Assembly (NCBI GenBank): GCA_016872355.1
Contig: VGZY01000008.1
Span: forward strand, 1-62,833
DNA length: 62,833 nt
Direction of reading: 5' to 3'
Source: SAR202 cluster bacterium
Lineage (GTDB): Bacteria > Chloroflexota > Dehalococcoidia > Lucifugimonadales > VGZY01
Of the stretch, positions 1 through 62,833 are shown in pieces. A program made the position numbers and the translations under genes. How positions within the stretch are numbered: position 1 is the first letter of the stretch; every line of letters starts with the position of its first letter. The notes beneath the pieces are model-generated. The model did no database searches, was not told the origin of the DNA, and was given only the letters and a program-made list of their open reading frames with translations.

Positions 1-1
1 C

Positions 2-109
2 TACGTGAAGGTCAGGTATATGGGTCTGCAAAGAAACCAGACAGAGATGTGGCTAAAGTGCATGGCCTACAACCTGCGCCGGGCTGAACGGCTGGTATTC
101 GCGACCTAA
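2..109 (+). CDS. Transposase C-terminus (partial, IS5-superfamily-like)
   Basis: The open frame enters from the left edge and ends with TAA after 35 residues. It contains VRYMGLQRNQ followed by a leucine/asparagine helix and an arginine-rich tail (NLRRAER). This resembles the extreme C-terminus of IS5/IS1182-type DDE transposases, where a KVRYRGL..N block follows the last catalytic residue. The catalytic core lies outside the window, so the family call rests on one short motif. It is followed after 5 bp by a strong hairpin. The intact element, or only a remnant, could lie to the left. Confidence 0.6.
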   Translation, partial: YVKVRYMGLQRNQTEMWLKCMAYNLRRAERLVFAT

Positions 110-114
110 AAGTG

Positions 115-144
115 GCGCCAGGCTGCCTAATGGCAGCCTGGCGC
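115..144. terminator. Perfect 13-bp stem hairpin after transposase
   Basis: Arms 115-127 and 132-144 are perfectly complementary (GCGCCAGGCTGCC and its complement) around a TAAT loop. It begins 5 bp after the transposase stop codon. There is no clear T-run, so it may be a terminator or part of the IS end. Confidence 0.55.
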
Positions 145-232
145 TTACGCTCCGGCTTCGAAACATGCCTGACGGCGGATGCCGGGGCTAAAAATTCGCC
201 CGAACACGACATCAATTTGAAGAGGCTCGTCC

Positions 233-605
233 AAAATCCTCTCCTCCCGAGGTAACGCAAAGGTCTCCCGAGGGAGAGGCCTTTGCCGCTCTGGGCAAAG
301 GGTGAGGGCTAATGGCTGTTCTGCCTTCGCTCTCCTCCGAACGTAGGGGCAGGTCCCCGTGCCTGCCCCGGCTGTTGGGTCGACAGACCTCGCCATCAGG
401 CCCGGTCCCCGCCCCCGGGGCAACCATCCGCCGCGGTGGACCCCTACGACATCCAGGACCACCCACCACACCCCGGGGCAGGCACGGGGACCTGCCCCTA
501 CGTTCGGACTGGACAGCCGTAGCCCTCACCCCTTCGCAAAGCCTCAGGGCAGGCTCTACGGACAGGGTCCCGCAGGCCTCTCCCTCGGGGAGAGGAGGAA
601 TCCCG
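233..605. repeat. Nested inverted-repeat region (MITE/REP-like)
   Basis: This gene-free stretch is a repeat inside a repeat. The inner arms, 337-371 and 473-507, are 35-bp perfect inverted copies that begin CCGAACGTAGGGGCAGG. Outside them, CTCTCCC...GGGAGAG hairpins and an AGCCCTCACC-type word occur on both sides in opposite orientation (about 235-312 and 526-600). Open frames here look like shadows. The CGTAGGGGC terminus recurs at 47124-47210 and, decayed, at 61123-61193. Confidence 0.75.
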
Positions 606-611
606 CCCTGC

Positions 612-1682
612 TTACTGCTCGATTTCCAGCTTCACACCCGGGTGCACGTACTCCTTGTCCTTCTGGTAGACCTGCAACCGTCCGCAGTTGTCCGTGACAA
701 TGATGCGGTACGCGTCGTCCACGCGAATGCCCGTCGGGCGCTGGAACCGCCCCATCCCGGTGTAGTCCTTCACCTGCCGGTACGCCTTGATCGTCCCCGG
801 GTCCCTCCGGATGATGTACTCACCGGCCTTTGAGAGCGTCGTCGCATCGCCATAGAGCGCGGCGATGATGTCGCCGTTCGGCTCGTATATCTGCACGCGC
901 TTGTTGCCCCAGTCCGTCACGTACACGTCGCCGTCCGCGTCAACCGCCACGCCCGCCGGATGGTCAAGCTCGCCGCCGGACTCCGGTATCGTGCCGAACG
1001 CCATCAGGTGCTTGCCGTCCGCCGTGAACTTCTGGACGCGGTTATTCCCCCAGTCCGCAACGTAAACGTCGCCCTTCCTGTCGATCGTTATGCCCCAGGG
1101 CAAGCTCAGTTGACCGGGACCCGTGCCGTGGCTTCCAAACGTGAGGAGGTGCTTCCCTTCGCGGGTAAACTTCTGCACGCGGTGGTTGCGACTGTCCACA
1201 ACGTAAAGGTCGTCGTTCTTGTCGAACACAATGCCCGCCGGACCGTCCATCAGTCCGGGCGCGGCGCCGCGGTCCCCCCACATCGCAACGTGCTCTTTGC
1301 CGGGATTGGAGTCCGGATACGGGATGATCCCGTCCGGGCTGAACGACATCACGCAATTGAGCCCCTCGTCCGATACCCAGACCGTGCCGTCTTTGCCGAC
1401 AGCGATGCCCACCGGCCAAACGAACTCCTTGCGGGCGAAGTCGCCGATGTGGTCCTCCCCCAGCGTCGTCTTCCCCACGCGGCCGCAGTCCGCAATATCG
1501 CCCCCCGTGCCGCCCCGGCTAAGGACAAAGATAATCTCTTTGTCCTTAGCCGGGTCCTGGTGCGCGATCGCCAGGTCCACGGGGTTCCGGTACCCACCGG
1601 TGCGCCCATTAACCTCGTTGGTTGGCCGCCCCAGCGAATACTGGAAGTGCCATACACGTCCCGCGGCAGCCGTCGTAATCAT
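612..1682 (-). CDS. NHL-repeat beta-propeller protein
   Basis: The product is 356 aa without a signal peptide. It is built of about five NHL-type blades with the pattern P-x-G-(I/V)-x(2)-D-x(2)-G-(D/N)-(V/L)-Y-V-x-D-x(2)-N-x-R-V-Q, e.g. blades containing GDVYVADWGNNRVQKF and GDVYVTDWGNKRVQIY. NHL propellers serve as ligand-binding or lyase scaffolds, and no catalytic residues can be assigned here. The ATG at 1682 is preceded by GGAG at a 6-bp spacing, supporting this start. The gene is on the same strand as the next two genes, but the gap to the four-helix gene is filled with short-word repeats. Confidence 0.85.
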   Translation of the reverse strand: MITTAAAGRVWHFQYSLGRPTNEVNGRTGGYRNPVDLAIAHQDPAKDKEIIFVLSRGGTGGDIADCGRVGKTTLGEDHIGDFARKEFVWPVGIAVGKDGTVWVSDEGLNCVMSFSPDGIIPYPDSNPGKEHVAMWGDRGAAPGLMDGPAGIVFDKNDDLYVVDSRNHRVQKFTREGKHLLTFGSHGTGPGQLSLPWGITIDRKGDVYVADWGNNRVQKFTADGKHLMAFGTIPESGGELDHPAGVAVDADGDVYVTDWGNKRVQIYEPNGDIIAALYGDATTLSKAGEYIIRRDPGTIKAYRQVKDYTGMGRFQRPTGIRVDDAYRIIVTDNCGRLQVYQKDKEYVHPGVKLEIEQ

Positions 1683-1694
1683 CGTTCGCTCCGC

Positions 1695-1735
1695 TCACGG
1701 TAGTTGGTAGTAGGTAGTCAGTAGTCAGTTTGCAG
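1695..1735. repeat. AGTAGTC short-word array (left arm)
   Basis: Degenerate tandem copies of TAGTCAG/TAGTTGG words. An oppositely oriented array lies at 2168-2200, on the other side of the four-helix-bundle gene. Confidence 0.7.
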
Positions 1736-1805
1736 ATGATGGAATTCCATCGTCGGGAATAACTCTTTCAGTTTTGACTTGCGTTAGAAGACTCGCTCGC
1801 AACGA

Positions 1806-2138
1806 TTAGAGTTGCTTGCTGAGTGCGATTAGCTTTGATTGAAGTCGCTGATGTTCGTCGGCGGTCAGATAGCCAAGTCGTCGCGCAATTTCAAGCTGAG
1901 TGTCCAACTCGGCGAGGGAGCCTTGAGAGATCGCGATAAACCGGACGTTTTCCTTCGCGCCGCTTCTGGCGTAACCCTCCGCTATATTGGAGGGGACTGA
2001 GACTGCTGCACGCTGCATTTGGCTGGCCAGCGCGTACGTTTCTGAATTTGGGAAGGTCTTCGTCAGTGCGTAGATGTACTGAACGAGCTCAATCCCGCCC
2101 TGCCAGACTCGTAAATCTCGATAGCTTGCGAAGGACAT
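1806..2138 (-). CDS. Four-helix-bundle protein (S23/IVP family)
   Basis: The product is about 110 aa. It begins MSFASYRDLRVWQ and contains the family hallmarks F-P-x-x-E-x-Y-x-L-x-x-Q-x-x-R-A-A-x-S-V-x-x-N-I-A-E-G followed by a helix with Q-x-S-x-A-E-L-x-T. This family is named for genes found inside 23S rRNA intervening sequences; the free-standing genes are widespread and of unknown role. I chose the ATG at 2138, nine codons into the longer frame, because the conserved domain starts there. Both flanks carry inverted arrays of AGTAGTC-like words, so the gene may sit in a small mobile cassette. Confidence 0.85.
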   Translation of the reverse strand: MSFASYRDLRVWQGGIELVQYIYALTKTFPNSETYALASQMQRAAVSVPSNIAEGYARSGAKENVRFIAISQGSLAELDTQLEIARRLGYLTADEHQRLQSKLIALSKQL

Positions 2139-2167
2139 TTCTCGCTCACATATTCCCGGTTTCAATC

Positions 2168-2200
2168 CGACTACCGACTACTGACTACCGACTACTGCTT
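2168..2200. repeat. GACTACC/GACTACT short-word array (right arm)
   Basis: Degenerate tandem words CGACTACCGACTACTGACT, inverted relative to 1695-1735. The array lies between the four-helix gene and the DUF1800 stop codon. Confidence 0.7.
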
Positions 2201-3614
2201 ACCCGAACTGGTACTCCCTGGTGCCCGCAATGAGGGCCATTACCTCGCTCGCGCGCTGGGCGGAGCGCTGGTACTGCTCGCGGGTCGCCCACGAGATCGG
2301 GCCGCCTGCTTCAATGTGCGCGATGAGCTCCCGCCGAGTGTCCGGCGTGGCCTTCACCGGCCCCATCAGGTCTATGCAGCGGTCCACGAACTTATCCGCC
2401 GTCATCGCAACGCCGTTCGATGTCGCGATGCGCCGGATGATCTCGCTGATCCCCGGCAGATCGGGATTGCCGAAGCGCTGGGTGGCGAAGTTCACGCGCT
2501 GCACCAGTGCGCCGCTGTTGATCCACTCCTTGCCCGTGTGCCAACCCTCTACACTCGGGGGGTCCAGCAGGCTCTGTCCCATGTACCCTGTCTCATTGGA
2601 CGTGTCGGTCCACCGCGGGTCAGGCCCGTTCATGTCGCCGGAGACCTTCAGCGTCTCCACCATCAGCTCGGCAGGGTTCTTCACCTTCTGGTACATAGCG
2701 TTCTTGAAGAAGTCGGAAGTGAAGATAGCCTTCATCACAGGCTTGATCTCGTAGTCCGACTTCACAAACGTGTCTGTGATGAACTTGATTGCGGCGGGAT
2801 CGCGGGGAGGCTCTATCGACCACGCCGGGACCTGAGGCTCGTCCGCCACAAAGAAGTTGTAAAGGTGCCGTGCGATAAAGGTATGGCAGCCCGGCTGCTG
2901 GACGATGATGTCGATGATATCCTCGCCGTTGAACCTGCCTTTGTGGCCCAGGAAGGTCTTCTCGCCGGCGTCGTGGTCCTCCGGCCGGTACTCGAAATTC
3001 CACAGGTGGGGACCCCACAACAGCCAGTGTAGCTTTGTGTTTATCGTCCAGCCGGTGAACGCGCGGGACGCCTCGAAAACATCCTTCTCGGTGTAGTTGC
3101 CAATGCCCATGGAAAAGAGCTCCAGCAGCTCCCGTCCCCAGTTCTCGTTCGGCTGGCGCTTGTGGTTCTCGTTGTTGTCCAGCCAGAAGATCATTGAGGG
3201 GTTGCTAGCCAGCGTCACAAGGAGGTCGCGGTAGTTGCCCATCCCCTCCTTGCGGAAGATGTCGATCTGCGTCACCAGCTCGTACGCGCTCTCGACTTTC
3301 GCATGGCCGGTCGCGAATACCTGGTGCCAGAACAGCGCCATCTTCTCGGCCAAAGGCCGCTTAGTCGTCACCATGCGATAAAGCCAGTGGTGCTGGCCGT
3401 TCGTCAGGCCGAAGGGGCGCTCGGTGTAGGGGTGGTACCTGTAGAGGAGGTTGAGGTCGTCGTCCGGCTGGGAATCGGGGTCGAGCAGCATCTCAAGCGT
3501 CGCATCGTAGCCACGCTCCGCCAGCTTCTCCAGCTCCGCGCGAGAGGCGCCGAAGCCTGCCCGTCGCATCAGGTGCGCAATCAGCGCAATCTCGTCTGTC
3601 TTAACCGTGGTCAT
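2199..3614 (-). CDS. DUF1800 family protein
   Basis: The product is 471 aa with a typical DUF1800 N-terminus (IAHLMRRAGFGASRAEL) and conserved blocks such as KMALFWHQVFATG, NPSMIFWLDN, NENWGRELLELFSMG and a late PSVEGWHTGKEWI. DUF1800 proteins are common in Planctomycetes, Proteobacteria and Chloroflexota and are usually paired with a DUF1501 gene; no DUF1501 gene is present here. The function is unknown. The ATG at 3614 has AAGGAGA upstream at good spacing. A strong minus-strand promoter lies at 3680-3708. I see no signal peptide, which is unusual because many homologues are exported. Confidence 0.92.
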   Translation of the reverse strand: MTTVKTDEIALIAHLMRRAGFGASRAELEKLAERGYDATLEMLLDPDSQPDDDLNLLYRYHPYTERPFGLTNGQHHWLYRMVTTKRPLAEKMALFWHQVFATGHAKVESAYELVTQIDIFRKEGMGNYRDLLVTLASNPSMIFWLDNNENHKRQPNENWGRELLELFSMGIGNYTEKDVFEASRAFTGWTINTKLHWLLWGPHLWNFEYRPEDHDAGEKTFLGHKGRFNGEDIIDIIVQQPGCHTFIARHLYNFFVADEPQVPAWSIEPPRDPAAIKFITDTFVKSDYEIKPVMKAIFTSDFFKNAMYQKVKNPAELMVETLKVSGDMNGPDPRWTDTSNETGYMGQSLLDPPSVEGWHTGKEWINSGALVQRVNFATQRFGNPDLPGISEIIRRIATSNGVAMTADKFVDRCIDLMGPVKATPDTRRELIAHIEAGGPISWATREQYQRSAQRASEVMALIAGTREYQFG

Positions 3615-3679
3615 GACACATCTCCTTACGTGGCACTCTCGATGCGCGCAAACTGCAAATGGCCCACTGTGGGATTTCG

Positions 3680-3708
3680 AGTTTAGCCACGGCCGGAACT
3701 TGTGTCAA
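3680..3708 (-). promoter_or_regulatory. Sigma70-type promoter of DUF1800 gene
   Basis: On the minus strand, TTGACA (3703-3708) and TAAACT (3680-3685) are separated by 17 bp and lie about 65 bp upstream of the ATG. A weaker plus-strand pair, TTGTGT (3700-3705) and TACATT (3724-3729) with an 18-bp spacer, overlaps it and could serve the divergent carbonic-anhydrase-like gene. Confidence 0.65.
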
Positions 3709-3759
3709 GGTTGCCCAATCGGCTACATTAACTCAGACCTTTTTTCTGGGAGCCGGATA

Positions 3760-4245
3760 TTGCTATCGAAGCCGTCTATCTACGTCACAGGCACACTATG
3801 GAAGCGGGCCCGCCCCGGGACGCTCGTCGTCGCCTGTTCCGACGGCCGACTCCAGGAGAACCTCGATGACTTCCTGCACCAGGGGCTGGGGATAGCCCAC
3901 TACGACAGGCTTTACGCGCCGGGCGGCGGCGGGGTGCTCTCCAGGAGCGGGTCGGACTTCCTTCGCTCCGACCACTTCAGGAGCGAGTGCAAGTACCTGA
4001 TAAACCTGCACGCTGTAACCGACCTGTATCTGATCTTCCACGGCCCGAGCTCCACCGGCCCGGAGGAGGCCCTCTGCGCCGACTATCGCCGCAAGATGCC
4101 CTGGGCATCCGTGGAGGAGGTCAGGCACCAGCAGTCGCTGGACGCCCGAGACGCCATGTCCCTCGCCTGGGACCGCCCCGTCCGCATGCACGCCTATGGC
4201 TGCGAGGTAACCCGCGACGACGCCGTCCGGTTCATCGCGTTGTAG
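3760..4245 (+). CDS. Beta-carbonic-anhydrase-like protein
   Basis: The product is about 161 aa. Near the N-terminus it has VVACSDGRL, which matches the C-x-D-x-R motif that supplies a zinc cysteine and the Asp/Arg dyad of beta-carbonic anhydrases. It continues with a glycine-rich PGGGG loop and a strand ending LYLIFHG. The second zinc motif of true enzymes (H-x-x-C) is not evident after that strand, so CO2 hydration is doubtful. The frame is open further upstream, but TTG at 3760 has GGGAG at 7-bp spacing and starts close to the domain, so I prefer it. It is divergent from the DUF1800 gene. Confidence 0.7.
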   Translation: MLSKPSIYVTGTLWKRARPGTLVVACSDGRLQENLDDFLHQGLGIAHYDRLYAPGGGGVLSRSGSDFLRSDHFRSECKYLINLHAVTDLYLIFHGPSSTGPEEALCADYRRKMPWASVEEVRHQQSLDARDAMSLAWDRPVRMHAYGCEVTRDDAVRFIAL

Positions 4246-4384
4246 TCCGCTGCCCGTCCGCTCCCGGTCTGCAGGCTCGTCTGCCGTCCCGAAGTGACCC
4301 GCGCCGCCGCGGACCGGCCCTTCAAGATGTGCCGTGAGCACTCAAACGGCGGGAAAGCGCCCCAATGCGCCTGCTGGCTAAGGC

Positions 4385-4525
4385 CTACATCGGCGGCGGG
4401 CCCACGCCGAACTGCTCGCCCACCCACATGATCGCGAACACCAGCGCAATCACGATTGCCAGCGCTATCCCGAATCGCATCCAACCGATCGATATCTCCC
4501 GCGCCCTGCTTATCACAGCTTTCAT
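4385..4525 (-). CDS. Small single-pass membrane protein (46 aa)
   Basis: A short reading frame starts MKAVISRAREISIGWMRFG, continues with a hydrophobic helix (IALAIVIALVFAIMWVG), and ends GVGPPPM before TAG. A strong GGGAGG lies 6 bp before the ATG. The positively charged N-terminus suggests an N-in topology. It lies 34 bp downstream of another tiny membrane protein gene, so the two are probably co-transcribed. I do not recognise a family; the evidence is the ribosome site, the clean transmembrane segment and the tandem arrangement. Confidence 0.6.
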   Translation of the reverse strand: MKAVISRAREISIGWMRFGIALAIVIALVFAIMWVGEQFGVGPPPM

Positions 4526-4559
4526 GGCAGACCTCCCGCGGTCATCGCACCACCGAGGC

Positions 4560-4709
4560 TCACGGCCTCGCTCCGTACAACATGCTAAGCAACATCAACG
4601 CAATAACTATCAAGACCACCGCCGCCATCCCAAGCACCGCCCGCCCGCACCCCGCCGCGGTGCTTCTTGTATGCCACGGCTTAAGCCTGTAAGGATACCC
4701 GTGTCTCAT
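4560..4709 (-). CDS. Small single-pass membrane protein (49 aa)
   Basis: A short frame begins MRHGYPYRLKPWHTRST. It has a basic N-terminal half followed by a transmembrane segment (MAAVVLIVIALMLLSML) and a short GARP tail before TGA. AGGGG lies about 6 bp upstream of the ATG. The N-terminus is rich in Arg, His and Tyr, giving a strong inside-positive signal. It is followed by the 46-aa membrane protein and preceded by the arrestin-like gene at 4795, possibly all one transcript. No family is recognised. Confidence 0.5.
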   Translation of the reverse strand: MRHGYPYRLKPWHTRSTAAGCGRAVLGMAAVVLIVIALMLLSMLYGARP

Positions 4710-4737
4710 CCCCAGCCCCTAATCCACCGCATCATAA

Positions 4738-4806
4738 CTCCCATGTCTCAACTCTCAACTCTCAACTCCTAACTCACTGCTCACTGCTAACGGCTCACTG
4801 CCCACT
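4738..4806. repeat. CTCAACT / CTCACTG short-word array
   Basis: CTCAACT words repeat about three times, then ACTCACTGCTCACTGC words run into the 3' end of the arrestin-like gene. It has the same style as the arrays at 1695, 2168, 17462 and 21755. Confidence 0.65.
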
Positions 4807-5322
4807 CCCCACCACCACCTTCACTGCCGACTCCGCCACGCCGTTCCGGCCCCGGGCCACATCCACCGTCGCCACCAGCTTCCAGGTGAACGTCCACGAC
4901 GTTGTCGAGTCCTTCTCAAGCTCCTTCGCGTCCTGCAGGCGCCTCGGCTCCGCGATGCCTATCGGCATCTTTACCGCGTACGACTGCACCTCGCCCGAGC
5001 CCAGCTTCGCCTTGCCGATCAGGCTGCCCGTGCTCCGGACGTGCTTCTCAATCTTGCTCGTCGTCGTGGGCGTCGCCGCTACATAGTCGTTGCTGCGCGT
5101 CACTACGCCGCCCTGCAGCGCGGCGCTTCCGCCCATCCCCATCGTGCGCACCGTCTCCGCCTTGGTGAACTTCTCCTCCAGCACCAGTTCCACCACTCCG
5201 CCTCTGATCTCCACGCTTCGCTCCGGCCGCACCTCAACGGTTACCTCAATCGTCTCGCCGAGCCTGTACGCCCGGTCATCGAACTTCAGCGTCACAGGCA
5301 CACTCTTCGATTTGAAAAACAT
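4795..5322 (-). CDS. Arrestin-like (Spo0M-type fold) protein, paralog 1
   Basis: The product is about 175 aa starting MFFKSKSVPVTLKFDDRAY. It is predicted to be all-beta: GETIEVTVEVRPERSVEIRGG followed by VELVLEEKFTK, which matches the bacterial arrestin/Spo0M beta-sandwich style, and a last strand set ending VDVARGRNGVAES. ATG at 5322 is preferred over the upstream TTG because GGAG sits 8 bp before it. A paralog lies at 6269-6787 with the same opening (PVTLKF-D-R-Y-R). Both transcription units have an ATCACA-N6-TGTGAT palindrome upstream. No signal peptide is seen, so it is likely cytosolic. The function is unknown. Confidence 0.7.
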   Translation of the reverse strand: MFFKSKSVPVTLKFDDRAYRLGETIEVTVEVRPERSVEIRGGVVELVLEEKFTKAETVRTMGMGGSAALQGGVVTRSNDYVAATPTTTSKIEKHVRSTGSLIGKAKLGSGEVQSYAVKMPIGIAEPRRLQDAKELEKDSTTSWTFTWKLVATVDVARGRNGVAESAVKVVVGSGQ

Positions 5323-5372
5323 CGGTGCGTCTCCGTGCAATAACGTTATACGTCACAGCCCATCGCCCGCGC

Positions 5373-5390
5373 ATCACACGACTCTGTGAT
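5373..5390. promoter_or_regulatory. Palindromic operator ATCACA-N6-TGTGAT (copy 1)
   Basis: A perfect 6-bp inverted repeat, about 50 bp upstream of the arrestin-like start. The same half-sites and spacing, plus a flanking GC, occur at 8597-8614 upstream of the CRTAC1 gene. The half-sites resemble CRP/FNR-class TGTGA words in outward orientation, but the regulator is unknown. Confidence 0.6.
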
Positions 5391-5448
5391 TCTATACCAA
5401 CTACGTGCCCGGCGCTGCTCAAAGCACTCTCTCCAACCACATCCGCTA

Positions 5449-5475
5449 TGTATTACAGTATCAGATTGTATTACA
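5449..5475 (+). promoter_or_regulatory. Tandem TGTATTACA operators of the toxin-antitoxin unit
   Basis: TGTATTACA, itself a TGTA-N-TACA palindrome, occurs at 5449-5457 and 5467-5475, 18 bp apart and about 50-75 bp before the antitoxin ATG. This placement fits autorepression by the AbrB-type antitoxin. Confidence 0.6.
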
Positions 5476-5523
5476 ATGAGTGATGTCCTTACCAAATCAT
5501 GGGTGGTACGGGAGAAACACACG

Positions 5524-5790
5524 ATGAAGGAAATGAAGACAAGGATTACTCAAAAAGGCCAGGTTACTATCCCTGCCGAAATCAGAAGCCGTCTGGGCCT
5601 GAAGCCCAGGGATACCGTCAGATTCACAATGGAGGGCGACATTGTAACTCTCGCGGCGGCAAAGTCCCGGTTACTCGAGGGATTCGGCGCTGTCAAACCT
5701 CACAAGCGCCCTGAAGATTGGCGGAAGATTCGCGAGGAAACTGAGAGGGCTATTGCCGAGGATGTAATTCGCGAGGATGTGGAGTCGTGA
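5524..5790 (+). CDS. AbrB/MazE-type antitoxin
   Basis: The product is 88 aa beginning MKEMKTRITQKGQVTIPAE. This is the swapped-hairpin AbrB/SpoVT DNA-binding domain, with the signature R-I-x-x-K-G-Q-V-T-I-P-x-x-I-R-x-x-L-G-L and D-x-V-x-F. The C-terminal half is charged (DWRKIREETERAIAED) and would wrap the toxin. I chose ATG 5524 over longer in-frame options because the domain begins there and GGGAG lies upstream. The stop overlaps the toxin GTG by 4 bp, which indicates translational coupling. Two tandem palindromes upstream probably mediate autoregulation. Confidence 0.88.
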   Translation: MKEMKTRITQKGQVTIPAEIRSRLGLKPRDTVRFTMEGDIVTLAAAKSRLLEGFGAVKPHKRPEDWRKIREETERAIAEDVIREDVES

Positions 5791-6197
5791 CAACCGCCAG
5801 GTTCCTGGATACTAACATACTGCTCAGGTATTTCTCTGGTGATGACAAAACCAAGGCGGAAAAAGCTCTCGCGCTTCTGATGAGGGTGGAGCGGGGCGAC
5901 GAGAGAGTGGAGACTTCCGTCGTAGTCGTCTGCGAAACCATATTCACGCTCACGAAGTCATATGGAGTCACAAGGTCCGAAGTGAAGAGACTGCTGGCCC
6001 CTATTCTTCAAATGAAGAACTTCAATCTGGTCGGCAAGGCCGTTTGCCTTGATGCCCTCGACGTTTTCGAATCAAACAACGTGTCGTTCGCTGACGCCTT
6101 CAATGCCGTCTACATGAAGTCCCGAGGCATGACCGAAGTGTATAGCTGGGACTCAGACTTTGACCGACTTGAAGGGGTAACGAGGGTATCCCCTTAG
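5787..6197 (+). CDS. PIN-domain toxin (VapC family)
   Basis: The product is 136 aa with PIN-domain acidic residues D8 (FLDTNILLR), E50 (VCETIF), D103 (FADAFNAV) and a final DSDFD around 122-126. It is a predicted Mg-dependent ribonuclease acting on RNA. It starts at a GTG that overlaps the antitoxin stop (GTGA). Its partner is AbrB-type rather than the RHH/Phd type; this AbrB-PIN pairing is known (VapBC with AbrB-like VapB). Base composition is lower in GC than the neighbours, consistent with acquisition as a mobile module. Confidence 0.9.
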   Translation: MTTARFLDTNILLRYFSGDDKTKAEKALALLMRVERGDERVETSVVVVCETIFTLTKSYGVTRSEVKRLLAPILQMKNFNLVGKAVCLDALDVFESNNVSFADAFNAVYMKSRGMTEVYSWDSDFDRLEGVTRVSP

Positions 6198-6268
6198 GTC
6201 CGACGGATCGTTGGGGTTTGACGATTCTGCGACCGACGGCTTTAGTTGGGCTCTTCGGTACCCCGGCT

Positions 6269-6787
6269 CTATTCCAGCACCACGACGACCGGCCGCTCCG
6301 CCACCGCGTCTCGCGCCATCCGTACATCTACCGTGGTTCGTACCTTCCAGTGAAATGTCCAGGTTGCATGGCCCTCCGCTCCCGCCGCCTTCGACTCCCG
6401 CAGGTGCCTCGGATCGGACGCGGCAATCCTCAGGTCGAAACGATAGGACCGTGTCTCCCCGGCCTCTAGTAGGGCCTTCTCAGCGCGCCTGGCGGCGCTG
6501 TGCACATACTGTTCGGTCTTGACTGAAGGCAATATCGGATCCGGACGGTACGCGAAGTAACCGAGATGCCCGCTCCCATGCAGCCCGCGGGCGCCGCCCC
6601 ACCCGACAGTCATCGACTTCTCGGTCTTCGTCAGCCGCTCCTCCAGGACAAGCTCCACTTTGACGCCGGGTATCCCAACCTTCCGGTCAGGCCGGAATCC
6701 TTCTGTAACGTCGATGGTCTGCCCGCGTCTGTAAGGCCGGTCCTCGAACTTCAATGTAACCGGCAAGGGTCTGGTCTTGTAGATCAT
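6269..6787 (-). CDS. Arrestin-like protein, paralog 2
   Basis: The product is 172 aa starting MIYKTRPLPVTLKFEDRPY. It is a paralog of 4795-5322: same first strands, VELVLEERLTKTEK in place of VELVLEEKFTKAET, and a shared ending W-T-F-x-W-K-V-x-T-T-V-D-V. It lies 43 bp downstream of the CRTAC1 lipoprotein gene on the same strand, so it is probably the second gene of that unit. The start at 6787 was chosen because homology to paralog 1 begins there; the longer open frame upstream overlaps the CRTAC1 gene. The function is unknown. Confidence 0.7.
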   Translation of the reverse strand: MIYKTRPLPVTLKFEDRPYRRGQTIDVTEGFRPDRKVGIPGVKVELVLEERLTKTEKSMTVGWGGARGLHGSGHLGYFAYRPDPILPSVKTEQYVHSAARRAEKALLEAGETRSYRFDLRIAASDPRHLRESKAAGAEGHATWTFHWKVRTTVDVRMARDAVAERPVVVVLE

Positions 6788-6830
6788 CGCGTCCCCGCTT
6801 TCTTCAAATGACACACGAACCGTCGCCGGT

Positions 6831-8540
6831 TCATTGCGCCTTGCCCGTTCCCTCCACCAGCTCCACGGTCCGCCGCGCCGCCAGCCCCTCGAACACCTCC
6901 GCCAACCCCGACGGCCACCGCACCTCAATATCTACCGTCTCGATATCCCCCAGTCCGAAGGTCAGCCACGGGCTGTGCGAGGAATGGAAGGCGCCGCCCG
7001 CCCGTACCGTCCCCGCCCATGCCTTCCCGCCGCCGCGCACGGTTACGGCCGCGCCCACGCCGCTCTTGTTGCTTGACATGCCTACCGCCTTGACCGTAAC
7101 CCAGCTCTTGCCCGAGCCGGTGTTGTGCATCAACACCGGTCGCCCGCCCTTCAGGTAAGCCTCGGACGACCCGACAACAATGTCCACATATCCGTCGTTA
7201 TCATAGTCCGCCGCCGCTAGGCCATTCACGCCGGGACCGGAGAAATCGTACGTGGCGGCGACTTCGAACCTGCCGTCCCCATTTCCCTTGATCAGGTAAC
7301 CGGAACCAGTTTGCACCTGCACGTCCTCGATTGCCAAGCCGGAGACGAGGAAAATGTCAGCGTGGCCGTCGTTGTTTAAGTCCTGGAACGCGGCTCCCCA
7401 GCTTCTGGCTGAGTATTGCGTGTCCCTGATACCCGCAGCCTGCGATATTTCTACAAAACTCCCCGATGAGGCCTTTCGGAAGAGACTGTTCTTGAACATG
7501 TCCCCGTAAGGTCCAACCGGGGGCCTTCCCCAGCCCGTCGAGAAGAGGTCCTCGTAGCCATCGCCATTGTAGTCAGCGAATCCCATGTTCGTACGCATGG
7601 AAAGCTCCGGACTCGTGGATGGAGGCACGACAACATTGATCCCGGCCTCAGTAGCAACGTCGGTGAACGTCATGTCACCGTTGTTCCGGTATAGCTCGAA
7701 GATGGCCGCACCGAATGAACAACTCCCTACGAGGAGGTCTTGAAGCTGGTCATCGTTGTAGTCCACGAATGCGACTGAGCAACCGGCAGAGGTGTGCGTG
7801 AGTCCTGCGTCCCGAGAGATGTTACGGAAGGTGCGATCGCCCCTGTTCAGATACAGGTGGTCCAACGTTGCGCCTGCGGTCGTGGCGCGGGAGCTGGACC
7901 TTACGTTCAGTCGGGTCACAACATAGAGGTCCAGAAGGCCGTCGTTATTAATGTCGCCGAATGCGGCGCCCATCGGCGCCTCAATGCCCTGGATGCCCGA
8001 GGCTGCAATCACCTCATTGAACGTGCCGTCGCAGTTGTTGACGTATAGCTTCGGACCCGACATCGCTGTCTGCTGCACGCCGCCCGTACCATTCACAAAC
8101 AGGTCGGCGCAGCCGTCGTTGTTGATGTCCGCCGCGGTTGCGCTCCCGCTGCCGTCGCCGTTGGCCACCCCAGTCTGCCTTGCCACATCCGTGAACGTGC
8201 CGTCACCGTTGTTCCTGAATAGCGCATTGTCCGCGCCCTTCGTGTTGGTCAGGTACAGGTCCAGCCAGCCGTCGTTGTCATAGTCAAGCCACGCCGCCCC
8301 GGCAAACATGTCCCCGCCGGAGCTGATGCCGAGGCGGTGGAAGTCCAGGGCATCCGAGGCATCCTCAAAAAACTCGTCTTTGAACAGGGGCTTGAAAGGT
8401 GGCTCAGGGGCGGGGGAGGGTGCCGCCGCTTCGGTAGGCAAAGGAGTGGCCGGCAGTACATCGGCCCCGGGCTGCGCCGGGCCGCTACAGGCGATAACTG
8501 CAACTATTGTAAGGAGCAGAGCGAACGCGGAATGGCGCAT
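6831..8540 (-). CDS. CRTAC1/FG-GAP repeat lipoprotein with ASPIC/UnbV domain
   Basis: The product is 569 aa. The signal peptide ends in a lipobox VIAC (residues 15-18), predicting a lipid-anchored exported protein. A short Pro/Ala/Thr linker leads into seven FG-GAP/VCBS-type calcium loops of the form D-(Y/I/L)-(D/N)-x-D-x(2)-x-D (e.g. DYDNDGWLDLYL, DINNDGLLDLYV, DYNGDGYEDLF), giving a seven-bladed propeller. The C-terminus (GVGAAVTVRGGG, VDIEVRWPSG) is the ASPIC/UnbV domain. ATG 8540 has AGGGG 6 bp upstream. Such proteins are usually surface adhesion or binding proteins. An arrestin-like gene follows, and an ATCACA-N6-TGTGAT operator lies upstream. Confidence 0.9.
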   Translation of the reverse strand: MRHSAFALLLTIVAVIACSGPAQPGADVLPATPLPTEAAAPSPAPEPPFKPLFKDEFFEDASDALDFHRLGISSGGDMFAGAAWLDYDNDGWLDLYLTNTKGADNALFRNNGDGTFTDVARQTGVANGDGSGSATAADINNDGCADLFVNGTGGVQQTAMSGPKLYVNNCDGTFNEVIAASGIQGIEAPMGAAFGDINNDGLLDLYVVTRLNVRSSSRATTAGATLDHLYLNRGDRTFRNISRDAGLTHTSAGCSVAFVDYNDDQLQDLLVGSCSFGAAIFELYRNNGDMTFTDVATEAGINVVVPPSTSPELSMRTNMGFADYNGDGYEDLFSTGWGRPPVGPYGDMFKNSLFRKASSGSFVEISQAAGIRDTQYSARSWGAAFQDLNNDGHADIFLVSGLAIEDVQVQTGSGYLIKGNGDGRFEVAATYDFSGPGVNGLAAADYDNDGYVDIVVGSSEAYLKGGRPVLMHNTGSGKSWVTVKAVGMSSNKSGVGAAVTVRGGGKAWAGTVRAGGAFHSSHSPWLTFGLGDIETVDIEVRWPSGLAEVFEGLAARRTVELVEGTGKAQ

Positions 8541-8596
8541 GAGTGCCCCTCTAGTGCATGATGCGCTCGATTCTGATGCACTGCGCAACGTCCCGC

Positions 8597-8614
8597 ATCA
8601 CAGAGTCATGTGAT
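8597..8614. promoter_or_regulatory. Palindromic operator ATCACA-N6-TGTGAT (copy 2)
   Basis: The same perfect half-sites and 6-bp spacing as 5373-5390, about 57 bp upstream of the CRTAC1 ATG. A further half-site GCATCACA lies at 8629-8636. Confidence 0.6.
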
Positions 8615-8666
8615 TTCAGGTGGTCTCGGCATCACAGGGAAGTGGCAGGTCGAGTTCCTCAGCACG

Positions 8667-11042
8667 CTACGGCGTCGCGAAGACGTCCACCGCCTGCACC
8701 ACGAACCCGGACAGCGGAACGTCGCCCTTCCGTCGCTCCAGGATGCCGCCGATGAGGTTGAAGTCGTCGTTCACGGACGCCGAGATTGATGCAAGGTAGC
8801 CCTCCGCTTCGTTGGGGGCGAGCCGGATGAGCCGGTCGTGCACGGTGAGGATTGTCTCCGGGGAGAGCGTGTCCCGCGCGATAAGTTCCGCCTTCGCGTC
8901 CGCCAGCAGCGGGTCGTTCAGGACCGCCAGCCACAGGATGATGATCCCGCGCGCGTGCTCCTGCGAAGGGTCCTCCAGGCTGCTCCGCCATATCGCCCGC
9001 CAGGTGTCGAACACCTGGCTCGCCGTGGAGTCCGTGGGGATAAGCGTCGCGTTCACGCCGGAGTACTCTCCCAGCCTGCGAATCAGCGCCGCCTCGAAGG
9101 CGTACGCCTCAGCCTCCCTTATCGCGCCCGCCGCCGTCTCGCGCAGCGACTTGTCTTGCACAGGGTTGCGGATGCGCTGGCGGGCGTGGCCCGACTCGTG
9201 CGCCAGGCTGGCCAGCACGCTCGCCTGCGTCGCGTCGCCGTTCACTACTAGCTCCAGCCCCTCGACGGACCGGTAGCAGCAATACGCCATCGCCTGCTTG
9301 AGCTCGATCTCCCCGTTCGACCGCGCGTCCACGGTGTCGTAGTACTCCTGGCGCGACAGTATCGTCGGTATCCACCCGTCCTGCTGCGGCGTCCGGCCGG
9401 TGAGCAGGTAGTAGCCGGTCTCGTAGACCTCAAGGACGCCGTCCCGGAAGTCTTCTTTAATTGCTTCGATCTCCTCGCGGAAGACGACCGTGGAGTCCCC
9501 GATCGTGCTGATGTTCGTGGAGAGGATGAAGTCCAGCCGCTTTCGGACCTCTTCCGGGCCAAGCGGTGTGAACGGAGGCCGCGCGGACGGCGCTGCCGGG
9601 GCGCCCGACGATTCGAACGTCGCCGGCATTCCCGCCTTCAGCGCGTACACGTGCCGGTCCCGCGAGCCCAAATAGACCGTGTCCCGCCCATAGGCCGGCG
9701 CAGACCTCACCTCGCCGCCGGTCCTGTAGGTCCAGGCCGTCTCGCCGTTCGCCCGGTCCACGGCGTAGAGATGCCCGTCCTGCGAGCCGAAGTAGAGCAG
9801 CCCTCCCGCCAGCAGAGGTTTCGTCCTCACCGGCCCTCCCGCCTTCGCCCGCCACACCAGCCGCCCGGTCGAGACGTCGAAGGCATAGACATAACCATCA
9901 TCCGACCCGATTACTACGAGGTCCCCGTACGTAGTCGGCGACGAGAGAACAGGGCCGTCCGTCCGGTATCCCCAACGAAATTCTCCAGTTGTGGCACTGA
10001 AAGCGTAGACGTACCCATCCCAATCACCGGTAATCACCAGCCCGCCGTACACCGCCGGTGTGGTAATCGTCGCACTTACGATTTCGGTCTTGAATTTCAG
10101 AGTACCTGTGTTTTTGTCGAGGGCGTACAGGTGCTCGTCGTACGAGCCTAGGTACACTGTGTCTCCGTACACGGCCACCGCGCCGGGCAAGTCGCCTGCG
10201 GTGGCGTATTCCCAGACCTTCGCGCCGGTTGCGGCGTCGATCGCATATAAGTAGTTATTGTCCGACCCTACGTACACAATCCCGCTTTCCACGACCGGCG
10301 AAGCCCACACTCTGTCACCGGTGTTGAACCGCCATATCTCCTGGCCGGTCCCCGAGTTCAACGCGTACACATGCCCGTCCAGCGATGTGGTGTAGATCGC
10401 CGATCCCACCACCACGGGCGTCCCGAACAGCGGCCCGGTCGCCAGGTACCGCCACAGAAGGTCGCCGGAGATGGTGTCTATCGCGTACAGGTAACCATCC
10501 TGTGATGCAATAAACACCACGCCGAACGCAAACGTGGGCGACGCGTCCACCCAGTTGCCCGTCCGAAACCGCCAGATCAGGTCGCCGGCGACCGGCGCGT
10601 GCATAGGCGAAGGCGTGGCTGTCGGTGATGGCGTAGTAGTCGGTGTCCGAGTCGGCGTGGACGAAGGGACCGCTGTGAAGGTGGGTGACGGCGATGTTGT
10701 TGGGCTCGGGGTCGGCGACGGAGTGGGCGACGGCGTTGCGGTAGCCGGGGAGGGGATTGCCGTTGGGAAGGGCGTCGGGGAAGGAGACGGCGAAGGCTCG
10801 AGCGAAGACGTACGGGTAGGGGACGCCGTTGCCGTGCCGGTCGGCGCGGCCGTCGCGGGGGCCGCCGCCTGTGTGGGCGACGGCGTGTCGGCAGCGGGCG
10901 ACGGTGTAGCGGTGGTGGCATACGGGGTCGACGCAAACGCAATCGGCGTCGGCGTCGCGTCGTCGCCGCACGCCCATGACGCCGCGAGCGCCAGCGCGGC
11001 GGCCAACGGCACAGCAATTCTTTTGATCGTCCGGCGTTTCAA
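8667..11042 (-). CDS. PQQ-type beta-propeller lipoprotein with C-terminal HExxH zincin domain
   Basis: About 791 aa. A basic N-terminus and hydrophobic segment end in SWAC (Cys about 25), a lipobox. A linker of about 110 residues is almost purely Thr/Pro/Ser/Ala (TPSPTP-like). About eight PQQ/BamB-type blades follow, with W-x-(Y/F)-x-T-G-x-x-(V/L)-x-(S/T/A) and V-Y-x-G-S-x-D-x-(H/Y)-(L/V)-Y-A-(L/I/F)-D. After residue 480 a different domain begins. It contains HESGH (615-619), the HExxH zinc motif, followed by an Ala/Glu-rich helix ([11 protein letters not shown]) that could give the third ligand. TTG 11042 is chosen because the signal peptide starts there; a GTG at 11069 lacks a ribosome site. 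Substrates are unknown; it is likely a surface-anchored peptidase or binding protein. Confidence 0.82.
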
Positions 11043-11273
11043 GGACCCATCTCTCGGTGAATGTGGCACAAGTATGGCGAAAAAGTGCGCGCAATTGTTT
11101 CAGGGTGCAGGGCGCGCGTAGAAATTGTAACGAGGGGTCGTTTCGGACAGGTAGCAATTCCGTTGCGCCCGTCGCGCATCTAAAGGTATGGAAGGGCCGC
11201 ACTCGCCGTATCGTGCGGCGTCTGGTATCTTAATCAGTGGCCGCGCCAACCTGGCCATTCGAAGGGACCCTAA

Positions 11274-12257
11274 ATGACAACCAGCAACATCGAAAACGTG
11301 ATCATCATCGGCAGCGGACCGGCCGGCCACACGGCCGCGCTCTACACTGCACGGGCCAACCTGAAGCCGCTCGTCATCGAGGGGCTCACTCCGGGTGGGC
11401 AGCTCACGATCACCACCGAAGTGGAGAACTTCCCCGGCTTCGTACACGGCATCCAGGGGCCTGAGCTCATGGTCATCTTCAAGGAACAGGCGGAGCGCTT
11501 CGGCACGCGCTACGTCATGGGCAACGTTACCTCCGTCGACCTCTCCAGGCGCCCGTTCAAGGTGGTTGTGGAGGAGGAGACGACCTACTACGCGTGCGCT
11601 CTGATCGTTGCCACAGGCGCAACGGCCAGGCTCCTGGGGCTCCCTTCCGAGAAGCGACTTATGGGCAACGGCGTCTCAGCCTGCGCTACGTGCGACGGCT
11701 TCTTCTTCCGCGAGCGGGAGGTCTATGTCGTGGGTGGCGGCGACACGGCGATGGAAGAGGCTACCTTCCTGACCAAGTTCGCCAGCAAGGTGCACGTGGT
11801 GCACCGCCGCGAAGAGCTGCGGGCATCCAAGATCATGCAGGAGCGCGCATTCAAGAACCCAAAGATCGATTTCGTATGGAACACCGTTGTGGATGACATC
11901 CTCGGTGTGGAACAGGGCGTCGTAACCGGCATACGCCTGCGCAACATAGTCACGGGCAAGGTGGAGGACCGCCCCGCGGACGGCGTCTTCATGGCCATCG
12001 GCCACAAGCCCAACACGGAGCTCTTCGCCGGCCAGCTCGATATTAACGAGAGCGGCTACATCATCACCCGCAACGGCACGAAGACGAATGTTGAGGGAGT
12101 CTTCGCGGCCGGCGACGTGCAGGACTGGGTCTACCGGCAGGCGATCACCGCCGCCGGCACCGGCTGCATGGCCGCAATCGACGCCGAGCGGTTCCTGAGC
12201 GAGCACGAGGAAGAGGCGCACGCAGACCGCGCTGCGGTCACACAAAAGAAGGCCTAG
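11274..12257 (+). CDS. trxB: Thioredoxin-disulfide reductase
   Basis: The product is 327 aa, a normal TrxB length. It has an N-terminal FAD-binding [19 protein letters not shown], the redox-active CATC at 137-140 ([10 protein letters not shown]), an NADPH-binding [12 protein letters not shown] and the C-terminal FAD motif [10 protein letters not shown]. It transfers electrons from NADPH to thioredoxin in the cytoplasm. The ATG follows a gene-free 230-bp divergent region shared with the PQQ lipoprotein gene; no convincing promoter boxes were identified there. It lies 8 bp upstream of the MscS-phosphatase fusion, suggesting co-transcription. The MITxG redundancy common in some lineages is absent. 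Confidence 0.96.
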
Positions 12258-12265
12258 CACCGCCC

Positions 12266-14380
12266 ATGCCGGATATCGATGTCGGCAATTCCGTATCTTT
12301 TGGACTGGACAGGGACCAGCAGCTCATCGTAGGCGGGATTCTCCTGCTCATGGTGCTGCTGCTGGTGCTGAACCGCCTCCTCTTGCGGCGCGTTTACCTC
12401 AAGGCAACCGGCAAGCTTGTCCGGAGGCCCGTCTTCAACGCCGTGGATGCGGATGACTCAACGATCGCTCGGTGGTTTGAGACGGCCATCGCCCTCCTCA
12501 TAGTCGCTATCGCGGCGTCTTCCGTTCTATGGGCGCTCGAAGCAACCGGCGTGGATGTCGACGCCGTAACCGCCGGCATCCGCGACGCCTGGTCCGGCGC
12601 ACTTCGCTGGCTGGGCCCGCGCGCTCTGCGGATAGCCATTCTCGTCGCGGTCGCATATGTTCTGAATCGCGCGTTCCACGGCGTCATACCGCCTCTGATG
12701 CGGAAACAGCTCCAGCGCGGCAAGTCCGGCATCGAGCTTGAGGAAGCCACCAAGCGCGCCGCCGCCCTCACCGAGGTGGCCCAGAACCTCATGACGGTGC
12801 TCATCGCCACTATCGTGTTCATCACCGCGCTGGCGGAGCTCGGCATCAATATCGCCCCTATTTTAGCCACGGTGGGTATCGCGGGCATCGCCCTCGGCTT
12901 CGGCGCCCAGCATCTGGTCAAGGACCTCATATCCGGCGCGTTTATTATCGGCGAGAACCAGTACGGAGTCGGCGACGTCGCCGCGGTGGGCGGCAAGACC
13001 GGTCTTGTGGAGTCGGTCAACCTCCGCCGCACCGTTCTCCGCGACCTGGACGGCATCGTTCACATCATCCCCAACGGCGAGATAACGACCGCCAGCAACT
13101 ATACTCGCAACTTCTCCCGCGTGAACCTGGACATACGCGTTTCGTATCAGGAAGACCTGGACAAGGGCATCCGCGTGATCAACCGCGTGGGCTCCGAGGT
13201 GGGTAAGGACGACTACTTCAGCCAGATGATCATCGAGTCGCCGCAGGTCCTGCGGGTGAACAGCTTCGACGACTCCGGCGTTGCCATCAAGGTGGTCGGC
13301 GTCACGAAGCCCATCCGGCAGTGGGAGGTGACCGGGGATCTCCGCCGCAGGCTCAAGCGCGAGTTCGACCTGGAGGGGATAGAGATACCCGTGCCGCACC
13401 TGCTCGTCCACTGGGGCGACGGAGCGCATCCGCGTGCTAATGCCGAGTACCGACCACCCACGATTGGCCGCGCCGGGCACGACGGCACGCAGGCGCCGAT
13501 CACCGCGCAGGACCCCTCTATCACTCAGTCTCGTGCGGAGGAAGCGGCGGCACGGGCAGCGCAACGGGCCGTCGAAAACGTCCTGCTGCATCGCGACGCA
13601 GTGCGAGAGGTACTTCGCATCCGCCCGTCTTGCCTCTTCACCGATATAGACGGCACCCTCGCCCGGAATGCGCTCACACCGGCTTCCGTGAAGATCACTC
13701 CCGCAGTGCGGGAGGCCCTGGGGGTTATCTCCCAGCACATCACCGTGGAGATCCTCACCGGCCGCGACATCGCCTCGGCGCGCGCGCTGATCGGCCTGAA
13801 CTCAGTCGTTTACGCCGGCAACCATGGCTTTGAGGTGTGGGAGAAGGGGAATATCACCATTCCCCCGGACGCACGCGCCCTCTCCCGGCGTATGAACACC
13901 CTGTCGCGGGAGGCGAAGTCCGCGCTGGCGTCGGACCCGAGCATTTCCGTCGAAGACAAGAACTACTCTGTGGCCATCCACTATCGCAAGGCGCACGACC
14001 CTGAGATCTCCAGGCAGGCCATCCTGGCGTACCTTGCCAACGAGCCTCAGGCGAAGGGCTTCCTTATCCAGGAAGGCAACATGGCCGTCGAAGTGAAGGC
14101 TCAGAATGAAGCCGACAAGGGCAGGGCGCTCAAGGAGACCATCTCCCGCCAGGGCGCCCGCTCCGCCCTGGTAATCGGCGACGACTTTACGGACGTGGAC
14201 GGCTTCAAGATCCTAAGGAAGCTCCGTGACGAGACCGGACTGGCCGGCCTCGCCATTGCCGTGCGTGGCACCAGGGCGCAAAAGCAGCTCTTCGACAACG
14301 CCGATTTCCAGCTTGCCGACGCCGAAGAGGTCGAGCTCTTCCTGACATGGCTGGCGGCGGAGCTTGAGCGCTCCGCGTGA
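12266..14380 (+). CDS. Mechanosensitive channel (MscS) fused to trehalose-6-phosphate phosphatase
   Basis: 704 aa in two parts. Residues 1-400 hold about five hydrophobic segments and the MscS core: the pore helix GIAGIALGFGAQHLVKDLISG, the beta-domain signature GENQYGVGDVAAVGG, then IIPNGEI and a cytoplasmic alpha/beta domain. Residues about 445-700 are an OtsB-type HAD phosphatase: LFTDIDGTLAR with D460/D462 as nucleophile and acid, EILTGRD, YAGNHGFEVW, and GDDFTDVDG (639-645). OtsB releases trehalose from trehalose-6-phosphate. No OtsA is in the window. The two domains would both face the cytoplasm, linking turgor sensing with an osmolyte enzyme. It starts 8 bp after trxB without a strong ribosome site. 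Both domain calls are firm; coupling is inference. Confidence 0.9.
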   Translation: MPDIDVGNSVSFGLDRDQQLIVGGILLLMVLLLVLNRLLLRRVYLKATGKLVRRPVFNAVDADDSTIARWFETAIALLIVAIAASSVLWALEATGVDVDAVTAGIRDAWSGALRWLGPRALRIAILVAVAYVLNRAFHGVIPPLMRKQLQRGKSGIELEEATKRAAALTEVAQNLMTVLIATIVFITALAELGINIAPILATVGIAGIALGFGAQHLVKDLISGAFIIGENQYGVGDVAAVGGKTGLVESVNLRRTVLRDLDGIVHIIPNGEITTASNYTRNFSRVNLDIRVSYQEDLDKGIRVINRVGSEVGKDDYFSQMIIESPQVLRVNSFDDSGVAIKVVGVTKPIRQWEVTGDLRRRLKREFDLEGIEIPVPHLLVHWGDGAHPRANAEYRPPTIGRAGHDGTQAPITAQDPSITQSRAEEAAARAAQRAVENVLLHRDAVREVLRIRPSCLFTDIDGTLARNALTPASVKITPAVREALGVISQHITVEILTGRDIASARALIGLNSVVYAGNHGFEVWEKGNITIPPDARALSRRMNTLSREAKSALASDPSISVEDKNYSVAIHYRKAHDPEISRQAILAYLANEPQAKGFLIQEGNMAVEVKAQNEADKGRALKETISRQGARSALVIGDDFTDVDGFKILRKLRDETGLAGLAIAVRGTRAQKQLFDNADFQLADAEEVELFLTWLAAELERSA

Positions 14381-14383
14381 TGG

Positions 14384-14389
14384 TATAAT
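14384..14389 (+). promoter_or_regulatory. Putative -10 box (TATAAT)
   Basis: A consensus TATAAT lies just after the fusion gene stop, about 70 bp before the PLP-enzyme gene. No good -35 is visible at 16-18 bp, so this is a weak call. Confidence 0.35.
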
Positions 14390-14455
14390 CTCCTTCGGCG
14401 TTCAACACACCTGCCGGGGGGCGCTCGCCGTCAACGTCATCGACTGAGGTAGCAA

Positions 14456-15598
14456 ATGGCGAAAATCGACGGGCTGGAGCTTTACCGCAAGATCGGCGTC
14501 AAGCCGGTCATCTCGGCGGCCGGTACGACGACACTCTATGGCGGCACCAAGGCCCGCCCGGAAGTCATGGAGGTCATGGCGAAGACCTCCAATATCATGG
14601 TGAACATTGACGAGCTTAACAAGGCGGCCGGCAAGGTGCTGGCGAAGTATACCGGCGCGGAGGCCGGCCTGGTGACCAGCGGCTCCGGTGGCGGCCTGGT
14701 GCTGCAGGCGGCGGCGGTTATCGCCGGCGCGGACCCCAAGAAGATGGTGCAGCTCCCGGACGCTAGCGGGCTCAAGAACGAGATCATCATCCACAAGAGC
14801 CACCGGTTCGCCTACGACCAGCTCTACCGCGCCGCCGGCGCGAAGTTCGTGGAGATCGGCGACGGCCGCCGCTGCTACCCCTGGCAGCTCGAAGCCGCCT
14901 TCACCGAGCGCACCGCAGCCGTGGCGTACCTCTTCGCCGCGTTCGTCTCCCAGCGCGCGCTGCCGCTCGAGCAGGTGTGCGAGATCGCCCACAAGCGCGG
15001 CGTGCCCGTCATCGTGGACGCCGCCTCCACGCTCCCGCCTCGCGCCAACCTGCGCAAGTTCATCGCCCAGGGCGCGGACCTGGTGCAGTTCAGCGGCGGC
15101 AAGGGCATCCGCGGGCCCCAGGGCACCGGCATACTCGTCGGCAGGTCCGATCTCATCGAGGCCGCCTTTGCAAACGGCTCTCCTCACCAGTTCCTCGGTC
15201 GCGGCCTGAAGGTCGCGAAAGAGGAGATCATGGGGCTGCTGACGGCGCTCGAGATCTTCGTCAACGAGGACGAAGCCGCCGAGACGAATCGGTACACCGA
15301 GATGTGCCGGCGGGTGGTGGACGCTCTCATCGAGATTCCGGGCATCAAGGTGTCAGTGGAGCACGACGGCCACAGCTACCATGTGCCGACGGCGCTCATC
15401 GAGTTCACTCACGACTGGAAGGGCCCAAGCCGCGATACGATCATGAGCAATCTCGATAACGGCGATCCCCATATCTACCTGCACCGCCTTGGCGACCCCG
15501 ACGAGCTGGCCGTGGAGCCGATCAACCTGGATGACCAGGAGCTTGAGATCGTCATCCGCCGCCTGCGCGAGGAGATGCTGAAGCCGGTGAAGAGGTAG
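14456..15598 (+). CDS. SelA/DgaE-like PLP-dependent enzyme
   Basis: 380 aa of PLP fold type I. The opening GVKPVISAAGTTTLYGGTKA is typical of SelA-like proteins and of D-glucosaminate-6-phosphate ammonia-lyase (DgaE) relatives. The cofactor lysine is probably K216 in QFSGGKGIRGPQGTG, with VIVDAASTLPP as the PLP-ring aspartate strand. No selB, selD or tRNA-Sec is visible, so selenocysteine synthesis is unlikely; a beta-elimination or racemisation on an amino acid or amino sugar is more plausible. GAGG lies 5 bp before the ATG. A terminator follows at 15625. Confidence 0.85.
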   Translation: MAKIDGLELYRKIGVKPVISAAGTTTLYGGTKARPEVMEVMAKTSNIMVNIDELNKAAGKVLAKYTGAEAGLVTSGSGGGLVLQAAAVIAGADPKKMVQLPDASGLKNEIIIHKSHRFAYDQLYRAAGAKFVEIGDGRRCYPWQLEAAFTERTAAVAYLFAAFVSQRALPLEQVCEIAHKRGVPVIVDAASTLPPRANLRKFIAQGADLVQFSGGKGIRGPQGTGILVGRSDLIEAAFANGSPHQFLGRGLKVAKEEIMGLLTALEIFVNEDEAAETNRYTEMCRRVVDALIEIPGIKVSVEHDGHSYHVPTALIEFTHDWKGPSRDTIMSNLDNGDPHIYLHRLGDPDELAVEPINLDDQELEIVIRRLREEMLKPVKR

Positions 15599-15624
15599 GC
15601 CACGCGGATTCGGTACCAAGCGAC

Positions 15625-15659
15625 GGGCGTCCCGATGCATCGGGACGCCCTGTCTTTTT
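15625..15659 (+). terminator. Intrinsic terminator after PLP enzyme
   Basis: A 26-bp perfect palindrome (arms GGGCGTCCCGATG and complement, 15625-15650) is followed by a T-run at 15655-15659. Confidence 0.85.
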
Positions 15660-15717
15660 GCCATGCCGGCGCAGGGGCTGATAGCATTGGAGGGAAGCTG
15701 CGGTGGTGAGCTGACGG

Positions 15718-15842
15718 GTTGCGGAGTCCCACCCTCACCCTTTGCGCAAAGCCGCAAAGGCCTCTCCCTCAAAGGGAGAGGAGGGGATCCCTCTTCTCCC
15801 TTGAGGGAGAAGGTGGCCGAAGGCCGGATGAGGGTGGGTCCA
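15718..15842. repeat. Small inverted-repeat element with internal hairpins
   Basis: The termini CCCACCCTCA and TGAGGGTGGG are inverted copies. Inside are CTCTCCC..GGGAGAG and TTCTCCC..GGGAGAA hairpins and GCAAAG words like those at 235-312 and 526-600. It fits a non-autonomous MITE/REP-like element between two genes. Confidence 0.65.
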
Positions 15843-15877
15843 GCCTACAGATTACCTAGCCATCGCCATCGCGCCCT

Positions 15878-17455
15878 TTGAAATTCATCCAGGTCATTGC
15901 CTTGCTCAAACCGGCCATTCTCTTCGCCCTCGCCCTGACGCTGCTGACAGCGTGCGGTAAGGACGCGCCCGCCACACCCGTGCCGGCCACCGCCACGCCC
16001 GCGCCGACAGCTACCGCCGCGCCGTCTCCCACCCCGTTCGTAATAGAGCCCGGGCACGACCCCGGCCAGACGATGTACGCTCTCATGGATGCCGGTATGC
16101 CCGGCCCTTCGTCCGTCGGTCCCAGTCCCCACGACCGCCTGCGGCAGGCGCTGGCGTCGGCCACTCGCAACAGGGACACGTCGCAGGCGCCCGTCCTCGT
16201 GGAGCTCTTGCGCCTCGTCCCTTCTCAGCAATTCCGCGAGGATATCACCGCCGCACTGCTCGTCCTGACCGGACTGGAGGCCGGGGCTGCGCCGGCCGGA
16301 TGGCTGGAGTGGGAGGAGTGGCTGGGTCTGAACCTGGTCGATTACCTCCCCCCGAAGGGCTACGGCGCGTGGAAGGCGGAGCTATACTGGCGCTTAGACC
16401 CGGCGCTGGGCGACCTGCTGGTCGGAATGGAGGAGACGGCCCGGATAGACCTCACGGAGCTCCTCTGGTCCGGCGCGCGCCTCGGAGACGTTGCGCCGCT
16501 CGATTCCCCGCGGTCAGTCCCGGCGTCTGCGGCCAGGTTCATGCTCCCCACGGACCGCGTGATCGGCGTATCGATCGATGGTGAGCACCGCGCATACCCG
16601 CTTCGGATCATGGCGGCGCACGAGGCGGCGAACGACGAGCTTGCCGACGAGCGCATCGCCGTGGCGTACTGTCCCCTCTGTGGCTCCGGCAACGTTTTCT
16701 CCGCGAATTTGAATCGGTCAGACCTCGAGTTCGGGAGCGCAGCGCTTGTCTACCGTAGCTCCAGCCTGCTGTACGACCACGCCACCCGCACGGTCTGGAG
16801 CCAGCTAACAGGGGAGGCAGTCATAGGCCCGTTGGCAGTGGAGAGAGAGGTACTTCGCCGGTACCCAAGCGTCATGACCACCTGGGCCGAGTGGATGGGC
16901 GAACACCCGGACACAACTGTGCTGGACATCGATACCGGCCTCGCGCCGCCGGAGGCCTACCCGCCCGGCCCGCGCACCGACTCCATCTATTACGGCTATG
17001 TTGAGTCGGAGTCCCTGCTCTTTCCCGTGTGGAACAGGAGCGCGGCCCTGCCGCTCAAGGAGATGGTCTTCGTCGTCAGGGAGGAGGACCAGTTGGGCGT
17101 GGCTTACAAGGCCTACCCGCTGTCTGTAATGCGCCGCAAGCGCATTGTGAACGACCGAATAGGGCAGACCGACTACATCGTCGTCGCGTCGGCCAACACC
17201 GACTCCGTAAAGGTCTACGAGCGGCGCGGCCGCTACTTCACCATCACGGGCAGCGTCGCGTTCAGCGGCGGCTTCCCCACGGAGCTCATCGACCGCACGT
17301 CCGGAGCGCGCTGGACCATAGGCGAAGACGCGATGGTTCGCGTGGACGACCCCGGCAAGAACGTTGACCGCCTTCCCGGCGTCACCTCCTACTGGTTCGC
17401 CTGGCACACCATCCATCCCGACACGAGGGTGTACACCTTCGACGAGGGAGGGTAG
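15878..17455 (+). CDS. DUF3179 lipoprotein
   Basis: The product is 525 aa. The signal peptide ends in lipobox LTAC (residues 23-26), followed by a Pro/Ala/Thr linker, predicting surface anchoring. The second half is DUF3179: IDGEHRAYPLRIMAAHEAAND, VAYCPLCGSGNVF with a CxxC pair, LVYRSSSLLYDHATRTVWSQ and the later VWNRSAALPLKEMV. The function of DUF3179 is unknown; members are often exported and occur in archaea and Chloroflexota. The start is weakly supported (TTG 15878, no clear ribosome site); TTG 15902 is an alternative that keeps the signal peptide. Confidence 0.88.
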   Translation: MKFIQVIALLKPAILFALALTLLTACGKDAPATPVPATATPAPTATAAPSPTPFVIEPGHDPGQTMYALMDAGMPGPSSVGPSPHDRLRQALASATRNRDTSQAPVLVELLRLVPSQQFREDITAALLVLTGLEAGAAPAGWLEWEEWLGLNLVDYLPPKGYGAWKAELYWRLDPALGDLLVGMEETARIDLTELLWSGARLGDVAPLDSPRSVPASAARFMLPTDRVIGVSIDGEHRAYPLRIMAAHEAANDELADERIAVAYCPLCGSGNVFSANLNRSDLEFGSAALVYRSSSLLYDHATRTVWSQLTGEAVIGPLAVEREVLRRYPSVMTTWAEWMGEHPDTTVLDIDTGLAPPEAYPPGPRTDSIYYGYVESESLLFPVWNRSAALPLKEMVFVVREEDQLGVAYKAYPLSVMRRKRIVNDRIGQTDYIVVASANTDSVKVYERRGRYFTITGSVAFSGGFPTELIDRTSGARWTIGEDAMVRVDDPGKNVDRLPGVTSYWFAWHTIHPDTRVYTFDEGG

Positions 17456-17461
17456 GGGGGA

Positions 17462-17510
17462 GGAGAATAGTGAATTGGGAATAGTGAATAGTGAATTGGG
17501 GAAGAAGTCA
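17462..17510. repeat. GAATAGTGAATTGGG short-word array
   Basis: Three degenerate copies of GAATAGTGAATTGG lie just after the DUF3179 stop, between convergent genes. Confidence 0.65.
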
Positions 17511-17551
17511 GGATTGGGTATTAGGCACATGAGCCGTGTCCCTGCAAGGAA

Positions 17552-18271
17552 TCATCCTTGTGTTTGCGGCTCGTTCATATAACCGGTGCCGGACGCATCT
17601 TCGATTTCTGTCTTCACCCCGTGATTGGCCCAGACCGCGGCAAAGGTTTTTGCCATGGTTCGGGCGTCACGCTTGGTCCGGGTAAGCACGTCGAAACTCG
17701 CGCCGCCCTGGACTACCACTTCACTTTTCTTGCCGATATCGGACCAAAGCCGGCTTTCGTCGTACTTTGTTCCAAGAGCAGCGCTAGTCGAATCCAGCTC
17801 GAGATCTTTGGACAGGAACACGTAAGCATCGTACACCATGTATCCCATCTTCTTGGCGAAGTCATAGACATCGTAGAAGATTTCGCAGCCGTTTTGAGCC
17901 GTAAGCTCAAAAATGAGTGTGACGTATGAAGACTCTTGGGCAATTGCTCTGTAGGACGTTCCGGCGGAGTTGAACAGACGACTGCAACGTCTGATATCGC
18001 GCTCCGGGACGGATGAATACCACCGGAGTAACGCGACGCCGCGCCCGTTTTGCCGCAAGACTTCGTCCATCATGTCTTCAAGTAACGGCGTCCAGGCGCC
18101 TTCAGCCATCCCCATGGGAATGATGCCAAACAGCTTCCGTGGCTCTAGACTGCGGAACTCTCCTTCGACCGCGACAATCCATTTGAACGGCAACTGCGAA
18201 GGCGAAGCCTCTTCGATGCAAAACGCGACTTCTTCAGGGATATATGGCTTTTCGTTCGTCATGCGCCGCAT
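17552..18271 (-). CDS. Hypothetical protein, 239 aa
   Basis: I do not recognise this family. The frame is long, with non-shadow composition, and lies convergent to the DUF3179 gene. It has no signal peptide or membrane segment. Visible features are a central RGVALLRWYSSVPERDIRRC, a YVTLIFELTAQNG strand, KKMGYMVYDAYVF, and a lysine/threonine-rich region (VLTRTKRDARTMAKTFA). The alternating strand-helix pattern and GIIPMGMAEG suggest an alpha/beta fold. ATG 18271 or ATG 18259 could be used. Its GC content is lower than the neighbours and it occurs singly, so it may be accessory. Confidence 0.6.
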   Translation of the reverse strand: MRRMTNEKPYIPEEVAFCIEEASPSQLPFKWIVAVEGEFRSLEPRKLFGIIPMGMAEGAWTPLLEDMMDEVLRQNGRGVALLRWYSSVPERDIRRCSRLFNSAGTSYRAIAQESSYVTLIFELTAQNGCEIFYDVYDFAKKMGYMVYDAYVFLSKDLELDSTSAALGTKYDESRLWSDIGKKSEVVVQGGASFDVLTRTKRDARTMAKTFAAVWANHGVKTEIEDASGTGYMNEPQTQG

Positions 18272-18339
18272 TCTAGCTCATCCGGCGCGCGTCGCGGGCG
18301 GCGCGTGGTACAATCCGTGTCGAAATTGGCCCTATTCTC

Positions 18340-18425
18340 CGTAATCTGCTCCGATGGAATTCGGAGCCCCTGACCAACCAAACTATAGAGGAGCCCCGGA
18401 TCCTATCGGGGCGGATAATCTCAGA
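18340..18425 (+). other. Possible structured 5' leader before Ldh gene
   Basis: Two potential hairpins (CTCCGA..TCGGAG near 18348-18365 and GCCCCG..CGGGGC near 18393-18412) lie between an upstream TACAAT (about 18309) and the gene. They match no known riboswitch that I can recognise. Confidence 0.3.
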
Positions 18426-18432
18426 GGTCACG

Positions 18433-19533
18433 ATGCTCGATCTTTTCAAGGTGCCGCCATCCGATCAGGTGCTCATAACCCACGAGTCCCTCCGCCGCTC
18501 CACGGCCGCGTTCTTTGAGGCGATGGGCGAGACGCAGGAGAACGCGAAGACCGCCGCAAACACGCTGGTGACTGCCGACCTGCGCGGCGTGGAGAGCCAC
18601 GGCGTGTCCAACATGATGCCTTACTACCTCAAGTACTACGCCGACGGCTCCATCCGCTCGGACCACAAGGAGAAGATCGTCAAGGAGGCGCTTGCCACCG
18701 CGATGATGGACGCCGACAAGGGCCTCGCAATAATACTGGGTCCCAAAGCGATGAGCCTGGCTATCGAGAAGGCGAAGAAGACCGGCGTGGGCGTGGTCAT
18801 CATGCGCAACGCCGGCCACTCCGGCGCAATCGGCACACACGCGATGATGGCCGTCGAGCACGATATGATCGGCATGTGCATGACGGCAGGCGGGATGCGC
18901 GTCCTGCCTACATTCGGCGCGGAGGTACGGCTGGGCACCAATCCCATCGCCGTCGCGGCGCCGGCCGGCAAGGAGATACCCTTCCTTTTCGATGCCGCCA
19001 CGTGCAGCGTCGCGCATAACAAGATCCGTTTGGCACAGCGACTGAAGGTACAGGTGCTGGGCGGGTGGATAGCGGACGACGACGGCACGCCCATAATGGA
19101 GCCGCACGACCCACCGCCGCACGACGAGCCGCTGCTGCTTCCCCTGGGCAGCACGCGCGAGATGGGCTCGCACAAAGGCTACGGCTTCGGCCTCTTCCCG
19201 AACATCTTCGGCACGGTGTTGTCCGGCACATTCCCGCCCATGGTGACCGGCATCCGTACCAACGAGCACTACTTTGCAGCGTACAATATCGCGGCGTTCG
19301 TGGATGTGGCGGAGTTCAAGGAAAAGATGGACCGCATGCTCCGCACGCTGCTGGAGACGAAGCCCGCCCCGGGCCACGACCGCGTCATTTACCCCGGCAT
19401 CATAGAGCACGAGGAGGAGCAGAAGCGCCGCAAGTACGGCATCCCCCTCCACAAGGACGTGGTCAAGTGGTTCGAGGACCAGGGCAAAAAGTACCGCATC
19501 ACGGAGCTTGAGCGCTCGAAGGTCAAGGCGTAG
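18433..19533 (+). CDS. Malate/L-lactate dehydrogenase family (Ldh_2) oxidoreductase
   Basis: The product is 366 aa, the usual length for this NAD(P)-dependent family, which includes malate/sulfolactate dehydrogenases and ureidoglycolate dehydrogenase. Visible hallmarks are ADLRGVESHGVSNM near the N-terminus, VVIMRNAGHSGAIGTHAMMA with the probable catalytic histidine, LGTNPIAVAAPAGKEIPF and SHKGYGFGL. The fold is unrelated to classical LDH. Substrate cannot be assigned. GAGG lies 6 bp before the ATG. A DUF1801 gene follows after 11 bp, probably in the same transcript. Confidence 0.9.
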   Translation: MLDLFKVPPSDQVLITHESLRRSTAAFFEAMGETQENAKTAANTLVTADLRGVESHGVSNMMPYYLKYYADGSIRSDHKEKIVKEALATAMMDADKGLAIILGPKAMSLAIEKAKKTGVGVVIMRNAGHSGAIGTHAMMAVEHDMIGMCMTAGGMRVLPTFGAEVRLGTNPIAVAAPAGKEIPFLFDAATCSVAHNKIRLAQRLKVQVLGGWIADDDGTPIMEPHDPPPHDEPLLLPLGSTREMGSHKGYGFGLFPNIFGTVLSGTFPPMVTGIRTNEHYFAAYNIAAFVDVAEFKEKMDRMLRTLLETKPAPGHDRVIYPGIIEHEEEQKRRKYGIPLHKDVVKWFEDQGKKYRITELERSKVKA

Positions 19534-19544
19534 GGGCGGGCACA

Positions 19545-19928
19545 TTGCCTCCGAGCAAGCACGCACGGAAGACCCCCGAAGTGGACGTCTTCATGGCGAA
19601 GCTGGACCACCCGCTGAAGGCGGAGGTGCAGGCGGTCCGCGAGATCATCAGGGGCGTGAGCGGCGGCGTCACCGAGCAGATCAAATGGAGCGCGCCGTCA
19701 TTCAGCTACAGTGACGTGGGATACATCGCCACATTCAACCTGCGCGATACGAAGCGCGTCCACCTGATCTTCCACAACGACGCGATCGCCAGCGTTAGCA
19801 GCCCGCTGTTTGAGGGCGACTACAAGGACCGGCGCATGGCTTACTTCGCCGGCATGGCTGACATTGAATCGAAGCGCGAGGCGCTTGCGGCGGCGGTCAG
19901 AGACCTGATAGCGCTGATGGACAAATAG
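19545..19928 (+). CDS. DUF1801 (YdhG-like) protein
   Basis: 127 aa. It contains the DUF1801 signature: helix DHPLKAEVQAVREIIR, then TEQIKWSAPSFSY, followed by strand FNLRDTKRVHLIFH. The family is small, cytosolic and of unknown function, often encoded near regulators or dehydrogenases. The proposed start is TTG 19545 with a purine-rich GGGGCGGG upstream; no ATG lies near the domain start. It is 11 bp after the Ldh gene and 47 bp before the broken VOC gene. Confidence 0.85.
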   Translation: MPPSKHARKTPEVDVFMAKLDHPLKAEVQAVREIIRGVSGGVTEQIKWSAPSFSYSDVGYIATFNLRDTKRVHLIFHNDAIASVSSPLFEGDYKDRRMAYFAGMADIESKREALAAAVRDLIALMDK

Positions 19929-19975
19929 CGGTTGCTCTACAGCCAGTTACGAAAACCAGGGAGAATGTAAGACAC

Positions 19976-20338
19976 ATGCTCAATATGAATTCGGTAATGA
20001 TCGGCACCACGCAGCTCCCCGCGATGGCGGAGTTCTACAAGGCTCTGCTGGGCAAGCCCGAATACCAGGAAGAGGGGTGGTACGGCTGGCAGGCGGGGAG
20101 CACGCATATCTCGGTCGGCGTCCACTCCGAAGCCAAGGGCAAGTCGAAGGACCCTGTGCGCGTGATGATGAACTTCGAGACGCCGAAGGTGAAAGAGGAG
20201 TTCGCGCGGATTAAAGCCATCAAGGGCGCCGCGGTGGTCAAGGAGCCGTAAGAGATCCAGGGAATGTGGATCGCCACTTTCGCGGACCCCGACGGCAACA
20301 ACCTCCAGCTCATGAGCCCCTGGGACGCCCCGAAGTAG
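19976..20338 (+). pseudogene. VOC (glyoxalase-fold) protein with in-frame stop
   Basis: The frame begins MLNMNSVMIGTTQLPAMAEFY, a typical vicinal-oxygen-chelate N-terminus, and runs to codon 92, where TAA follows VVKEP. The same frame then continues EIQGMWIATFADPDGNNLQL to a TAG at 20336, giving 120 codons, the normal VOC length. Homologues generally have Tyr-Glu after this KEP, so a TAC/TAT to TAA change is likely. The lost part contains the second-half metal/ligand strand (FADPDGN), so the short product is presumably non-functional. GGGAGAA lies upstream of the ATG. Confidence 0.8.
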
Positions 20339-20375
20339 CCGGTTCCCAGGCAAGTAACGCACCTGCGTTCGAACT

Positions 20376-20475
20376 ATGTTAAAGGCAACATTTAACATAC
20401 GAGCGAAATAGTGTTATATTAAAGGTAACCTTTAATATGGCGTGAATATCGCACCATGTTAAAGGCTGCCTTTAA
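20376..20475 (+). promoter_or_regulatory. Three TTAAAGG-N3-CCTTTAA operators at 40-bp spacing
   Basis: Palindromes at 20379-20395 (one mismatch in an arm), 20419-20435 and 20459-20475 share the 17-bp consensus TTAAAGGYNRCCTTTAA. Their starts are exactly 40 bp apart, about four helical turns. The last ends 23 bp before the Fic ATG. The cognate regulator may be the Fic protein's own winged-helix C-terminus. Confidence 0.85.
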
Positions 20476-20498
20476 TTACTACGGGGAAGTCTTGTCAA

Positions 20499-21665
20499 AT
20501 GGCCACACGTGCCCCTGTGTCAGGGCGGGCAGGGCAATACATCATGCAGCCCCAGGGCTATCGCGCCTTCATACCGGCGCTTTTGCCTCCGGAGCCCCCT
20601 GTAGAACTTGGAAACCGAATGCCCAGGCTGCTATCCGAGGCAGACATAGCATTGGGCCGACTGGATGGCTCGGTTCAGACCCTTCCCAACCCGGACCTCT
20701 TTGTCTTCATGTACGTTCGCAAGGAAGCGGTGCTTTCCAGTCAGATTGAAGGGACTCAAAGCTCACTACAGGACGTGCTTGCCGCCGAAGCGCAGATCTA
20801 TGCCGCCGACCGCCCACAAGACGTTGGAGAGGTGGTTAACTACGTTAACGCCATAAACTACGGACTGGAGCGGCTGTCATCGTTGCCGGTTTCCGTGCGG
20901 CTCATCAGAGAGATCCACGAAAAGCTCCTGGCGGGCGTACGAGGTTCGCACCTTGCCCCCGGGGAGTTGCGCCGCACTCAGAACTGGATTGGGCCGGCCG
21001 GAGCTCCTTTGTCGGCGGCGACCTTCGTGCCGCCTCCAGCGAACGAGGTGCCACAGGCGCTTGGAGACCTGGAGCGATTCCTCCACGGTGACGATTCATC
21101 GCCGCTGCTTGTCAAGATCGGCCTGGCGCACGCCCAATTTGAAACAATTCATCCTTTCCTGGATGGCAACGGGCGTGTGGGTCGATTGCTTATCACCCTG
21201 CTGCTTTCCGAGCGTAACGTGTTGCTCAAGCCCGTTCTTTACCTGTCCCACCATTTCAAGCTACACCGGGCGGAATACTATGACCGACTGCAGGCGGTAA
21301 GGGACTCTGGAGACTGGGAAGGCTGGCTGGAGTTCTTCCTCAGGGGCGTTGCTGCGGTAAGCGCCCAGGCGACGGAGACTGCAAGGAAAATATTGCTGCT
21401 TCGAGAAGCACACCGCAGTCTGATTGCTGACCGTCTTGGCCGTGTAGCCGGCAACGGCCACCGCACCCTCGACCTGCTGTTCGAGCGGCCGATCATTTCG
21501 GTTGCTGAAATCCGGGAGCTGACAAGGACCAGCTTCCCTGCGGCGAATCTGCTTGTGGGGAAGTTAATTGAAATAGGCGTCCTCAGCGAAATGACCGGCC
21601 GCGTGCGCCATCGTCGTTTCAGATACCACGACTATATTGCGCTGTTCGAAGACGGGCAGAGCTAG
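20499..21665 (+). CDS. Fic-family protein (AMPylase) with winged-helix C-terminus
   Basis: 388 aa. The Fic motif HPFLDGNGRVGR is at 218-229 and is complete, so AMP transfer is possible. An N-terminal inhibitory helix motif S-S-Q-I-E-G (80-85) matches the class II (S/T)xxxE(G/N) pattern, meaning an autoinhibited enzyme without separate antitoxin. The C-terminal 80 residues (RTLDLLFERPIISVAEIREL, then FPAANLLVGKLIEIGVL) resemble a winged helix-turn-helix. GGGGAAG lies 9 bp before the ATG. Three evenly spaced palindromes upstream imply tight, perhaps autogenous, repression. Targets are unknown. It is convergent with an OLD-like ATPase. Confidence 0.92.
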   Translation: MATRAPVSGRAGQYIMQPQGYRAFIPALLPPEPPVELGNRMPRLLSEADIALGRLDGSVQTLPNPDLFVFMYVRKEAVLSSQIEGTQSSLQDVLAAEAQIYAADRPQDVGEVVNYVNAINYGLERLSSLPVSVRLIREIHEKLLAGVRGSHLAPGELRRTQNWIGPAGAPLSAATFVPPPANEVPQALGDLERFLHGDDSSPLLVKIGLAHAQFETIHPFLDGNGRVGRLLITLLLSERNVLLKPVLYLSHHFKLHRAEYYDRLQAVRDSGDWEGWLEFFLRGVAAVSAQATETARKILLLREAHRSLIADRLGRVAGNGHRTLDLLFERPIISVAEIRELTRTSFPAANLLVGKLIEIGVLSEMTGRVRHRRFRYHDYIALFEDGQS

Positions 21666-21683
21666 CCCGCACACTTCAAAACA

Positions 21684-21715
21684 CCAGCGGCCCCGACAGA
21701 TGTCGGGGCCGCTGG
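21684..21715. terminator. 15-bp perfect stem hairpin between convergent genes
   Basis: Arms 21684-21698 and 21701-21715 (CCAGCGGCCCCGACA and complement) have a 2-nt spacer. It lies between the ends of the Fic and ATPase genes and probably acts in both directions; there is no T-run. Confidence 0.6.
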
Positions 21716-21751
21716 CTGGGTGGCGGCTATTCTCTTGTCTTCATCCCTCGG

Positions 21752-21800
21752 CTGTTAGCCGACTGCTGACTGCCTACTGCTGACTGCTGACTCCAGAACG
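21752..21800. repeat. GACTGCTGACTGCC short-word array
   Basis: Degenerate GACTGCTGACT/CCTACTGCT words adjoin the ATPase 3' end, the same style as at 1695 and 4738. Confidence 0.65.
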
Positions 21801-21801
21801 C

Positions 21802-23826
21802 CTACTGCTGGCCGGCAGGCGTGCGAGCCCTCTCACCGTTGGTGTACCACGTGTGGTGGGCGGCTGAACTGGCGGGCGCGGCGGCGGCGGGGGCCGCGGC
21901 GGGCGCGCTGTTCGGGAGCACCGCATTGATCCGCTCGAACAGGGACGAGGCGCGCTCGACAGTCGAATCGTCGATATCCTTCCTCATCTCCACGTGCTTC
22001 TGCAGCAGCAGGGAGGCGGGCCGGTACGTCTCGAACTTGCCTCCGGCGATGGCCTCGTTGCGGAAGTAGTTCGTCAGCCTCTGAACGATCCTGGGGCTGG
22101 CGTCGTTGATCGTCTTCATCGTCAGCTCGTGGCGGAGGTCCTTGCCGTAGGACTCGTTCACCAGCTTCAGGTAGAAGCTGGGCTCGAACACGTCCTCCAT
22201 GTCCGCCTCGCGCACCTTTGTGATCTCGACAACCTTGATGCCGTTGCGGATGGCGCCGGAGTTCGAGGTATCGATGCGCCGCTTGCTCTTGGCGGTGACG
22301 TCCATCAGGACGGCCACGTTCATGTAGTTGTCGCCCAGGAGCGACAGGTACATCGGCAGGTTATCTGCCCCGCCTACGGGTATGACTACCCAGCGCGGGT
22401 CCAGGCGGGCGCGGCCCCTGGACGAGGTGATCTCGCTGAGGACCTGCAGGTACAGCATATCCGACGGGCTGTTGACCAGCAGGCAGTTCGGGGCCATGAA
22501 GAGCGACTGTGCCAGGCCGAAGCCGAGCGCGACCTGCAGCGGGAACACCGTCTCCTTGTCGTGCGAGCCGGGGTCGTCCGTGATGATCGTGCCGCGGTCG
22601 CCCATGTCTTGCACCGTGCGGACGGCGGCCAGCTTGTCCAACTCGATCATGAACGGGGAGTGCGTGCTGTACACCACCTGGTACTTGGGAGACAGGCGCT
22701 CGTTGATGAAGCGCAGGAAGTCGTACTGAGCCATGGCGTGCAGGTTCAGGCCCGGCTCATCGAAGAGCAGGATCATGTTGTGCTTCTCGCCGCTGGCTTC
22801 CAGGCCGGAGAAGTAGGCCAGGAAGGAGAAGAACCAGACGAAGCCCTTGGAGCGCTCGTCGAAGGGCACCGAGACGCGGTGCTTGTTGTTCCAGATGCGG
22901 ATGTGCATGATCGTCCCCTCGTTGAGCGGGGGCAGATCGTTCGGGTTGGCCTGGGAAAGGTCGAACTCCACGCGGAGCTCGCGGTTCTGCTGCCAGTACT
23001 TGAAGACATCGTCCGAGATATTGATGGAGGCGGACTCCAGCTCGGCCTTCAGGTGCTCGTAGTTCGTCTCGGCCTCCAGGTCCTCGAGGTCAGCGCCAAC
23101 GAGCGAGATGAGCGAGAGGAATGTGCGGTCGGCGTCGTCCAGCTGGTTGCCGGCCTCGGCGCGGCGGCGGATGTCCGGAATCGAGATGCGGCCGCGCAGC
23201 GTGCTGTAATCATCGAAGTAGACGAATACGGGCAGGTGCTTCTCAAGGTACGTCGCGACCTGGTCGCGCATGGGCGTCTTGTACCGGGTGGCGATGTCGA
23301 TCAGCAGGTTCTCCACGACGGAGGGCTTGATGTCCAGCGCCTCCAGGATGGAGACGAGCTGGGCGAAGGTGGTGGCCTTTCGCGTTCGCTCGCGGATCTC
23401 GACGGGCAGGTTGGCGCGATCGCAGGCGTTCTGGACGGCGGCCTGCTCGTTGATGTCCATAACCCAGCGGCGCCGGTTCTGGTAGTCCTTCTCCACGACG
23501 ACGATGTTGGTCTTCAGGACGCCGGGACCCATGTCCGCCTCGATCTCCTTGACCTCGCCCTCGGTCAGCTCAAACTCAACGCGGATGACAACGGAGGGGT
23601 TCTCGTTGTGGACCCTCTTGTAGCGAACGTAACCCTTGCGCGGGTAGTCCTTTAGGTCGAAGCCCTCGGACACGCCGGAGACCGGGTTGAGCTTCTTGAG
23701 AGCACTCAGGAAAGCGGTCTTGCCGGACTCGTTCTTGCCCAACATGCAGGTAACATTTTCAATATTGACCCATCCGGAATCGTCGATGCTCTTATAATCT
23801 GTAACCCGAGCCCTCGTAAGCTTCAA
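21802..23826 (-). CDS. OLD-like AAA ATPase with degenerate TOPRIM-like C-terminus
   Basis: 674 aa. The SMC/RecF-like opening MKLTRARVTDYKSIDD leads into Walker A GKNESGKT (30-37); Walker B is ILLFDEPG with D356/E357, followed by VVYSTHSPFMIEL (H-loop region). The architecture matches OLD-family proteins and GajA. Where OLD proteins carry a TOPRIM (VEGxSD.. and DxD), this one reads LLVNSPSDMLYL (N452 for the catalytic Glu) and VLMDVTAKSK (D509), so nuclease activity may be altered or lost. The C-terminus is an Ala/Pro-rich tail. It is a single gene with no obvious partner helicase. A role in phage defence or DNA repair is inference only. Confidence 0.75.
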   Translation of the reverse strand: MKLTRARVTDYKSIDDSGWVNIENVTCMLGKNESGKTAFLSALKKLNPVSGVSEGFDLKDYPRKGYVRYKRVHNENPSVVIRVEFELTEGEVKEIEADMGPGVLKTNIVVVEKDYQNRRRWVMDINEQAAVQNACDRANLPVEIRERTRKATTFAQLVSILEALDIKPSVVENLLIDIATRYKTPMRDQVATYLEKHLPVFVYFDDYSTLRGRISIPDIRRRAEAGNQLDDADRTFLSLISLVGADLEDLEAETNYEHLKAELESASINISDDVFKYWQQNRELRVEFDLSQANPNDLPPLNEGTIMHIRIWNNKHRVSVPFDERSKGFVWFFSFLAYFSGLEASGEKHNMILLFDEPGLNLHAMAQYDFLRFINERLSPKYQVVYSTHSPFMIELDKLAAVRTVQDMGDRGTIITDDPGSHDKETVFPLQVALGFGLAQSLFMAPNCLLVNSPSDMLYLQVLSEITSSRGRARLDPRWVVIPVGGADNLPMYLSLLGDNYMNVAVLMDVTAKSKRRIDTSNSGAIRNGIKVVEITKVREADMEDVFEPSFYLKLVNESYGKDLRHELTMKTINDASPRIVQRLTNYFRNEAIAGGKFETYRPASLLLQKHVEMRKDIDDSTVERASSLFERINAVLPNSAPAAAPAAAAPASSAAHHTWYTNGERARTPAGQQ

Positions 23827-23934
23827 AGCGTCCTCCTATCCTTGATTCGGCAAAGCGTTTGCGTTGGTTGATGGCGTACGGATAGGTTAAAGAAGGGTTC
23901 CGGAGAGGCGCAAGCGGTTTTGGGTGGTTAGTTA

Positions 23935-24060
23935 GACATTTTCTTAGAAATTGGTCAGAATCCTCTTCTTCCTTTCTCCCCCTTGACGGGGGAGATGCCG
24001 CCGCTTTGGGCGACAGAGAGGGTGACCGGGTTTGGGGTGGGTGCCCCAAATCCGCACACG
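23935..24060. repeat. Intergenic CTCCCCCTTGACGGGGGAG-type repeat
   Basis: A CTCCCCC..GGGGGAG hairpin is followed by GGCGACAGAGAGGGTGACC and GGGGTGGG words. It resembles the low-complexity elements at 235-600 and 15718-15842. The 285-bp gap otherwise shows only the ribosome site of the next gene. Confidence 0.5.
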
Positions 24061-24112
24061 CCACGCCCTTGATTCCGCCCGCAAGTGGTAATATTCCCGC
24101 GAGGGAAGGCTT

Positions 24113-25780
24113 ATGAGACGGCGCCTCCAAACACTGCTGTTCGCGCTTGCCGTTGTGGCGGGGCTTGCCGCCCCGGCAATGGCGCGCGGCCAGGAGGGCG
24201 GCCGGCACGCCGCGGTCATCCGCGTGGACGACACTGTCCAGCCGGTGGTCGCGAAGTACGTATCGAGGGCGATGCGTGACGCGAGGGCGGACGGCGCTTC
24301 GCTGATCGTGATTGAGCTGGACACTCCGGGCGGCCTTCTTGGGGCGACCCGCGACATTGTGGAAGAGATCATGGAGTCCGATGTCCCGGTGGTGGTATAC
24401 GTCACGCCGTCCGGCGCGGAGGCCACGTCTGCCGGCGTGTTCATCGCCGCCGCGGCGCACGTCTCCGCGATGGCGCCGGGGACCAGTATCGGCACGGCCA
24501 CCGGGAGCATCGAGGGGAACACGGAGTTCGGCGCGGGGGAGCCGGTGACTGAGGAGGCGCGGGTGGCCTACGCGCTGCTGAGGGCCATATCCGAGGCGCG
24601 CGGGAGGCCTCTTGCCCCGCTGGAGCAGACGGTCTTCCGGTGGGAGTCCTTCACGGCGATGGAGGCGCTGGACCACGGCATCATCGACCTGGTGGCGGAC
24701 GACCTGCCGGGCCTGCTGATCGCAATGGACGGTCGCACGGTGACGGTCAGCCGCGCACCCGTGACGCTCTCCACCGCCGGCCTGGCGGTCCGCGCCCTTG
24801 AGCAGAAGCCGCTCGAGAAGTTTATCAAGTTTATCTCGAGCCCCAACGTCGCTTTCCTCCTGATTGCTTTCGGCGTAGTGGGCCTTCTCATTGAGCTCAT
24901 AACGCCCGGAGTGGGCGTGCCCGGAGTGGTGGGAGCGCTGTGCCTGGCGCTTGCGTTCATCGCCCTCGGGAACCTGCCGGTTAACTTCGCCGGCGTGGCG
25001 CTTCTCCTGGTCTCGGCTGGGCTTTTCCTGATAGAGGTAAAGACGCCGGGGCTCGGCGTATTTGCCGCTGGAGGAGGGATTGCGTTCATTCTCGGCGCAT
25101 TTTTTCTCTTCGGCGGCCTCTCCACGCCGCCGATTGAGACACCGAGCTTTCGCGTCAACCCGCTGCTCATAGTGAGCGTGACCGCCGTTATGGTCGGCGC
25201 GCTCGTCTGGCTGGCGCGCGAGATCATGGCGGCGAAGAAGCTGGCGGAGTCCACGTCTGAAAGCGTCCTTTCGTCTTTCGTCGGCCAGACCGCATACGCG
25301 ATAACGGCGATTGCGCCGACCGGGAGCGTCACCCTGGCCGGCGAGGCGTGGAGCGCGCGGGACATCTCATCCCGCGGCGTGGGGCAGGGGCAGCCGATGA
25401 AGGTAGTGCGGGTGGACGGCCTCACGCTGGAGGTGGAGCCGGAGGCTGGGCAGGGGACGGGCGAGGAACCGGGCCGGGAGAGCGTCAAAGGCGACCCGGC
25501 CGCGCGAACGGAGACGGAATTCGATGCTACGGCGCAGCGACCCTCGCCGACCACGATCGGCAAGGCGCCCAGGCGCGAAGCGTTGCCGGATGGCCTCACC
25601 GCGCGGGAGGTGGAGGTGTTGCGCAAGGTGTCGCAGGGGCTGACCAACTCGCAGGTTGCTGCGGAGCTGCACATCAGCATCAACACCGTCACCCGTCACC
25701 TGACGAACATCTACACCAAGACCGGCACGAGCAACCGTGCCGAAGCCGCCACTTACGCCGCCCGCCACGAGCTGGTCTAG
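24113..25780 (+). CDS. NfeD/ClpP-class membrane serine protease homologue fused to LuxR-type HTH
   Basis: 555 aa. Signal peptide (LLFALAVVAGLAAPAMA), then a ClpP/crotonase-like 1510-N domain: IVIELDTPGGLL, AEATSAGVFIAAAAHVSAMAPGT with Ser106 as the expected nucleophile. No lysine is present from here until about residue 230, so the Ser-Lys dyad of NfeD proteases seems incomplete. Four to five hydrophobic segments follow (about 240-370), then the NfeD OB-like domain (FVGQTAYAITAIAPTGSV). After an acidic linker, residues 495-555 are a GerE/LuxR DNA-binding domain (LTAREVEVLRKVSQGLTNSQVA, then ISINTVTRHLTNIY). This implies a membrane-bound transcription factor, perhaps released by proteolysis. 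GGAAGG precedes the ATG. Confidence 0.9.
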   Translation: MRRRLQTLLFALAVVAGLAAPAMARGQEGGRHAAVIRVDDTVQPVVAKYVSRAMRDARADGASLIVIELDTPGGLLGATRDIVEEIMESDVPVVVYVTPSGAEATSAGVFIAAAAHVSAMAPGTSIGTATGSIEGNTEFGAGEPVTEEARVAYALLRAISEARGRPLAPLEQTVFRWESFTAMEALDHGIIDLVADDLPGLLIAMDGRTVTVSRAPVTLSTAGLAVRALEQKPLEKFIKFISSPNVAFLLIAFGVVGLLIELITPGVGVPGVVGALCLALAFIALGNLPVNFAGVALLLVSAGLFLIEVKTPGLGVFAAGGGIAFILGAFFLFGGLSTPPIETPSFRVNPLLIVSVTAVMVGALVWLAREIMAAKKLAESTSESVLSSFVGQTAYAITAIAPTGSVTLAGEAWSARDISSRGVGQGQPMKVVRVDGLTLEVEPEAGQGTGEEPGRESVKGDPAARTETEFDATAQRPSPTTIGKAPRREALPDGLTAREVEVLRKVSQGLTNSQVAAELHISINTVTRHLTNIYTKTGTSNRAEAATYAARHELV

Positions 25781-25917
25781 GGTTGCTTCACGGCCGCGGC
25801 ATCCCGGCCCACGCCTAGCGTGCGGAGGACCATTGTGGCAAGGTCCACGGTCCGGACCGGGCGCGCGGACCCAAGGGCACGGTCGCAGAAGCGGAAGGTG
25901 ACTGCAGGGTAGACTAT
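25777..25917 (-). pseudogene. Possible remnant of an alkaline-phosphatase-superfamily C-terminus
   Basis: A 47-codon minus-strand frame without a start reads ...GSARPVRTVDLATMVLRTLGV and ends TAG. The R-P-V-R-T-V-D-(L/I)-A-(T/P)-x-(L/V)-L pattern is typical of the C-terminal end of alkaline phosphatase/sulfatase-like enzymes. Its 5' side is cut by the pirin gene end. The resemblance is short, so this is tentative. Confidence 0.35.
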
Positions 25918-26654
25918 CCTTCTCCGACTCCGACGTTGATATCCCACACCAGTACTTCGGCGCCGGTGCGGCCGGCGATTAGCTCAGGCGCGCCGGCGAG
26001 GGTCAGGCGGGCGGAGTCGCCCTCGCGGAGATCGCCGCCGCCTTCGAGCACGGCCGCGCCCTGCGCAATGTATACATGAGCAAACTGCGAGTCAGGGATG
26101 GTGACGGCGCCCCCGGGCGCGAGCCTGCCGACCCACAGCACCGCGCCCTGCTGGCGGATGCGGATTGCCGCGTGGTGGTCGCGGCCGGAGGCCAGGGGTA
26201 CCAGGCCGCCGGCGGCGAGTTGTGGGTTGATGTCCATCTGCTGGTAGCTGGGGTCTATAGATTCCGTGTCCGGCAGGACCCACATCTGAACCAGGCGAAC
26301 GACCTTGTCCTGCGAGGGGTTCTTTTCCGAGTGCCAGATGCCGCGGCCGGCGCTCATTCGCTGGGCCAGCCCGGGATAGATGACGTCACTGTTGCCCAGG
26401 GTGTCCTTATGCTCGAGCTCGCCTTCGAGCACCCAGGTCACTATCTCCATGTCCCTGTGCGGGTGCGTGTCGAACCCCGTCCTCGGCTGCACCACGTCGT
26501 CGTTGTTGACGAGCAGCAGCCCGTGGTTGGTGTTTTCCGGGTCGTAGTGCCACCCGAAGCTGAAAGAGTGCCGTCCCTGGAGCCACGACGTCTTTGTTAC
26601 GAATCGGTCTTCGGCCCGCTGAATCTCGATTCCGGGTAGAGCGAGCGTTCCCAT
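25914..26654 (-). CDS. Pirin family protein
   Basis: The product is 246 aa. The N-terminal cupin bears pirin metal ligands: GFDTHPHRDMEIVTWVLEGELEHKD (His-x-His near residues 60-62) and AGRGIWHSEKNPS. Pirins are Fe(II) cupins; some act as quercetinases, others as redox-responsive co-regulators. ATG 26654 has GGAGGAGG directly upstream; the longer open frame runs through the promoter and is not coding. The promoter/operator region at 26723-26793 is very clear and suggests control by a MarR-class or similar dimeric regulator. The C-terminus is slightly shorter than in E. coli YhhW-like proteins. Confidence 0.93.
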   Translation of the reverse strand: MGTLALPGIEIQRAEDRFVTKTSWLQGRHSFSFGWHYDPENTNHGLLLVNNDDVVQPRTGFDTHPHRDMEIVTWVLEGELEHKDTLGNSDVIYPGLAQRMSAGRGIWHSEKNPSQDKVVRLVQMWVLPDTESIDPSYQQMDINPQLAAGGLVPLASGRDHHAAIRIRQQGAVLWVGRLAPGGAVTIPDSQFAHVYIAQGAAVLEGGGDLREGDSARLTLAGAPELIAGRTGAEVLVWDINVGVGEG

Positions 26655-26722
26655 ATTCCTCCTCCTTTTGAAAACCGGCCGGACTGCGGTAGGTGACAGT
26701 CCTTTGATGCGGCCACAATAGT

Positions 26723-26793
26723 TGCAGAAGCAATTATATATCACAAGCTCGCCGGCGTCAATAGTTGCGCTCGCAAATATTTGCGCTTGCAAT
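26723..26793 (-). promoter_or_regulatory. Pirin promoter with three TTGC-N4-GCAA operators
   Basis: On the minus strand TTGACG (26757-26762) and TATAAT (26734-26739) are 17 bp apart. TTGCAGAAGCAA (26723-26734) covers the region just after the -10. TTGCGCTCGCAA (26766-26777) and TTGCGCTTGCAA (26782-26793) lie just upstream of the -35. The same upstream sites flank a plus-strand TTGGAT (26794-26799) and TATAAT (26818-26823) pair, so one regulator could control both directions. Confidence 0.75.
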
Positions 26794-26903
26794 TGGATAT
26801 TTGATTTCGTGAGGAGTATAATGAGCGATAACGCGACTAGTTCGCGGGCTTTAATAGTTAAAAGCTCCGAATATTGCCACATCCAATAGCCGTTTGCGGT
26901 CTC

Positions 26904-27025
26904 ACCAGACGAAACGGTGGATGTGAACGGTCAGACCCAGCCAGTGGCCCCTGTCTAGCCCCAATATCCGGACTCAGCGCGCTGTCATGCGTGGTGAACG
27001 TACCCGTTTCGTCGCGTCGTCTGGT
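26904..27025. repeat. Imperfect inverted repeat in gene-free stretch
   Basis: ACCAGACGAAACGG (26904-26917) faces CCCGTTTCGTC..GTCTGGT (27003-27025), which has a 9-bp insertion. Nothing coding is seen in 26824-27054 other than this. Confidence 0.4.
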
Positions 27026-27054
27026 CGGAATGCCGGTGAGCCAGGAGGGCTGTC

Positions 27055-27261
27055 ATGGGTGGAATTGCTCGGGTTGGTCTGCAGTTTGTCTCGACGGCGA
27101 TCGTGCTTATCCTAATCCTTGCGGCGCTTATGACTGCCGCAGGGGGCGCGCTGGCGCCTGCAGGGGTCATGCTCCTGATGGCGGCCGGGGTGTTTTTGGG
27201 GCGGAGGCTGCTCTTCAAGTTCGCGGAGGGCAGACTATGGCAGAAGGAAGTCGCACCCTAG
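27055..27261 (+). CDS. Small two-helix membrane protein (68 aa)
   Basis: It begins MGGIARVGLQFVSTAIVLIL. Two hydrophobic stretches (about 10-30 and 33-49) are followed by a basic tail with RRLLFKFAEGRLWQKE. The start is strongly supported by AGGAGGG 6 bp upstream of the ATG. No family is recognised. It might be transcribed from the plus-strand promoter near 26794-26823, opposite pirin. The end is 36 bp from the convergent oxidoreductase gene. Confidence 0.65.
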   Translation: MGGIARVGLQFVSTAIVLILILAALMTAAGGALAPAGVMLLMAAGVFLGRRLLFKFAEGRLWQKEVAP

Positions 27262-27297
27262 CGTTAATGCAGCGGCCCCGTGAAGCCGGGGCCGCAC

Positions 27298-28239
27298 CTA
27301 CCTGTGGTTCTTTTTCACCTCGGACACGTATCTGCGCCCGATTGAATCTGCGTTTGCCGCGAGCCAATCGCTGAACACGGTCTTGCCTGTAGGCAGACTG
27401 TTTGAGACGAGCAGGCCCATTAACCCCTCAATCTCCCAGGGCTCCAGGACGATGTCCCTGACAAGCCAGCCGACGATTTGCGTCATGCGGTAGCCCAGTC
27501 CGGGGCTGACGTGCATATACCAGGTGAAGGGCGGCCAAAGGGCGCGCTTGCCGCGGCGCCGGTTCACGTGGCGGGCAATCAGGCGCGCAAGCTCCTCGTA
27601 AGTGAACGTCTCCGGCCCCACCGCGTCGATCTCCTGGTTGCCGGGCGCCTTTGACGCATTGACCGCTATCTCCGCCACATCCTCAACGTGCACAGGCTGG
27701 ACCTTATAGTCCCCCTTCCCAAAGATGGGGAAAACAGGAAAGTGCCTCAGACCCCACGCTCTGTTGTTTATGAGAATATCTTCGTTGCTGAAGACGACGG
27801 TCGGCCTGATGATGGCGTAGGGGACGCCCAGGTCCCGGAGGCGTTCCTCCAGCACCACTTTCCCACGGAAGTAGGGCAGTGGAGACCTGGCGTCCGCGCT
27901 GGTGATGCTGATGTGGACGATCTTGCGGACGCCCGCGTCTCTGGCGGCATTGAACAGGCGGGCCGTGTTCTCCACCGCCATCTCGTGTGTGATCCGGCCG
28001 CGGGCGAAGCGCACCCAGTAGGTATTGATCAGCACTGACGCGCCTTCGAGGCTCTTCCTGAGCTCATCCGGCCTGTCGAAGTTGAACGGCGCCACCGCCA
28101 CGCGGTCGCCGAACGGGTTGGGGCGGTTGGGACTCCCGGTGAGCGTCATTACCTTTACGTCGCCTTCGGCCAGCAGGCGGCGGGCAATGTACTTGCCCGT
28201 GTAGCCGAATGCGCCGGTGACGACGTAAAGGTCAGACGT
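27298..28239 (-). CDS. Atypical SDR / NDUFA9-like NAD(P)-binding protein (non-canonical start)
   Basis: About 313 aa. The Rossmann motif VVTGAFGYTGKYIARRL is fully encoded but lies upstream of the first ATG (28149). From the preceding TAG (end of the NHL gene) to that ATG there is no ATG, GTG or TTG in frame. ACG at 28239 is the most likely start, placed where homologues start (M-x-x-L-Y-V-V-T-G), and probably derives from ATG. Later motifs include HISITSADARSPLPYFRGK and IIRPTVVFSNEDILINN, fitting the NmrA/complex-I NDUFA9-like group. Translation may be poor, may begin at ACG, or may be restricted to the ATG, which would lose the dinucleotide-binding loop. Confidence 0.75.
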   Translation of the reverse strand, partial: TSDLYVVTGAFGYTGKYIARRLLAEGDVKVMTLTGSPNRPNPFGDRVAVAPFNFDRPDELRKSLEGASVLINTYWVRFARGRITHEMAVENTARLFNAARDAGVRKIVHISITSADARSPLPYFRGKVVLEERLRDLGVPYAIIRPTVVFSNEDILINNRAWGLRHFPVFPIFGKGDYKVQPVHVEDVAEIAVNASKAPGNQEIDAVGPETFTYEELARLIARHVNRRRGKRALWPPFTWYMHVSPGLGYRMTQIVGWLVRDIVLEPWEIEGLMGLLVSNSLPTGKTVFSDWLAANADSIGRRYVSEVKKNHR

Positions 28240-28248
28240 TTCGCTTCT

Positions 28249-30939
28249 CTATACTCCGAAAGTCCTCCGCCTGATTATCAGGTAGGTCGCCGCCGCGATG
28301 CCTCCGAGAACAAGAATCGCGGCGATCACGACGATAGCCGTAACGGCGCTGCCGTCACCGTCCGCGCCGGGCGCCGTTGGCCTGGGAGTGGCCGTGATGA
28401 ACACCGGCGTGGGCGAACTCGCGGGTAGGGCGGTGATGGTCGGCGTGGCGGAGACCGTCGCCACCGGGCTTGCAGTGGCCTCCGGCGTCGTAACTGCACC
28501 GGACGGCGTCGCTGTTGGAGTGGCGAGCGGCGCCGTGAGGGTCGCCGTCGGCGGGACCGGCGTGGGCGTCGCGACGGCCGTTGCCGTCGCGGTGGGTGGC
28601 ACCGGTGTGGCGGTCGGCGTGCTCGTTGGGACCGGCGTGTTGGTCGCCGTCGGGGTCATCGTCGGCGTCTGCGTTGGTGTCGCCGTTGCCGTGGGAGACG
28701 GCGTCTGCGTGTTCGTGGGCGTCGGCGTTGCTGTCGGGGTATGCGTCGGTGTCTGTGTGGGAGTTGCCGTGGGTGCCAGTTGGGCCACCGGCGCCTCAAT
28801 CACGCGCACGCGGTTGTTCAGGAAGTCAGATATGTACAGGTTGCCCGCCGCGTCGAAGGCAAGCCCTAGGGGTTCCCGCAGGGTGGCCGATGATGCGGGG
28901 CCGCTATCGCCTGAAAATGTGGCCGTGCCTGTGCCTGCCACGGTAGAGATCGTGCCTGTGTTCGGGTTGATAACGCGGACCCGGTGGTTGAAGGTGTCGC
29001 TAACGAAAACATAACCCTGGCGCTCAGCGATTCCGTTGGGTGAGCTCATTGCTGCGCTCAGGGCCGGACCGCCGTCTCCGGAATATGACTCCGAGCCGCT
29101 ACCTGCGATCGTTGAGATAAGTCCGGTGCCTGCCGAAACCCTGCGGATGCGGTGGTTGCCCGTGTCGGCGATGTAGAGGTTGCCGCTCGAGTCAACGGTC
29201 ACTGCTATGGGGTTGCGGATGCTGGCGGAGGTAGGTTGGCCGCCGTCGCCTCGAAAGGCGGCGTTGCCGTCGCCTGCCACGGTGGTGATGGTGCCTGCGA
29301 TATTCACCCTGCGGACCCTGAGGTTGAGGGTGTCGGCTATAAACAGGTTGTCCTGTGCGTCCACCGCCAGCCCGTGCGGCTGCCTGAGAATGGCTGAGGT
29401 CGCCGGGCCGTTGTCGCCGCCGAATGCAAAGCTGCCGTCGCCTGCATACGTGGAGATGTTTCCGGTGACGGGGTCTATGCGGCGCACGCGACTGTTGAGC
29501 GTGTCGGCGATATAGATGACTCCCTTGCTGTCAACTGCCACGCCGCGCGGCGAGTTCAGCGATGCTTGGGTCGCCGGGCCGCCGTCGCCGGCGAAGCCAG
29601 CGACGCCGTTACCGGCGACTGTTGTGATGACGTTTGTACCGGCCGCCACCTTGCGGACGCGGTGGTTGAGGGTGTCCGCTATGTACACATTACCCTGCGA
29701 GTCCGTTGCGACCGCGTTAGGTCCCGACATGCTGGCGCTCGGGGCGGTGTTGTTATCGCCAGCGAAGTTAGTGTTTCCTGTTCCTGCGACGGTCGAAATG
29801 TTTCCGGACGGGTAGCTGACCTTCCTGATCCGCTGGTTGCCCGCGTCCGCGATATAGAGGGCATCCAGGGCGTCGACGGCGACAGAGGCGGGGAGGCTCA
29901 GCATTGCGCCGATTGCCAACCCACCGTCGCCAGCGTATCCGGCCCCGCCGTTGCCGGCGACGGTCGTGATCTGCTCGGTGAACACGTCTATTCGGCGAAT
30001 GCGATTGTTGCCGCTGTCAGCGATAAACAGGTTGCCGTTGGCATCCACGCCGAGCCCGCGGGGCTGGAAGAGGCTGGTCCCGGAGCCGATGCCGCCGTCG
30101 CCTGCGTATCCTGCGTTGCCGTTCCCCGCGACCGTGAAGATCAGGTTGGTGTTGCGCTCAATCCTGCGGACGCGGTGGTTCGAGGAGTCGGAAACGTATA
30201 TATTCCGCTGCCTGTCTACCACCACGGCCTCCGGCTGGCGGAAGCTGGCGTTGATGGCGAGCCCGCCGTCCCCGCCGAAAGCGAAGGCGCCGTTGCCGGC
30301 GATGGTGGTGACGATGCCCGTTGTCGCATCGATCTTGCGGATGCGGTTATTGTACGTATCGGCGACATACACGCTGCCCGCGTCGTCTACCGCGACGCCC
30401 ATTGGGGACCGGAAAGACGCGTTTACAGCGAAGCCGCCGTCCCCGGAGAAATCGAAGTTCCCGTCGCCTGCGATAGTGGTTATGACTCCGGTAACGGCGT
30501 CCACCTTGCGAATGCGGTGATTGCCGGAGTCTGCTATGTAAACGTTCTTCGCCGAGTCCACGGCGACGCCGTGGGGCGTGCGGAGGCGCGCGGAGGCGGC
30601 GGGGCCGCCATCGCCGGTGTGGCCCGCGATGCCTGTGCCCGCGACGGTTGTTATGATGCCCGTTTGCGCGGCGATCTTGCGCACGCGATGGGCCTCGTGG
30701 TCGACGATGTAGATATTGCCGTCCACATCGATCACGACGCCTTCCGGCCGCGGAATAACCGCGTTCGTCGCCGCTCTCCCGTCGCCGACTCCTCCGCCGG
30801 CGAACGTCCTGATGTCACCAGGGGCAGCGGTGGCTGTCCGCCCCGCGGCTGCGACGGCGGCGACGATGCTCATAGCAATGAGCAGAAGGGCTGCCCTGGC
30901 GAGGTTGTTTTTCAACGGAGAGGGAAGTGAGTGTTTCAT
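28249..30939 (-). CDS. Large NHL-repeat surface protein with Thr/Pro stalk and C-terminal membrane anchor
   Basis: 896 aa. Signal peptide ([20 protein letters not shown]), then about a dozen 55-56-residue NHL repeats of the form GDGGPA...LxxPxGVAVDxxGNxYIADxxNHRVRKV..[11 protein letters not shown]. A stretch of roughly 110 residues of Thr/Pro/Ala (TPTATPTP-like) forms a stalk. The end is a transmembrane helix ([20 protein letters not shown]) and a basic RRR tail, i.e. the protein is anchored with the propellers outside. The family is abundant in Chloroflexota, and its function is unknown. ATG 30939 is chosen because the signal peptide starts there. Its TAG is followed, in the same frame, by the next gene. 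Confidence 0.9.
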
Positions 30940-30992
30940 AGAGATTATGGTAATCTTCGCGGGAAAAGTTTTCCAGTGTCCGGGACGTCGAA

Positions 30993-31820
30993 TTACGTCC
31001 CCAGGTGGCGCCTTATTTTGCCCATAATCTCCTGAACGGCCTGCCCGTCTTCGCCGATGGCGCCGGAAGTGACGTACCCAGTCAGGTCCGCCAGCGCCTC
31101 GCTGTAGCTGCCGAGCTGATAGTAGACCAGTCCGCGATCGCGCAGCTCGCGCGGAGCCTTCGGGTGCAGCGCCAGGAGGAAGTCCATTACCTTCAATGCG
31201 CGCTTGTGGTCTTCCTTCTCCAGGTAGGTTGCTTTCAGGTTGCGCAGCATCCGCGCAATGAACTCGCGGTTGCTCACCGGCGTGAAATGGCGCGGGTCTA
31301 TCTGTATCGCCGTGTTCGCGAGCCCACGTATTTGCTCCACGCACTCCTCTTTGGACCTCAGGATGCCGCCGTGGAAGGGGTCGATGTACAGGATGTCAAC
31401 GGCCATGTGCTTGACGACGAAGTGTCCGGGCAGCCCGACGCCCACGAGCGGGAAGCCCAGTCTCCTGCCCACCTCTATGTAGACGAGTGACAGGGAAATC
31501 GGGATGCCGAGGCGGCGGCTCAGCACTTCATTCAGAAAGCTGTTTCGGGGGTCGTAGTAGTCATCCTTGTTTCCCAGGAACTTGAGCTCGTCGAACAGAT
31601 ACTCGCTCAGCATGTTGACGCAGTAGAGGGGCTCCCTCTCCGGTGTGAACTTTGCTGCCGCGCCCTTGGCTATGGCGTTCAGGAAGTCCATCTGGTACGG
31701 GATATCTATCTGCGGGTATTCCACTGCGGCGATCAGAAAGGCCGCGGCGGCTACGTCGATATCATTGTCTTCTACGCTAGTTATGCGAGAGAACTCTGCC
31801 AAAATCGACTCTCTGTCCAT
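30993..31820 (-). CDS. SirB1-like transglutaminase-fold protein with TPR tail
   Basis: The product is 275 aa. The core matches SirB1/Transglut_core2: [27 protein letters not shown], then [10 protein letters not shown] and DPFHGG. The C-terminal region ([21 protein letters not shown], then [11 protein letters not shown]) looks like tetratricopeptide repeats. SirB1 proteins are cytosolic and of unknown role, and the transglutaminase-type cysteine is replaced in many. The start is the second ATG (31820): GGAG lies 6 bp before it and abuts the earlier ATG. The promoter was not identified in the AT-containing 268-bp gap. Confidence 0.88.
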
Positions 31821-32024
31821 AGGCATCTCCAGTCGTGAGCGCTCTGGCGTTCGCGGCAAGGGGTGATATATATATGACGGGTGTGGCCTGCGCTTTGTTC
31901 CTTTCCCGGGGGTAGAGAGGGATGGAAAGCGGATGACCGCCACCGGCACAGGAACGATAGCACATGCCTGATAGACCGACAAAGCGGATTTAGGATGTCT
32001 CTGAGACGGCAGTTCGCCTGCCGC

Positions 32025-32053
32025 TTGACCCTGCGATGACCCGGGCATAGAAT
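32025..32053 (+). promoter_or_regulatory. Sigma70-type promoter of PIG-L operon
   Basis: TTGACC (32025-32030) and TAGAAT (32048-32053) with a 17-bp spacer, 35 bp before the first PIG-L ATG. The remainder of 31821-32088 shows only an ATATATAT tract near 31868. Confidence 0.7.
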
Positions 32054-32088
32054 CCCCGTGACCTGAGAACGGGAGGCGACAAGCGCCA

Positions 32089-32943
32089 ATGGCAGACATT
32101 CGAAGCCTGAAATTCCTCATGGTGAAGGCGCACCCGCACGACTTCACCCATGCCGCCGCGACAATGGTCATCCACACCTCACGGGGCGATTCCGTGACAC
32201 TGGTCGTTGTTACGGCCGGGGTGGCTGCTCACAACGAGAAGCTCATGGATGAGCTGCGCAAGCCGCTCGACCAGCAGGACCCGGCCGTAATCAAACAGAC
32301 GTCGGACGAGTATGCCGCGGAAAAGGAGCGCGAGCTCCGTGCGGCCGCGGCAATCTTCGGCATAAACGACGTGCGCGTGCTCGGATACCCCATGCCGTTT
32401 CGTGTGGAGCGATACCCTGCGGCCGTAACCCAGATCAAAAAGATAATCCTCGAGGTCCGGCCGGACGTGATCATCTCGCAGAGCCCGTTTGCCCAGGGAC
32501 CCCACGGCCTCTGCTCCGGCGCGTTCGACGATCACCAGGAGACCGCGTTCGCCACTTACGAGGCGGAGTCCTACGCCGGCGTGCCTGAGCCCGGCTCTCG
32601 CGTGGCGCCGCACCGCGTCGCCGCCACTTACTACCCGGGCGTATACTTCCAGCGCGACGAGTACGACTTCGTGTTAGACATAACAGCCTGGTACGACAGG
32701 CGCGTGAAGGCGGAGGAGATATTCAAGAGCCAGGGCCACACGCCGGAGTATGCGCGTCGCGTCGTGGAGCTCATCACCGGCAACATCGGCTGGTACAGCG
32801 GCGTCACATACGGCGAGGCGTTCGTTCGCGCGAAGGCTGACGTGGTGGACAGCATCCACGTCCCGGAGTTTTTCCTCAAGCGCGCCCACGAGCCAATCGC
32901 CGATCAGATAAAAAGGTACGCAGGTAAGAAGGAGAAAGGATAG
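32089..32943 (+). CDS. PIG-L family protein 1 (AHPHD variant)
   Basis: 284 aa. LmbE/PIG-L deacetylases open with A-H-P-D-D, in which the His and second Asp bind zinc and the first Asp is the general base. Here the motif is AHPHDF: H15 and D18 are kept, but the base position is H17. The third zinc ligand is probably H149 in DDHQET. Two paralogs (32947 and 35590) share the same substitution, so it is a lineage feature, not an error. The substrate is unknown (an N-acetyl or amide sugar derivative in the family). The ATG follows GGGAGG. Confidence 0.88.
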   Translation: MADIRSLKFLMVKAHPHDFTHAAATMVIHTSRGDSVTLVVVTAGVAAHNEKLMDELRKPLDQQDPAVIKQTSDEYAAEKERELRAAAAIFGINDVRVLGYPMPFRVERYPAAVTQIKKIILEVRPDVIISQSPFAQGPHGLCSGAFDDHQETAFATYEAESYAGVPEPGSRVAPHRVAATYYPGVYFQRDEYDFVLDITAWYDRRVKAEEIFKSQGHTPEYARRVVELITGNIGWYSGVTYGEAFVRAKADVVDSIHVPEFFLKRAHEPIADQIKRYAGKKEKG

Positions 32944-32946
32944 ACC

Positions 32947-33792
32947 ATGGCCGATTCAAAGCTCCGGATCCTTAGCATCAACGCGCATCCGCACGACTTC
33001 ACTCACTACGCCGGCGCGTTGGGCGTTCACGTGGCGCGGGGGGACTCGGTCACGGTGGTCAGCGTGACTTCCGGCTCCAAGACGCACAACGAAAAGCTGG
33101 CCGACGAGCTCCGCAAGCCGCCTGAGCAGCGCGACCCGAAGATAATGAACCAGACGGAAGACGACTACGCGAAGATCAAGGCGAAGGAGCTCCGCGACGC
33201 GTGCGCCCTGTTCGGCATAACTGACGTACGAATCCTGGGGTACCCGGAGCCGTTCCGTCTGACCCTCTACGAAGACTCAATCGAGATTATGAAGAACTTG
33301 TTCCTGGAGATACGGCCTCACATTCTCATCACGCAGAGCCCTTACCTTGTGGACTATCACACAGGCATGCCCAACGCCATGCGTGACGACCACACAGAGG
33401 TCGCTTCCGCCAGTCTGGAGGCGCGCAATCGTGCCACGGTAGCCACCTATGGTTCTAAGGTTGCGCCGCACAAGACCGCCGTAACTTACTTCCCGGGCGT
33501 CTATTTCCATCGCGACCAGTATGACTTCCTGGTGGACGTGAGCGAGTACTTCGAGAAGAGGGTGCAGGCGGAGGCGATGTACGTTACGCAGGGGCACACA
33601 CCGGAGGGCTCGCGGCAGCGGATAACCATGGCTATCGGCCCAATAGGGTTCCTTGCCGGCGTTCCGTACGCGGAGGCGTTCGTCCGAGAGAAGGTTGAGC
33701 TGCTCGGCAGGCTGCCGGTGCCGGAATCGGCCCTGCGGGACTCCCAGTCCAGTTATTCCGAGATCCAGAAGCGCAGGGTGGGGAAGGGGTAG
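32947..33792 (+). CDS. PIG-L family protein 2 (AHPHD variant)
   Basis: 281 aa, 3 bp after paralog 1 and clearly its tandem duplicate: both share HPHDFTH, the block KLxDELRKPxxQxDP and the region around the third ligand. Zinc residues H14 and D17 plus H149 (DDHTEV) are conserved; the usual base aspartate is H16. AAAGGA lies before the ATG. Two adjacent copies under one promoter could form a heterodimer or have diverged in substrate. The VYF-R-D-YDF block shared with paralog 1 is characteristic of this subfamily. Confidence 0.88.
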   Translation: MADSKLRILSINAHPHDFTHYAGALGVHVARGDSVTVVSVTSGSKTHNEKLADELRKPPEQRDPKIMNQTEDDYAKIKAKELRDACALFGITDVRILGYPEPFRLTLYEDSIEIMKNLFLEIRPHILITQSPYLVDYHTGMPNAMRDDHTEVASASLEARNRATVATYGSKVAPHKTAVTYFPGVYFHRDQYDFLVDVSEYFEKRVQAEAMYVTQGHTPEGSRQRITMAIGPIGFLAGVPYAEAFVREKVELLGRLPVPESALRDSQSSYSEIQKRRVGKG

Positions 33793-33801
33793 GCTCCGGA
33801 T

Positions 33802-34401
33802 TTGACGACACCTGTAATTGCCATCCTCACTGCGGCGGGCGAGTCCACGCGAATGGGCAGCCCCAAGCCGTTGCTGCCGTGGCGCGGCGCCACGCTAATT
33901 GAATATCAGATAGAACAGCTCCTGGCTGGCGGCGTAGATGAAGTGATCGCGGTGCTCGGTTATCGTCACGAGGAGATTGCCCCGAAAGTGAAGGGCACGG
34001 GCGCGCGTTATTTCGTCAATGACCGGTACCGCCAGGGTAAGACAACTTCGATCATTGCCGGAGTGAAGGAGGCCGGTCCGGGCAAGGGGGACCTGCTTTT
34101 CCTAGGTGTGGACCAGCCATGCCCTTCGTGGGTCACGCGCCGGCTGATCGAGGCCCACCGGCGGGCCGGCGCGCTCATCTCTTGCCCGTACTTCGCGGGC
34201 CGGCGCGGTCACCCGAATATTTTTTCGCGCACCCTGTACAAAGAGCTGGAGCGCGTGACGGACGAAGGTCAGGGGATCCGCGAAGTGATTGCCCGCCACG
34301 CCGCCCGGGTCAATGCTGTGGAGTATGAAGACGAGGTGGTGCTCCTGGACCTAAACAGGCCGGAGGACTACGAGGACGCCAGGCGCAAATACGGCACCTA
34401 G
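33802..34401 (+). CDS. MobA-like nucleotidyltransferase (MocA type)
   Basis: 199 aa. The N-terminal ILTAAGESTRMGSPKPLLPW is the NTP-binding signature of molybdenum-cofactor nucleotidyltransferases, continued by NDRYRQGKTTSIIAGV and LFLGVDQPCPSWV (metal-binding Asp), GRRGHPNIF and a final DLNRPEDY. Family members transfer CMP or GMP to molybdopterin; related enzymes act on other substrates. It starts at TTG 33802, 9 bp after the second PIG-L gene, so it belongs to that operon. No molybdoenzyme is encoded in the window, so the cofactor role is inferred. Confidence 0.87.
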   Translation: MTTPVIAILTAAGESTRMGSPKPLLPWRGATLIEYQIEQLLAGGVDEVIAVLGYRHEEIAPKVKGTGARYFVNDRYRQGKTTSIIAGVKEAGPGKGDLLFLGVDQPCPSWVTRRLIEAHRRAGALISCPYFAGRRGHPNIFSRTLYKELERVTDEGQGIREVIARHAARVNAVEYEDEVVLLDLNRPEDYEDARRKYGT

Positions 34402-34484
34402 CCCAGTTTGAAAGCAGAATCCGGATAGATTCGCCCTATATCGGCTGAGTATGATTGGGGCATGTCTATCCAGGAGCGTTCGCG

Positions 34485-35564
34485 ATGAATTCTACGCAGT
34501 TAGCGGGGCCTGCCGAATGGCAAGCGGTAGTCTCTCGGAACCCTGGTTTCGACGGCGCATTCGTATTTGCCGTGCGAACAACGGGCATTTACTGTAGGCC
34601 CTCCTGCCCGAGCAGGCGGCCGAAGTATGAGAACGTAGTCCTGTTCTCGGTGCCGGAGCTGGCCGAAGAGGCCGGCTTCCGGGCCTGCCTCAGGTGCAGA
34701 CCGAACGAAAGTGTCAGCGACGATGCCGTCGTGGCCCTTGTGCGCGATGCCTGTCGCTTTATTCTCCAGCACAGGGTAGGCGTTCCGTCTGGGGACGAGT
34801 TGGCGGGCGCGATGGGTGTGTCCAGGGCGCACCTGCAACGCGCGTTCAAGAAGGTGCTTGGCGTAACGCCGTGGGCCTACGCAGATGTGGTGCGGTTGAG
34901 TGAATTCAAGAAGAAGCTCAGGGATGGCAAGACTGTTGCGGAGGCGGTGTGTGAGTCGGGCTAAGGCTCCAGCAGCAGGGTTTACGGCGCATCGGTCGCC
35001 TCCCGCATGGGCGCAACGCCGGACACGTATCGCCGCGGCGGGGAAGGCATGGACGTCGCCTTCGATATCGCGGAGAGTCCTTTAGGACGGCTCCTCGTTG
35101 CCGCGACGGACAGGGGCCTGTGCGCCGTTACGATCGGGGACGATGATGCATCGCTCGAGCAGGCGCTCAGGGCGGAGTTCCACGCGGCGCGGGTCTGCAG
35201 GGACTCCACGGCCAGCCTGCGGGAGTATGCGACCGTTATTTTGGGCCAGCTTACCGGGAGGGCGCCTCACAGGGACTTGCCGCTGGACATCCGAGGCACG
35301 GCATTCGAGAGGATGGTGTGGGACGAGATCCGCCGCATTCCGTTCGGCGAAACGCGCACCTACACCGAAATCGCCTCGTCGCTCGGCAGACCGCGGGCGG
35401 TCCGGGCGGTAGCGAAGGCCTGCGCTGCCAACAGGATAGCCATCGCCATCCCATGCCATCGCGTGATGGGCAAGGATGGCACTGAGCGCGGGTACAGATG
35501 GGGCGTCGAGCGCAAAAGGAGGCTGCTGGCGCAGGAGAGGCGGTCGGCGGACGGTGGCGGTTAG
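34485..35564 (+). pseudogene. ada: Ada-type O6-alkylguanine repair protein with in-frame TAA
   Basis: The same reading frame carries all Ada parts. First is a zinc N-domain with four cysteines (TGIYCRPSCPSRRP and ACLRCRP). Next is an AraC-type HTH (GDELAGAMGVSRAHLQRAFKKVLG) whose second helix pair is cut by TAA at codon 160 (ESG-stop-GSSSRVYG). After it comes the methyltransferase with PCHRV (Cys324). Homologues have Tyr or Phe at the stop. ATG 34485 follows AGGAG at 8 bp. The downstream half could restart at ATG 35049 (after GGGGAAGG) and give a stand-alone methyltransferase. So this is either a pseudogene or a recently split AdaA/Ogt pair. Confidence 0.85.
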
Positions 35565-35589
35565 GTGGTAGAGCATAGAGAGGTTACAT

Positions 35590-36417
35590 ATGGCTGAGCC
35601 GGTGAGGATACTCGTCGTTGTCGCGCACCCGCATGACTTCATGCACTGTGCGGCTACATGCGGCATTCACGTAGCGAAGGGCGACCAGGTCACGGTGGTG
35701 GCGATGACGAGCGGGGCATGGACGCCGCATAACGAGGCGCGCTCGAAAGAGATGGCCAAACTGGCGGAACAGCGCGACCAGCGCATCGTTCACATGACGC
35801 CGGAGGAATTCGGGGAGATCAAGACGCGCGAGCTTCGAGACGTGGCGAAGGTGTTCGGAGTCACAGATGTTCGCGTGCGCCAATACAAAGACCACGTATT
35901 CCTGCTGCGGGAGAACCAGGACGCGATAGACAGGATCGCCGAGATCATCCTGGAGGTGCGCCCACACGTGCTGATCACGCAAAGCCCGTACACCTCGTAC
36001 AAGCATACCCGCCCGCACGGGCGCTCGACCGCGCAGCTAAACGACCATACAGAGACGGCGATGGTCGTCATGGAGGCGCGCGCCCATGCCCAGGCGCCGC
36101 GTTTCGATTCGCCGGTAAAGCCGCACAAGGTTGCAGTGGTGCTGTTCCCCGGCGTGTATTTTGACGTGGGAGAGATCGATTTCTCGGTGGACGTAACGGC
36201 GTGGTTCGAGAAGCTCGTCCAGGCAGACTCCCTTTACAAGAGCCAGGGTCACGATGCGGACCGCTCGCGCCACACGCTCACCGCGCAGCGCGGCTATTAC
36301 GGCATGTATGCCGGCGCCAAGCATGTGGAGCCGTTCGTGCGCGAGAAGATGGAGCTGCATGCCGAGATACCGGTGCCCGCGTCCGCGCTCAAGAAGGCAG
36401 CGAACCCGGTGGTCTAG
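35590..36417 (+). CDS. PIG-L family protein 3 (AHPHD variant)
   Basis: 275 aa, the third paralog, separated from the first two by the MobA-like and ada genes. HPHDFMH is at residues 13-19, with the His-for-Asp change at H15; the third zinc ligand is H153 (NDHTET). Middle motifs (TPHNEARSKEM, then LEVRPHVLITQSPY) match paralogs 1 and 2. GAGAGG precedes the ATG at a short distance. It is convergent with threonine synthase, 6 bp away. The substrate is unknown. Confidence 0.88.
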   Translation: MAEPVRILVVVAHPHDFMHCAATCGIHVAKGDQVTVVAMTSGAWTPHNEARSKEMAKLAEQRDQRIVHMTPEEFGEIKTRELRDVAKVFGVTDVRVRQYKDHVFLLRENQDAIDRIAEIILEVRPHVLITQSPYTSYKHTRPHGRSTAQLNDHTETAMVVMEARAHAQAPRFDSPVKPHKVAVVLFPGVYFDVGEIDFSVDVTAWFEKLVQADSLYKSQGHDADRSRHTLTAQRGYYGMYAGAKHVEPFVREKMELHAEIPVPASALKKAANPVV

Positions 36418-36423
36418 GGCGCC

Positions 36424-37755
36424 TTACGCCGTCACCTTTGCCCTGGTAATGGCCTTGACCACCGCATCGTAGTCGCCCGGAAGCTCCACCGGCTTGTTGG
36501 CCAGCTTCGGTGAAACGCCCGCCAGCACGTTCGTGTGGTAGCCAACCTTGAAGTCCGTGAACTTCAGCCCATTCGCGGTGGAAATGACCACGGTCCGGTC
36601 CGTCTCCTTGATTTCGCCCCTCTGAACAAGCTTCAGGAGCGCCGCGAGCGCAACGCCCGTCTGCGGGCAGCTGAACAGGCCGAACCGGTCCGCGAGGGCG
36701 CTCGCGTGCGCCAGCTCGTCCTCTGTGGCCTTTTCTACAATGCCGTTATGCTCCTTGAGCACCGGAATTGCTTTGGGGGCGCTGACAGGGTTGCCGATCT
36801 GGATGGCGGACGCGAGAGTCGACTGGGCCGTCACCGGCTTCCACTCCTTGTAGCCGCTCAGGTAGCTCTGGTAGAGAGGGCTGGCGTTAGCCGCCTGTGC
36901 GCAGACAAGCCTTGGAAGCTGCCGGATGATGCCCAACTCCTTCATCATGATGAAGCCCAGCCCGATGGCAGAGATGTTGCCCAGGTTCCCCCCTGGCACA
37001 ATCACCCAGTCCACATTCTCCCAGTCGAACTGCTGCACCAGTTCGAAGCTGATCGTCTTCTGTCCCTCAATCCTCAGCGGGTTTACGGAGTTCGCCAGGT
37101 AGAACCGCTTGTCCGCGCTGAGCCGCTTCACGATGGCCATGCAGCCGTCGAAGTCGGTGTCCAGTGCCAGGGTGAGCGCTCCATTGGCGAGCGGCTGGAC
37201 GAGCTGGGCCGGCGAAATCTTGTTCTTGGGCAGTAGCACCACGGACGGTATGCCCGCCGCCGCGCAGTATGCGGCCACCGCGGCGGAGGTATCGCCGGTG
37301 GAGGCGCACACCACCGCCTGGATGTCGGTGCCCTTGCTCATTATCTCCTTGACAGCGGATACGAGCACGGTCATGCCAAGGTCCTTGAACGAGCCCGTAT
37401 GGCTGTTGCCGCACTGCTTGATCCACAGGTCGTCCAGGCCGATGTGGTCGCCGAACCGCTCGCCCCAGAAGAGGTTGGACCCGCCCTCGTAGATAGAGAC
37501 GACGTTCTTGTCGTCTATCTGCGGGTAGACCACCTCCTTCTTGCCCCAAACGCCGCTGCCGTACGGCCACGACGTGCGCATATAGCGCGAGTCGAAGAGC
37601 GACATCCACGCCGCTGCGCTGCGGCGCTTCAGCGCCTCCATGTCGTGCTGGACGCTGAGCAGCCCGTTACATCGCGGGCAGCGGTAGACCACCTCGGTGA
37701 GGGGGAAGGTAATATCGCAGCCGCTATGGCATTTGAACCACGCCCGGTAGGTCAT
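36424..37755 (-). CDS. thrC: Threonine synthase
   Basis: 443 aa. PLP fold type II: the cofactor lysine K124 in [11 protein letters not shown], the pyridoxal phosphate loop [17 protein letters not shown], and [13 protein letters not shown]. An N-terminal zinc ribbon-like stretch ([21 protein letters not shown]) is typical of the longer bacterial/archaeal form. It converts O-phospho-L-homoserine to L-threonine. The gene stands alone here; hom and thrB are not in the window. The start ATG at 37755 is supported by the zinc-ribbon beginning immediately afterwards. It ends 6 bp from the convergent PIG-L gene. Confidence 0.95.
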
Positions 37756-37855
37756 GAGAGCACCTCGTGGAGATTCGCAGGAAGCCTGTGGGTACTAGCG
37801 TACCACTAACGAGGAGCTTCGATAACATCCAGGCAGATTCGCCGGTGTACGGTCG

Positions 37856-39712
37856 CTATGCCCCGGCGCCCAGCGTGCGGTCCAGGTTGAAGGCAGCGCT
37901 GATCAGGGCAATGTGCGTGAACGCTTGCGGGAAGTTGCCGAGGTGCTCGCCCGTGGGGCCTATCTCCTCGGAATAGAGCCCGAGATGGTTGGCGTAGCCG
38001 AGCATCTGCTCGAACAGGAAGCGGGCCTGGTCGAGCCGGGCGCGGTCCGTCTTGCCCGCGCGCGTCAGCGCCTCCACTAGCCAGAATGTGCACATGCTGA
38101 ACGCGCCCTCGCCGCCGGGGATGCCGTCCGGCGTGTCCCGCTGGTTGTACCGGTAGACGAGGCTGTTCGAGAGCAGCCCGCCTTTCGACGGCGACTGCAT
38201 AATGGCGTCCAGTGTGCTGATCATGCGCGGGTCGGTGGGGGAGAGAAAGAAGACGAGCGGCATAACCAGCGCGGAGGCGTCCAGCGCATCGCTCCCATAA
38301 GACTGGGTGAAAGACCTGCGCTCTGCGTTCCACCCCTTGCTCATGATCTCGCGATAAATCTCGTCCCGGATAGCTCGCCATCGCGCCGTGTCCGCCGGGA
38401 ACGAACGCTTCTCCGCCAGCCTGATGCCCCTGTCCAGGGCCACCCAGCACATCATCCTGGAATAGACAAAGTGCCTCGGCCCGCCCCGGACCTCCCATAT
38501 CCCCTCGTCCGTCAGTTTCCAGTTCCTGCACACCCACTCCAGCAGCCGGGTTAGCTGCGTCCACATGTCATAAGAGACCGGGGTCCCGTACTTGTTGAAC
38601 AGGTACACGGCGTCCATCAGCTCGCCATAGATATCGAGCTGCACCTGCGTGTGAGCGCGGTTGCCGATGCGGACGGGCCGCGAGCCCCGGTACCCCTCCA
38701 TCTGTTCCAGTATTTGCTCTTCCAGGTTCGGCTTCCCGTCGATTGAGTAGATCGGCAGGAGAGTGTTGTCCGGCTGCAGCTCGTGGCAGCGCGCCTCTAT
38801 CCACTGCATGAAGTGCGCCGCCTCCTCCGTGAAGCCGATGCGAAGCAGCGCGTACAGCGTGAACGAGGCGTCGCGGATCCACGTGAACCGGTAGTCCCAG
38901 TTCCCCACGCCGCCTATTTCCTCAGGCAAGCTGGACGTGGGCGCCGCGACAATCGCTCCAGTGGGGGCGAACGTCAGGAGCTTCAGAACGAGCGCGGAAC
39001 GGTGGACGGCCTCCCGCCATCTCCCGTTGTAGGTGCATCCGGCTACCCAGCGCCGCCAGTACTCCACGGTATGCGAGAGGTGCTCCTGGGACGCCAGGCC
39101 GCAAAACTCCTCCATCTGCTCGACCGTATTTTCCGTGAGCTGGCCGAGCACAAACTTGAGAGTCTCGCCTTCGCCCACGGTGAATTCCGCCCTGACCCCT
39201 CCCTCGCATGGCTCCAGGGCGACCGGCGAGACCAGGCCGAGGCAGAAGCTACTGGAGTGGAACACCGCCCCTCGTTCGTTCAGAGACGTCTCGTGCTCCT
39301 CCCGCGCGTGGTTGAACGCCGGCAGGCACTCCAGTCGCATGCGCATGCGTCCACGGAGGCCCCTGACCTGGCGAACAAGCTCGTGATGCACCTCTCCTCT
39401 GGCGCCGTCCTCGATCACCATGTAGTCCATGACCTCTGCCGCGCCCTCGACGCCCAGGAAGCGCGTTACCAGTACGTTAGTCTCGGGGAGGTAGTACTGC
39501 GTGGCCTTTGCCTTTACGTTCTCTACGGTGATCTGGAAGCGGCCGCCCTTGTCGTGGTCGAGTATGCCTGAAAAGACGCTGGGGGAATCGAAGTGAGGGA
39601 GACAAAGCCAGTCAATGGAGCCGTTCTTGCCGACAAGCGCAGCGGTATGCAGATCGCCGATGATCCCGTAGTCCTCGATAGGCAGGCATCCCACGCGGCA
39701 TCCGCCTCCCAC
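37856..39712 (-). CDS. GH15-family glycoside hydrolase (glucoamylase/trehalase-like)
   Basis: 618 aa with no signal peptide, so cytosolic. The N-terminal trehalase-like sandwich ([28 protein letters not shown]) is followed by an (alpha/alpha)6 domain with [38 protein letters not shown] and [17 protein letters not shown]. Members hydrolyse alpha-1,4-glucans or trehalose, and the length matches bacterial examples. The neighbouring fusion at 12266 contains a trehalose-phosphatase, but that is 25 kb away. GTG 39712 is taken as start; GTG 39694, 10 bp after GGAGG, is equally plausible. Confidence 0.93.
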
Positions 39713-39776
39713 AGCCTGCTATGAGTCCAGCATAGCACAGGGGGTACGTTGTCATCCTCAGCCGCTCTGGCCCTTT

Positions 39777-39795
39777 TGTCATCCTGAGGATGACA
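39777..39795. terminator. Hairpin TGTCATCC..GGATGACA
   Basis: A 19-bp palindrome between the GH15 start and the end of the ABC-F gene. Further TGTCATCC words flank it at 39750 and 39803, suggesting a repeat family used as terminator. Confidence 0.45.
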
Positions 39796-39798
39796 TGT

Positions 39799-41679
39799 TC
39801 AGGATGACAGGCCTCCCCACGCGGCCCACGCCAGCTCCAGGTCCGCCTGGGCCTTCGCGTGCGCCTCGGCGAGATCCGCCACCTTCGCCCTGTCGTTCTT
39901 CTCCGCAGCCTTCTGGAGCGATGCTTCCAGCTTTACCACGAGCGCCTCAAGGTCGGCTATGACCTTCTCGTGGTCCGGCCCCTTGGGTGCCGCCGCCTTC
40001 CCGCCCTTTGCTGCGCCCTTCTGCGGCTGGGCCGCCTTCTTCGGCTGGGCGGCCTGCGCGCGTGCGGCGGGCTCCTCCAGCGACTTCAACCACTCCTCGA
40101 AGGTGCCCTTGAAGACGCGCAGCGCGCCGTTTTCCACCAGCCACAGGTTCTGCGCCAGGAGCCCTATCAGGTGGCGGTCGTGGGAGACGAACAGCAGCGC
40201 CCCGGCGTAGTCAAGGAGCGCGTCCTCCAGCGCCTCGCGGCTTGGGATATCCAGGTGCGTTGTCGGCTCGTCCAGCACCAGCACGTTGGGCTCGGTAATC
40301 AGCAGCCGGGCGAGCGCCAGGCGCGTCCGCTCGCCGCCGCTGAGGGACGAAACGAGCTTGAAAACGTCGTCGCCCTTGAACAGGAACCGCGCCAGGTAGC
40401 CGCGCGCCTCGCCGATGTTGATGTTCTTTGCATCCAGCAGGGCGTCGAGCACTGAGAGGTGGGCAGGGATGTCGTCGCTGCCCTGCTTCTGGAAGCCGAT
40501 CTTGACCTTTTGCCCGAAGTTAATTGAGCCGCGCACCGGTGGCGTCTTCCCAATGATGGTGTTGAGAAGGGTAGTCTTGCCCAGGCCGTTCGGTCCAACG
40601 ATCGCCGTCCTCGACCCGCGCTCCAGCTTCGTTTCGGGCACGGAAAGGAGCTGCACCGTCCGCCCGCCGTCCACATACCCCACCGCAAGGTCGTGCGTGG
40701 TCAGCACCGTCAGGCTCGTGCGGCTCGCCTCGTTGGCGCGTATCTTGACTGTGTCCGCTGTATCGACAGCATCCAGCCGCTCCAGCCTGTCCAGCCGCTT
40801 CTCGCGCCCCATCGCCTGCCGCGCCTTCACCCCCGCCCGGTAACGGTCGATGAACGCCTGCTCCCGCGCGATGACCTCCTGCTGCCGCTCAAACTCAAGC
40901 TGCTGGCGGGCGCGCTGCTCTTCTTTCACCTGCCTGAACTTGGTGTAGTTGCCCCGATATGCCTTGAGTCCGCCGCCGTCCATGTCCCATATCTGGTCGG
41001 CCACCCTGTCCAGGAAGTACCGGTCGTGGGATACGACAATGAAGGCGTATGGGAAGCGGTTGAGGAACGTCTCCAGCCAGGCCAGCCCCTTGAAGTCCAG
41101 GTAGTTAGTCGGCTCGTCCAGGATCAGGAGCGCCGGCTCCAGCAGCAGCGCCTTCGCCAGCGCCGCGCGCGTCTTTTGACCGCCGCTCGCCGCCGTAACG
41201 GGTGTGTCCAGCGACTCCAGCGATAGCCCAACGCCCGTCACCACGCGCTCCATCCGGTTCTGGTAGTCGAAGCCGCCCACCGCCTCGTACTCTTGCAGCA
41301 GCGCTGAGTAGCGCCGGTCCGCGAGCTTCCGCTCCTCGGGCGTGGCCGCCCGCTCGATTGCCATGCCGGCGTCAGCGACGTCCGTTTCCAGCTCCAGGAT
41401 CGCGCTGAAGGCGGACATGACCTCCTCCCTCAGCGTTCCCACCGTCATGTGCGCCGCATGCTGCGACACGTAACCGATGGTCAGCCCGCGGGACCGGCTC
41501 ACCGAACCCGAATTAGGCGGTATCTCGCCCATGAGCATGCGAAGGAGGGATGTCTTGCCCTGGCCGTTCGGCCCCACCATGCCGATGTGGGCCTTTTCCG
41601 CCACTTCGAGGTCGATCTTCGAGAATATCTCAACCTCGCCGAAGTAGAGGGCAAGCTGAGAACCGGTCAAAAGGGGCAT
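39799..41679 (-). CDS. ABC-F family ATPase (ribosome-associated)
   Basis: 626 aa with two ABC domains: Walker A GPNGQGKT and GPNGLGKT, signatures SGGQKTRAALAKALL and LSGGERTRLALARLL, Walker B LLILDEPTNYLD and VLVLDEPTTHLD. A long linker (TKFRQVKEEQRARQQLEFER) and a C-terminal Lys/Ala coiled coil (AKGGKAAAPKG and beyond) follow. There is no membrane segment. ABC-F proteins act on the ribosome E site (EttA, Uup, antibiotic resistance). Length and linker match the Uup/EttA-like group, and no drug target can be inferred. The C-terminus has an Ala/Lys tail that differs from EttA. A hairpin terminator lies at 41701-41730. Confidence 0.93.
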   Translation of the reverse strand: MPLLTGSQLALYFGEVEIFSKIDLEVAEKAHIGMVGPNGQGKTSLLRMLMGEIPPNSGSVSRSRGLTIGYVSQHAAHMTVGTLREEVMSAFSAILELETDVADAGMAIERAATPEERKLADRRYSALLQEYEAVGGFDYQNRMERVVTGVGLSLESLDTPVTAASGGQKTRAALAKALLLEPALLILDEPTNYLDFKGLAWLETFLNRFPYAFIVVSHDRYFLDRVADQIWDMDGGGLKAYRGNYTKFRQVKEEQRARQQLEFERQQEVIAREQAFIDRYRAGVKARQAMGREKRLDRLERLDAVDTADTVKIRANEASRTSLTVLTTHDLAVGYVDGGRTVQLLSVPETKLERGSRTAIVGPNGLGKTTLLNTIIGKTPPVRGSINFGQKVKIGFQKQGSDDIPAHLSVLDALLDAKNINIGEARGYLARFLFKGDDVFKLVSSLSGGERTRLALARLLITEPNVLVLDEPTTHLDIPSREALEDALLDYAGALLFVSHDRHLIGLLAQNLWLVENGALRVFKGTFEEWLKSLEEPAARAQAAQPKKAAQPQKGAAKGGKAAAPKGPDHEKVIADLEALVVKLEASLQKAAEKNDRAKVADLAEAHAKAQADLELAWAAWGGLSS

Positions 41680-41700
41680 CTGGGGAGGCTACCGTACATA

Positions 41701-41730
41701 AGAATAGCCCCGAGCGCTCGGGGCTATTCT
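41701..41730. terminator. 30-bp perfect palindrome between S9 peptidase and ABC-F genes
   Basis: Arms AGAATAGCCCCGAGC and complement. It follows the S9 peptidase gene (minus strand) and precedes the ABC-F gene by about 20 bp, with a TTCT tract. Confidence 0.75.
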
Positions 41731-41770
41731 AGGATAACAGATACAGGTGGAGGGACGAGGTGATTCGCGC

Positions 41771-43705
41771 TTACTTCCCGCAGAGGTACCTGTCGAACCA
41801 GCCCACCATGCGCTGGTAGTAGTCGATCCTGAACTTCGGATGGCCGGTCTTGCGGAACGAGTGGTTGGAATTCGGGTACCGGACGAACTCTACCGTCTTG
41901 CCCAGCCGCTTGAGCGCGACGAAGTACTCCTCGCTCTGGGGGATGGGGCAGCGCAGGTCTTCCTCGCCGTGGAGCAGCAGCACTGGCGTCTCCACGTTCT
42001 GCACGTACATCAGCGGCGACCTTTCGAGGTACTTTTGCGTCGCCTCTGTGAACACTCCTCCCCAGTTGATCTCGCCGAAGCTCACGCCGATGTCCGAGGT
42101 GCCGTACATGCTGTGAAGGTTGATGCACGGCGCGCCCACAACGGCCGCCTTGAAGAGCTTCGTGTGGCCCACCATCCACGACCCCATGAACCCGCCGTAG
42201 CTGAAGCCGTGGACGCCCACGCGGTCGGCGTCCACGTACGGCCGGTTCCGCATCTCCTCCACGGCCGCCATCAGGTCCAGGTAGTCCTCGCCGCCCCAGT
42301 CGCCAAGCACCATCCGCGCAAACTCCGGCCCGTATGAGGACGAGCCGCGCGGGTTGGGGGCGATGGTGATGTAGCCCGCGGAGGCAAGAACCTGGTATAC
42401 GGAGTCGAATGTGTCGGCGAATCGGCCGTTCGGGCCGCCGTGGATGTCCAGCACCAGCGGGTACTTGCGCCCGGGGTCGAAGCCCTGTGGCAAGAAGACT
42501 CGCGTCTCGATTTCCTGCCCGCCCCGCGTGATGGTGAACTTTTCCATCTTTGCGGTCGGGTGGTCCTTGAAGTACTGTGTGTTGTACGTCGTGACCGGCC
42601 GCTTTTGATCGCCGGCAAGGTCGTGCTGCTCGATCTCGCCCGAGGTCTCCGGAGTGAGCGTCAGCGTGACTGCCTTTCGCGCCTGCCTGTCCATTGCCAG
42701 CCCCAGGTACTGCGCCGCGCCGCCGGTGATCGTCCGCAGCCTGCCGCCGGCCGCGGGGACTTCGCAGACGAACGATTGTCCCTTGCGCACGCCCACGAAG
42801 ACCAGCCGCCCGTCGTCCGTCCACCGCAGCTCAGGCGCATCGTACACCGGCGTATATGCGCCGTCCGTGACCATCCGGTGCGGCTTGCCGTCCTGCAGCA
42901 CGTAGAGCCATGCCTGCCTCGGGTCCCACCACGAAAAGTCGTGCGAGCCGATTGCCGCGAGCGACTGCGAGTCCGGCGACCAGGTTAGCGCCCACACGTT
43001 GGAGAGCTTCGGCGACCACGATTTCGCCTCGCCGCCTGCGGCGCTGATCACGAACGCCTGCAAGCAGTTCGTGAAGTCTCGACCATCGACCTCGTCTGAA
43101 ATGAACGCGATCCGTGAGCCGTCGGGCGACCATGACGGCCAAGTATGGTCTCCCTCGCCGTGGGTGATCTGCTGCGACTTCCCGGACTGGACGTCTGCGA
43201 CGAATAGCTGCTTGAAGGAGTCGCCCAGCCACCCTGTGCCGTCGTAGCGGTACCTGAGGCGTCGCACCACCTTCGGTCGCGGGTCTTTTTTTGAGTCGTG
43301 GCCGTCCGGCAGCCTGTCCGGGTCCACCTTCGAGACGAAGACGAGCGACTTCGAGTCCGGCGACCAGGCATGGCCGACCGCTCCGCCGGCCACATCCGTG
43401 ACCTTGCGCGCCTCGCCGCCGCTTACGGGGATGAGCCACAACTGCTTGCGCCCCTTGTCGTCAGGCCGTACGAATGCAATTGTCTTCCCATCCGGCGAGA
43501 ACTCCGGGGAAGAGTCCGACTTCCCATTCGTAAACTGCCTCGGCTCTCCGCCCGCCGGCGCAACGACGATGTGCGACCGCTTCTCCATAGTCTCGCGGTC
43601 TATCCACGACTTTGTGAGCGCCACGTTCGAGCTGTCCGGCGCCATTACCGGCTCCGAGACGTTAACGATATCGAGTATGTGCTCAGGCGTAATAGGAAGA
43701 GACAC
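41771..43705 (-). CDS. S9-family prolyl-oligopeptidase-like peptidase
   Basis: 644 aa without a signal peptide. An N-terminal WD/TolB-like propeller carries repeats of SPDxxxIAFVS/DW type (SPDGKTIAFVRPDD, WSPDGSRIAFISDE). The C-terminal alpha/beta hydrolase has the nucleophile Ser502 in HGFSYGGFMGSWM, an aspartate in HGEEDLRCPI and the histidine in YPNSNHSFRKTGHP. The family includes acylaminoacyl-peptidases and dipeptidyl aminopeptidases acting on short peptides. The start ATG at 43705 lies before SLPITPEHIL. Terminator 41701-41730 follows. It is probably a free gene. Confidence 0.93.
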   Translation of the reverse strand: MSLPITPEHILDIVNVSEPVMAPDSSNVALTKSWIDRETMEKRSHIVVAPAGGEPRQFTNGKSDSSPEFSPDGKTIAFVRPDDKGRKQLWLIPVSGGEARKVTDVAGGAVGHAWSPDSKSLVFVSKVDPDRLPDGHDSKKDPRPKVVRRLRYRYDGTGWLGDSFKQLFVADVQSGKSQQITHGEGDHTWPSWSPDGSRIAFISDEVDGRDFTNCLQAFVISAAGGEAKSWSPKLSNVWALTWSPDSQSLAAIGSHDFSWWDPRQAWLYVLQDGKPHRMVTDGAYTPVYDAPELRWTDDGRLVFVGVRKGQSFVCEVPAAGGRLRTITGGAAQYLGLAMDRQARKAVTLTLTPETSGEIEQHDLAGDQKRPVTTYNTQYFKDHPTAKMEKFTITRGGQEIETRVFLPQGFDPGRKYPLVLDIHGGPNGRFADTFDSVYQVLASAGYITIAPNPRGSSSYGPEFARMVLGDWGGEDYLDLMAAVEEMRNRPYVDADRVGVHGFSYGGFMGSWMVGHTKLFKAAVVGAPCINLHSMYGTSDIGVSFGEINWGGVFTEATQKYLERSPLMYVQNVETPVLLLHGEEDLRCPIPQSEEYFVALKRLGKTVEFVRYPNSNHSFRKTGHPKFRIDYYQRMVGWFDRYLCGK

Positions 43706-43790
43706 CGAAGACCTCCGAATGTTTAATTGCGGCCAGGGCCTGCAAAGATACTCAGCCTACAGTGCGCGAGCCTTGGGCTAATAAGGCCGT

Positions 43791-43808
43791 GGGCGAATTC
43801 ATTCGCCC
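43791..43808. terminator. Hairpin GGGCGAAT-TC-ATTCGCCC
   Basis: An 18-bp palindrome in the 146-bp gap between the amidase 3' end and the S9 peptidase start. There is no clear T-run. Confidence 0.4.
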
Positions 43809-43851
43809 ATCTTCTTGGCTCAATATGGCTGGCCCCTTTACCCCTTCCCCT

Positions 43852-45267
43852 TCACCCCATCACATCCGCCGGGTGGCGTGTGTGCCAGTCCGTGACCGAC
43901 TGGTAGGCGCGGGCGACGGCAATCACCGCGTTGTCGTCGTACGCGCGGCCCATGAACTGGATGCCTACCGGGAGCATGCCGTCCGAGAAGCCCATCGGCA
44001 CAGAGATTGCCGGCAGGCCGGCGAGGTTGCCCAGTGCGCCCACTATCTCCTTGGAGCGCTCCTTCAGCGACTGTTTCGGCTTGGGCGCCACCGGCGGGGC
44101 AGGTATCATGCAGGTGGGCGCAACCACGGCGTCGTACGGCGCCATCACCCTGTCCGCCTCGCGAGCGATGATGGTGCGGAGACGGACGGCCTTGAGGTAG
44201 TCGGTCGCGAGCATCGCCATGCGCGGGTAGACGTAATTCCTGGACTCGGGAGCGGTCAGCGTCTCGCCGTACCCGTTGTCTATGAACTCCTCCCAGATGC
44301 TTGCGGACTCGGCCATGAAGACGCCCAGGGTAACCGCGCCGTAAGGGTAGTCCGGGAACGGGACCTCGTCTATCTCGCAGAAGCCGCTCAGCGTTTTGAG
44401 CGCCTTGTCGAAGCGCGACTTCACAGTATCGTCCGCTTCTGCCGCCGCGTCCTTCGGCACCGCCAGCCTGAACCGCCTGCCGGGGGTGTGCTCGCCCCAA
44501 TCCTCGCCGTCATACTCATAAATGCGCTCGGTCGTCGCAGGGTCCTGGGGGTCGTGGCCGGCGATGGCGTTCAGCACCAGGCCGCAGTCGTCCGCCGTCT
44601 GGCACATGGGGCCGGGCTTGTCCAGCGTCCAGGAGAGGGGCATCGCGCCGTGGCGGCTCACGCGTCCGTATGTGGGCCGGAGGCCGGCTATGCCGCAGTT
44701 GTTCGCGGGCATCACTATTGATCCCCACGTCTCGGTGCCGATGGCGAAGGGGACGAGGCCCGCCGCAACCGCCGCGCCCGAGCCGCTGGATGAGCCGCCG
44801 CTTTGCGTGGAGATGTCCCACGGGTTGAGGCCGGGGCCGGTGAACGCGTTGTTAGGTTGGATGTACTTGAACCCGCCGGCGAGCTCGACCATCGCCAGCT
44901 TCGCCACCAGCACGGCGCCCGCCTCTTCCAGCCTGCGCACGAGCGTGGCGTCGTAGTCCGGCGTCTGGTCCTTGTACCGCTCCGCCCCCCATGTCGTCTT
45001 GATCCCGCGCGTCGCGAAGAGGTCCTTCAGCCCGTACGGGATTCCGTGCAGCGGGCCGCGATATTTGCCTTCGGCAATCTCCCTCTCGGCGCGGCGGGCC
45101 TGCTCCATCGCGCGCTCCCGGGTGAGCGTCACCACGGCGTTGTATCGCGGTCCGAGCATCTCAAGCCTGCGCAGGAATAGCTGGGCAAGCTCCACGGGTG
45201 AGACCTGCCGGCTCCGGACAAGCTCCGCCAGCCTGCGGACGGGCATAAAGACCGGGTTATGCGCCAT
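43852..45267 (-). CDS. Amidase (amidase-signature family)
   Basis: The product is 471 aa. The amidase signature is seen in STQSGGSSSGSGAAVAAGLVPFAIGTETWGSIVMP, giving the Ser-cisSer dyad; the catalytic lysine is in VLVAKLAMVEL. The region IAGLRPTYGRVSRHG matches GatA-like proteins. It hydrolyses an amide bond; the substrate is unassigned. Its start lies 3 bp after the AtzG-like gene, which itself follows the AMP-ligase gene by 9 bp, so the three form one operon. The length is normal for the family. It should be distinguished from a GatCAB subunit A because gatB and gatC are absent here. Confidence 0.93.
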   Translation of the reverse strand: MAHNPVFMPVRRLAELVRSRQVSPVELAQLFLRRLEMLGPRYNAVVTLTRERAMEQARRAEREIAEGKYRGPLHGIPYGLKDLFATRGIKTTWGAERYKDQTPDYDATLVRRLEEAGAVLVAKLAMVELAGGFKYIQPNNAFTGPGLNPWDISTQSGGSSSGSGAAVAAGLVPFAIGTETWGSIVMPANNCGIAGLRPTYGRVSRHGAMPLSWTLDKPGPMCQTADDCGLVLNAIAGHDPQDPATTERIYEYDGEDWGEHTPGRRFRLAVPKDAAAEADDTVKSRFDKALKTLSGFCEIDEVPFPDYPYGAVTLGVFMAESASIWEEFIDNGYGETLTAPESRNYVYPRMAMLATDYLKAVRLRTIIAREADRVMAPYDAVVAPTCMIPAPPVAPKPKQSLKERSKEIVGALGNLAGLPAISVPMGFSDGMLPVGIQFMGRAYDDNAVIAVARAYQSVTDWHTRHPADVMG

Positions 45268-45270
45268 GGT

Positions 45271-45489
45271 CTACCCGTCCTTTCGGTACGGCGTGAAGAG
45301 CGGCTGCGGCTCGTCGGTCATCTTCAGCGGCGTCTCCCTCAAGGCCTCGCCGATGTCGATCACCTCTTCCTCCACCACCTCGCGGATTGCTTTCAGGCGC
45401 TCCTCGCCGACCCTGTCGCCGTACCACTGCCTGATCATGTTCTGCCTGAGTTCCAGCTCGTGCTCGCGATTGGTGTTTTTGCCTGGCAT
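45271..45489 (-). CDS. Small AtzG/DUF4089-like protein
   Basis: The product is 72 aa. A helical start (ELRQNMIRQWYGDRVGEERL, then IREVVEEEVIDIGEAL) ends in ETPLKMTDEPQPLFTPY. The closing pattern (P-L-x-x-x-D-E-P-x-x-x-F-x-P) and the position immediately before an amidase match AtzG/DUF4089, a GatC-like partner that forms a complex with AtzE-type amidases. The partner call is based on length, order and this motif, not on full homology. It begins at ATG 45489, directly after the AMP-ligase stop. Confidence 0.65.
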   Translation of the reverse strand: MPGKNTNREHELELRQNMIRQWYGDRVGEERLKAIREVVEEEVIDIGEALRETPLKMTDEPQPLFTPYRKDG

Positions 45490-45498
45490 GCCGCGCCC

Positions 45499-47031
45499 CT
45501 ATTCGAAGAGCTTGATTAGCTGTGGCTTCACTACTTTACCCATCGCGTTGCGCGGCAGGGCGTCTACGGCGACGACCTTCTGTGGCAGCTTGTAAGGCGC
45601 CAGCTTGTCGCGCGCCCACTCCCGCAGGGACTCGCGGGTCACGCCCTTGCCGTTGCGCATCACCACCACCGCGGATACGGCCTTGCCCCAGTACGCGTCC
45701 TTTACGCCTATGACGGCGCAGTCCTCGATGTCCGGGTGCTCCTTGAGCACGCGCTGCACCTCGACCGCCGAGACGAGCTCTCCGCCGGACTTGATGATGT
45801 CCTGAGAGGCGCGCCCCCAGATGCGGATGTTGCTGTTCGTCGTGGAGGCGATGTCACCGCTGCAAAACCATCCGTCCGGCGTGAACGCCTCCGCCGTCGC
45901 CTCAGGCCTGTCCCAGTACTCCTGGAAGACGTTGTCGCCTTTGATCTGTATCTCGCCCGCCGCGCCGTCCTGCGTCACAGCCGGGCCGTGCCTGTGCTTG
46001 CCGGTCTCCTCGAAGTAGGCCATGTCCAGATCAACGATCCGAATACCGACACCCGGCAGCGGCTTCCCCACGCGCCCGGCGATGCGCTCGCCGTTGAGGG
46101 GGTTGGAGATCGCCATGCCCACTTCCGACATGCCGTAGCGCTCAAGGAGGGTGTGGCCGGTGATCTGCTTCCAGCGCTCAAAGGTGTCGATTGGCAGGCT
46201 GTCGGAGCCGGATATCATCAGCCGCAGCTTCTTGCAGCCCTCTGCCATGCGCTGCTGCTGCTCAGGGGCCGCCTTTTCCCACGCAGCGATGAGCGCCTTG
46301 TAGGTTGTGGGAACTGCCATGTAAAGAGTGAGCTCGCCGCTCGCCAACCGCTCCCACACCTTCTCCGCGGAGAATTTCGGCGCCATCTCGCACACCGCGC
46401 CCGCCCACATCGAGCACGAAAGCACGTTGATGATGCCGTGGACGTGGTGCAAGGGCAGGGGGTTCACAATGCGGTCGTCGCCGGTCCACGCCCATGCTTC
46501 GATGAGCGTCCTGACCTGCGCGGTGATGTTACGGTGCGTGGTGACGACGCCCTTCGGCTTGCTCGTCGTCCCGCTCGTGTAGACGATCATCGCCTTCCGC
46601 GCCGGGTCCACTTGCGGCAGGGGCGACTGCTCGGCCGCGAGCAGGTCGGTCGCCAGCGCGAACCGGCGGGCGAGCGATGCCGCAATAGGGCGAATGACGG
46701 CAGCCGTCTCCGGGTGCCCAACCACGACCGACGCACCGGAGTCGAGGATGCGGTACTCGATCTCAGGCGCCGTGTCCGTGGTGGCGATGGGCACAGCAAC
46801 GCCCCCCGCCAGCCATATGCCCCACTGGGTGGCCACGTACTCGAAGCTGGAGGGCACCAGGAAGGCGACGCGCGCCTCCCTCATATCCTCGCCGCCAGCG
46901 AGAAGCCCGGACGCTACCCTGCCAGCCGCGTTCAGCAGGTCGTCATATGTGTGCGCGCCGCGGGAATCGATTATCGCAGTCCGCGAGCCATGCTCAGCCG
47001 CGCGGGCAATGAGCGGAATGGTGGAAGTCAA
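45499..47031 (-). CDS. AMP-dependent acyl-CoA synthetase/ligase
   Basis: About 510 aa. ANL superfamily: P-loop-like IVYTSGTTSKPKGVVTTHRN, a later ERYGMSEVGMAIS, WFCSGDIASTTNSN and the hinge GRASQDIIKSGGELVSA, with the catalytic lysine in the last block (RNAMGKVVKPQL). It activates a carboxylic acid as the adenylate and transfers it to CoA; the short sequence and MatB-like spacing suggest small acids such as malonate, but this is not decisive. TTG 47031 is preferred (AGGAG at 8 bp) over TTG 47049. It is the first gene of an operon with AtzG-like and amidase genes, hinting at a carboxylate/amide pathway. Confidence 0.9.
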   Translation of the reverse strand: MTSTIPLIARAAEHGSRTAIIDSRGAHTYDDLLNAAGRVASGLLAGGEDMREARVAFLVPSSFEYVATQWGIWLAGGVAVPIATTDTAPEIEYRILDSGASVVVGHPETAAVIRPIAASLARRFALATDLLAAEQSPLPQVDPARKAMIVYTSGTTSKPKGVVTTHRNITAQVRTLIEAWAWTGDDRIVNPLPLHHVHGIINVLSCSMWAGAVCEMAPKFSAEKVWERLASGELTLYMAVPTTYKALIAAWEKAAPEQQQRMAEGCKKLRLMISGSDSLPIDTFERWKQITGHTLLERYGMSEVGMAISNPLNGERIAGRVGKPLPGVGIRIVDLDMAYFEETGKHRHGPAVTQDGAAGEIQIKGDNVFQEYWDRPEATAEAFTPDGWFCSGDIASTTNSNIRIWGRASQDIIKSGGELVSAVEVQRVLKEHPDIEDCAVIGVKDAYWGKAVSAVVVMRNGKGVTRESLREWARDKLAPYKLPQKVVAVDALPRNAMGKVVKPQLIKLFE

Positions 47032-47123
47032 TGACGGGTCTCCTGGCAATGGTCCTCAAGCCAAGAGGTATTCTACCAAACGGCGCAACCGGAGAGGCGC
47101 TGGTCGGCGCGTGCCCCGGATTT

Positions 47124-47210
47124 CGTAGGGGCGCACTGCGTGCGCCCGTCGCCTGCCGACGATTAAGGCCGTGTTAACAACGTAACGGGGGCACGCGGTG
47201 CGCCCCTACG
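47124..47210. repeat. CGTAGGGGCGCAC..GTGCGCCCCTACG inverted-repeat element
   Basis: Imperfect 25-bp arms with TTTCGTAGGGGCGC / GCGCCCCTACGAA ends surround a roughly 40-bp core containing GTTAAC. It lies between the ligase and NYN genes, and its ends resemble 336-512 and 61123-61193. Confidence 0.7.
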
Positions 47211-47229
47211 AAGAATGGCCCACCTGCCA

Positions 47230-48273
47230 CTACGTCGCCAGCAGCCACACCTCGCTGGCGTTGCCGCGGTTCTGGTTCTCCGGGGACGGCGCCTTGTCCA
47301 CCTTGAACTGGACGATCTGCATCGCCTTCAGCGACTCGAACTGGATCTCCGCCAGGTTTGTGACGTGGAAATAGTAGTCCCCGCCTCCGTCGACGCGGAT
47401 GAAGCCGTACCCGCCGGTATAGTTAAGGTAGGATATGCGTCCCACGCGGTACCCGGGCCTGGCGTGCTCCAGGACATTCTGGGGGATCGGCTCGCCAAGC
47501 TGCGCCTCGGCCTGCGCGCGCTCCTGCGCAAAGCGCGCCCGGCACACATCGCAGTAGATGCGTTCCCCGGGGCGTGGGTGGTAGCGCGTCAGGAAGTGGC
47601 GGTCGCCCACGTGCTGCGGCGACTGGCACTCGAGCTGGATCGTGTCGTAGTCCATTCTTATCTCGGGCAGGATGTCGTTCAGGAAGATGGTAGGGAAGTC
47701 CCGCAGCCTCAGCGGGTCAACCGGGTCCACGTAAACTTCGTCACAGCTGCCACGGACGCTCGCGATCATCACCCGCTTCCCGAGCCGCCTCACCTGTTGC
47801 AGCGCAGGGACGTAGTCCTCGTCCCCGATCAGTGCGACCGCGACGTCGTACACCCCCGGCAGCATTGCGTTGTACAGGACGGCGCATGCGAGAGCAACGT
47901 CGATGCGCTTCTCGCGGGGAACGAATGAATCGTACGGGTCGCGGTCCTCGGCCTTCAGCCTGCGTCCTTTGAAATCTATATTCGAGATATCTACCTCGTA
48001 GTTGGGCTCCTCTTCCAGCCGGTCGTAGAAGTCCTGCTGCCCGGCGACGAGGTCGGTATCCTCGGACGCGTACCCTTTAGGCAGGCTGGCGAAAAAGTGC
48101 ACACGCACGAGGTCTATCTCGCTGACGGTCATCTCTTTGCGGAGGCGCGCAAGTAGAGTGAGGGGCAGCTTGCGGTAGTCTATCGCGAACTCTGGATCGC
48201 CGATGTCTCGTCTAAGGATCGATCTGCAGTGGTAGAGCCAGCTCCCATCGATAAAGACCATTGCTTTAACCAA
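47230..48273 (-). CDS. NYN-domain protein with C-terminal cold-shock domain
   Basis: About 347 aa. The N-terminus is a NYN/LabA-type PIN-like nuclease: MVFIDGSWLYHC, EKRIDVALACAVLYNA and VALIGDEDYVPALQQVRRLGKRV, the acidic pattern expected for a Mg-dependent ribonuclease. A middle zinc-binding-like CDVCRARF is followed at the C-terminus by a cold-shock-like domain (GGYGFIRV, YYFHVTNLAEI) for nucleic-acid binding. Such a fusion suggests RNA or single-strand targeting. The start is uncertain: GGAGGG lies 9 bp before TTG 48273, while ATG 48261 is closer to the domain. It is divergent from the M24 gene. Confidence 0.85.
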   Translation of the reverse strand: MVKAMVFIDGSWLYHCRSILRRDIGDPEFAIDYRKLPLTLLARLRKEMTVSEIDLVRVHFFASLPKGYASEDTDLVAGQQDFYDRLEEEPNYEVDISNIDFKGRRLKAEDRDPYDSFVPREKRIDVALACAVLYNAMLPGVYDVAVALIGDEDYVPALQQVRRLGKRVMIASVRGSCDEVYVDPVDPLRLRDFPTIFLNDILPEIRMDYDTIQLECQSPQHVGDRHFLTRYHPRPGERIYCDVCRARFAQERAQAEAQLGEPIPQNVLEHARPGYRVGRISYLNYTGGYGFIRVDGGGDYYFHVTNLAEIQFESLKAMQIVQFKVDKAPSPENQNRGNASEVWLLAT

Positions 48274-48530
48274 AATTAACATCCCTCCACCGGCGGCGCC
48301 GTGAATGTTGCACATCGTACTTATACAGCGGGGAAACTAGTATCTGGAACAATCGGACCGGGAATTTGCAGGTATATCGTTCCCATTCTAACCGACGCTT
48401 CGAAGATTGCCCCGCGGATTTCGGAGGTGGTTGCTTGGAATTTCCCATCAGCCGTGTGCGGCGCAACCCTCGACGATATATGATGAATCGAACCGTTGAC
48501 GCTCGTCCATAAATTCAGACCGGAGAAGCT

Positions 48531-49712
48531 ATGGGAAACGGCCTCGCAGACGCAATATCCAGCGCGCAGGAGTATATGGCCGGCCGGCCGGTGGACGGCT
48601 GGCTGCTGTACGACTACCGGGGAATGAATGCGGTCTTCTGGGATACCGTCGGCCCCATTTCGAACGTCACCCGCCCGTGCTGGCTCTGGGTACCGAAGGG
48701 AGGCCAGGCGCGCTTTCTCGTCGGCTTCGTTGACCAGGGCAGGTTCGGCCGGCTCGGAGTGCCGGTTATCCTCTTCAGGGGCCGTGAGAACATGGTCTCC
48801 GAGCTTCGCGCAATGCTTGCAGGGGCCGTGCGAGTCGCCATGGAGTACTCCCCCATGGCGGAGCTGCCCCGGGCATCCAGGGTCGACGCAGGCATCGTAG
48901 AGCTCGTCCGCAGCCTCGGCGTGGAGGTTGTCTCCTCCGCCGACATCTTCCAGCACGCCACGCAGCGCTGGACCGAGCCGCAGCTGCAGTCCCACCTGGA
49001 GGCCGCCCGCCACCTCAGCGCCATCGTGCACGAAGCGTTCGACTGCATAGGCGTGAACCTTGGGACTGGCGTAACCGAGCACGACGTCGCGGACTTCATC
49101 CGCAAGCGCTTCGGCGAGGTGGGGCTGGAGGTCACGGACGGCCCCATCGTCGCCGTCAATGACCATGCTTCCGACCCGCACTTCGAGCCCACGCCGGAGA
49201 ACGCGCGGCAGATCAAACGAGGCGACTGGGTGCTCATCGACCTCTGGGCGCGGATGGCGGGCGAGGATACTATGTACAGCGACATCACATGGACGGCGTA
49301 CGTGGGGGACAGGGTCCCGGAGCGCCACCGCAAGGTCTTCGAAGCGGTGATCGGCGCGCGCGACGCGGCGGTGGATGCCATAGCGGCGGCATTTCAGGCG
49401 GGCAGGCCCGTGCAGGGGTGGGAGCTGGACAGGGTGGCGCGGGACTACATCGACCGCGCGGGCTATGGAAAATACTTCAACCACCGCCTGGGCCACAGCC
49501 TGGGTCGCGAGGTCCACGGCAACGCCGTCAACCTGGATAGCTGGGAGACCCGTGATACGCGCTTCCTGCTCCCTGGCCTCGCCGTCACGGCGGAGCCCGG
49601 CATCTACCTCCCGGAGTTCGGCGTCCGCTCGGAGATAGACATCTACATCACTGAGAAGGACCCGCAAATAACAACGGACGTGCAACACGATGTGGTCTTG
49701 ATCAGTGGATAG
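48531..49712 (+). CDS. M24-family aminopeptidase P-like metallopeptidase
   Basis: The product is 393 aa. The C-terminal pita-bread domain keeps all five metal ligands: two Asp in VLIDLWARMAGEDTMYSDITW, His in NHRLGHSLGREVHG, Glu in TAEPGIYLPEFG and Glu in SEIDIYI. The N-terminal creatinase-like domain (DGWLLYDYRGMN) is about 150 residues. It is predicted to cut Xaa-Pro bonds or a related substrate in the cytoplasm. GGAG lies 5 bp before the ATG. The 257-bp upstream gap shows no promoter boxes that I trust. It is convergent with marC. Confidence 0.93.
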   Translation: MGNGLADAISSAQEYMAGRPVDGWLLYDYRGMNAVFWDTVGPISNVTRPCWLWVPKGGQARFLVGFVDQGRFGRLGVPVILFRGRENMVSELRAMLAGAVRVAMEYSPMAELPRASRVDAGIVELVRSLGVEVVSSADIFQHATQRWTEPQLQSHLEAARHLSAIVHEAFDCIGVNLGTGVTEHDVADFIRKRFGEVGLEVTDGPIVAVNDHASDPHFEPTPENARQIKRGDWVLIDLWARMAGEDTMYSDITWTAYVGDRVPERHRKVFEAVIGARDAAVDAIAAAFQAGRPVQGWELDRVARDYIDRAGYGKYFNHRLGHSLGREVHGNAVNLDSWETRDTRFLLPGLAVTAEPGIYLPEFGVRSEIDIYITEKDPQITTDVQHDVVLISG

Positions 49713-49724
49713 CAGGGACGTGCG

Positions 49725-50384
49725 CTACCCAGCCGCGCGCCAGATGTCGGTGATTCCCCGCCTTATGAGCTGCACCGCGATCGCCGCCATGAGCAGGTAC
49801 GCAACCTTCGAGAATGCCTTTAGCCCGCCCCGGCCGAGAAACCGCGCAATCCGGCCAGATTGCATGAATACCAGCCACGCTATTGCCACGTTTAGCAGGA
49901 ACGCCGCCAGCACAAGCCAGATGTTGTAGAGGCTGCTGAGCAAGATAAGCATCGATATCGTCGCAGGGCCCACCAGGAGCGGCGTGCCTATCGGCACCAC
50001 GGCCATCAGCTCGTTGAGCTCCACCGGCGCGCTGCTGCTCTCGTCGCCGATTAGCTCCCGCAGCGCCACCACCAGCAGTATGAGGCCCCCGGCAATCAGA
50101 AAGTCCGGTATCTCGATCCCCAGCACGGCGAATATGCCGCGCCCCAGCGCCAGGAAGAGCAGCCCAACCAGCAGCCCTGTCAGCAACGCCGTGTTTATCA
50201 CCTTGCCGCGACGCTCGGGCGGGATAGGTGAGAGAAACGGCACCAGCAAGGGCAGCGTCGCAATCGGGTCCATCGCCACTAGCATCGGCAAGAAGACCAG
50301 CGAGAACTCCTTCAGCAGCCCGAAGATGTCGGTCCCGGAAAGGCCGGAGGAGATACCTCTGATGATGTCTTGCAGCGCTTCCAT
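49725..50384 (-). CDS. MarC-family integral membrane protein
   Basis: The product is 219 aa with six hydrophobic helices: a core FLPMLVAMDPIATLPLLVPF with the NPxGN-like MDPIATL motif, later GIEIPDFLIAGGLILLVVAL and GTPLLVGPATISMLILL. MarC proteins have no proven transport function despite an early link with multiple antibiotic resistance. The ATG lies 6 bp after the MFS gene stop, so the two are probably co-transcribed. Confidence 0.92.
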   Translation of the reverse strand: MEALQDIIRGISSGLSGTDIFGLLKEFSLVFLPMLVAMDPIATLPLLVPFLSPIPPERRGKVINTALLTGLLVGLLFLALGRGIFAVLGIEIPDFLIAGGLILLVVALRELIGDESSSAPVELNELMAVVPIGTPLLVGPATISMLILLSSLYNIWLVLAAFLLNVAIAWLVFMQSGRIARFLGRGGLKAFSKVAYLLMAAIAVQLIRRGITDIWRAAG

Positions 50385-50390
50385 GCCGGC

Positions 50391-51626
50391 CTATGCCTTC
50401 CCACTCGCCGCCGCGGCCGGCCCGGACGGCATCCTGAACCGCGCAAGCAGCACCGTGGCCACCGCCGCCATGCCGGCGGCGTAAATGAACGCGCTCTCGA
50501 TGCCGAAGCTGTCCGACACCACTCCCGCGATGAACGGGGAGAGGATCCCGAGAATGCTCGCGCCATAGATAAGCGAGACCACCGTGGACTGCGACTGTCC
50601 CTTCGCCGCCTCGATCGCCGCTGCGACAAAGATGTGTTGCAGTGTGAACTTGAAGCTGCCGGCGACGACGATTATCACGAGAAGCTGCCAGCCCGGCTCC
50701 GCCAGCGCCAGACCCAGCATCAGCAGGGCGCTAGACACCATCGCGGGCATCAGCACTTTCTTCGCGCCGTAACGGTCCGCCATGTGCCCCATCAGCGGCT
50801 GCGAGACCAGCCCCATCACCTGCGCGAGCGAAAGGTACAACGCCACCTTGCCGGAGGAGTACGCCAGCGTCTCGCGCAGGTACGCCGGCAGGAATACGTC
50901 GACCGCGGCCTCGCCCATTGCGCGGAAGACCGTAGAGAGCACCAGCACCATGAGCACCGGGCTCTTCATCAGGCCGAGCAACGCCTTGAAGTAGCCGCGC
51001 CTGGATACCGACTCGTGACTCGTCCGGGGCAGCAGCTTGAGTATGCCCCAAACCAGCAGCGCCGTCACCATTGCCGGGAACAGGCTCACCGTGAGAACGT
51101 CCCGCCACATGAGGAAAGAAAGCACCGCGGCGGTCGTTACCGGCCCCAGTATCTCCCCGGCAATGCCGCCGGTCCCGTGCAGCGAGACCACAAACCCGCG
51201 CTTTTCCGGGAACCCTCGCGAAAGCTCCCCAAGGGCCGGCGGGTGGAAAAGCGACGGCCCCGCGCCCGCCAGGAGCATTACGAAGAACATCAGCCAGTAG
51301 TTCGGCGCGAACCCGGCGATGAAGTACGAAACGCCGGTAATGCCGAGCGAAAGCGCAATAAAGAAGGCCGCTTTGTTGGCGAAGCGGTCGCCCAGGTACC
51401 CGCCCACCATCGTCGCCGCCCAGGACGACAGCGCCTGGGCCGACCCGAGCGCGCCGAACTGCGTGTTGCTCAGCCCCAGGCCGATCTTCATCTCGGGCAT
51501 GATGATCTTCTGGAAGCCGGACGCCAGAAGGTGCTTTACACCATGGCCAACGACTATCGTCCCGGCCATGACGTTGCGCCCGGATTTCACCGCCGGCGCT
51601 TCAGGGTTTGTTTGGGAGGAGCTCAT
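50391..51626 (-). CDS. Major facilitator superfamily transporter
   Basis: The product is 411 aa with about 12 hydrophobic segments. MFS motif A-like loops are seen in GGYLGDRFANK and GHMADRYGAKKVL. The start MSSSQTNPEAPAVK precedes the first helix (VMAGTIVVGHGVKHLL). The substrate cannot be assigned; the close DUF-style relatives are 12-helix drug or organic-acid exporters. AGG lies before the ATG. It leads a two-gene unit with marC. No regulator gene is adjacent. Confidence 0.9.
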   Translation of the reverse strand: MSSSQTNPEAPAVKSGRNVMAGTIVVGHGVKHLLASGFQKIIMPEMKIGLGLSNTQFGALGSAQALSSWAATMVGGYLGDRFANKAAFFIALSLGITGVSYFIAGFAPNYWLMFFVMLLAGAGPSLFHPPALGELSRGFPEKRGFVVSLHGTGGIAGEILGPVTTAAVLSFLMWRDVLTVSLFPAMVTALLVWGILKLLPRTSHESVSRRGYFKALLGLMKSPVLMVLVLSTVFRAMGEAAVDVFLPAYLRETLAYSSGKVALYLSLAQVMGLVSQPLMGHMADRYGAKKVLMPAMVSSALLMLGLALAEPGWQLLVIIVVAGSFKFTLQHIFVAAAIEAAKGQSQSTVVSLIYGASILGILSPFIAGVVSDSFGIESAFIYAAGMAAVATVLLARFRMPSGPAAAASGKA

Positions 51627-51790
51627 TTACCTGGCCCAGAATTGACGTATTCCCACGTATTCCAGCGTGCAGCAGCACGGAGGGAATGGTAACACCTTAG
51701 TGACTCGGATGGTACATGCTTCCCACCATAAGGCCGTCCCGCCCGCGACGGGTATTTTCCTAATACACCATTACCGTGCCAGCACGATAC

Positions 51791-51827
51791 CTACGTACGT
51801 AGAAAAGACTACCCTTACGTACGCAAG
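51791..51827 (+). promoter_or_regulatory. Paired TACGTACG palindromes before the lectin gene
   Basis: CTACGTACGTAG (51791-51802) is a perfect palindrome, and CTTACGTACGCAAG (51814-51827) is a near-perfect one. Their TACGTACG cores are 24 bp apart, about 35-60 bp before the large secreted-protein ATG. They look like paired binding sites. Confidence 0.5.
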
Positions 51828-51861
51828 CGAATAATCGCTCGATTTCATAAACGGAGGTTAT

Positions 51862-54800
51862 ATGCGCCTTATCGGGCTCTTTATGAGGCGGGGCAACGTA
51901 CTTGCGTTGCTGCTCGCCGTCACATTCGCGGTCGTTGCCATGTCTGTATCACAGCAGGCTCGCGCCGCGGCCGACCCGTCCCTGATGGCACACTACACGT
52001 TCGACGGCAGTAATGCCAATGACTCTTCCGGCAATAACAGGCACGGGACGCTCGTTGGCAGCCCCACATTCGCCTCCGGTCCGTCCGGCTTCGGCAACGC
52101 AATCTCTCTCGACCTGGGCAAGTACGTTGTCCTCCCCGGCGTGAATACGCTCGACTTGAACAACCATGATTTCACTGTCACCGCCTGGGTAAACGCCACG
52201 GCCTTCTCCGGCCTTGGCGGCTACGGCGGCGACTGGGCCGTACTGGGCAACCAGACAGGCCCGAGCGGCATGCACCTGGTGCTTCGTAGCGGGCAGCCCT
52301 ACATGGGCTTCCTCGGCAACGACACAGGCAGCGGCTGTAACATGTCCCTGAACACCTGGTACCACATCGCGTGGCAGTACAGGGTTTCCGGCGGCGTCCA
52401 GACCATTTTCGTCAACGGCACGCAGGTCGCCTCCACGGGCGGCCACGGCGCGTTCAACGGCGGCACCGGCGCGGCCTACATCGGCCGCTGCTGCGAGACC
52501 TGGGACGCCCCCCGGTACGCCAAAGGCCGCATCGACGACGTCAAGATATTCAACCGCGTCCTGACCCCTTCAGAGGTCGCGGCCACCGTTACGCCTCCTC
52601 CTCCCCCTGCTCCTCCCACAACCTGCTACGACATCCTCGTCGGCGGCTTTTCCACCGGCGACGGCGTCTACGCGATTGACCCTGAGCAGGACGGTTCCAC
52701 AGTCAACGTCTACTGCGACATCACCACGGACGGCGGCGGCTGGACGCTGGCCGGCTACGGCGCTGGTTCTAACCTGGCCGGTAAGCTGAACGTTGCCAAC
52801 GGCACTTACAATCCCACGAACCGCTCCACGTCATCCGCTAACATCAACGCCGTCATGCTTGCAAGGCGCAGCACCCAGGCGGCCCTTTCCTGGGCTGACG
52901 GCATTTCAAACGGCAACCTTGCTACGTATCAGGAGGCCGTGAAGTTCGGCGTCCCCAATCGCCTCAACCAGACCCTCGACCCAACCGGCGGCGGCTACCA
53001 GTGCCTGGACTCCAGCAAGTGGAGCCCGGTTACGGTAACGCCCATCGTTGGCTCCCCTGACCTGCCTACGACCATGTACACGCGGACGGACAGCCTGGGC
53101 GCGGTCTACGGCATGGCCTACGGCCTGGTCCTGAACCAGAACAATGGGCAGTGCGACTGGACGATCGACGGCCAGCCGTTCAAGGCCGTGTACCTTGGAA
53201 TCAATGCGCCCCCATATGCGGCCGGCATTGCCTACAATCCGGGCGGCGTAAGCAACCAGGTCACCCCGGCCACTATGGCCATCTGGTTCCGCGGCAACGC
53301 GGCGGTCGCGGTAAACACTGCACCGACCGTTTCCGCCAATAGCGCCTCCGTGACTGCCGATCAGGGCGCGGCCGCGGCCATCAGCGGCGCCTACAGCGAC
53401 TCGAACTCCGGCGACAACGTGAGCATCACGGCATCGACCGGGACGGTCACCAAGACCGGCACGAACAGCGGTACGTGGAACTGGACGAACACGACCACGG
53501 CCGTCGGCTCATATAATGTGACGATCACCGCCAACGATGGCGCCGCGACAGCGACGACCAGCTTCACTGTAACTGTGAAGGATGCGCCGCCGGCATTGAC
53601 CGCGGGCGGCACCGTAACCGCAACCGGCGGCGGACCGGCAGTGGTCGTCGACCCCAACGCGACCATCACCGACCCCGGCCAGGAGAACCTCTCCGGCGCC
53701 AGGGTATCGATCGGGGCCGGCTTCATCGCCGCCCAGGACTCGCTGGGCATACAGGGACAGGGCGGCACGAGCGGCACGGTCGGCGGCCTGACCTGGAGCT
53801 ACAACAGCTCGACCGGCGTCCTGACGCTGAGCGGCAGCGCCTCGCCCGCGACGTACCAGGCGGCCCTGCGCCAGGTGACCTATCGCAATAGTGTGACAAA
53901 CGCCAACACCGCCAACCGGACCATAACCTTCACCATCGCAAACCAGCTGGCCTTCACCGGCAACGGGCACTTCTACGAGTTTGTAAGCTCCTTCGGGATT
54001 CCGTGGAGCACCGCTCTCGCCCAGGCTTCCACCCGGAGCCTGTACGGGATGCAGGGGTACCTTGCTACGATCACCTCTTCCGCGGAGAACCAGTTCATTT
54101 TCTCCAAGGTCCAGGGGAACGGCTGGATCGGCGGCAGCGACCATACATCCGAGTCGATCTGGAAGTGGGTCTCCGGGCCTGAGGCCGGCACGACCTTCTG
54201 CGTCGGCACGGGCTTCTGCTCTCCCCAGGGCGGCGCCTACACCAACTGGAACGGCGGCGAGCCGAACAACGCGGGCGACGAAGACTACGCGCACATCATC
54301 GGCAACCCGAACATCGGCGTCAGCGGCCAGGGCGTCTGGAACGACCTGCCGAACACAGTCTCCAGCGGCGACTATGCGCCGCTCGGCTACGTCGTCGAGT
54401 ACGGCGGGATGCCGGGCGACCCGACAAACCTTCAGCTGACGGCAAATGCCACGGTGCAGGTGGTGCCGGGGAACCAGCCGCCGACAGTCACCGTGAACGC
54501 TCCTACCACGACTGCCGACGAGGGCGGCACGAACGGCGGAGCAGGCACATACAGCGACGCTGATGCGGGCCAGAACGTGACCATCACGGCCTCCGTCGGC
54601 ACGGTCACCAAGACCGGCGTCAATAGCGGCTCCTGGAGCTGGAGCAACCCGGCCCTGGACGGCGCTGTGCCGCTATCCCAGTACACGGTGACCATCACGG
54701 CGAACGACGGCGTCGCTCCGCCGGCGACGGTTACTTTTACGGCCAGGGTCCGCAACGTCGCCCCCACGGCGACCTTCTCCAACAACGGCCCCGTTGACGC

Positions 54801-56245
54801 CGGCAGCAGCTTCACGCTGACCCTGTCCGGCGGGTCAGACGCGTCGAGCATCGACGCGGCGAGCCTCCAGTACGCCTTCGACTGCGGCAGCGGCTCGGGT
54901 TACAGCGCGCTCGGGAGCGGCAACACCGCCTCCTGCGCTACGACTGTGGCCGGGACGCGGAACGTCAAGGGCAAGGTCCAGGACAAGGACGGCGGTTTCA
55001 CCGAGTACACTGCTACAGTGACGGTCAACGATCCCACTCCTCCTGTTATCACGCCGTCCGTGACCGGCACGCTCGGCGATAACGGGTGGTATACGTCCGA
55101 CGTAGAAGTCTCGTGGACGGTCACGGACGACGAGTCGGCAGTCTCGTCCACGAGCGGCTGCGACACGACCACAGTGTCCGACGATACCGCCGGGACGACG
55201 ATCACCTGCTCGGCGACCTCCGGCGGCGGCACGGCCTCCGAGAGCGTCACCGTAAAGCGCGATGCAACTGCGCCGACGATCAGCGGCTCTCAGTCCCCCG
55301 CCGCGAACGCCAACGGTTGGAACAACACTGACGTAACGGTGACCTTCTCCTGCGACGACAACCTGTCCGGCGTGGCGAGCTGCGTCGGCGACACCACCCT
55401 GACGGGTGAGGGCGCTGGCCAGTCCGCCTCCGGTGCTGTTACCGACAACGTGGGCAACACCGCGTCGGCGACCGTAGCGGACATCAACATCGACACGACG
55501 GCTCCCACGATCAGCGGATCGGCAGCTCCCGCCCCCAACGGGGCTGGCTGGAACAACACGGACGTGGCGGTGACGTTCACGTGCGGCGATGCGCTCTCCG
55601 GCGTCGATAGCTGCACTGGCGATACCGTCCTGACCACCGACGGCGCGGGCCAGTCCGCCACCGGGACGGCCACGGACCTTGCCGGCAATACGGCATCCGC
55701 CACGGTGTCCGGCCTCAACATCGATAAGACCGCCCCTGCGGTCGCCATCACCGGTGTGAGCAACGGCGCGGTTTACATCGTCGGCGGCGCGCCGGTCGCG
55801 GGCAACACCTGCACTGACGCCACCTCCGGCGTGGCCTCGTCTTCGGGCGCGACCACCGGCGGCAACGCCAACAGCGTGGGCAGCTACACCTACACGGCAA
55901 CGTGCACGGACGTGGCCGGCAACACGACAACCGTTTCGGCTTCCTACGCGGTCACCTACGGCTTCAGCGGCTTCCTGCAGCCGATACCGCTGCCGGTGTC
56001 CACGTTCAAGGGCGGCTCCACCATCCCGGTGAAGTTCAGGCTTACGGACGCCTCAGGCGCGCCGGTGAGCACGGCCATTGCGAGTATTTCGATCAACGGC
56101 GGGCCAGTCCCTTGGCCTCGCCCGCTACAGCGATGGCCAGTACATCTTCAACCTTAGCACCAAGGGCATCTCTATCGGTCTTCTGACGATCAGGGCCACC
56201 CTTGACGACGGCACGACCCGCAGTGTTGTCGTAACGCTGAGGTAG
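51862..56245 (+). pseudogene. Large secreted LamG / fibrinogen-like / C-type-lectin protein with 3' frameshift
   Basis: The signal peptide (LLLAVTFAVVAMSVSQQARA) leads into a LamG/concanavalin-like domain (MAHYTFDGSNANDSSGNN, to about residue 230). Next is a fibrinogen-like segment (CYDILVGGFSTGDGVYAID, CDITTDGGGWTL, from about 255), Ig-like/Big repeats, and a C-type lectin domain (about 700-860, with TNWNGGEPNNAGDED and VWNDLP). Several HYR-like repeats with SGxxxxxxANGWNNTDV follow. At about 56105-56120 a single-base shift converts the end: frame 1 stops at 56157, while the next frame continues LARYSDGQYIFNLSTKG to ...VVVTLR and TAG at 56245. The loss affects only the last 40 residues. GGAGG precedes the ATG. 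It is probably a surface adhesin. Confidence 0.85.
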
Positions 56246-56265
56246 TCGACAGGCAGCACAAGAAG

Positions 56266-56302
56266 AGAGGGGACCGGCCCGGCCGGTCCCCTCTCTGTTT
56301 TT
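56266..56302. terminator. 14-bp stem terminator with T-run
   Basis: Arms AGAGGGGACCGGCC (56266-56279) and its complement (56281-56294) are followed by CTGTTTTT. It terminates the plus-strand lectin gene; the stop of the convergent minus-strand gene lies at 56303. Confidence 0.85.
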
Positions 56303-57253
56303 CTATCCGATCTCTTTGCCGATTCCTCTTTGCAGGGCCGCTTTGTAGACCCTTAAGCCGACGGCGATATCCTCCAGCGCTAATCCCTGCGATTCGAACA
56401 GGGTGATGTCCTGCAGGCTCTTGCGTCCGAGCGCCTCACCCGCCACAACTGACGAGAGGTTTAATACCTGGTTCCACCCCAGGATCCCGCGCTCGACCGC
56501 ATGTATGAGCTCGCCGCACTCAACCCTGGCGGTCTCAGTGTCGTCCGCCACAACCACAGTCGCCCGCTTTATCGTCTCGGGGTCCAGCTCCCTGCGTGTG
56601 ATGTGGTTGGAGCCGGCGGCGTTGATATGGGTCCCGTGGGTAATCCACTCTCCCGAGAGCACCGGGGACGAGGAGCTGGTGACCGTGATGACAATATCAG
56701 CTCCCTTCACACACTCCTCGGCGGAGCGCGCTGCAATTACGGTCAGACCGAGATCTCCCGCCGCCGAAGCTGCAAACTCTTCCCGCGTGGCCTCGGTGCG
56801 ACCGTAAACGCGTGCGACCTCGACATGCCTTACCTTGCACACCGCCTCAAGCTGCGTCCGAGCCTGGTATCCCGTTCCGATCATGCCCACCGTGGCGGCG
56901 TCCGGGCGCGCCATGTAGCGCGTGGCGACGCCGCTCGCGGCGCCGGTACGCACCTGCCCGAGGCGCGATGCCTCGATAACCGCCAGGAGCTTGCTCGTCG
57001 CAGTGTTGACGAGGTTCACATAGAAACGCACGCCGCCCCGGGTGGCGCCATAAGTCTTTGTACCCATAACGCCCAGCCCGGGCGCGGTAGCGGCCATAAA
57101 CGCGAATGTGCCGCTGCCCATCGGGAGGCGGTAGCGGGGGTGATTAAAGGCCAGCCCGCGTGCCTGAAGACGGAATGCTTCGTCCAGCGAATCGATGGCA
57201 ATGTCCATCGTAAGAAGGTTCTCAACGTCGGATTCGGTGAGGTAGAGCGGCAT
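56303..57253 (-). CDS. Ornithine cyclodeaminase / mu-crystallin family protein
   Basis: The product is 316 aa. The Rossmann segment VGMIGTGYQARTQLEAV and the family region GAASGVATRYMARPDA, with VLSGEWITHGTHINAAGSNH, identify the OCD/mu-crystallin family; members act as ornithine cyclodeaminase, alanine dehydrogenase or ketimine reductase. Substrate residues cannot be fixed from sequence. The gene is 40 bp downstream of the APH-type kinase gene on the same strand and could be the last gene of the riboswitch-controlled unit, though a link to thiamine is not evident. Confidence 0.9.
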   Translation of the reverse strand: MPLYLTESDVENLLTMDIAIDSLDEAFRLQARGLAFNHPRYRLPMGSGTFAFMAATAPGLGVMGTKTYGATRGGVRFYVNLVNTATSKLLAVIEASRLGQVRTGAASGVATRYMARPDAATVGMIGTGYQARTQLEAVCKVRHVEVARVYGRTEATREEFAASAAGDLGLTVIAARSAEECVKGADIVITVTSSSSPVLSGEWITHGTHINAAGSNHITRRELDPETIKRATVVVADDTETARVECGELIHAVERGILGWNQVLNLSSVVAGEALGRKSLQDITLFESQGLALEDIAVGLRVYKAALQRGIGKEIG

Positions 57254-57293
57254 GGCGGACTCCCCTGTGGTACATGGAAACAGATGGGCCCCG

Positions 57294-58181
57294 TTACCGG
57301 AACACAGGGAAATTGTACTCCCTTGTGTCAGCCTCTCCCCACAGTTCCGTTAGCCGGTCTTGCAGGGACTGCGCGGAACTGCGCATGGCGGGCAGGATGT
57401 CGGCTCGCTCTGCGACGGTGATGAAGGCGCGGAGGTAGGTGGTGTAGGCCTGGCGGAGGGTGAAGTCGTCCACCCACACGCCGGGCTCGCGCAGGGCGTC
57501 CTCGAACGCCCAGGTGAGGCACCAGAAGAGGCGGTGGGCGCTAATGGAGGCGATCTCCTTGTAGAGAGCAGTGGCGTCCGGCGGGGTGGGGAAGAGGCCG
57601 ACGATGCCGTCAAGGTATGCGCGGTCAATCCTGTCCACGGCGGCGTCCGGGAGCGGCAGGCCGATGCGCCACCATGTGGTGTCGTAGAAGGCGTGGCGGT
57701 AGCCACAGTACTCGAAGTCGATGAGCCTGGGGCCGGAGGGCGTGAAGAACACGTTCGTCGGCGCGATGTCGCCGTTGGTGAAAGTCAGGAACGGGCCGGG
57801 GTTGCGGAGCCTGTCGCAGACCGCCTCGTACTCCTCGGCGAACCCGCGCGATGGTCTGACTCCCGCCGACGTGAAGGCTTTGCGCACGCTGAGGAGAAGC
57901 TTCCGGAACTCCGCCGGCTGGCGCTCGCGTATCGACAGATGCCGCTTCCCCTCTGCCTCGTCACGGAGCTTTTGGAACGTCTCGCCGTGTCCAGCCGTCC
58001 GTACGTGGAAAGAGGCTAGCGCGACCGCCGCAGCCGCGTCCAGCCGTAATACGTAGTTGCGGTTCCACTGCTTGAGGAGGTCGGGGTTGGACAGGCGCAC
58101 ATCGCGCCGGAGAAGCCCGGCCATCGCCGCCTGCGCATCGGTCGCGATCCCGTCAATATCGAGCGGAAGCGCATTCTGCAT
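57294..58181 (-). CDS. APH-fold phosphotransferase (candidate thiamine-pathway kinase)
   Basis: The product is 295 aa. The kinase catalytic loop is FTNGDIAPTNVFF (H replaced by N in the usual H-G-D) and the metal-binding RLIDFEYCGYRHAF, i.e. choline/aminoglycoside/thiamine kinase fold. The nucleotide-binding N-lobe is short and weakly recognisable. It follows thiD by 31 bp in the TPP-riboswitch operon. Thiamine kinase (ThiK) belongs to this fold, so a role in phosphorylating thiamine or a precursor is attractive but unproven; a homoserine-type or aminoglycoside kinase is possible. Confidence 0.8.
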   Translation of the reverse strand: MQNALPLDIDGIATDAQAAMAGLLRRDVRLSNPDLLKQWNRNYVLRLDAAAAVALASFHVRTAGHGETFQKLRDEAEGKRHLSIRERQPAEFRKLLLSVRKAFTSAGVRPSRGFAEEYEAVCDRLRNPGPFLTFTNGDIAPTNVFFTPSGPRLIDFEYCGYRHAFYDTTWWRIGLPLPDAAVDRIDRAYLDGIVGLFPTPPDATALYKEIASISAHRLFWCLTWAFEDALREPGVWVDDFTLRQAYTTYLRAFITVAERADILPAMRSSAQSLQDRLTELWGEADTREYNFPVFR

Positions 58182-58212
58182 CCCTTAATCTGAGAAATCT
58201 GCGGTTAACATC

Positions 58213-59016
58213 TCACTCCCACCACTTGTAGAAGTGGTTGAGGGGGCCGCTGCCGTGGCCGACGGCTATGCCGGAGCGAATGGCCTCCGTCACGTACTTT
58301 TTGGACTGGCCCACGGCCTCCTTGAGCGGCATGCCGCGCGCAATGCACCCCGCAACCGCCGAGGCGAAAGTGCATCCCGTGCCGTGCGTATTGGTGGTCG
58401 AGACGCGCTGGGCGGTGAACAACCTCACCTCGGTGCCGTCATAGAACGTGTCGGTCGCCGGGCCCGGCATGTGGCCGCCCTTTACAACCGCCGCCTTGGC
58501 GCCCATCTCCTCCACAATCATCCTGGCGGCATCGCGCGCCTGGTCCAGGTCTTTGACCACGCGACCGGTGATCGCCTCCGCCTCAGGCAGGTTAGGCGTA
58601 ACGACGGTCGCGAGGGGTATCAGCACCCTCCGAAGCACGTCAATGGCGTCCTCCCGGAGCAGGCGGTCGCCGCTCTTGGCAACCATCACCGGATCGACGA
58701 CAAGGTTGGAAATAGCATGCTCCCTTATTTTCTCGGCCACGGTGTTAATTATGGCCGCGGATGCCAGCATGCCGGTCTTGGCGGCGTCCGTGCCGATATC
58801 GCTCATGACGGCGTCTATCTGGGCGCGTATCATCGCGTCAGGGACTTCCAGCACGTCCGTCACGCGCACCGTATTCTGCGCGGTGATGGCTGTGATAACG
58901 CACGTGCCGTACGCCCCCATTGCGGCGAACGCCTTGAGGTCGGCCTGTATGCCCGCGCCGCCGCCGGAGTCTGAACCGGCGATTGTCATTACCCGCGCCA
59001 CGCTCTTCCTGATCAT
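58213..59016 (-). CDS. thiD: Hydroxymethylpyrimidine/phosphomethylpyrimidine kinase
   Basis: 267 aa of the ribokinase fold. N-terminal TIAGSDSGGGAGIQADLKAF and the substrate/ATP-site blocks KTGMLASAAII, DPVMVAKSG, TPNLPEAEAI and the anion hole NTHGTGCTFASAVA. It phosphorylates HMP to HMP-P and then HMP-PP for thiamine synthesis. The ATG overlaps the stop of the preceding 59-aa gene (ATGA), so the two are translationally coupled. It lies in an operon under the TPP riboswitch at 62517-62603. Confidence 0.96.
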   Translation of the reverse strand: MIRKSVARVMTIAGSDSGGGAGIQADLKAFAAMGAYGTCVITAITAQNTVRVTDVLEVPDAMIRAQIDAVMSDIGTDAAKTGMLASAAIINTVAEKIREHAISNLVVDPVMVAKSGDRLLREDAIDVLRRVLIPLATVVTPNLPEAEAITGRVVKDLDQARDAARMIVEEMGAKAAVVKGGHMPGPATDTFYDGTEVRLFTAQRVSTTNTHGTGCTFASAVAGCIARGMPLKEAVGQSKKYVTEAIRSGIAVGHGSGPLNHFYKWWE

Positions 59017-59192
59017 CCTGTTCCCTCCTGCTTCCGGTCATTTTCGCCCTTCTGGTCTTCCTTGCGCGCATATTCAGCCCGCTTGCGTATTATCTCCTGC
59101 AGGGACTGGACGCTCTTGCCCACAACCTTCATTTTCCGCTGGTTGCGGCGCTTGTTCTCCCGCCGTTCGCCTTTCGTTCCGTCCTGCTCCAT
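59013..59192 (-). CDS. Small basic protein (59 aa) in thi operon
   Basis: The short frame begins MEQDGTKGERRENKRRNQRK and is rich in Arg/Lys/Glu; the second half (KSVQSLQEIIRKRAEYARKE) is a probable amphipathic helix. The TGA overlaps the thiD ATG, and the start is 6 bp after the substrate-binding-protein stop. GGAG lies about 12 bp upstream. No family is recognised. The tight overlaps within a riboswitch-controlled operon are the reason to call it a gene; a nucleic-acid-binding or adaptor role is speculative. Confidence 0.65.
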   Translation of the reverse strand: MEQDGTKGERRENKRRNQRKMKVVGKSVQSLQEIIRKRAEYARKEDQKGENDRKQEGTG

Positions 59193-59198
59193 GTGTCA

Positions 59199-60254
59199 TC
59201 ACCGCTCCGTGAACCGGGTGGTAAACGCCTCTGTCTCGACGAGGTCCGGCGGCAGAAGGTTGTGCTCTTTCATCCACTGGGCGAACGCCCGCCACCTGCT
59301 GGGGTCCTGCGTACCGAACCCGCCGGACTCCGTCTTCCAGACCTCCACAAGCAGGTCTGCGCCCGGCCGCTCTATCTTCTCGTCGATCTCCTCGTTGTTG
59401 CTTTCGACCAGAAGGTCGATGGCCGCCTGGGGGTCCACGACCGCATCTTCGTACCCTCTGCGCGCGGCCCGGACGAACTTCTCGACAGTCTCTGTATTCT
59501 GCCCAAGGTTTCGCTGGCTGGTGACTATCGCCAGCTCATAGTAGTCAGGGACGCCCCACTGCTCCATACGCATGATGTTAACTGGGTGGCCTTCATTCTC
59601 CAGCATGATCGTTTCGTGCGTCCAGTAAGCGCCTACCACCGCATCAACCTTGCCGCTCACAAGGGCCGGCACCAGATCGAAGCCGACGTTCACCAGCTCA
59701 ACGTCGCCGAGGCCGGATGCGCCGTCGAACTTCAACATTGTGTCCAGCAGCGGCTCATTGGTGGGTATTCCGGGATAGCCGACCTTCTTCCCAACAAGGT
59801 CGCGAGGGCGGGTGATGCCGGAGGACTGCAGCGCCACCACGGAGTTGAGGGGGTGCTGCACCAGGGCCATCACCGAGACCACCGGCACTCCCTGCGCGCG
59901 CGCCAGCAGGATGTCCGGCTGGTAGCTGATTCCGAAGTCGTCCTGCCCCGCGCCAACGGTCGTGAGCACCGCTGAAGGGTCTACCGGCGTGTACATTCGC
60001 ACCGCCAGCCCCTCATCCGCGAAGTAGCCTTTCTCAAAGGCCACGAAGAGGCCCGCATGGTTGGCATTTGGATACCAGTCGAGCGCCACGGATACTTCCG
60101 TAAGACCATTCGCCGCCACGCTGGTCGGCTGGCCGGCCGCCGGGGAGGCGGGGGTAGGGGCGGGCGCCCCACTGTCGCATGCGACGGCCGCCGGCCCCAG
60201 GATGAACAAGGCGGCAGCGGCGGAAAACCAGGATACAATTCGGCGATTCAACAC
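59199..60254 (-). CDS. ABC transporter substrate-binding lipoprotein (ThiY/NMT1-like)
   Basis: The product is 351 aa. The signal peptide ends in a lipobox (AAVAC), followed by a Pro/Ala linker. NMT1/THI5-like sequence follows: VSVALDWYPNANHAGLFVAFEKGYFADEGL, GQDDFGISYQPDILLARA and NSVVALQSSGITRPRDLVGK. Members bind HMP (formylaminopyrimidine) precursors or riboflavin-like ligands. The operon's TPP riboswitch and thiD point to an HMP-type thiamine precursor. It is followed by the 59-aa gene and thiD. Confidence 0.93.
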   Translation of the reverse strand: MLNRRIVSWFSAAAALFILGPAAVACDSGAPAPTPASPAAGQPTSVAANGLTEVSVALDWYPNANHAGLFVAFEKGYFADEGLAVRMYTPVDPSAVLTTVGAGQDDFGISYQPDILLARAQGVPVVSVMALVQHPLNSVVALQSSGITRPRDLVGKKVGYPGIPTNEPLLDTMLKFDGASGLGDVELVNVGFDLVPALVSGKVDAVVGAYWTHETIMLENEGHPVNIMRMEQWGVPDYYELAIVTSQRNLGQNTETVEKFVRAARRGYEDAVVDPQAAIDLLVESNNEEIDEKIERPGADLLVEVWKTESGGFGTQDPSRWRAFAQWMKEHNLLPPDLVETEAFTTRFTER

Positions 60255-60299
60255 GTGTAATTCTCCCCTTGTAATCTCAACTATTGTCGGGCGACCGGC

Positions 60300-61073
60300 T
60301 TAACTGTCACTTTTTACCCGTCTCCATGGCATCGCCCACTTCTCGGCTACGGTCATCAACGCGAAAAGCATCGTCCCCATCGCGGACAGGATTGCGATTG
60401 CGGCAAAGACGCGCTCTGTGAGGAACTGGGGCTTCGATCGGATCATCAGGTATCCCAGCCCCTTGCTCGACCCGACCCATTCGCCTATCACCGCGCCGAT
60501 TACGCTGACTGATATGGCGACTTTCATGCCTGAGAACAGGTACGGCAGTGAGGCGGGCGCTTGTGCCTTCAGGAAGACTTGCAGGCGGTTCGCGCCCAGC
60601 GTGCGCATTACGTTGACCATGTCCGCGTCAACCGATCTCATGCCGTCGACCGTGTTGACGACGATCGGAAAGAACGATATCAGCGCCACCACAATTACTT
60701 TGGGGGTGAGACCATAACCCACCCATATGATGAGCAGCGGCGCGATCACGATGATCGGGACAGTCTGGGACGCAATCAGGAACGGGTATAGCGCCCTCTC
60801 CACCGTCCTGGACAGGACTATCGCAGAGGCGAGGGCCACCCCTACTGCGAGTGCGACTCCAAAACCTACCAGGACCTCGCCCAGGGTCACCCACGTGTGC
60901 CCCCAGAGCATCCCGGAGTCGTTCACCAGCGTCCTGGCGACAATCGACGGCGAAGGCAGGAGCCACTTCTGCACGTCGAACGCCCGCACATAGACTTCCC
61001 AAGCGGCGATCGCGGCAACCATGATCGCGAGCGCGGGGAGCCAGACCCTGGCTGTATTTGCCAATCTACGCAT
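60300..61073 (-). CDS. ABC transporter permease (ThiX-like)
   Basis: The product is 257 aa with about six membrane helices and a typical BPD_transp_1 fold: N-terminal helix LPALAIMVAAIAAWEVYV, the EAA-type loop SFFPIVVNTVDGMRSVDADMVNVMRTLGA, and a later VIGEWVGSSKGLGYLM. It is the membrane partner of the substrate-binding protein (59199) and ATPase (61213) for a thiamine precursor. A 139-bp gap to the ATPase gene holds a decayed inverted-repeat element. Start ATG 61073 lies after a GGAACGAGG purine stretch. Confidence 0.93.
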   Translation of the reverse strand: MRRLANTARVWLPALAIMVAAIAAWEVYVRAFDVQKWLLPSPSIVARTLVNDSGMLWGHTWVTLGEVLVGFGVALAVGVALASAIVLSRTVERALYPFLIASQTVPIIVIAPLLIIWVGYGLTPKVIVVALISFFPIVVNTVDGMRSVDADMVNVMRTLGANRLQVFLKAQAPASLPYLFSGMKVAISVSVIGAVIGEWVGSSKGLGYLMIRSKPQFLTERVFAAIAILSAMGTMLFALMTVAEKWAMPWRRVKSDS

Positions 61074-61122
61074 CGCGTCCTCGTTCCGGCAAGCACTGTA
61101 TTCCCGGCTGCCGGTCTTCAGC

Positions 61123-61193
61123 TTTCGTAGTGGCGGGCTGCGCCTGCCTGGACGCCACGAACGTTGTTACGGCATGCAGAGCGCCTCTACGAA
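61123..61193. repeat. Decayed CGTAG..CTACG inverted-repeat element
   Basis: TTTCGTAGTGGCG on the left and GCGCCTCTACGAA on the right match the ends of the element at 47124-47210; the core (AACGTTGTTACGG) also resembles it. It interrupts the thi operon between the permease and ATPase genes. Confidence 0.5.
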
Positions 61194-61212
61194 CTCAGTG
61201 CTTTGCCTTGCA

Positions 61213-61992
61213 TTACAGAAGCGCTGCCATAAGCTTCTTCTTCAGCCGCACAAACTCCGCCTCCGTCACCATCGCCCGCGTCCGCGGCCGCGGGAGCGGC
61301 ACCCGCTCTACCAGCTTCATTCGCCCCGGCCGAGGGGTCATCACGTAGATACGATCGGACAGGAAGATCGCCTCGTCCACGTCGTGCGTGACCAGCACGA
61401 CTGTCTTCCTGAGCTGCTCCCACAGCCCGAGCAGCCAGTCCTGCAGCTGTGTCCGGGTCAGCGCGTCCAGCGCGCTGAACGGCTCGTCCAGCAGGAAAAC
61501 CGATTGGCCGGCCAGCACGGTGCGCAGGAAAGCCGTCCGCTGGCGCATCCCTCCGGAAAGAGCGTAAGGGTAAGCGTTCTCGAAGCCCCTGAGCCCGAAA
61601 CGGTCTGCCAGATCCATCGCCTTCGTGCGCGCGTCCCTCCTGGACACGCCCCTGATCTCCAGTCCCAGGATTGCGTTGTCCAGCGCCGTCCGCCACGGCA
61701 TCAGCAGGTCCTTCTGGTGCATGTATCCGACGGCGCCCAGCCGCCCCGCGGCAGCGTCGCCGTTCAGGTAGACCGTGCCGGCGCTGGGTTCATCCAGCCC
61801 GGCAATGATATTTAGAATGGTGCTCTTTCCGCAGCCGCTGGGCCCAATGATGCTGACGAATTCGCCGTTTGCCGCGAAGAGCTCGATGTTGTCCAGCACG
61901 TGGAGCGACCTGCCGTCCTGAGACATCGTCTTGCTGACGGTACTGAGCCTGATGGCAGGCTCGGCCTGGGTTGCGCGCGGTGTGCTAGCCAA
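61213..61992 (-). CDS. ABC transporter ATP-binding protein (ThiZ-like)
   Basis: About 259 aa with Walker A GPSGCGKST, Q-loop YMHQKDLLMP, signature ALSGGMRQRTAF, Walker B VFLLDEPFSALD and H-loop VTHDVDEA. The domain organisation is that of nitrate/taurine/ThiZ-type importers. The open frame extends upstream into the YbjN-like gene, but TTG 61992 (8-bp overlap with that gene's stop) has a GGAGGAGG 12 bp ahead, so I use it. It works with the permease and lipoprotein downstream. Confidence 0.93.
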   Translation of the reverse strand: MASTPRATQAEPAIRLSTVSKTMSQDGRSLHVLDNIELFAANGEFVSIIGPSGCGKSTILNIIAGLDEPSAGTVYLNGDAAAGRLGAVGYMHQKDLLMPWRTALDNAILGLEIRGVSRRDARTKAMDLADRFGLRGFENAYPYALSGGMRQRTAFLRTVLAGQSVFLLDEPFSALDALTRTQLQDWLLGLWEQLRKTVVLVTHDVDEAIFLSDRIYVMTPRPGRMKLVERVPLPRPRTRAMVTEAEFVRLKKKLMAALL

Positions 61993-62437
61993 CGAACGAA
62001 AGCGCCTCCTCCGGAGTAAGGTTCGCCCGGACCAGGCGGTGGAAGGCCGGCGCATAGTGGTCAGCGACGCCCAGGACGCTGTTGAAGTTCTCGTTTATCT
62101 GCCCGAAGCCAAGCTCGCCGTCCGCCAGGTCGAACGCCAGCTTCATCGCAAGCTCGCCGTCGTCCATGCTCAACTCGAAGTTCCCGATCGAGATGCTCCA
62201 GTTGATGAGGTTTGCGAGCACGCACGCTGCCACTCGCTTATCTTCCGGCACGGTTATGATGCCGCGCACGGAGAACGTGAGCCTCTGCGCCTCGTCGCTC
62301 CACGTAACGAGGGCGTGGTATGTGCCGTTCGCGCCCTGCAGGGACAGCGCCACCGACATAGATGGCTCGTCCACGGCAAAATATCCGGCGTGCTCTGTCT
62401 CAAAGTAAGCAACGACCGCTTCGAAGGGGGACTCCAT
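61985..62437 (-). CDS. YbjN-domain protein
   Basis: The product is 150 aa. It has a type-III-chaperone-like fold pattern: short helix MESPFEAVVAYF, strands TYHALVTWSDEAQRLTFSVRGI and helix RVAACVLANLINWSISIG, with FELSMDDGELAMKLAFDL. YbjN proteins are often linked to stress; their biochemical role is unknown. It is the first gene after the TPP riboswitch terminator, which is unusual. ATG 62437 is chosen because AGGAG lies 5-6 bp upstream. Confidence 0.8.
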   Translation of the reverse strand: MESPFEAVVAYFETEHAGYFAVDEPSMSVALSLQGANGTYHALVTWSDEAQRLTFSVRGIITVPEDKRVAACVLANLINWSISIGNFELSMDDGELAMKLAFDLADGELGFGQINENFNSVLGVADHYAPAFHRLVRANLTPEEALSFVG

Positions 62438-62456
62438 TGGCTCTCCTGTGTGCTCA

Positions 62457-62488
62457 GAAAACAAAAATGCCGCCGGAATCCGGGCGGC
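62457..62488 (-). terminator. Intrinsic terminator of TPP riboswitch
   Basis: A GC-rich hairpin (62469-62488; arms GCCGCC..GGCGGC with one bulge) is followed on the minus strand by TTTTTGTTTT (62457-62467). It lies between the aptamer and the first gene, so TPP binding would favour termination. Confidence 0.85.
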
Positions 62489-62516
62489 AAACGAACAAAC
62501 AAGGCTGGCTGCGCCT

Positions 62517-62603
62517 CATCCCTTCGCTGGCATTACCCAGATCAGGTCACGGGGTCGCTCCGATAAAGCGGAGCCTCTCAGCCTGGCTACCCAAGCTCCC
62601 CCC
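62517..62603 (-). promoter_or_regulatory. TPP riboswitch (THI element)
   Basis: On the minus strand the conserved sequence runs GGGGAGC, CTGAGAGG, then ACCC, then TGACCTGATCTGGGTAATGCC, AGCGAAGGGA, which matches the TPP aptamer (CTGAGA, GACC and the ACCTGAT-TGGATAATGCCAGCG-AGGGA core). It precedes a transcription terminator and the YbjN/thi operon, so it controls that operon by attenuation in response to thiamine pyrophosphate. Confidence 0.95.
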
Positions 62604-62626
62604 GGGCAAGTACTCGATTGAGAAGC

Positions 62627-62655
62627 AGTCTAGCGGACGAGCAAAGGGGTGTCAA
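62627..62655 (-). promoter_or_regulatory. Sigma70-type promoter of the thi operon
   Basis: TTGACA (62650-62655) and TAGACT (62627-62632) on the minus strand are separated by 17 bp. Transcription would begin near 62620, just ahead of the aptamer. Confidence 0.8.
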
Positions 62656-62677
62656 CGAAGGGGCCCCGCCGTGTCTT

Positions 62678-62724
62678 TGCTCAGTGATATTGTCAGTAGG
62701 TAACTGCTCAGTGAATATGTCAGT
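62678..62724. repeat. IS-end direct repeats
   Basis: TGCTCAGTGATATTGTCAGT (62678-62697) and TGCTCAGTGAATATGTCAGT (62705-62724) are near-identical 20-mers at a 27-bp period, directly before a transposase start. They are probably transposase-binding end repeats of the element on the right. Confidence 0.65.
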
Positions 62725-62726
62725 CC

Positions 62727-62833
62727 ATGAGAGGACTACATTTGACCGAGCGAGAAGCGAAGAGAGCACAGATACTGAACCTTGTTCTGGAGGGGCGTTG
62801 CGAGGCAAGTAAGGCCGCTGAGCTGATGGGTGT
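62727..62833 (+). CDS. Transposase N-terminus (partial, ISNCY/HTH-type)
   Basis: ATG 62727 opens MRGLHLTEREAKRAQIL and continues NLVLEGRCEASKAAELMGV to the window edge. This matches the N-terminal helix-turn-helix of ISNCY-like transposases (LTxxExxRxxIL..V.EG..T..EAA..LG). The catalytic part is outside. A TTG at 62742 is an alternative start. Upstream are end repeats and the thi-operon promoter. Confidence 0.65.
   Translation, partial: MRGLHLTEREAKRAQILNLVLEGRCEASKAAELMG

Follow-up and report, generated by a model that had tools for sequence, protein, structure and literature searches.

The window, that is the whole stretch of 62,833 nucleotides that was analysed, carries a gene joining an MscS-family channel and a trehalose-6-phosphate phosphatase (T6PP, OtsB) domain in a single open reading frame, which starts with ATG and has no internal stop (Table 1). 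The initial annotation had described a 704-aa frame with a complete MscS core and a complete OtsB HAD domain, and this description was borne out, as both halves scored above the Pfam and NCBIfam cut-offs and the two motifs it had cited were located. Five transmembrane-like segments were detected by hydropathy. The channel half matches solved MscS structures, PDB 3udc and 3t9n (E about 4e-41) and the YbiO type, 9go3 and 7a46, with E values from about 4e-41 to 3e-40 over the four; for the enzyme half, T6PP structures were matched (5gvx, 4e-21). With TIGR00685, the NCBIfam equivalog of T6PP, the protein reached 132 bits for a curated cut-off of 68. The HAD motifs I to IV, including the nucleophile Asp, and the checked cap-pocket residues are all intact, and third-position GC remains between 0.69 and 0.94 across both domains and the linker.

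A thioredoxin-reductase-like gene (Pyr_redox_2) ends 8 bases before the start of the fused gene and a SelA-like PLP enzyme (14456-15598, plus strand) is encoded directly downstream; a relative of the SelA-like gene also lies near otsB at three other loci (L130, L132 and L133). Elsewhere in the window, positions 8667-11069 (minus strand) encode an 800-aa protein with a PQQ-type beta-propeller, which is preceded by an N-terminal stretch rich in Pro, Thr and Ser.

Table 1. Features of the fused gene, with positions in the window
Feature	Position	Strand	Basis
Fused gene, MscS-family channel and T6PP domain, 704 aa	12266..14380	+	ORF, Pfam, NCBIfam
TM-like segment, aa 20-38	12323..12379	+	hydropathy
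TM-like segment, aa 73-91	12482..12538	+	hydropathy
TM-like segment, aa 115-141	12608..12688	+	hydropathy
MS_channel_1st (TM2/TM3), aa 175-215	12788..12910	+	Pfam PF21088, above cut-off
MS_channel_2nd (beta domain), aa 217-281	12914..13108	+	Pfam PF00924, above cut-off
MS_channel_3rd (cytoplasmic cage), aa 286-374	13121..13387	+	Pfam PF21082, above cut-off
Linker, aa 396-447, weakly conserved	13451..13606	+	27-29% identity to sister fusions
Trehalose_PPase domain, aa 458-666	13637..14263	+	Pfam PF02358 (6e-27, above cut-off), TIGR00685
HAD motif I LFTDIDGT, aa 457-464; nucleophile D460, acid/base D462	13634..13657	+	alignment
HAD motif II EILTGRD	13748..13768	+	alignment
Cap-pocket residues VEDK...HYR	13949..13987	+	
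Cap-pocket Glu in MAVEVK	14081..14098	+	
HAD motif III Lys in EADKGRAL	14108..14131	+	alignment
HAD motif IV GDDFTDVD, aa 638-645	14177..14200	+	alignment

The same fusion was looked for in 250 genomes of the order and was recovered, in one frame across the junction, in two genomes of one other family (G221 and G224), with 48-49% identity to the window protein. Identity to these sister fusions amounts to 59-60% in the MscS core and 47-48% in the T6PP domain, and is lowest in the linker (Table 1). The three fusions form one clade in the ML tree of the T6PP domain (support 100/99) as well as in that of the MscS half (support 98), the latter having been built rapidly and containing some long branches. 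By these trees, the fusion has been retained since before the split of the two families. The initial annotation had envisaged an artefact if relatives carried separate genes and the junction contained an assembly error. Most relatives do carry separate genes and the source assembly is a draft of 133 contigs, both of which would suit an assembly or frameshift artefact merging two adjacent genes; however, both sister proteins cross the junction in one frame and are monophyletic with the window protein for both halves, and the third-position GC of the linker is of coding type, so that an origin of this kind was rejected as extremely improbable.

The three fusions fall inside a T6PP clade of ten members (100/98), whose other seven all belong to a single family (f19) and have mscS directly upstream of otsB. 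In six genomes of this family, an in-frame GTG overlaps the stop codon of mscS in the sequence GTGA. Since the upstream MscS of the f19 loci belongs to another MscS lineage than the fused one, the fusion did not simply arise from an f19-type gene pair by loss of the stop. Apparent fusions in six further genomes of the class (G400, G485, G318, G450, G313 and G255) were rejected, being same-frame adjacent genes with stops between them. At four loci (L074, L075, L080 and L085), mscS and otsB share a frame with one TAG between them, probably by chance; as the search joins same-frame neighbours only, such a single TAG is no evidence of readthrough.

The proximity of the two genes was then considered over the class, which is probably Dehalococcoidia according to the matches at L004 (SAR202 cluster) and L005 (Dehalococcoidia), by fetching the surroundings of its standalone otsB genes (111 loci). 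An mscS gene lies within 1.8 kb on the same strand at 48 of these loci, a lower bound since many loci end at contig edges, and none was found on the opposite strand. The linked loci span 23 of 48 families, whereas in the other classes of the phylum no linkage to mscS occurs at any of 40 otsB loci from 27 families (Fisher p 1.5e-8 by locus and 3e-6 by family). Throughout the class, the association of the channel with trehalose synthesis thus greatly exceeds what chance would give. Other phyla were sampled through six plasmid loci only, from six other organisms, and no mscS was present within 4 kb of these plasmid-borne otsB genes. Three layouts were encountered, namely mscS-otsB with a mostly convergent otsA, otsA-otsB-mscS, and mscS-otsA-otsB-mscS, and a recurrent neighbour, present at 35 loci, is a TreT-like trehalose synthase (PF21269, checked for one member). 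According to the MscS tree, at least three MscS lineages take part in this linkage, which points to repeated recruitment. The two examined MscS-type proteins encoded downstream of otsA-otsB (L131:3036-4415 and L128:4233-5621) bear a C-terminal DUF5752 (PF19027); this domain, which was not found named in our literature search, possibly plays a part in controlling osmolytes.

A second type of fusion was identified in the genomes G024 (L083:9315-11897) and G276 (L170:806-3358), in which one frame of 861 and 851 aa, respectively, encodes a complete GT20 OtsA together with an MscS-type beta domain, with otsB alongside. This MscS-OtsA protein is the only GT20 (T6P synthase) found in each of them. 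A search of 87 additional genomes of the order, one of them G024, brought no third case, the other OtsAs matching the synthase half only. A long OtsA frame at L303 was also considered as a fusion and rejected as an overlong frame in GC-rich DNA.

The window gene could also be a passive product, two co-transcribed osmoadaptation genes having merged into a protein whose domains work independently and without functional coupling. The adjacency of mscS and otsB in many relatives, where they sometimes share a frame and are separated by one stop or, in f19, have overlapping ends, makes fusion an easy step. We nevertheless consider such a passive merger unlikely, given the retention of the fusion since before the two families split, the purifying selection acting on both halves of the sister proteins (see below) and the emergence in the class of a second, different fusion.

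Concerning the remainder of the pathway, the absence of a nearby OtsA stated in the initial annotation holds for the whole window, in which no OtsA match was obtained. An otsA, sought elsewhere in the genome, is present on another contig as its only GT20 match (G000:C6:56520-57893), which makes the pathway complete. The genome also contains a second otsB (G000:C79; L088 about 4590-5420) interrupted by a TAA that falls in frame between the two aspartates of motif I (FGIVVD-stop-DGTISR), and thus corresponding either to a pseudogene or to a sequencing error. If it is a pseudogene, the fusion is the only intact T6PP found in this genome, a status that the fused domain may indeed have. The genomes of the two sister fusions each possess a separate otsA-otsB pair and a second OtsA.

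The catalytic state of the T6PP domain differs among the fusions. The motif-I nucleophile Asp occurs in all 113 standalone T6PPs covering the site (in an alignment of 117) and in the window protein, whose T6PP domain is, from its residues, probably active. At this position G224 has a Pro and G221 a Ser, although both retain the second Asp, the motif-III Lys, GDDxTD and the cap-pocket residues E, K, H, R and E; in G221, TGR of motif II is changed to TER. In the T6PP of Brugia malayi, replacing the nucleophile by Ala eliminates activity, the same change at the second Asp leaves almost none, and at a cap Lys it decreases kcat about 400-fold (PMC4081830). Between G221 and G224, dN/dS was estimated at 0.09 for the MscS half and 0.12 for the T6PP half, values that are approximate owing to a dS of 1.4-1.7. 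Such low ratios in the absence of the nucleophile indicate that the T6PP domain of this lineage is kept by selection, and hence that phosphatase output is not the conserved function of all fusions. For the sister domains, a ligand-binding, regulatory or structural role appears at least as likely.

These observations bear on the possibility that the T6PP domain is mainly a sensor, which would bind T6P or a related sugar phosphate and shift channel gating; in the window lineage the signal would be cleared by hydrolysis, while the pocket of G221 and G224 would only bind. The loss in both sisters of a residue invariant in the standalone enzymes covering the site, together with their otherwise retained catalytic and pocket residues and constrained T6PP half, is in line with this possibility, as are the separate otsA-otsB pairs of their genomes and the existence of MscS-superfamily members with added ligand-binding domains (PMC4560390). 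It accounts less well for the window copy, in which every catalytic residue is retained, and for the altered motif II of G221. The conservation of the pocket is moreover deduced from an alignment rather than from a structure, and a merely structural role would fit the sisters too. We therefore put forward a sensing function tentatively, as the second choice.

The reading we prefer, with a probability of about 0.5, is that of a trehalose (osmolyte) enzyme tethered to an osmolyte-releasing MscS valve. The MscS-family channel would carry the T6PP domain at its cytoplasmic C-terminus and, if it assembles as a heptamer in the manner of MscS, seven phosphatase domains would be located below the cage of a presumably functional channel. 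Their predicted activity would be supplied by the OtsA of the other contig, and the last step of trehalose synthesis would most likely be tied in this manner to the osmolyte valve, in one place and in a fixed ratio. The fusion represents the covalent form of the class-wide partnership between MscS and trehalose genes. The scores of both domains above curated cut-offs and the intact motifs and pocket residues argue for a tethered enzyme, as do the recurrence of the fusion as one clade for each half, the linkage in the class (48/111 vs 0/40), the recruitment of at least three MscS lineages, the MscS-OtsA fusion, and the presence of otsA in a genome where the fused domain may be the sole intact T6PP. 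Against it stands the loss of the nucleophile in the closest relatives, so that catalysis is not conserved across the fusion as a whole; the argument of a sole intact T6PP is weakened, as the stop in the second otsB may be a sequencing error, and the linkage may reflect co-expression only. The direct link between osmosensing and osmoprotectant synthesis advanced in the initial annotation is partly supported: the true fusion, whose two domains look complete, and the class linkage uphold the association itself, control of the phosphatase by membrane tension would be a further, hypothetical property, and a phosphatase output common to all fusions is contradicted by the sister proteins. Overall, a tethered enzyme is preferred to a T6P-sensing domain, and the latter to a passive fusion. 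A broader and rather doubtful proposal is that of an allosteric coupling between trehalose metabolism and MscS channels across the class, the fused T6PP reading T6P and setting the gating, the nucleophile-dead forms being pure sensors and MscS-OtsA acting at the synthase step.

Bacteria synthesize osmolytes upon water loss and vent them through MscS-type valves upon swelling, two processes that are commonly viewed as distinct modules. In the present class, osmolyte synthesis and valve are repeatedly juxtaposed, the MscS genes involved coming from at least three lineages, and two enzymes of one pathway, the phosphatase and in other proteins the synthase, have become fused to the valve. The window fusion is the extreme case of this class-wide partnership. 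Single proteins thus offer a way to test whether turgor sensing is directly linked to osmolyte metabolism, and the nucleophile-dead sister fusions constitute natural controls separating sensing from catalysis.

This gene partnership is seemingly undescribed so far, our literature search, mostly of titles and abstracts, having found none that deals with an operon or fusion of MscS and trehalose genes. A connection of MscS channels with osmolyte export has been documented in Halomonas elongata, where they are a minor route for ectoine (PMC7174268). In comparison with the MscS of Thermoanaerobacter tengcongensis (3t9n, 3udc) and the YbiO type (7a46, 9go3), the pore helix, beta domain and cage of the window protein are alike; these records name no catalytic C-terminal domain, and the window protein has five transmembrane-like segments. 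Its enzyme half shares the HAD motifs and cap residues of known OtsB/T6PP (TIGR00685; 5gvx, 6qj6, 6upb), from which the two sister fusions differ by the missing nucleophile. OtsB/T6PP is normally a soluble stand-alone enzyme or joined to OtsA, whereas it is joined here to a channel. In OtsA-OtsB bifunctional proteins, of which frames of about 730 aa are common in the class, T6PP is likewise the C-terminal part of a longer protein, but its partner is the synthase. An architectural parallel may be drawn with bCNG channels, members of the MscS superfamily with a C-terminal cyclic-nucleotide-binding domain (PMC4560390). In both, a channel of the MscS type is extended at its C-terminus by a domain with the potential to bind a metabolite; in the window protein, where Pfam and NCBIfam scans revealed no cyclic-nucleotide-binding domain, this addition is instead a HAD phosphatase.
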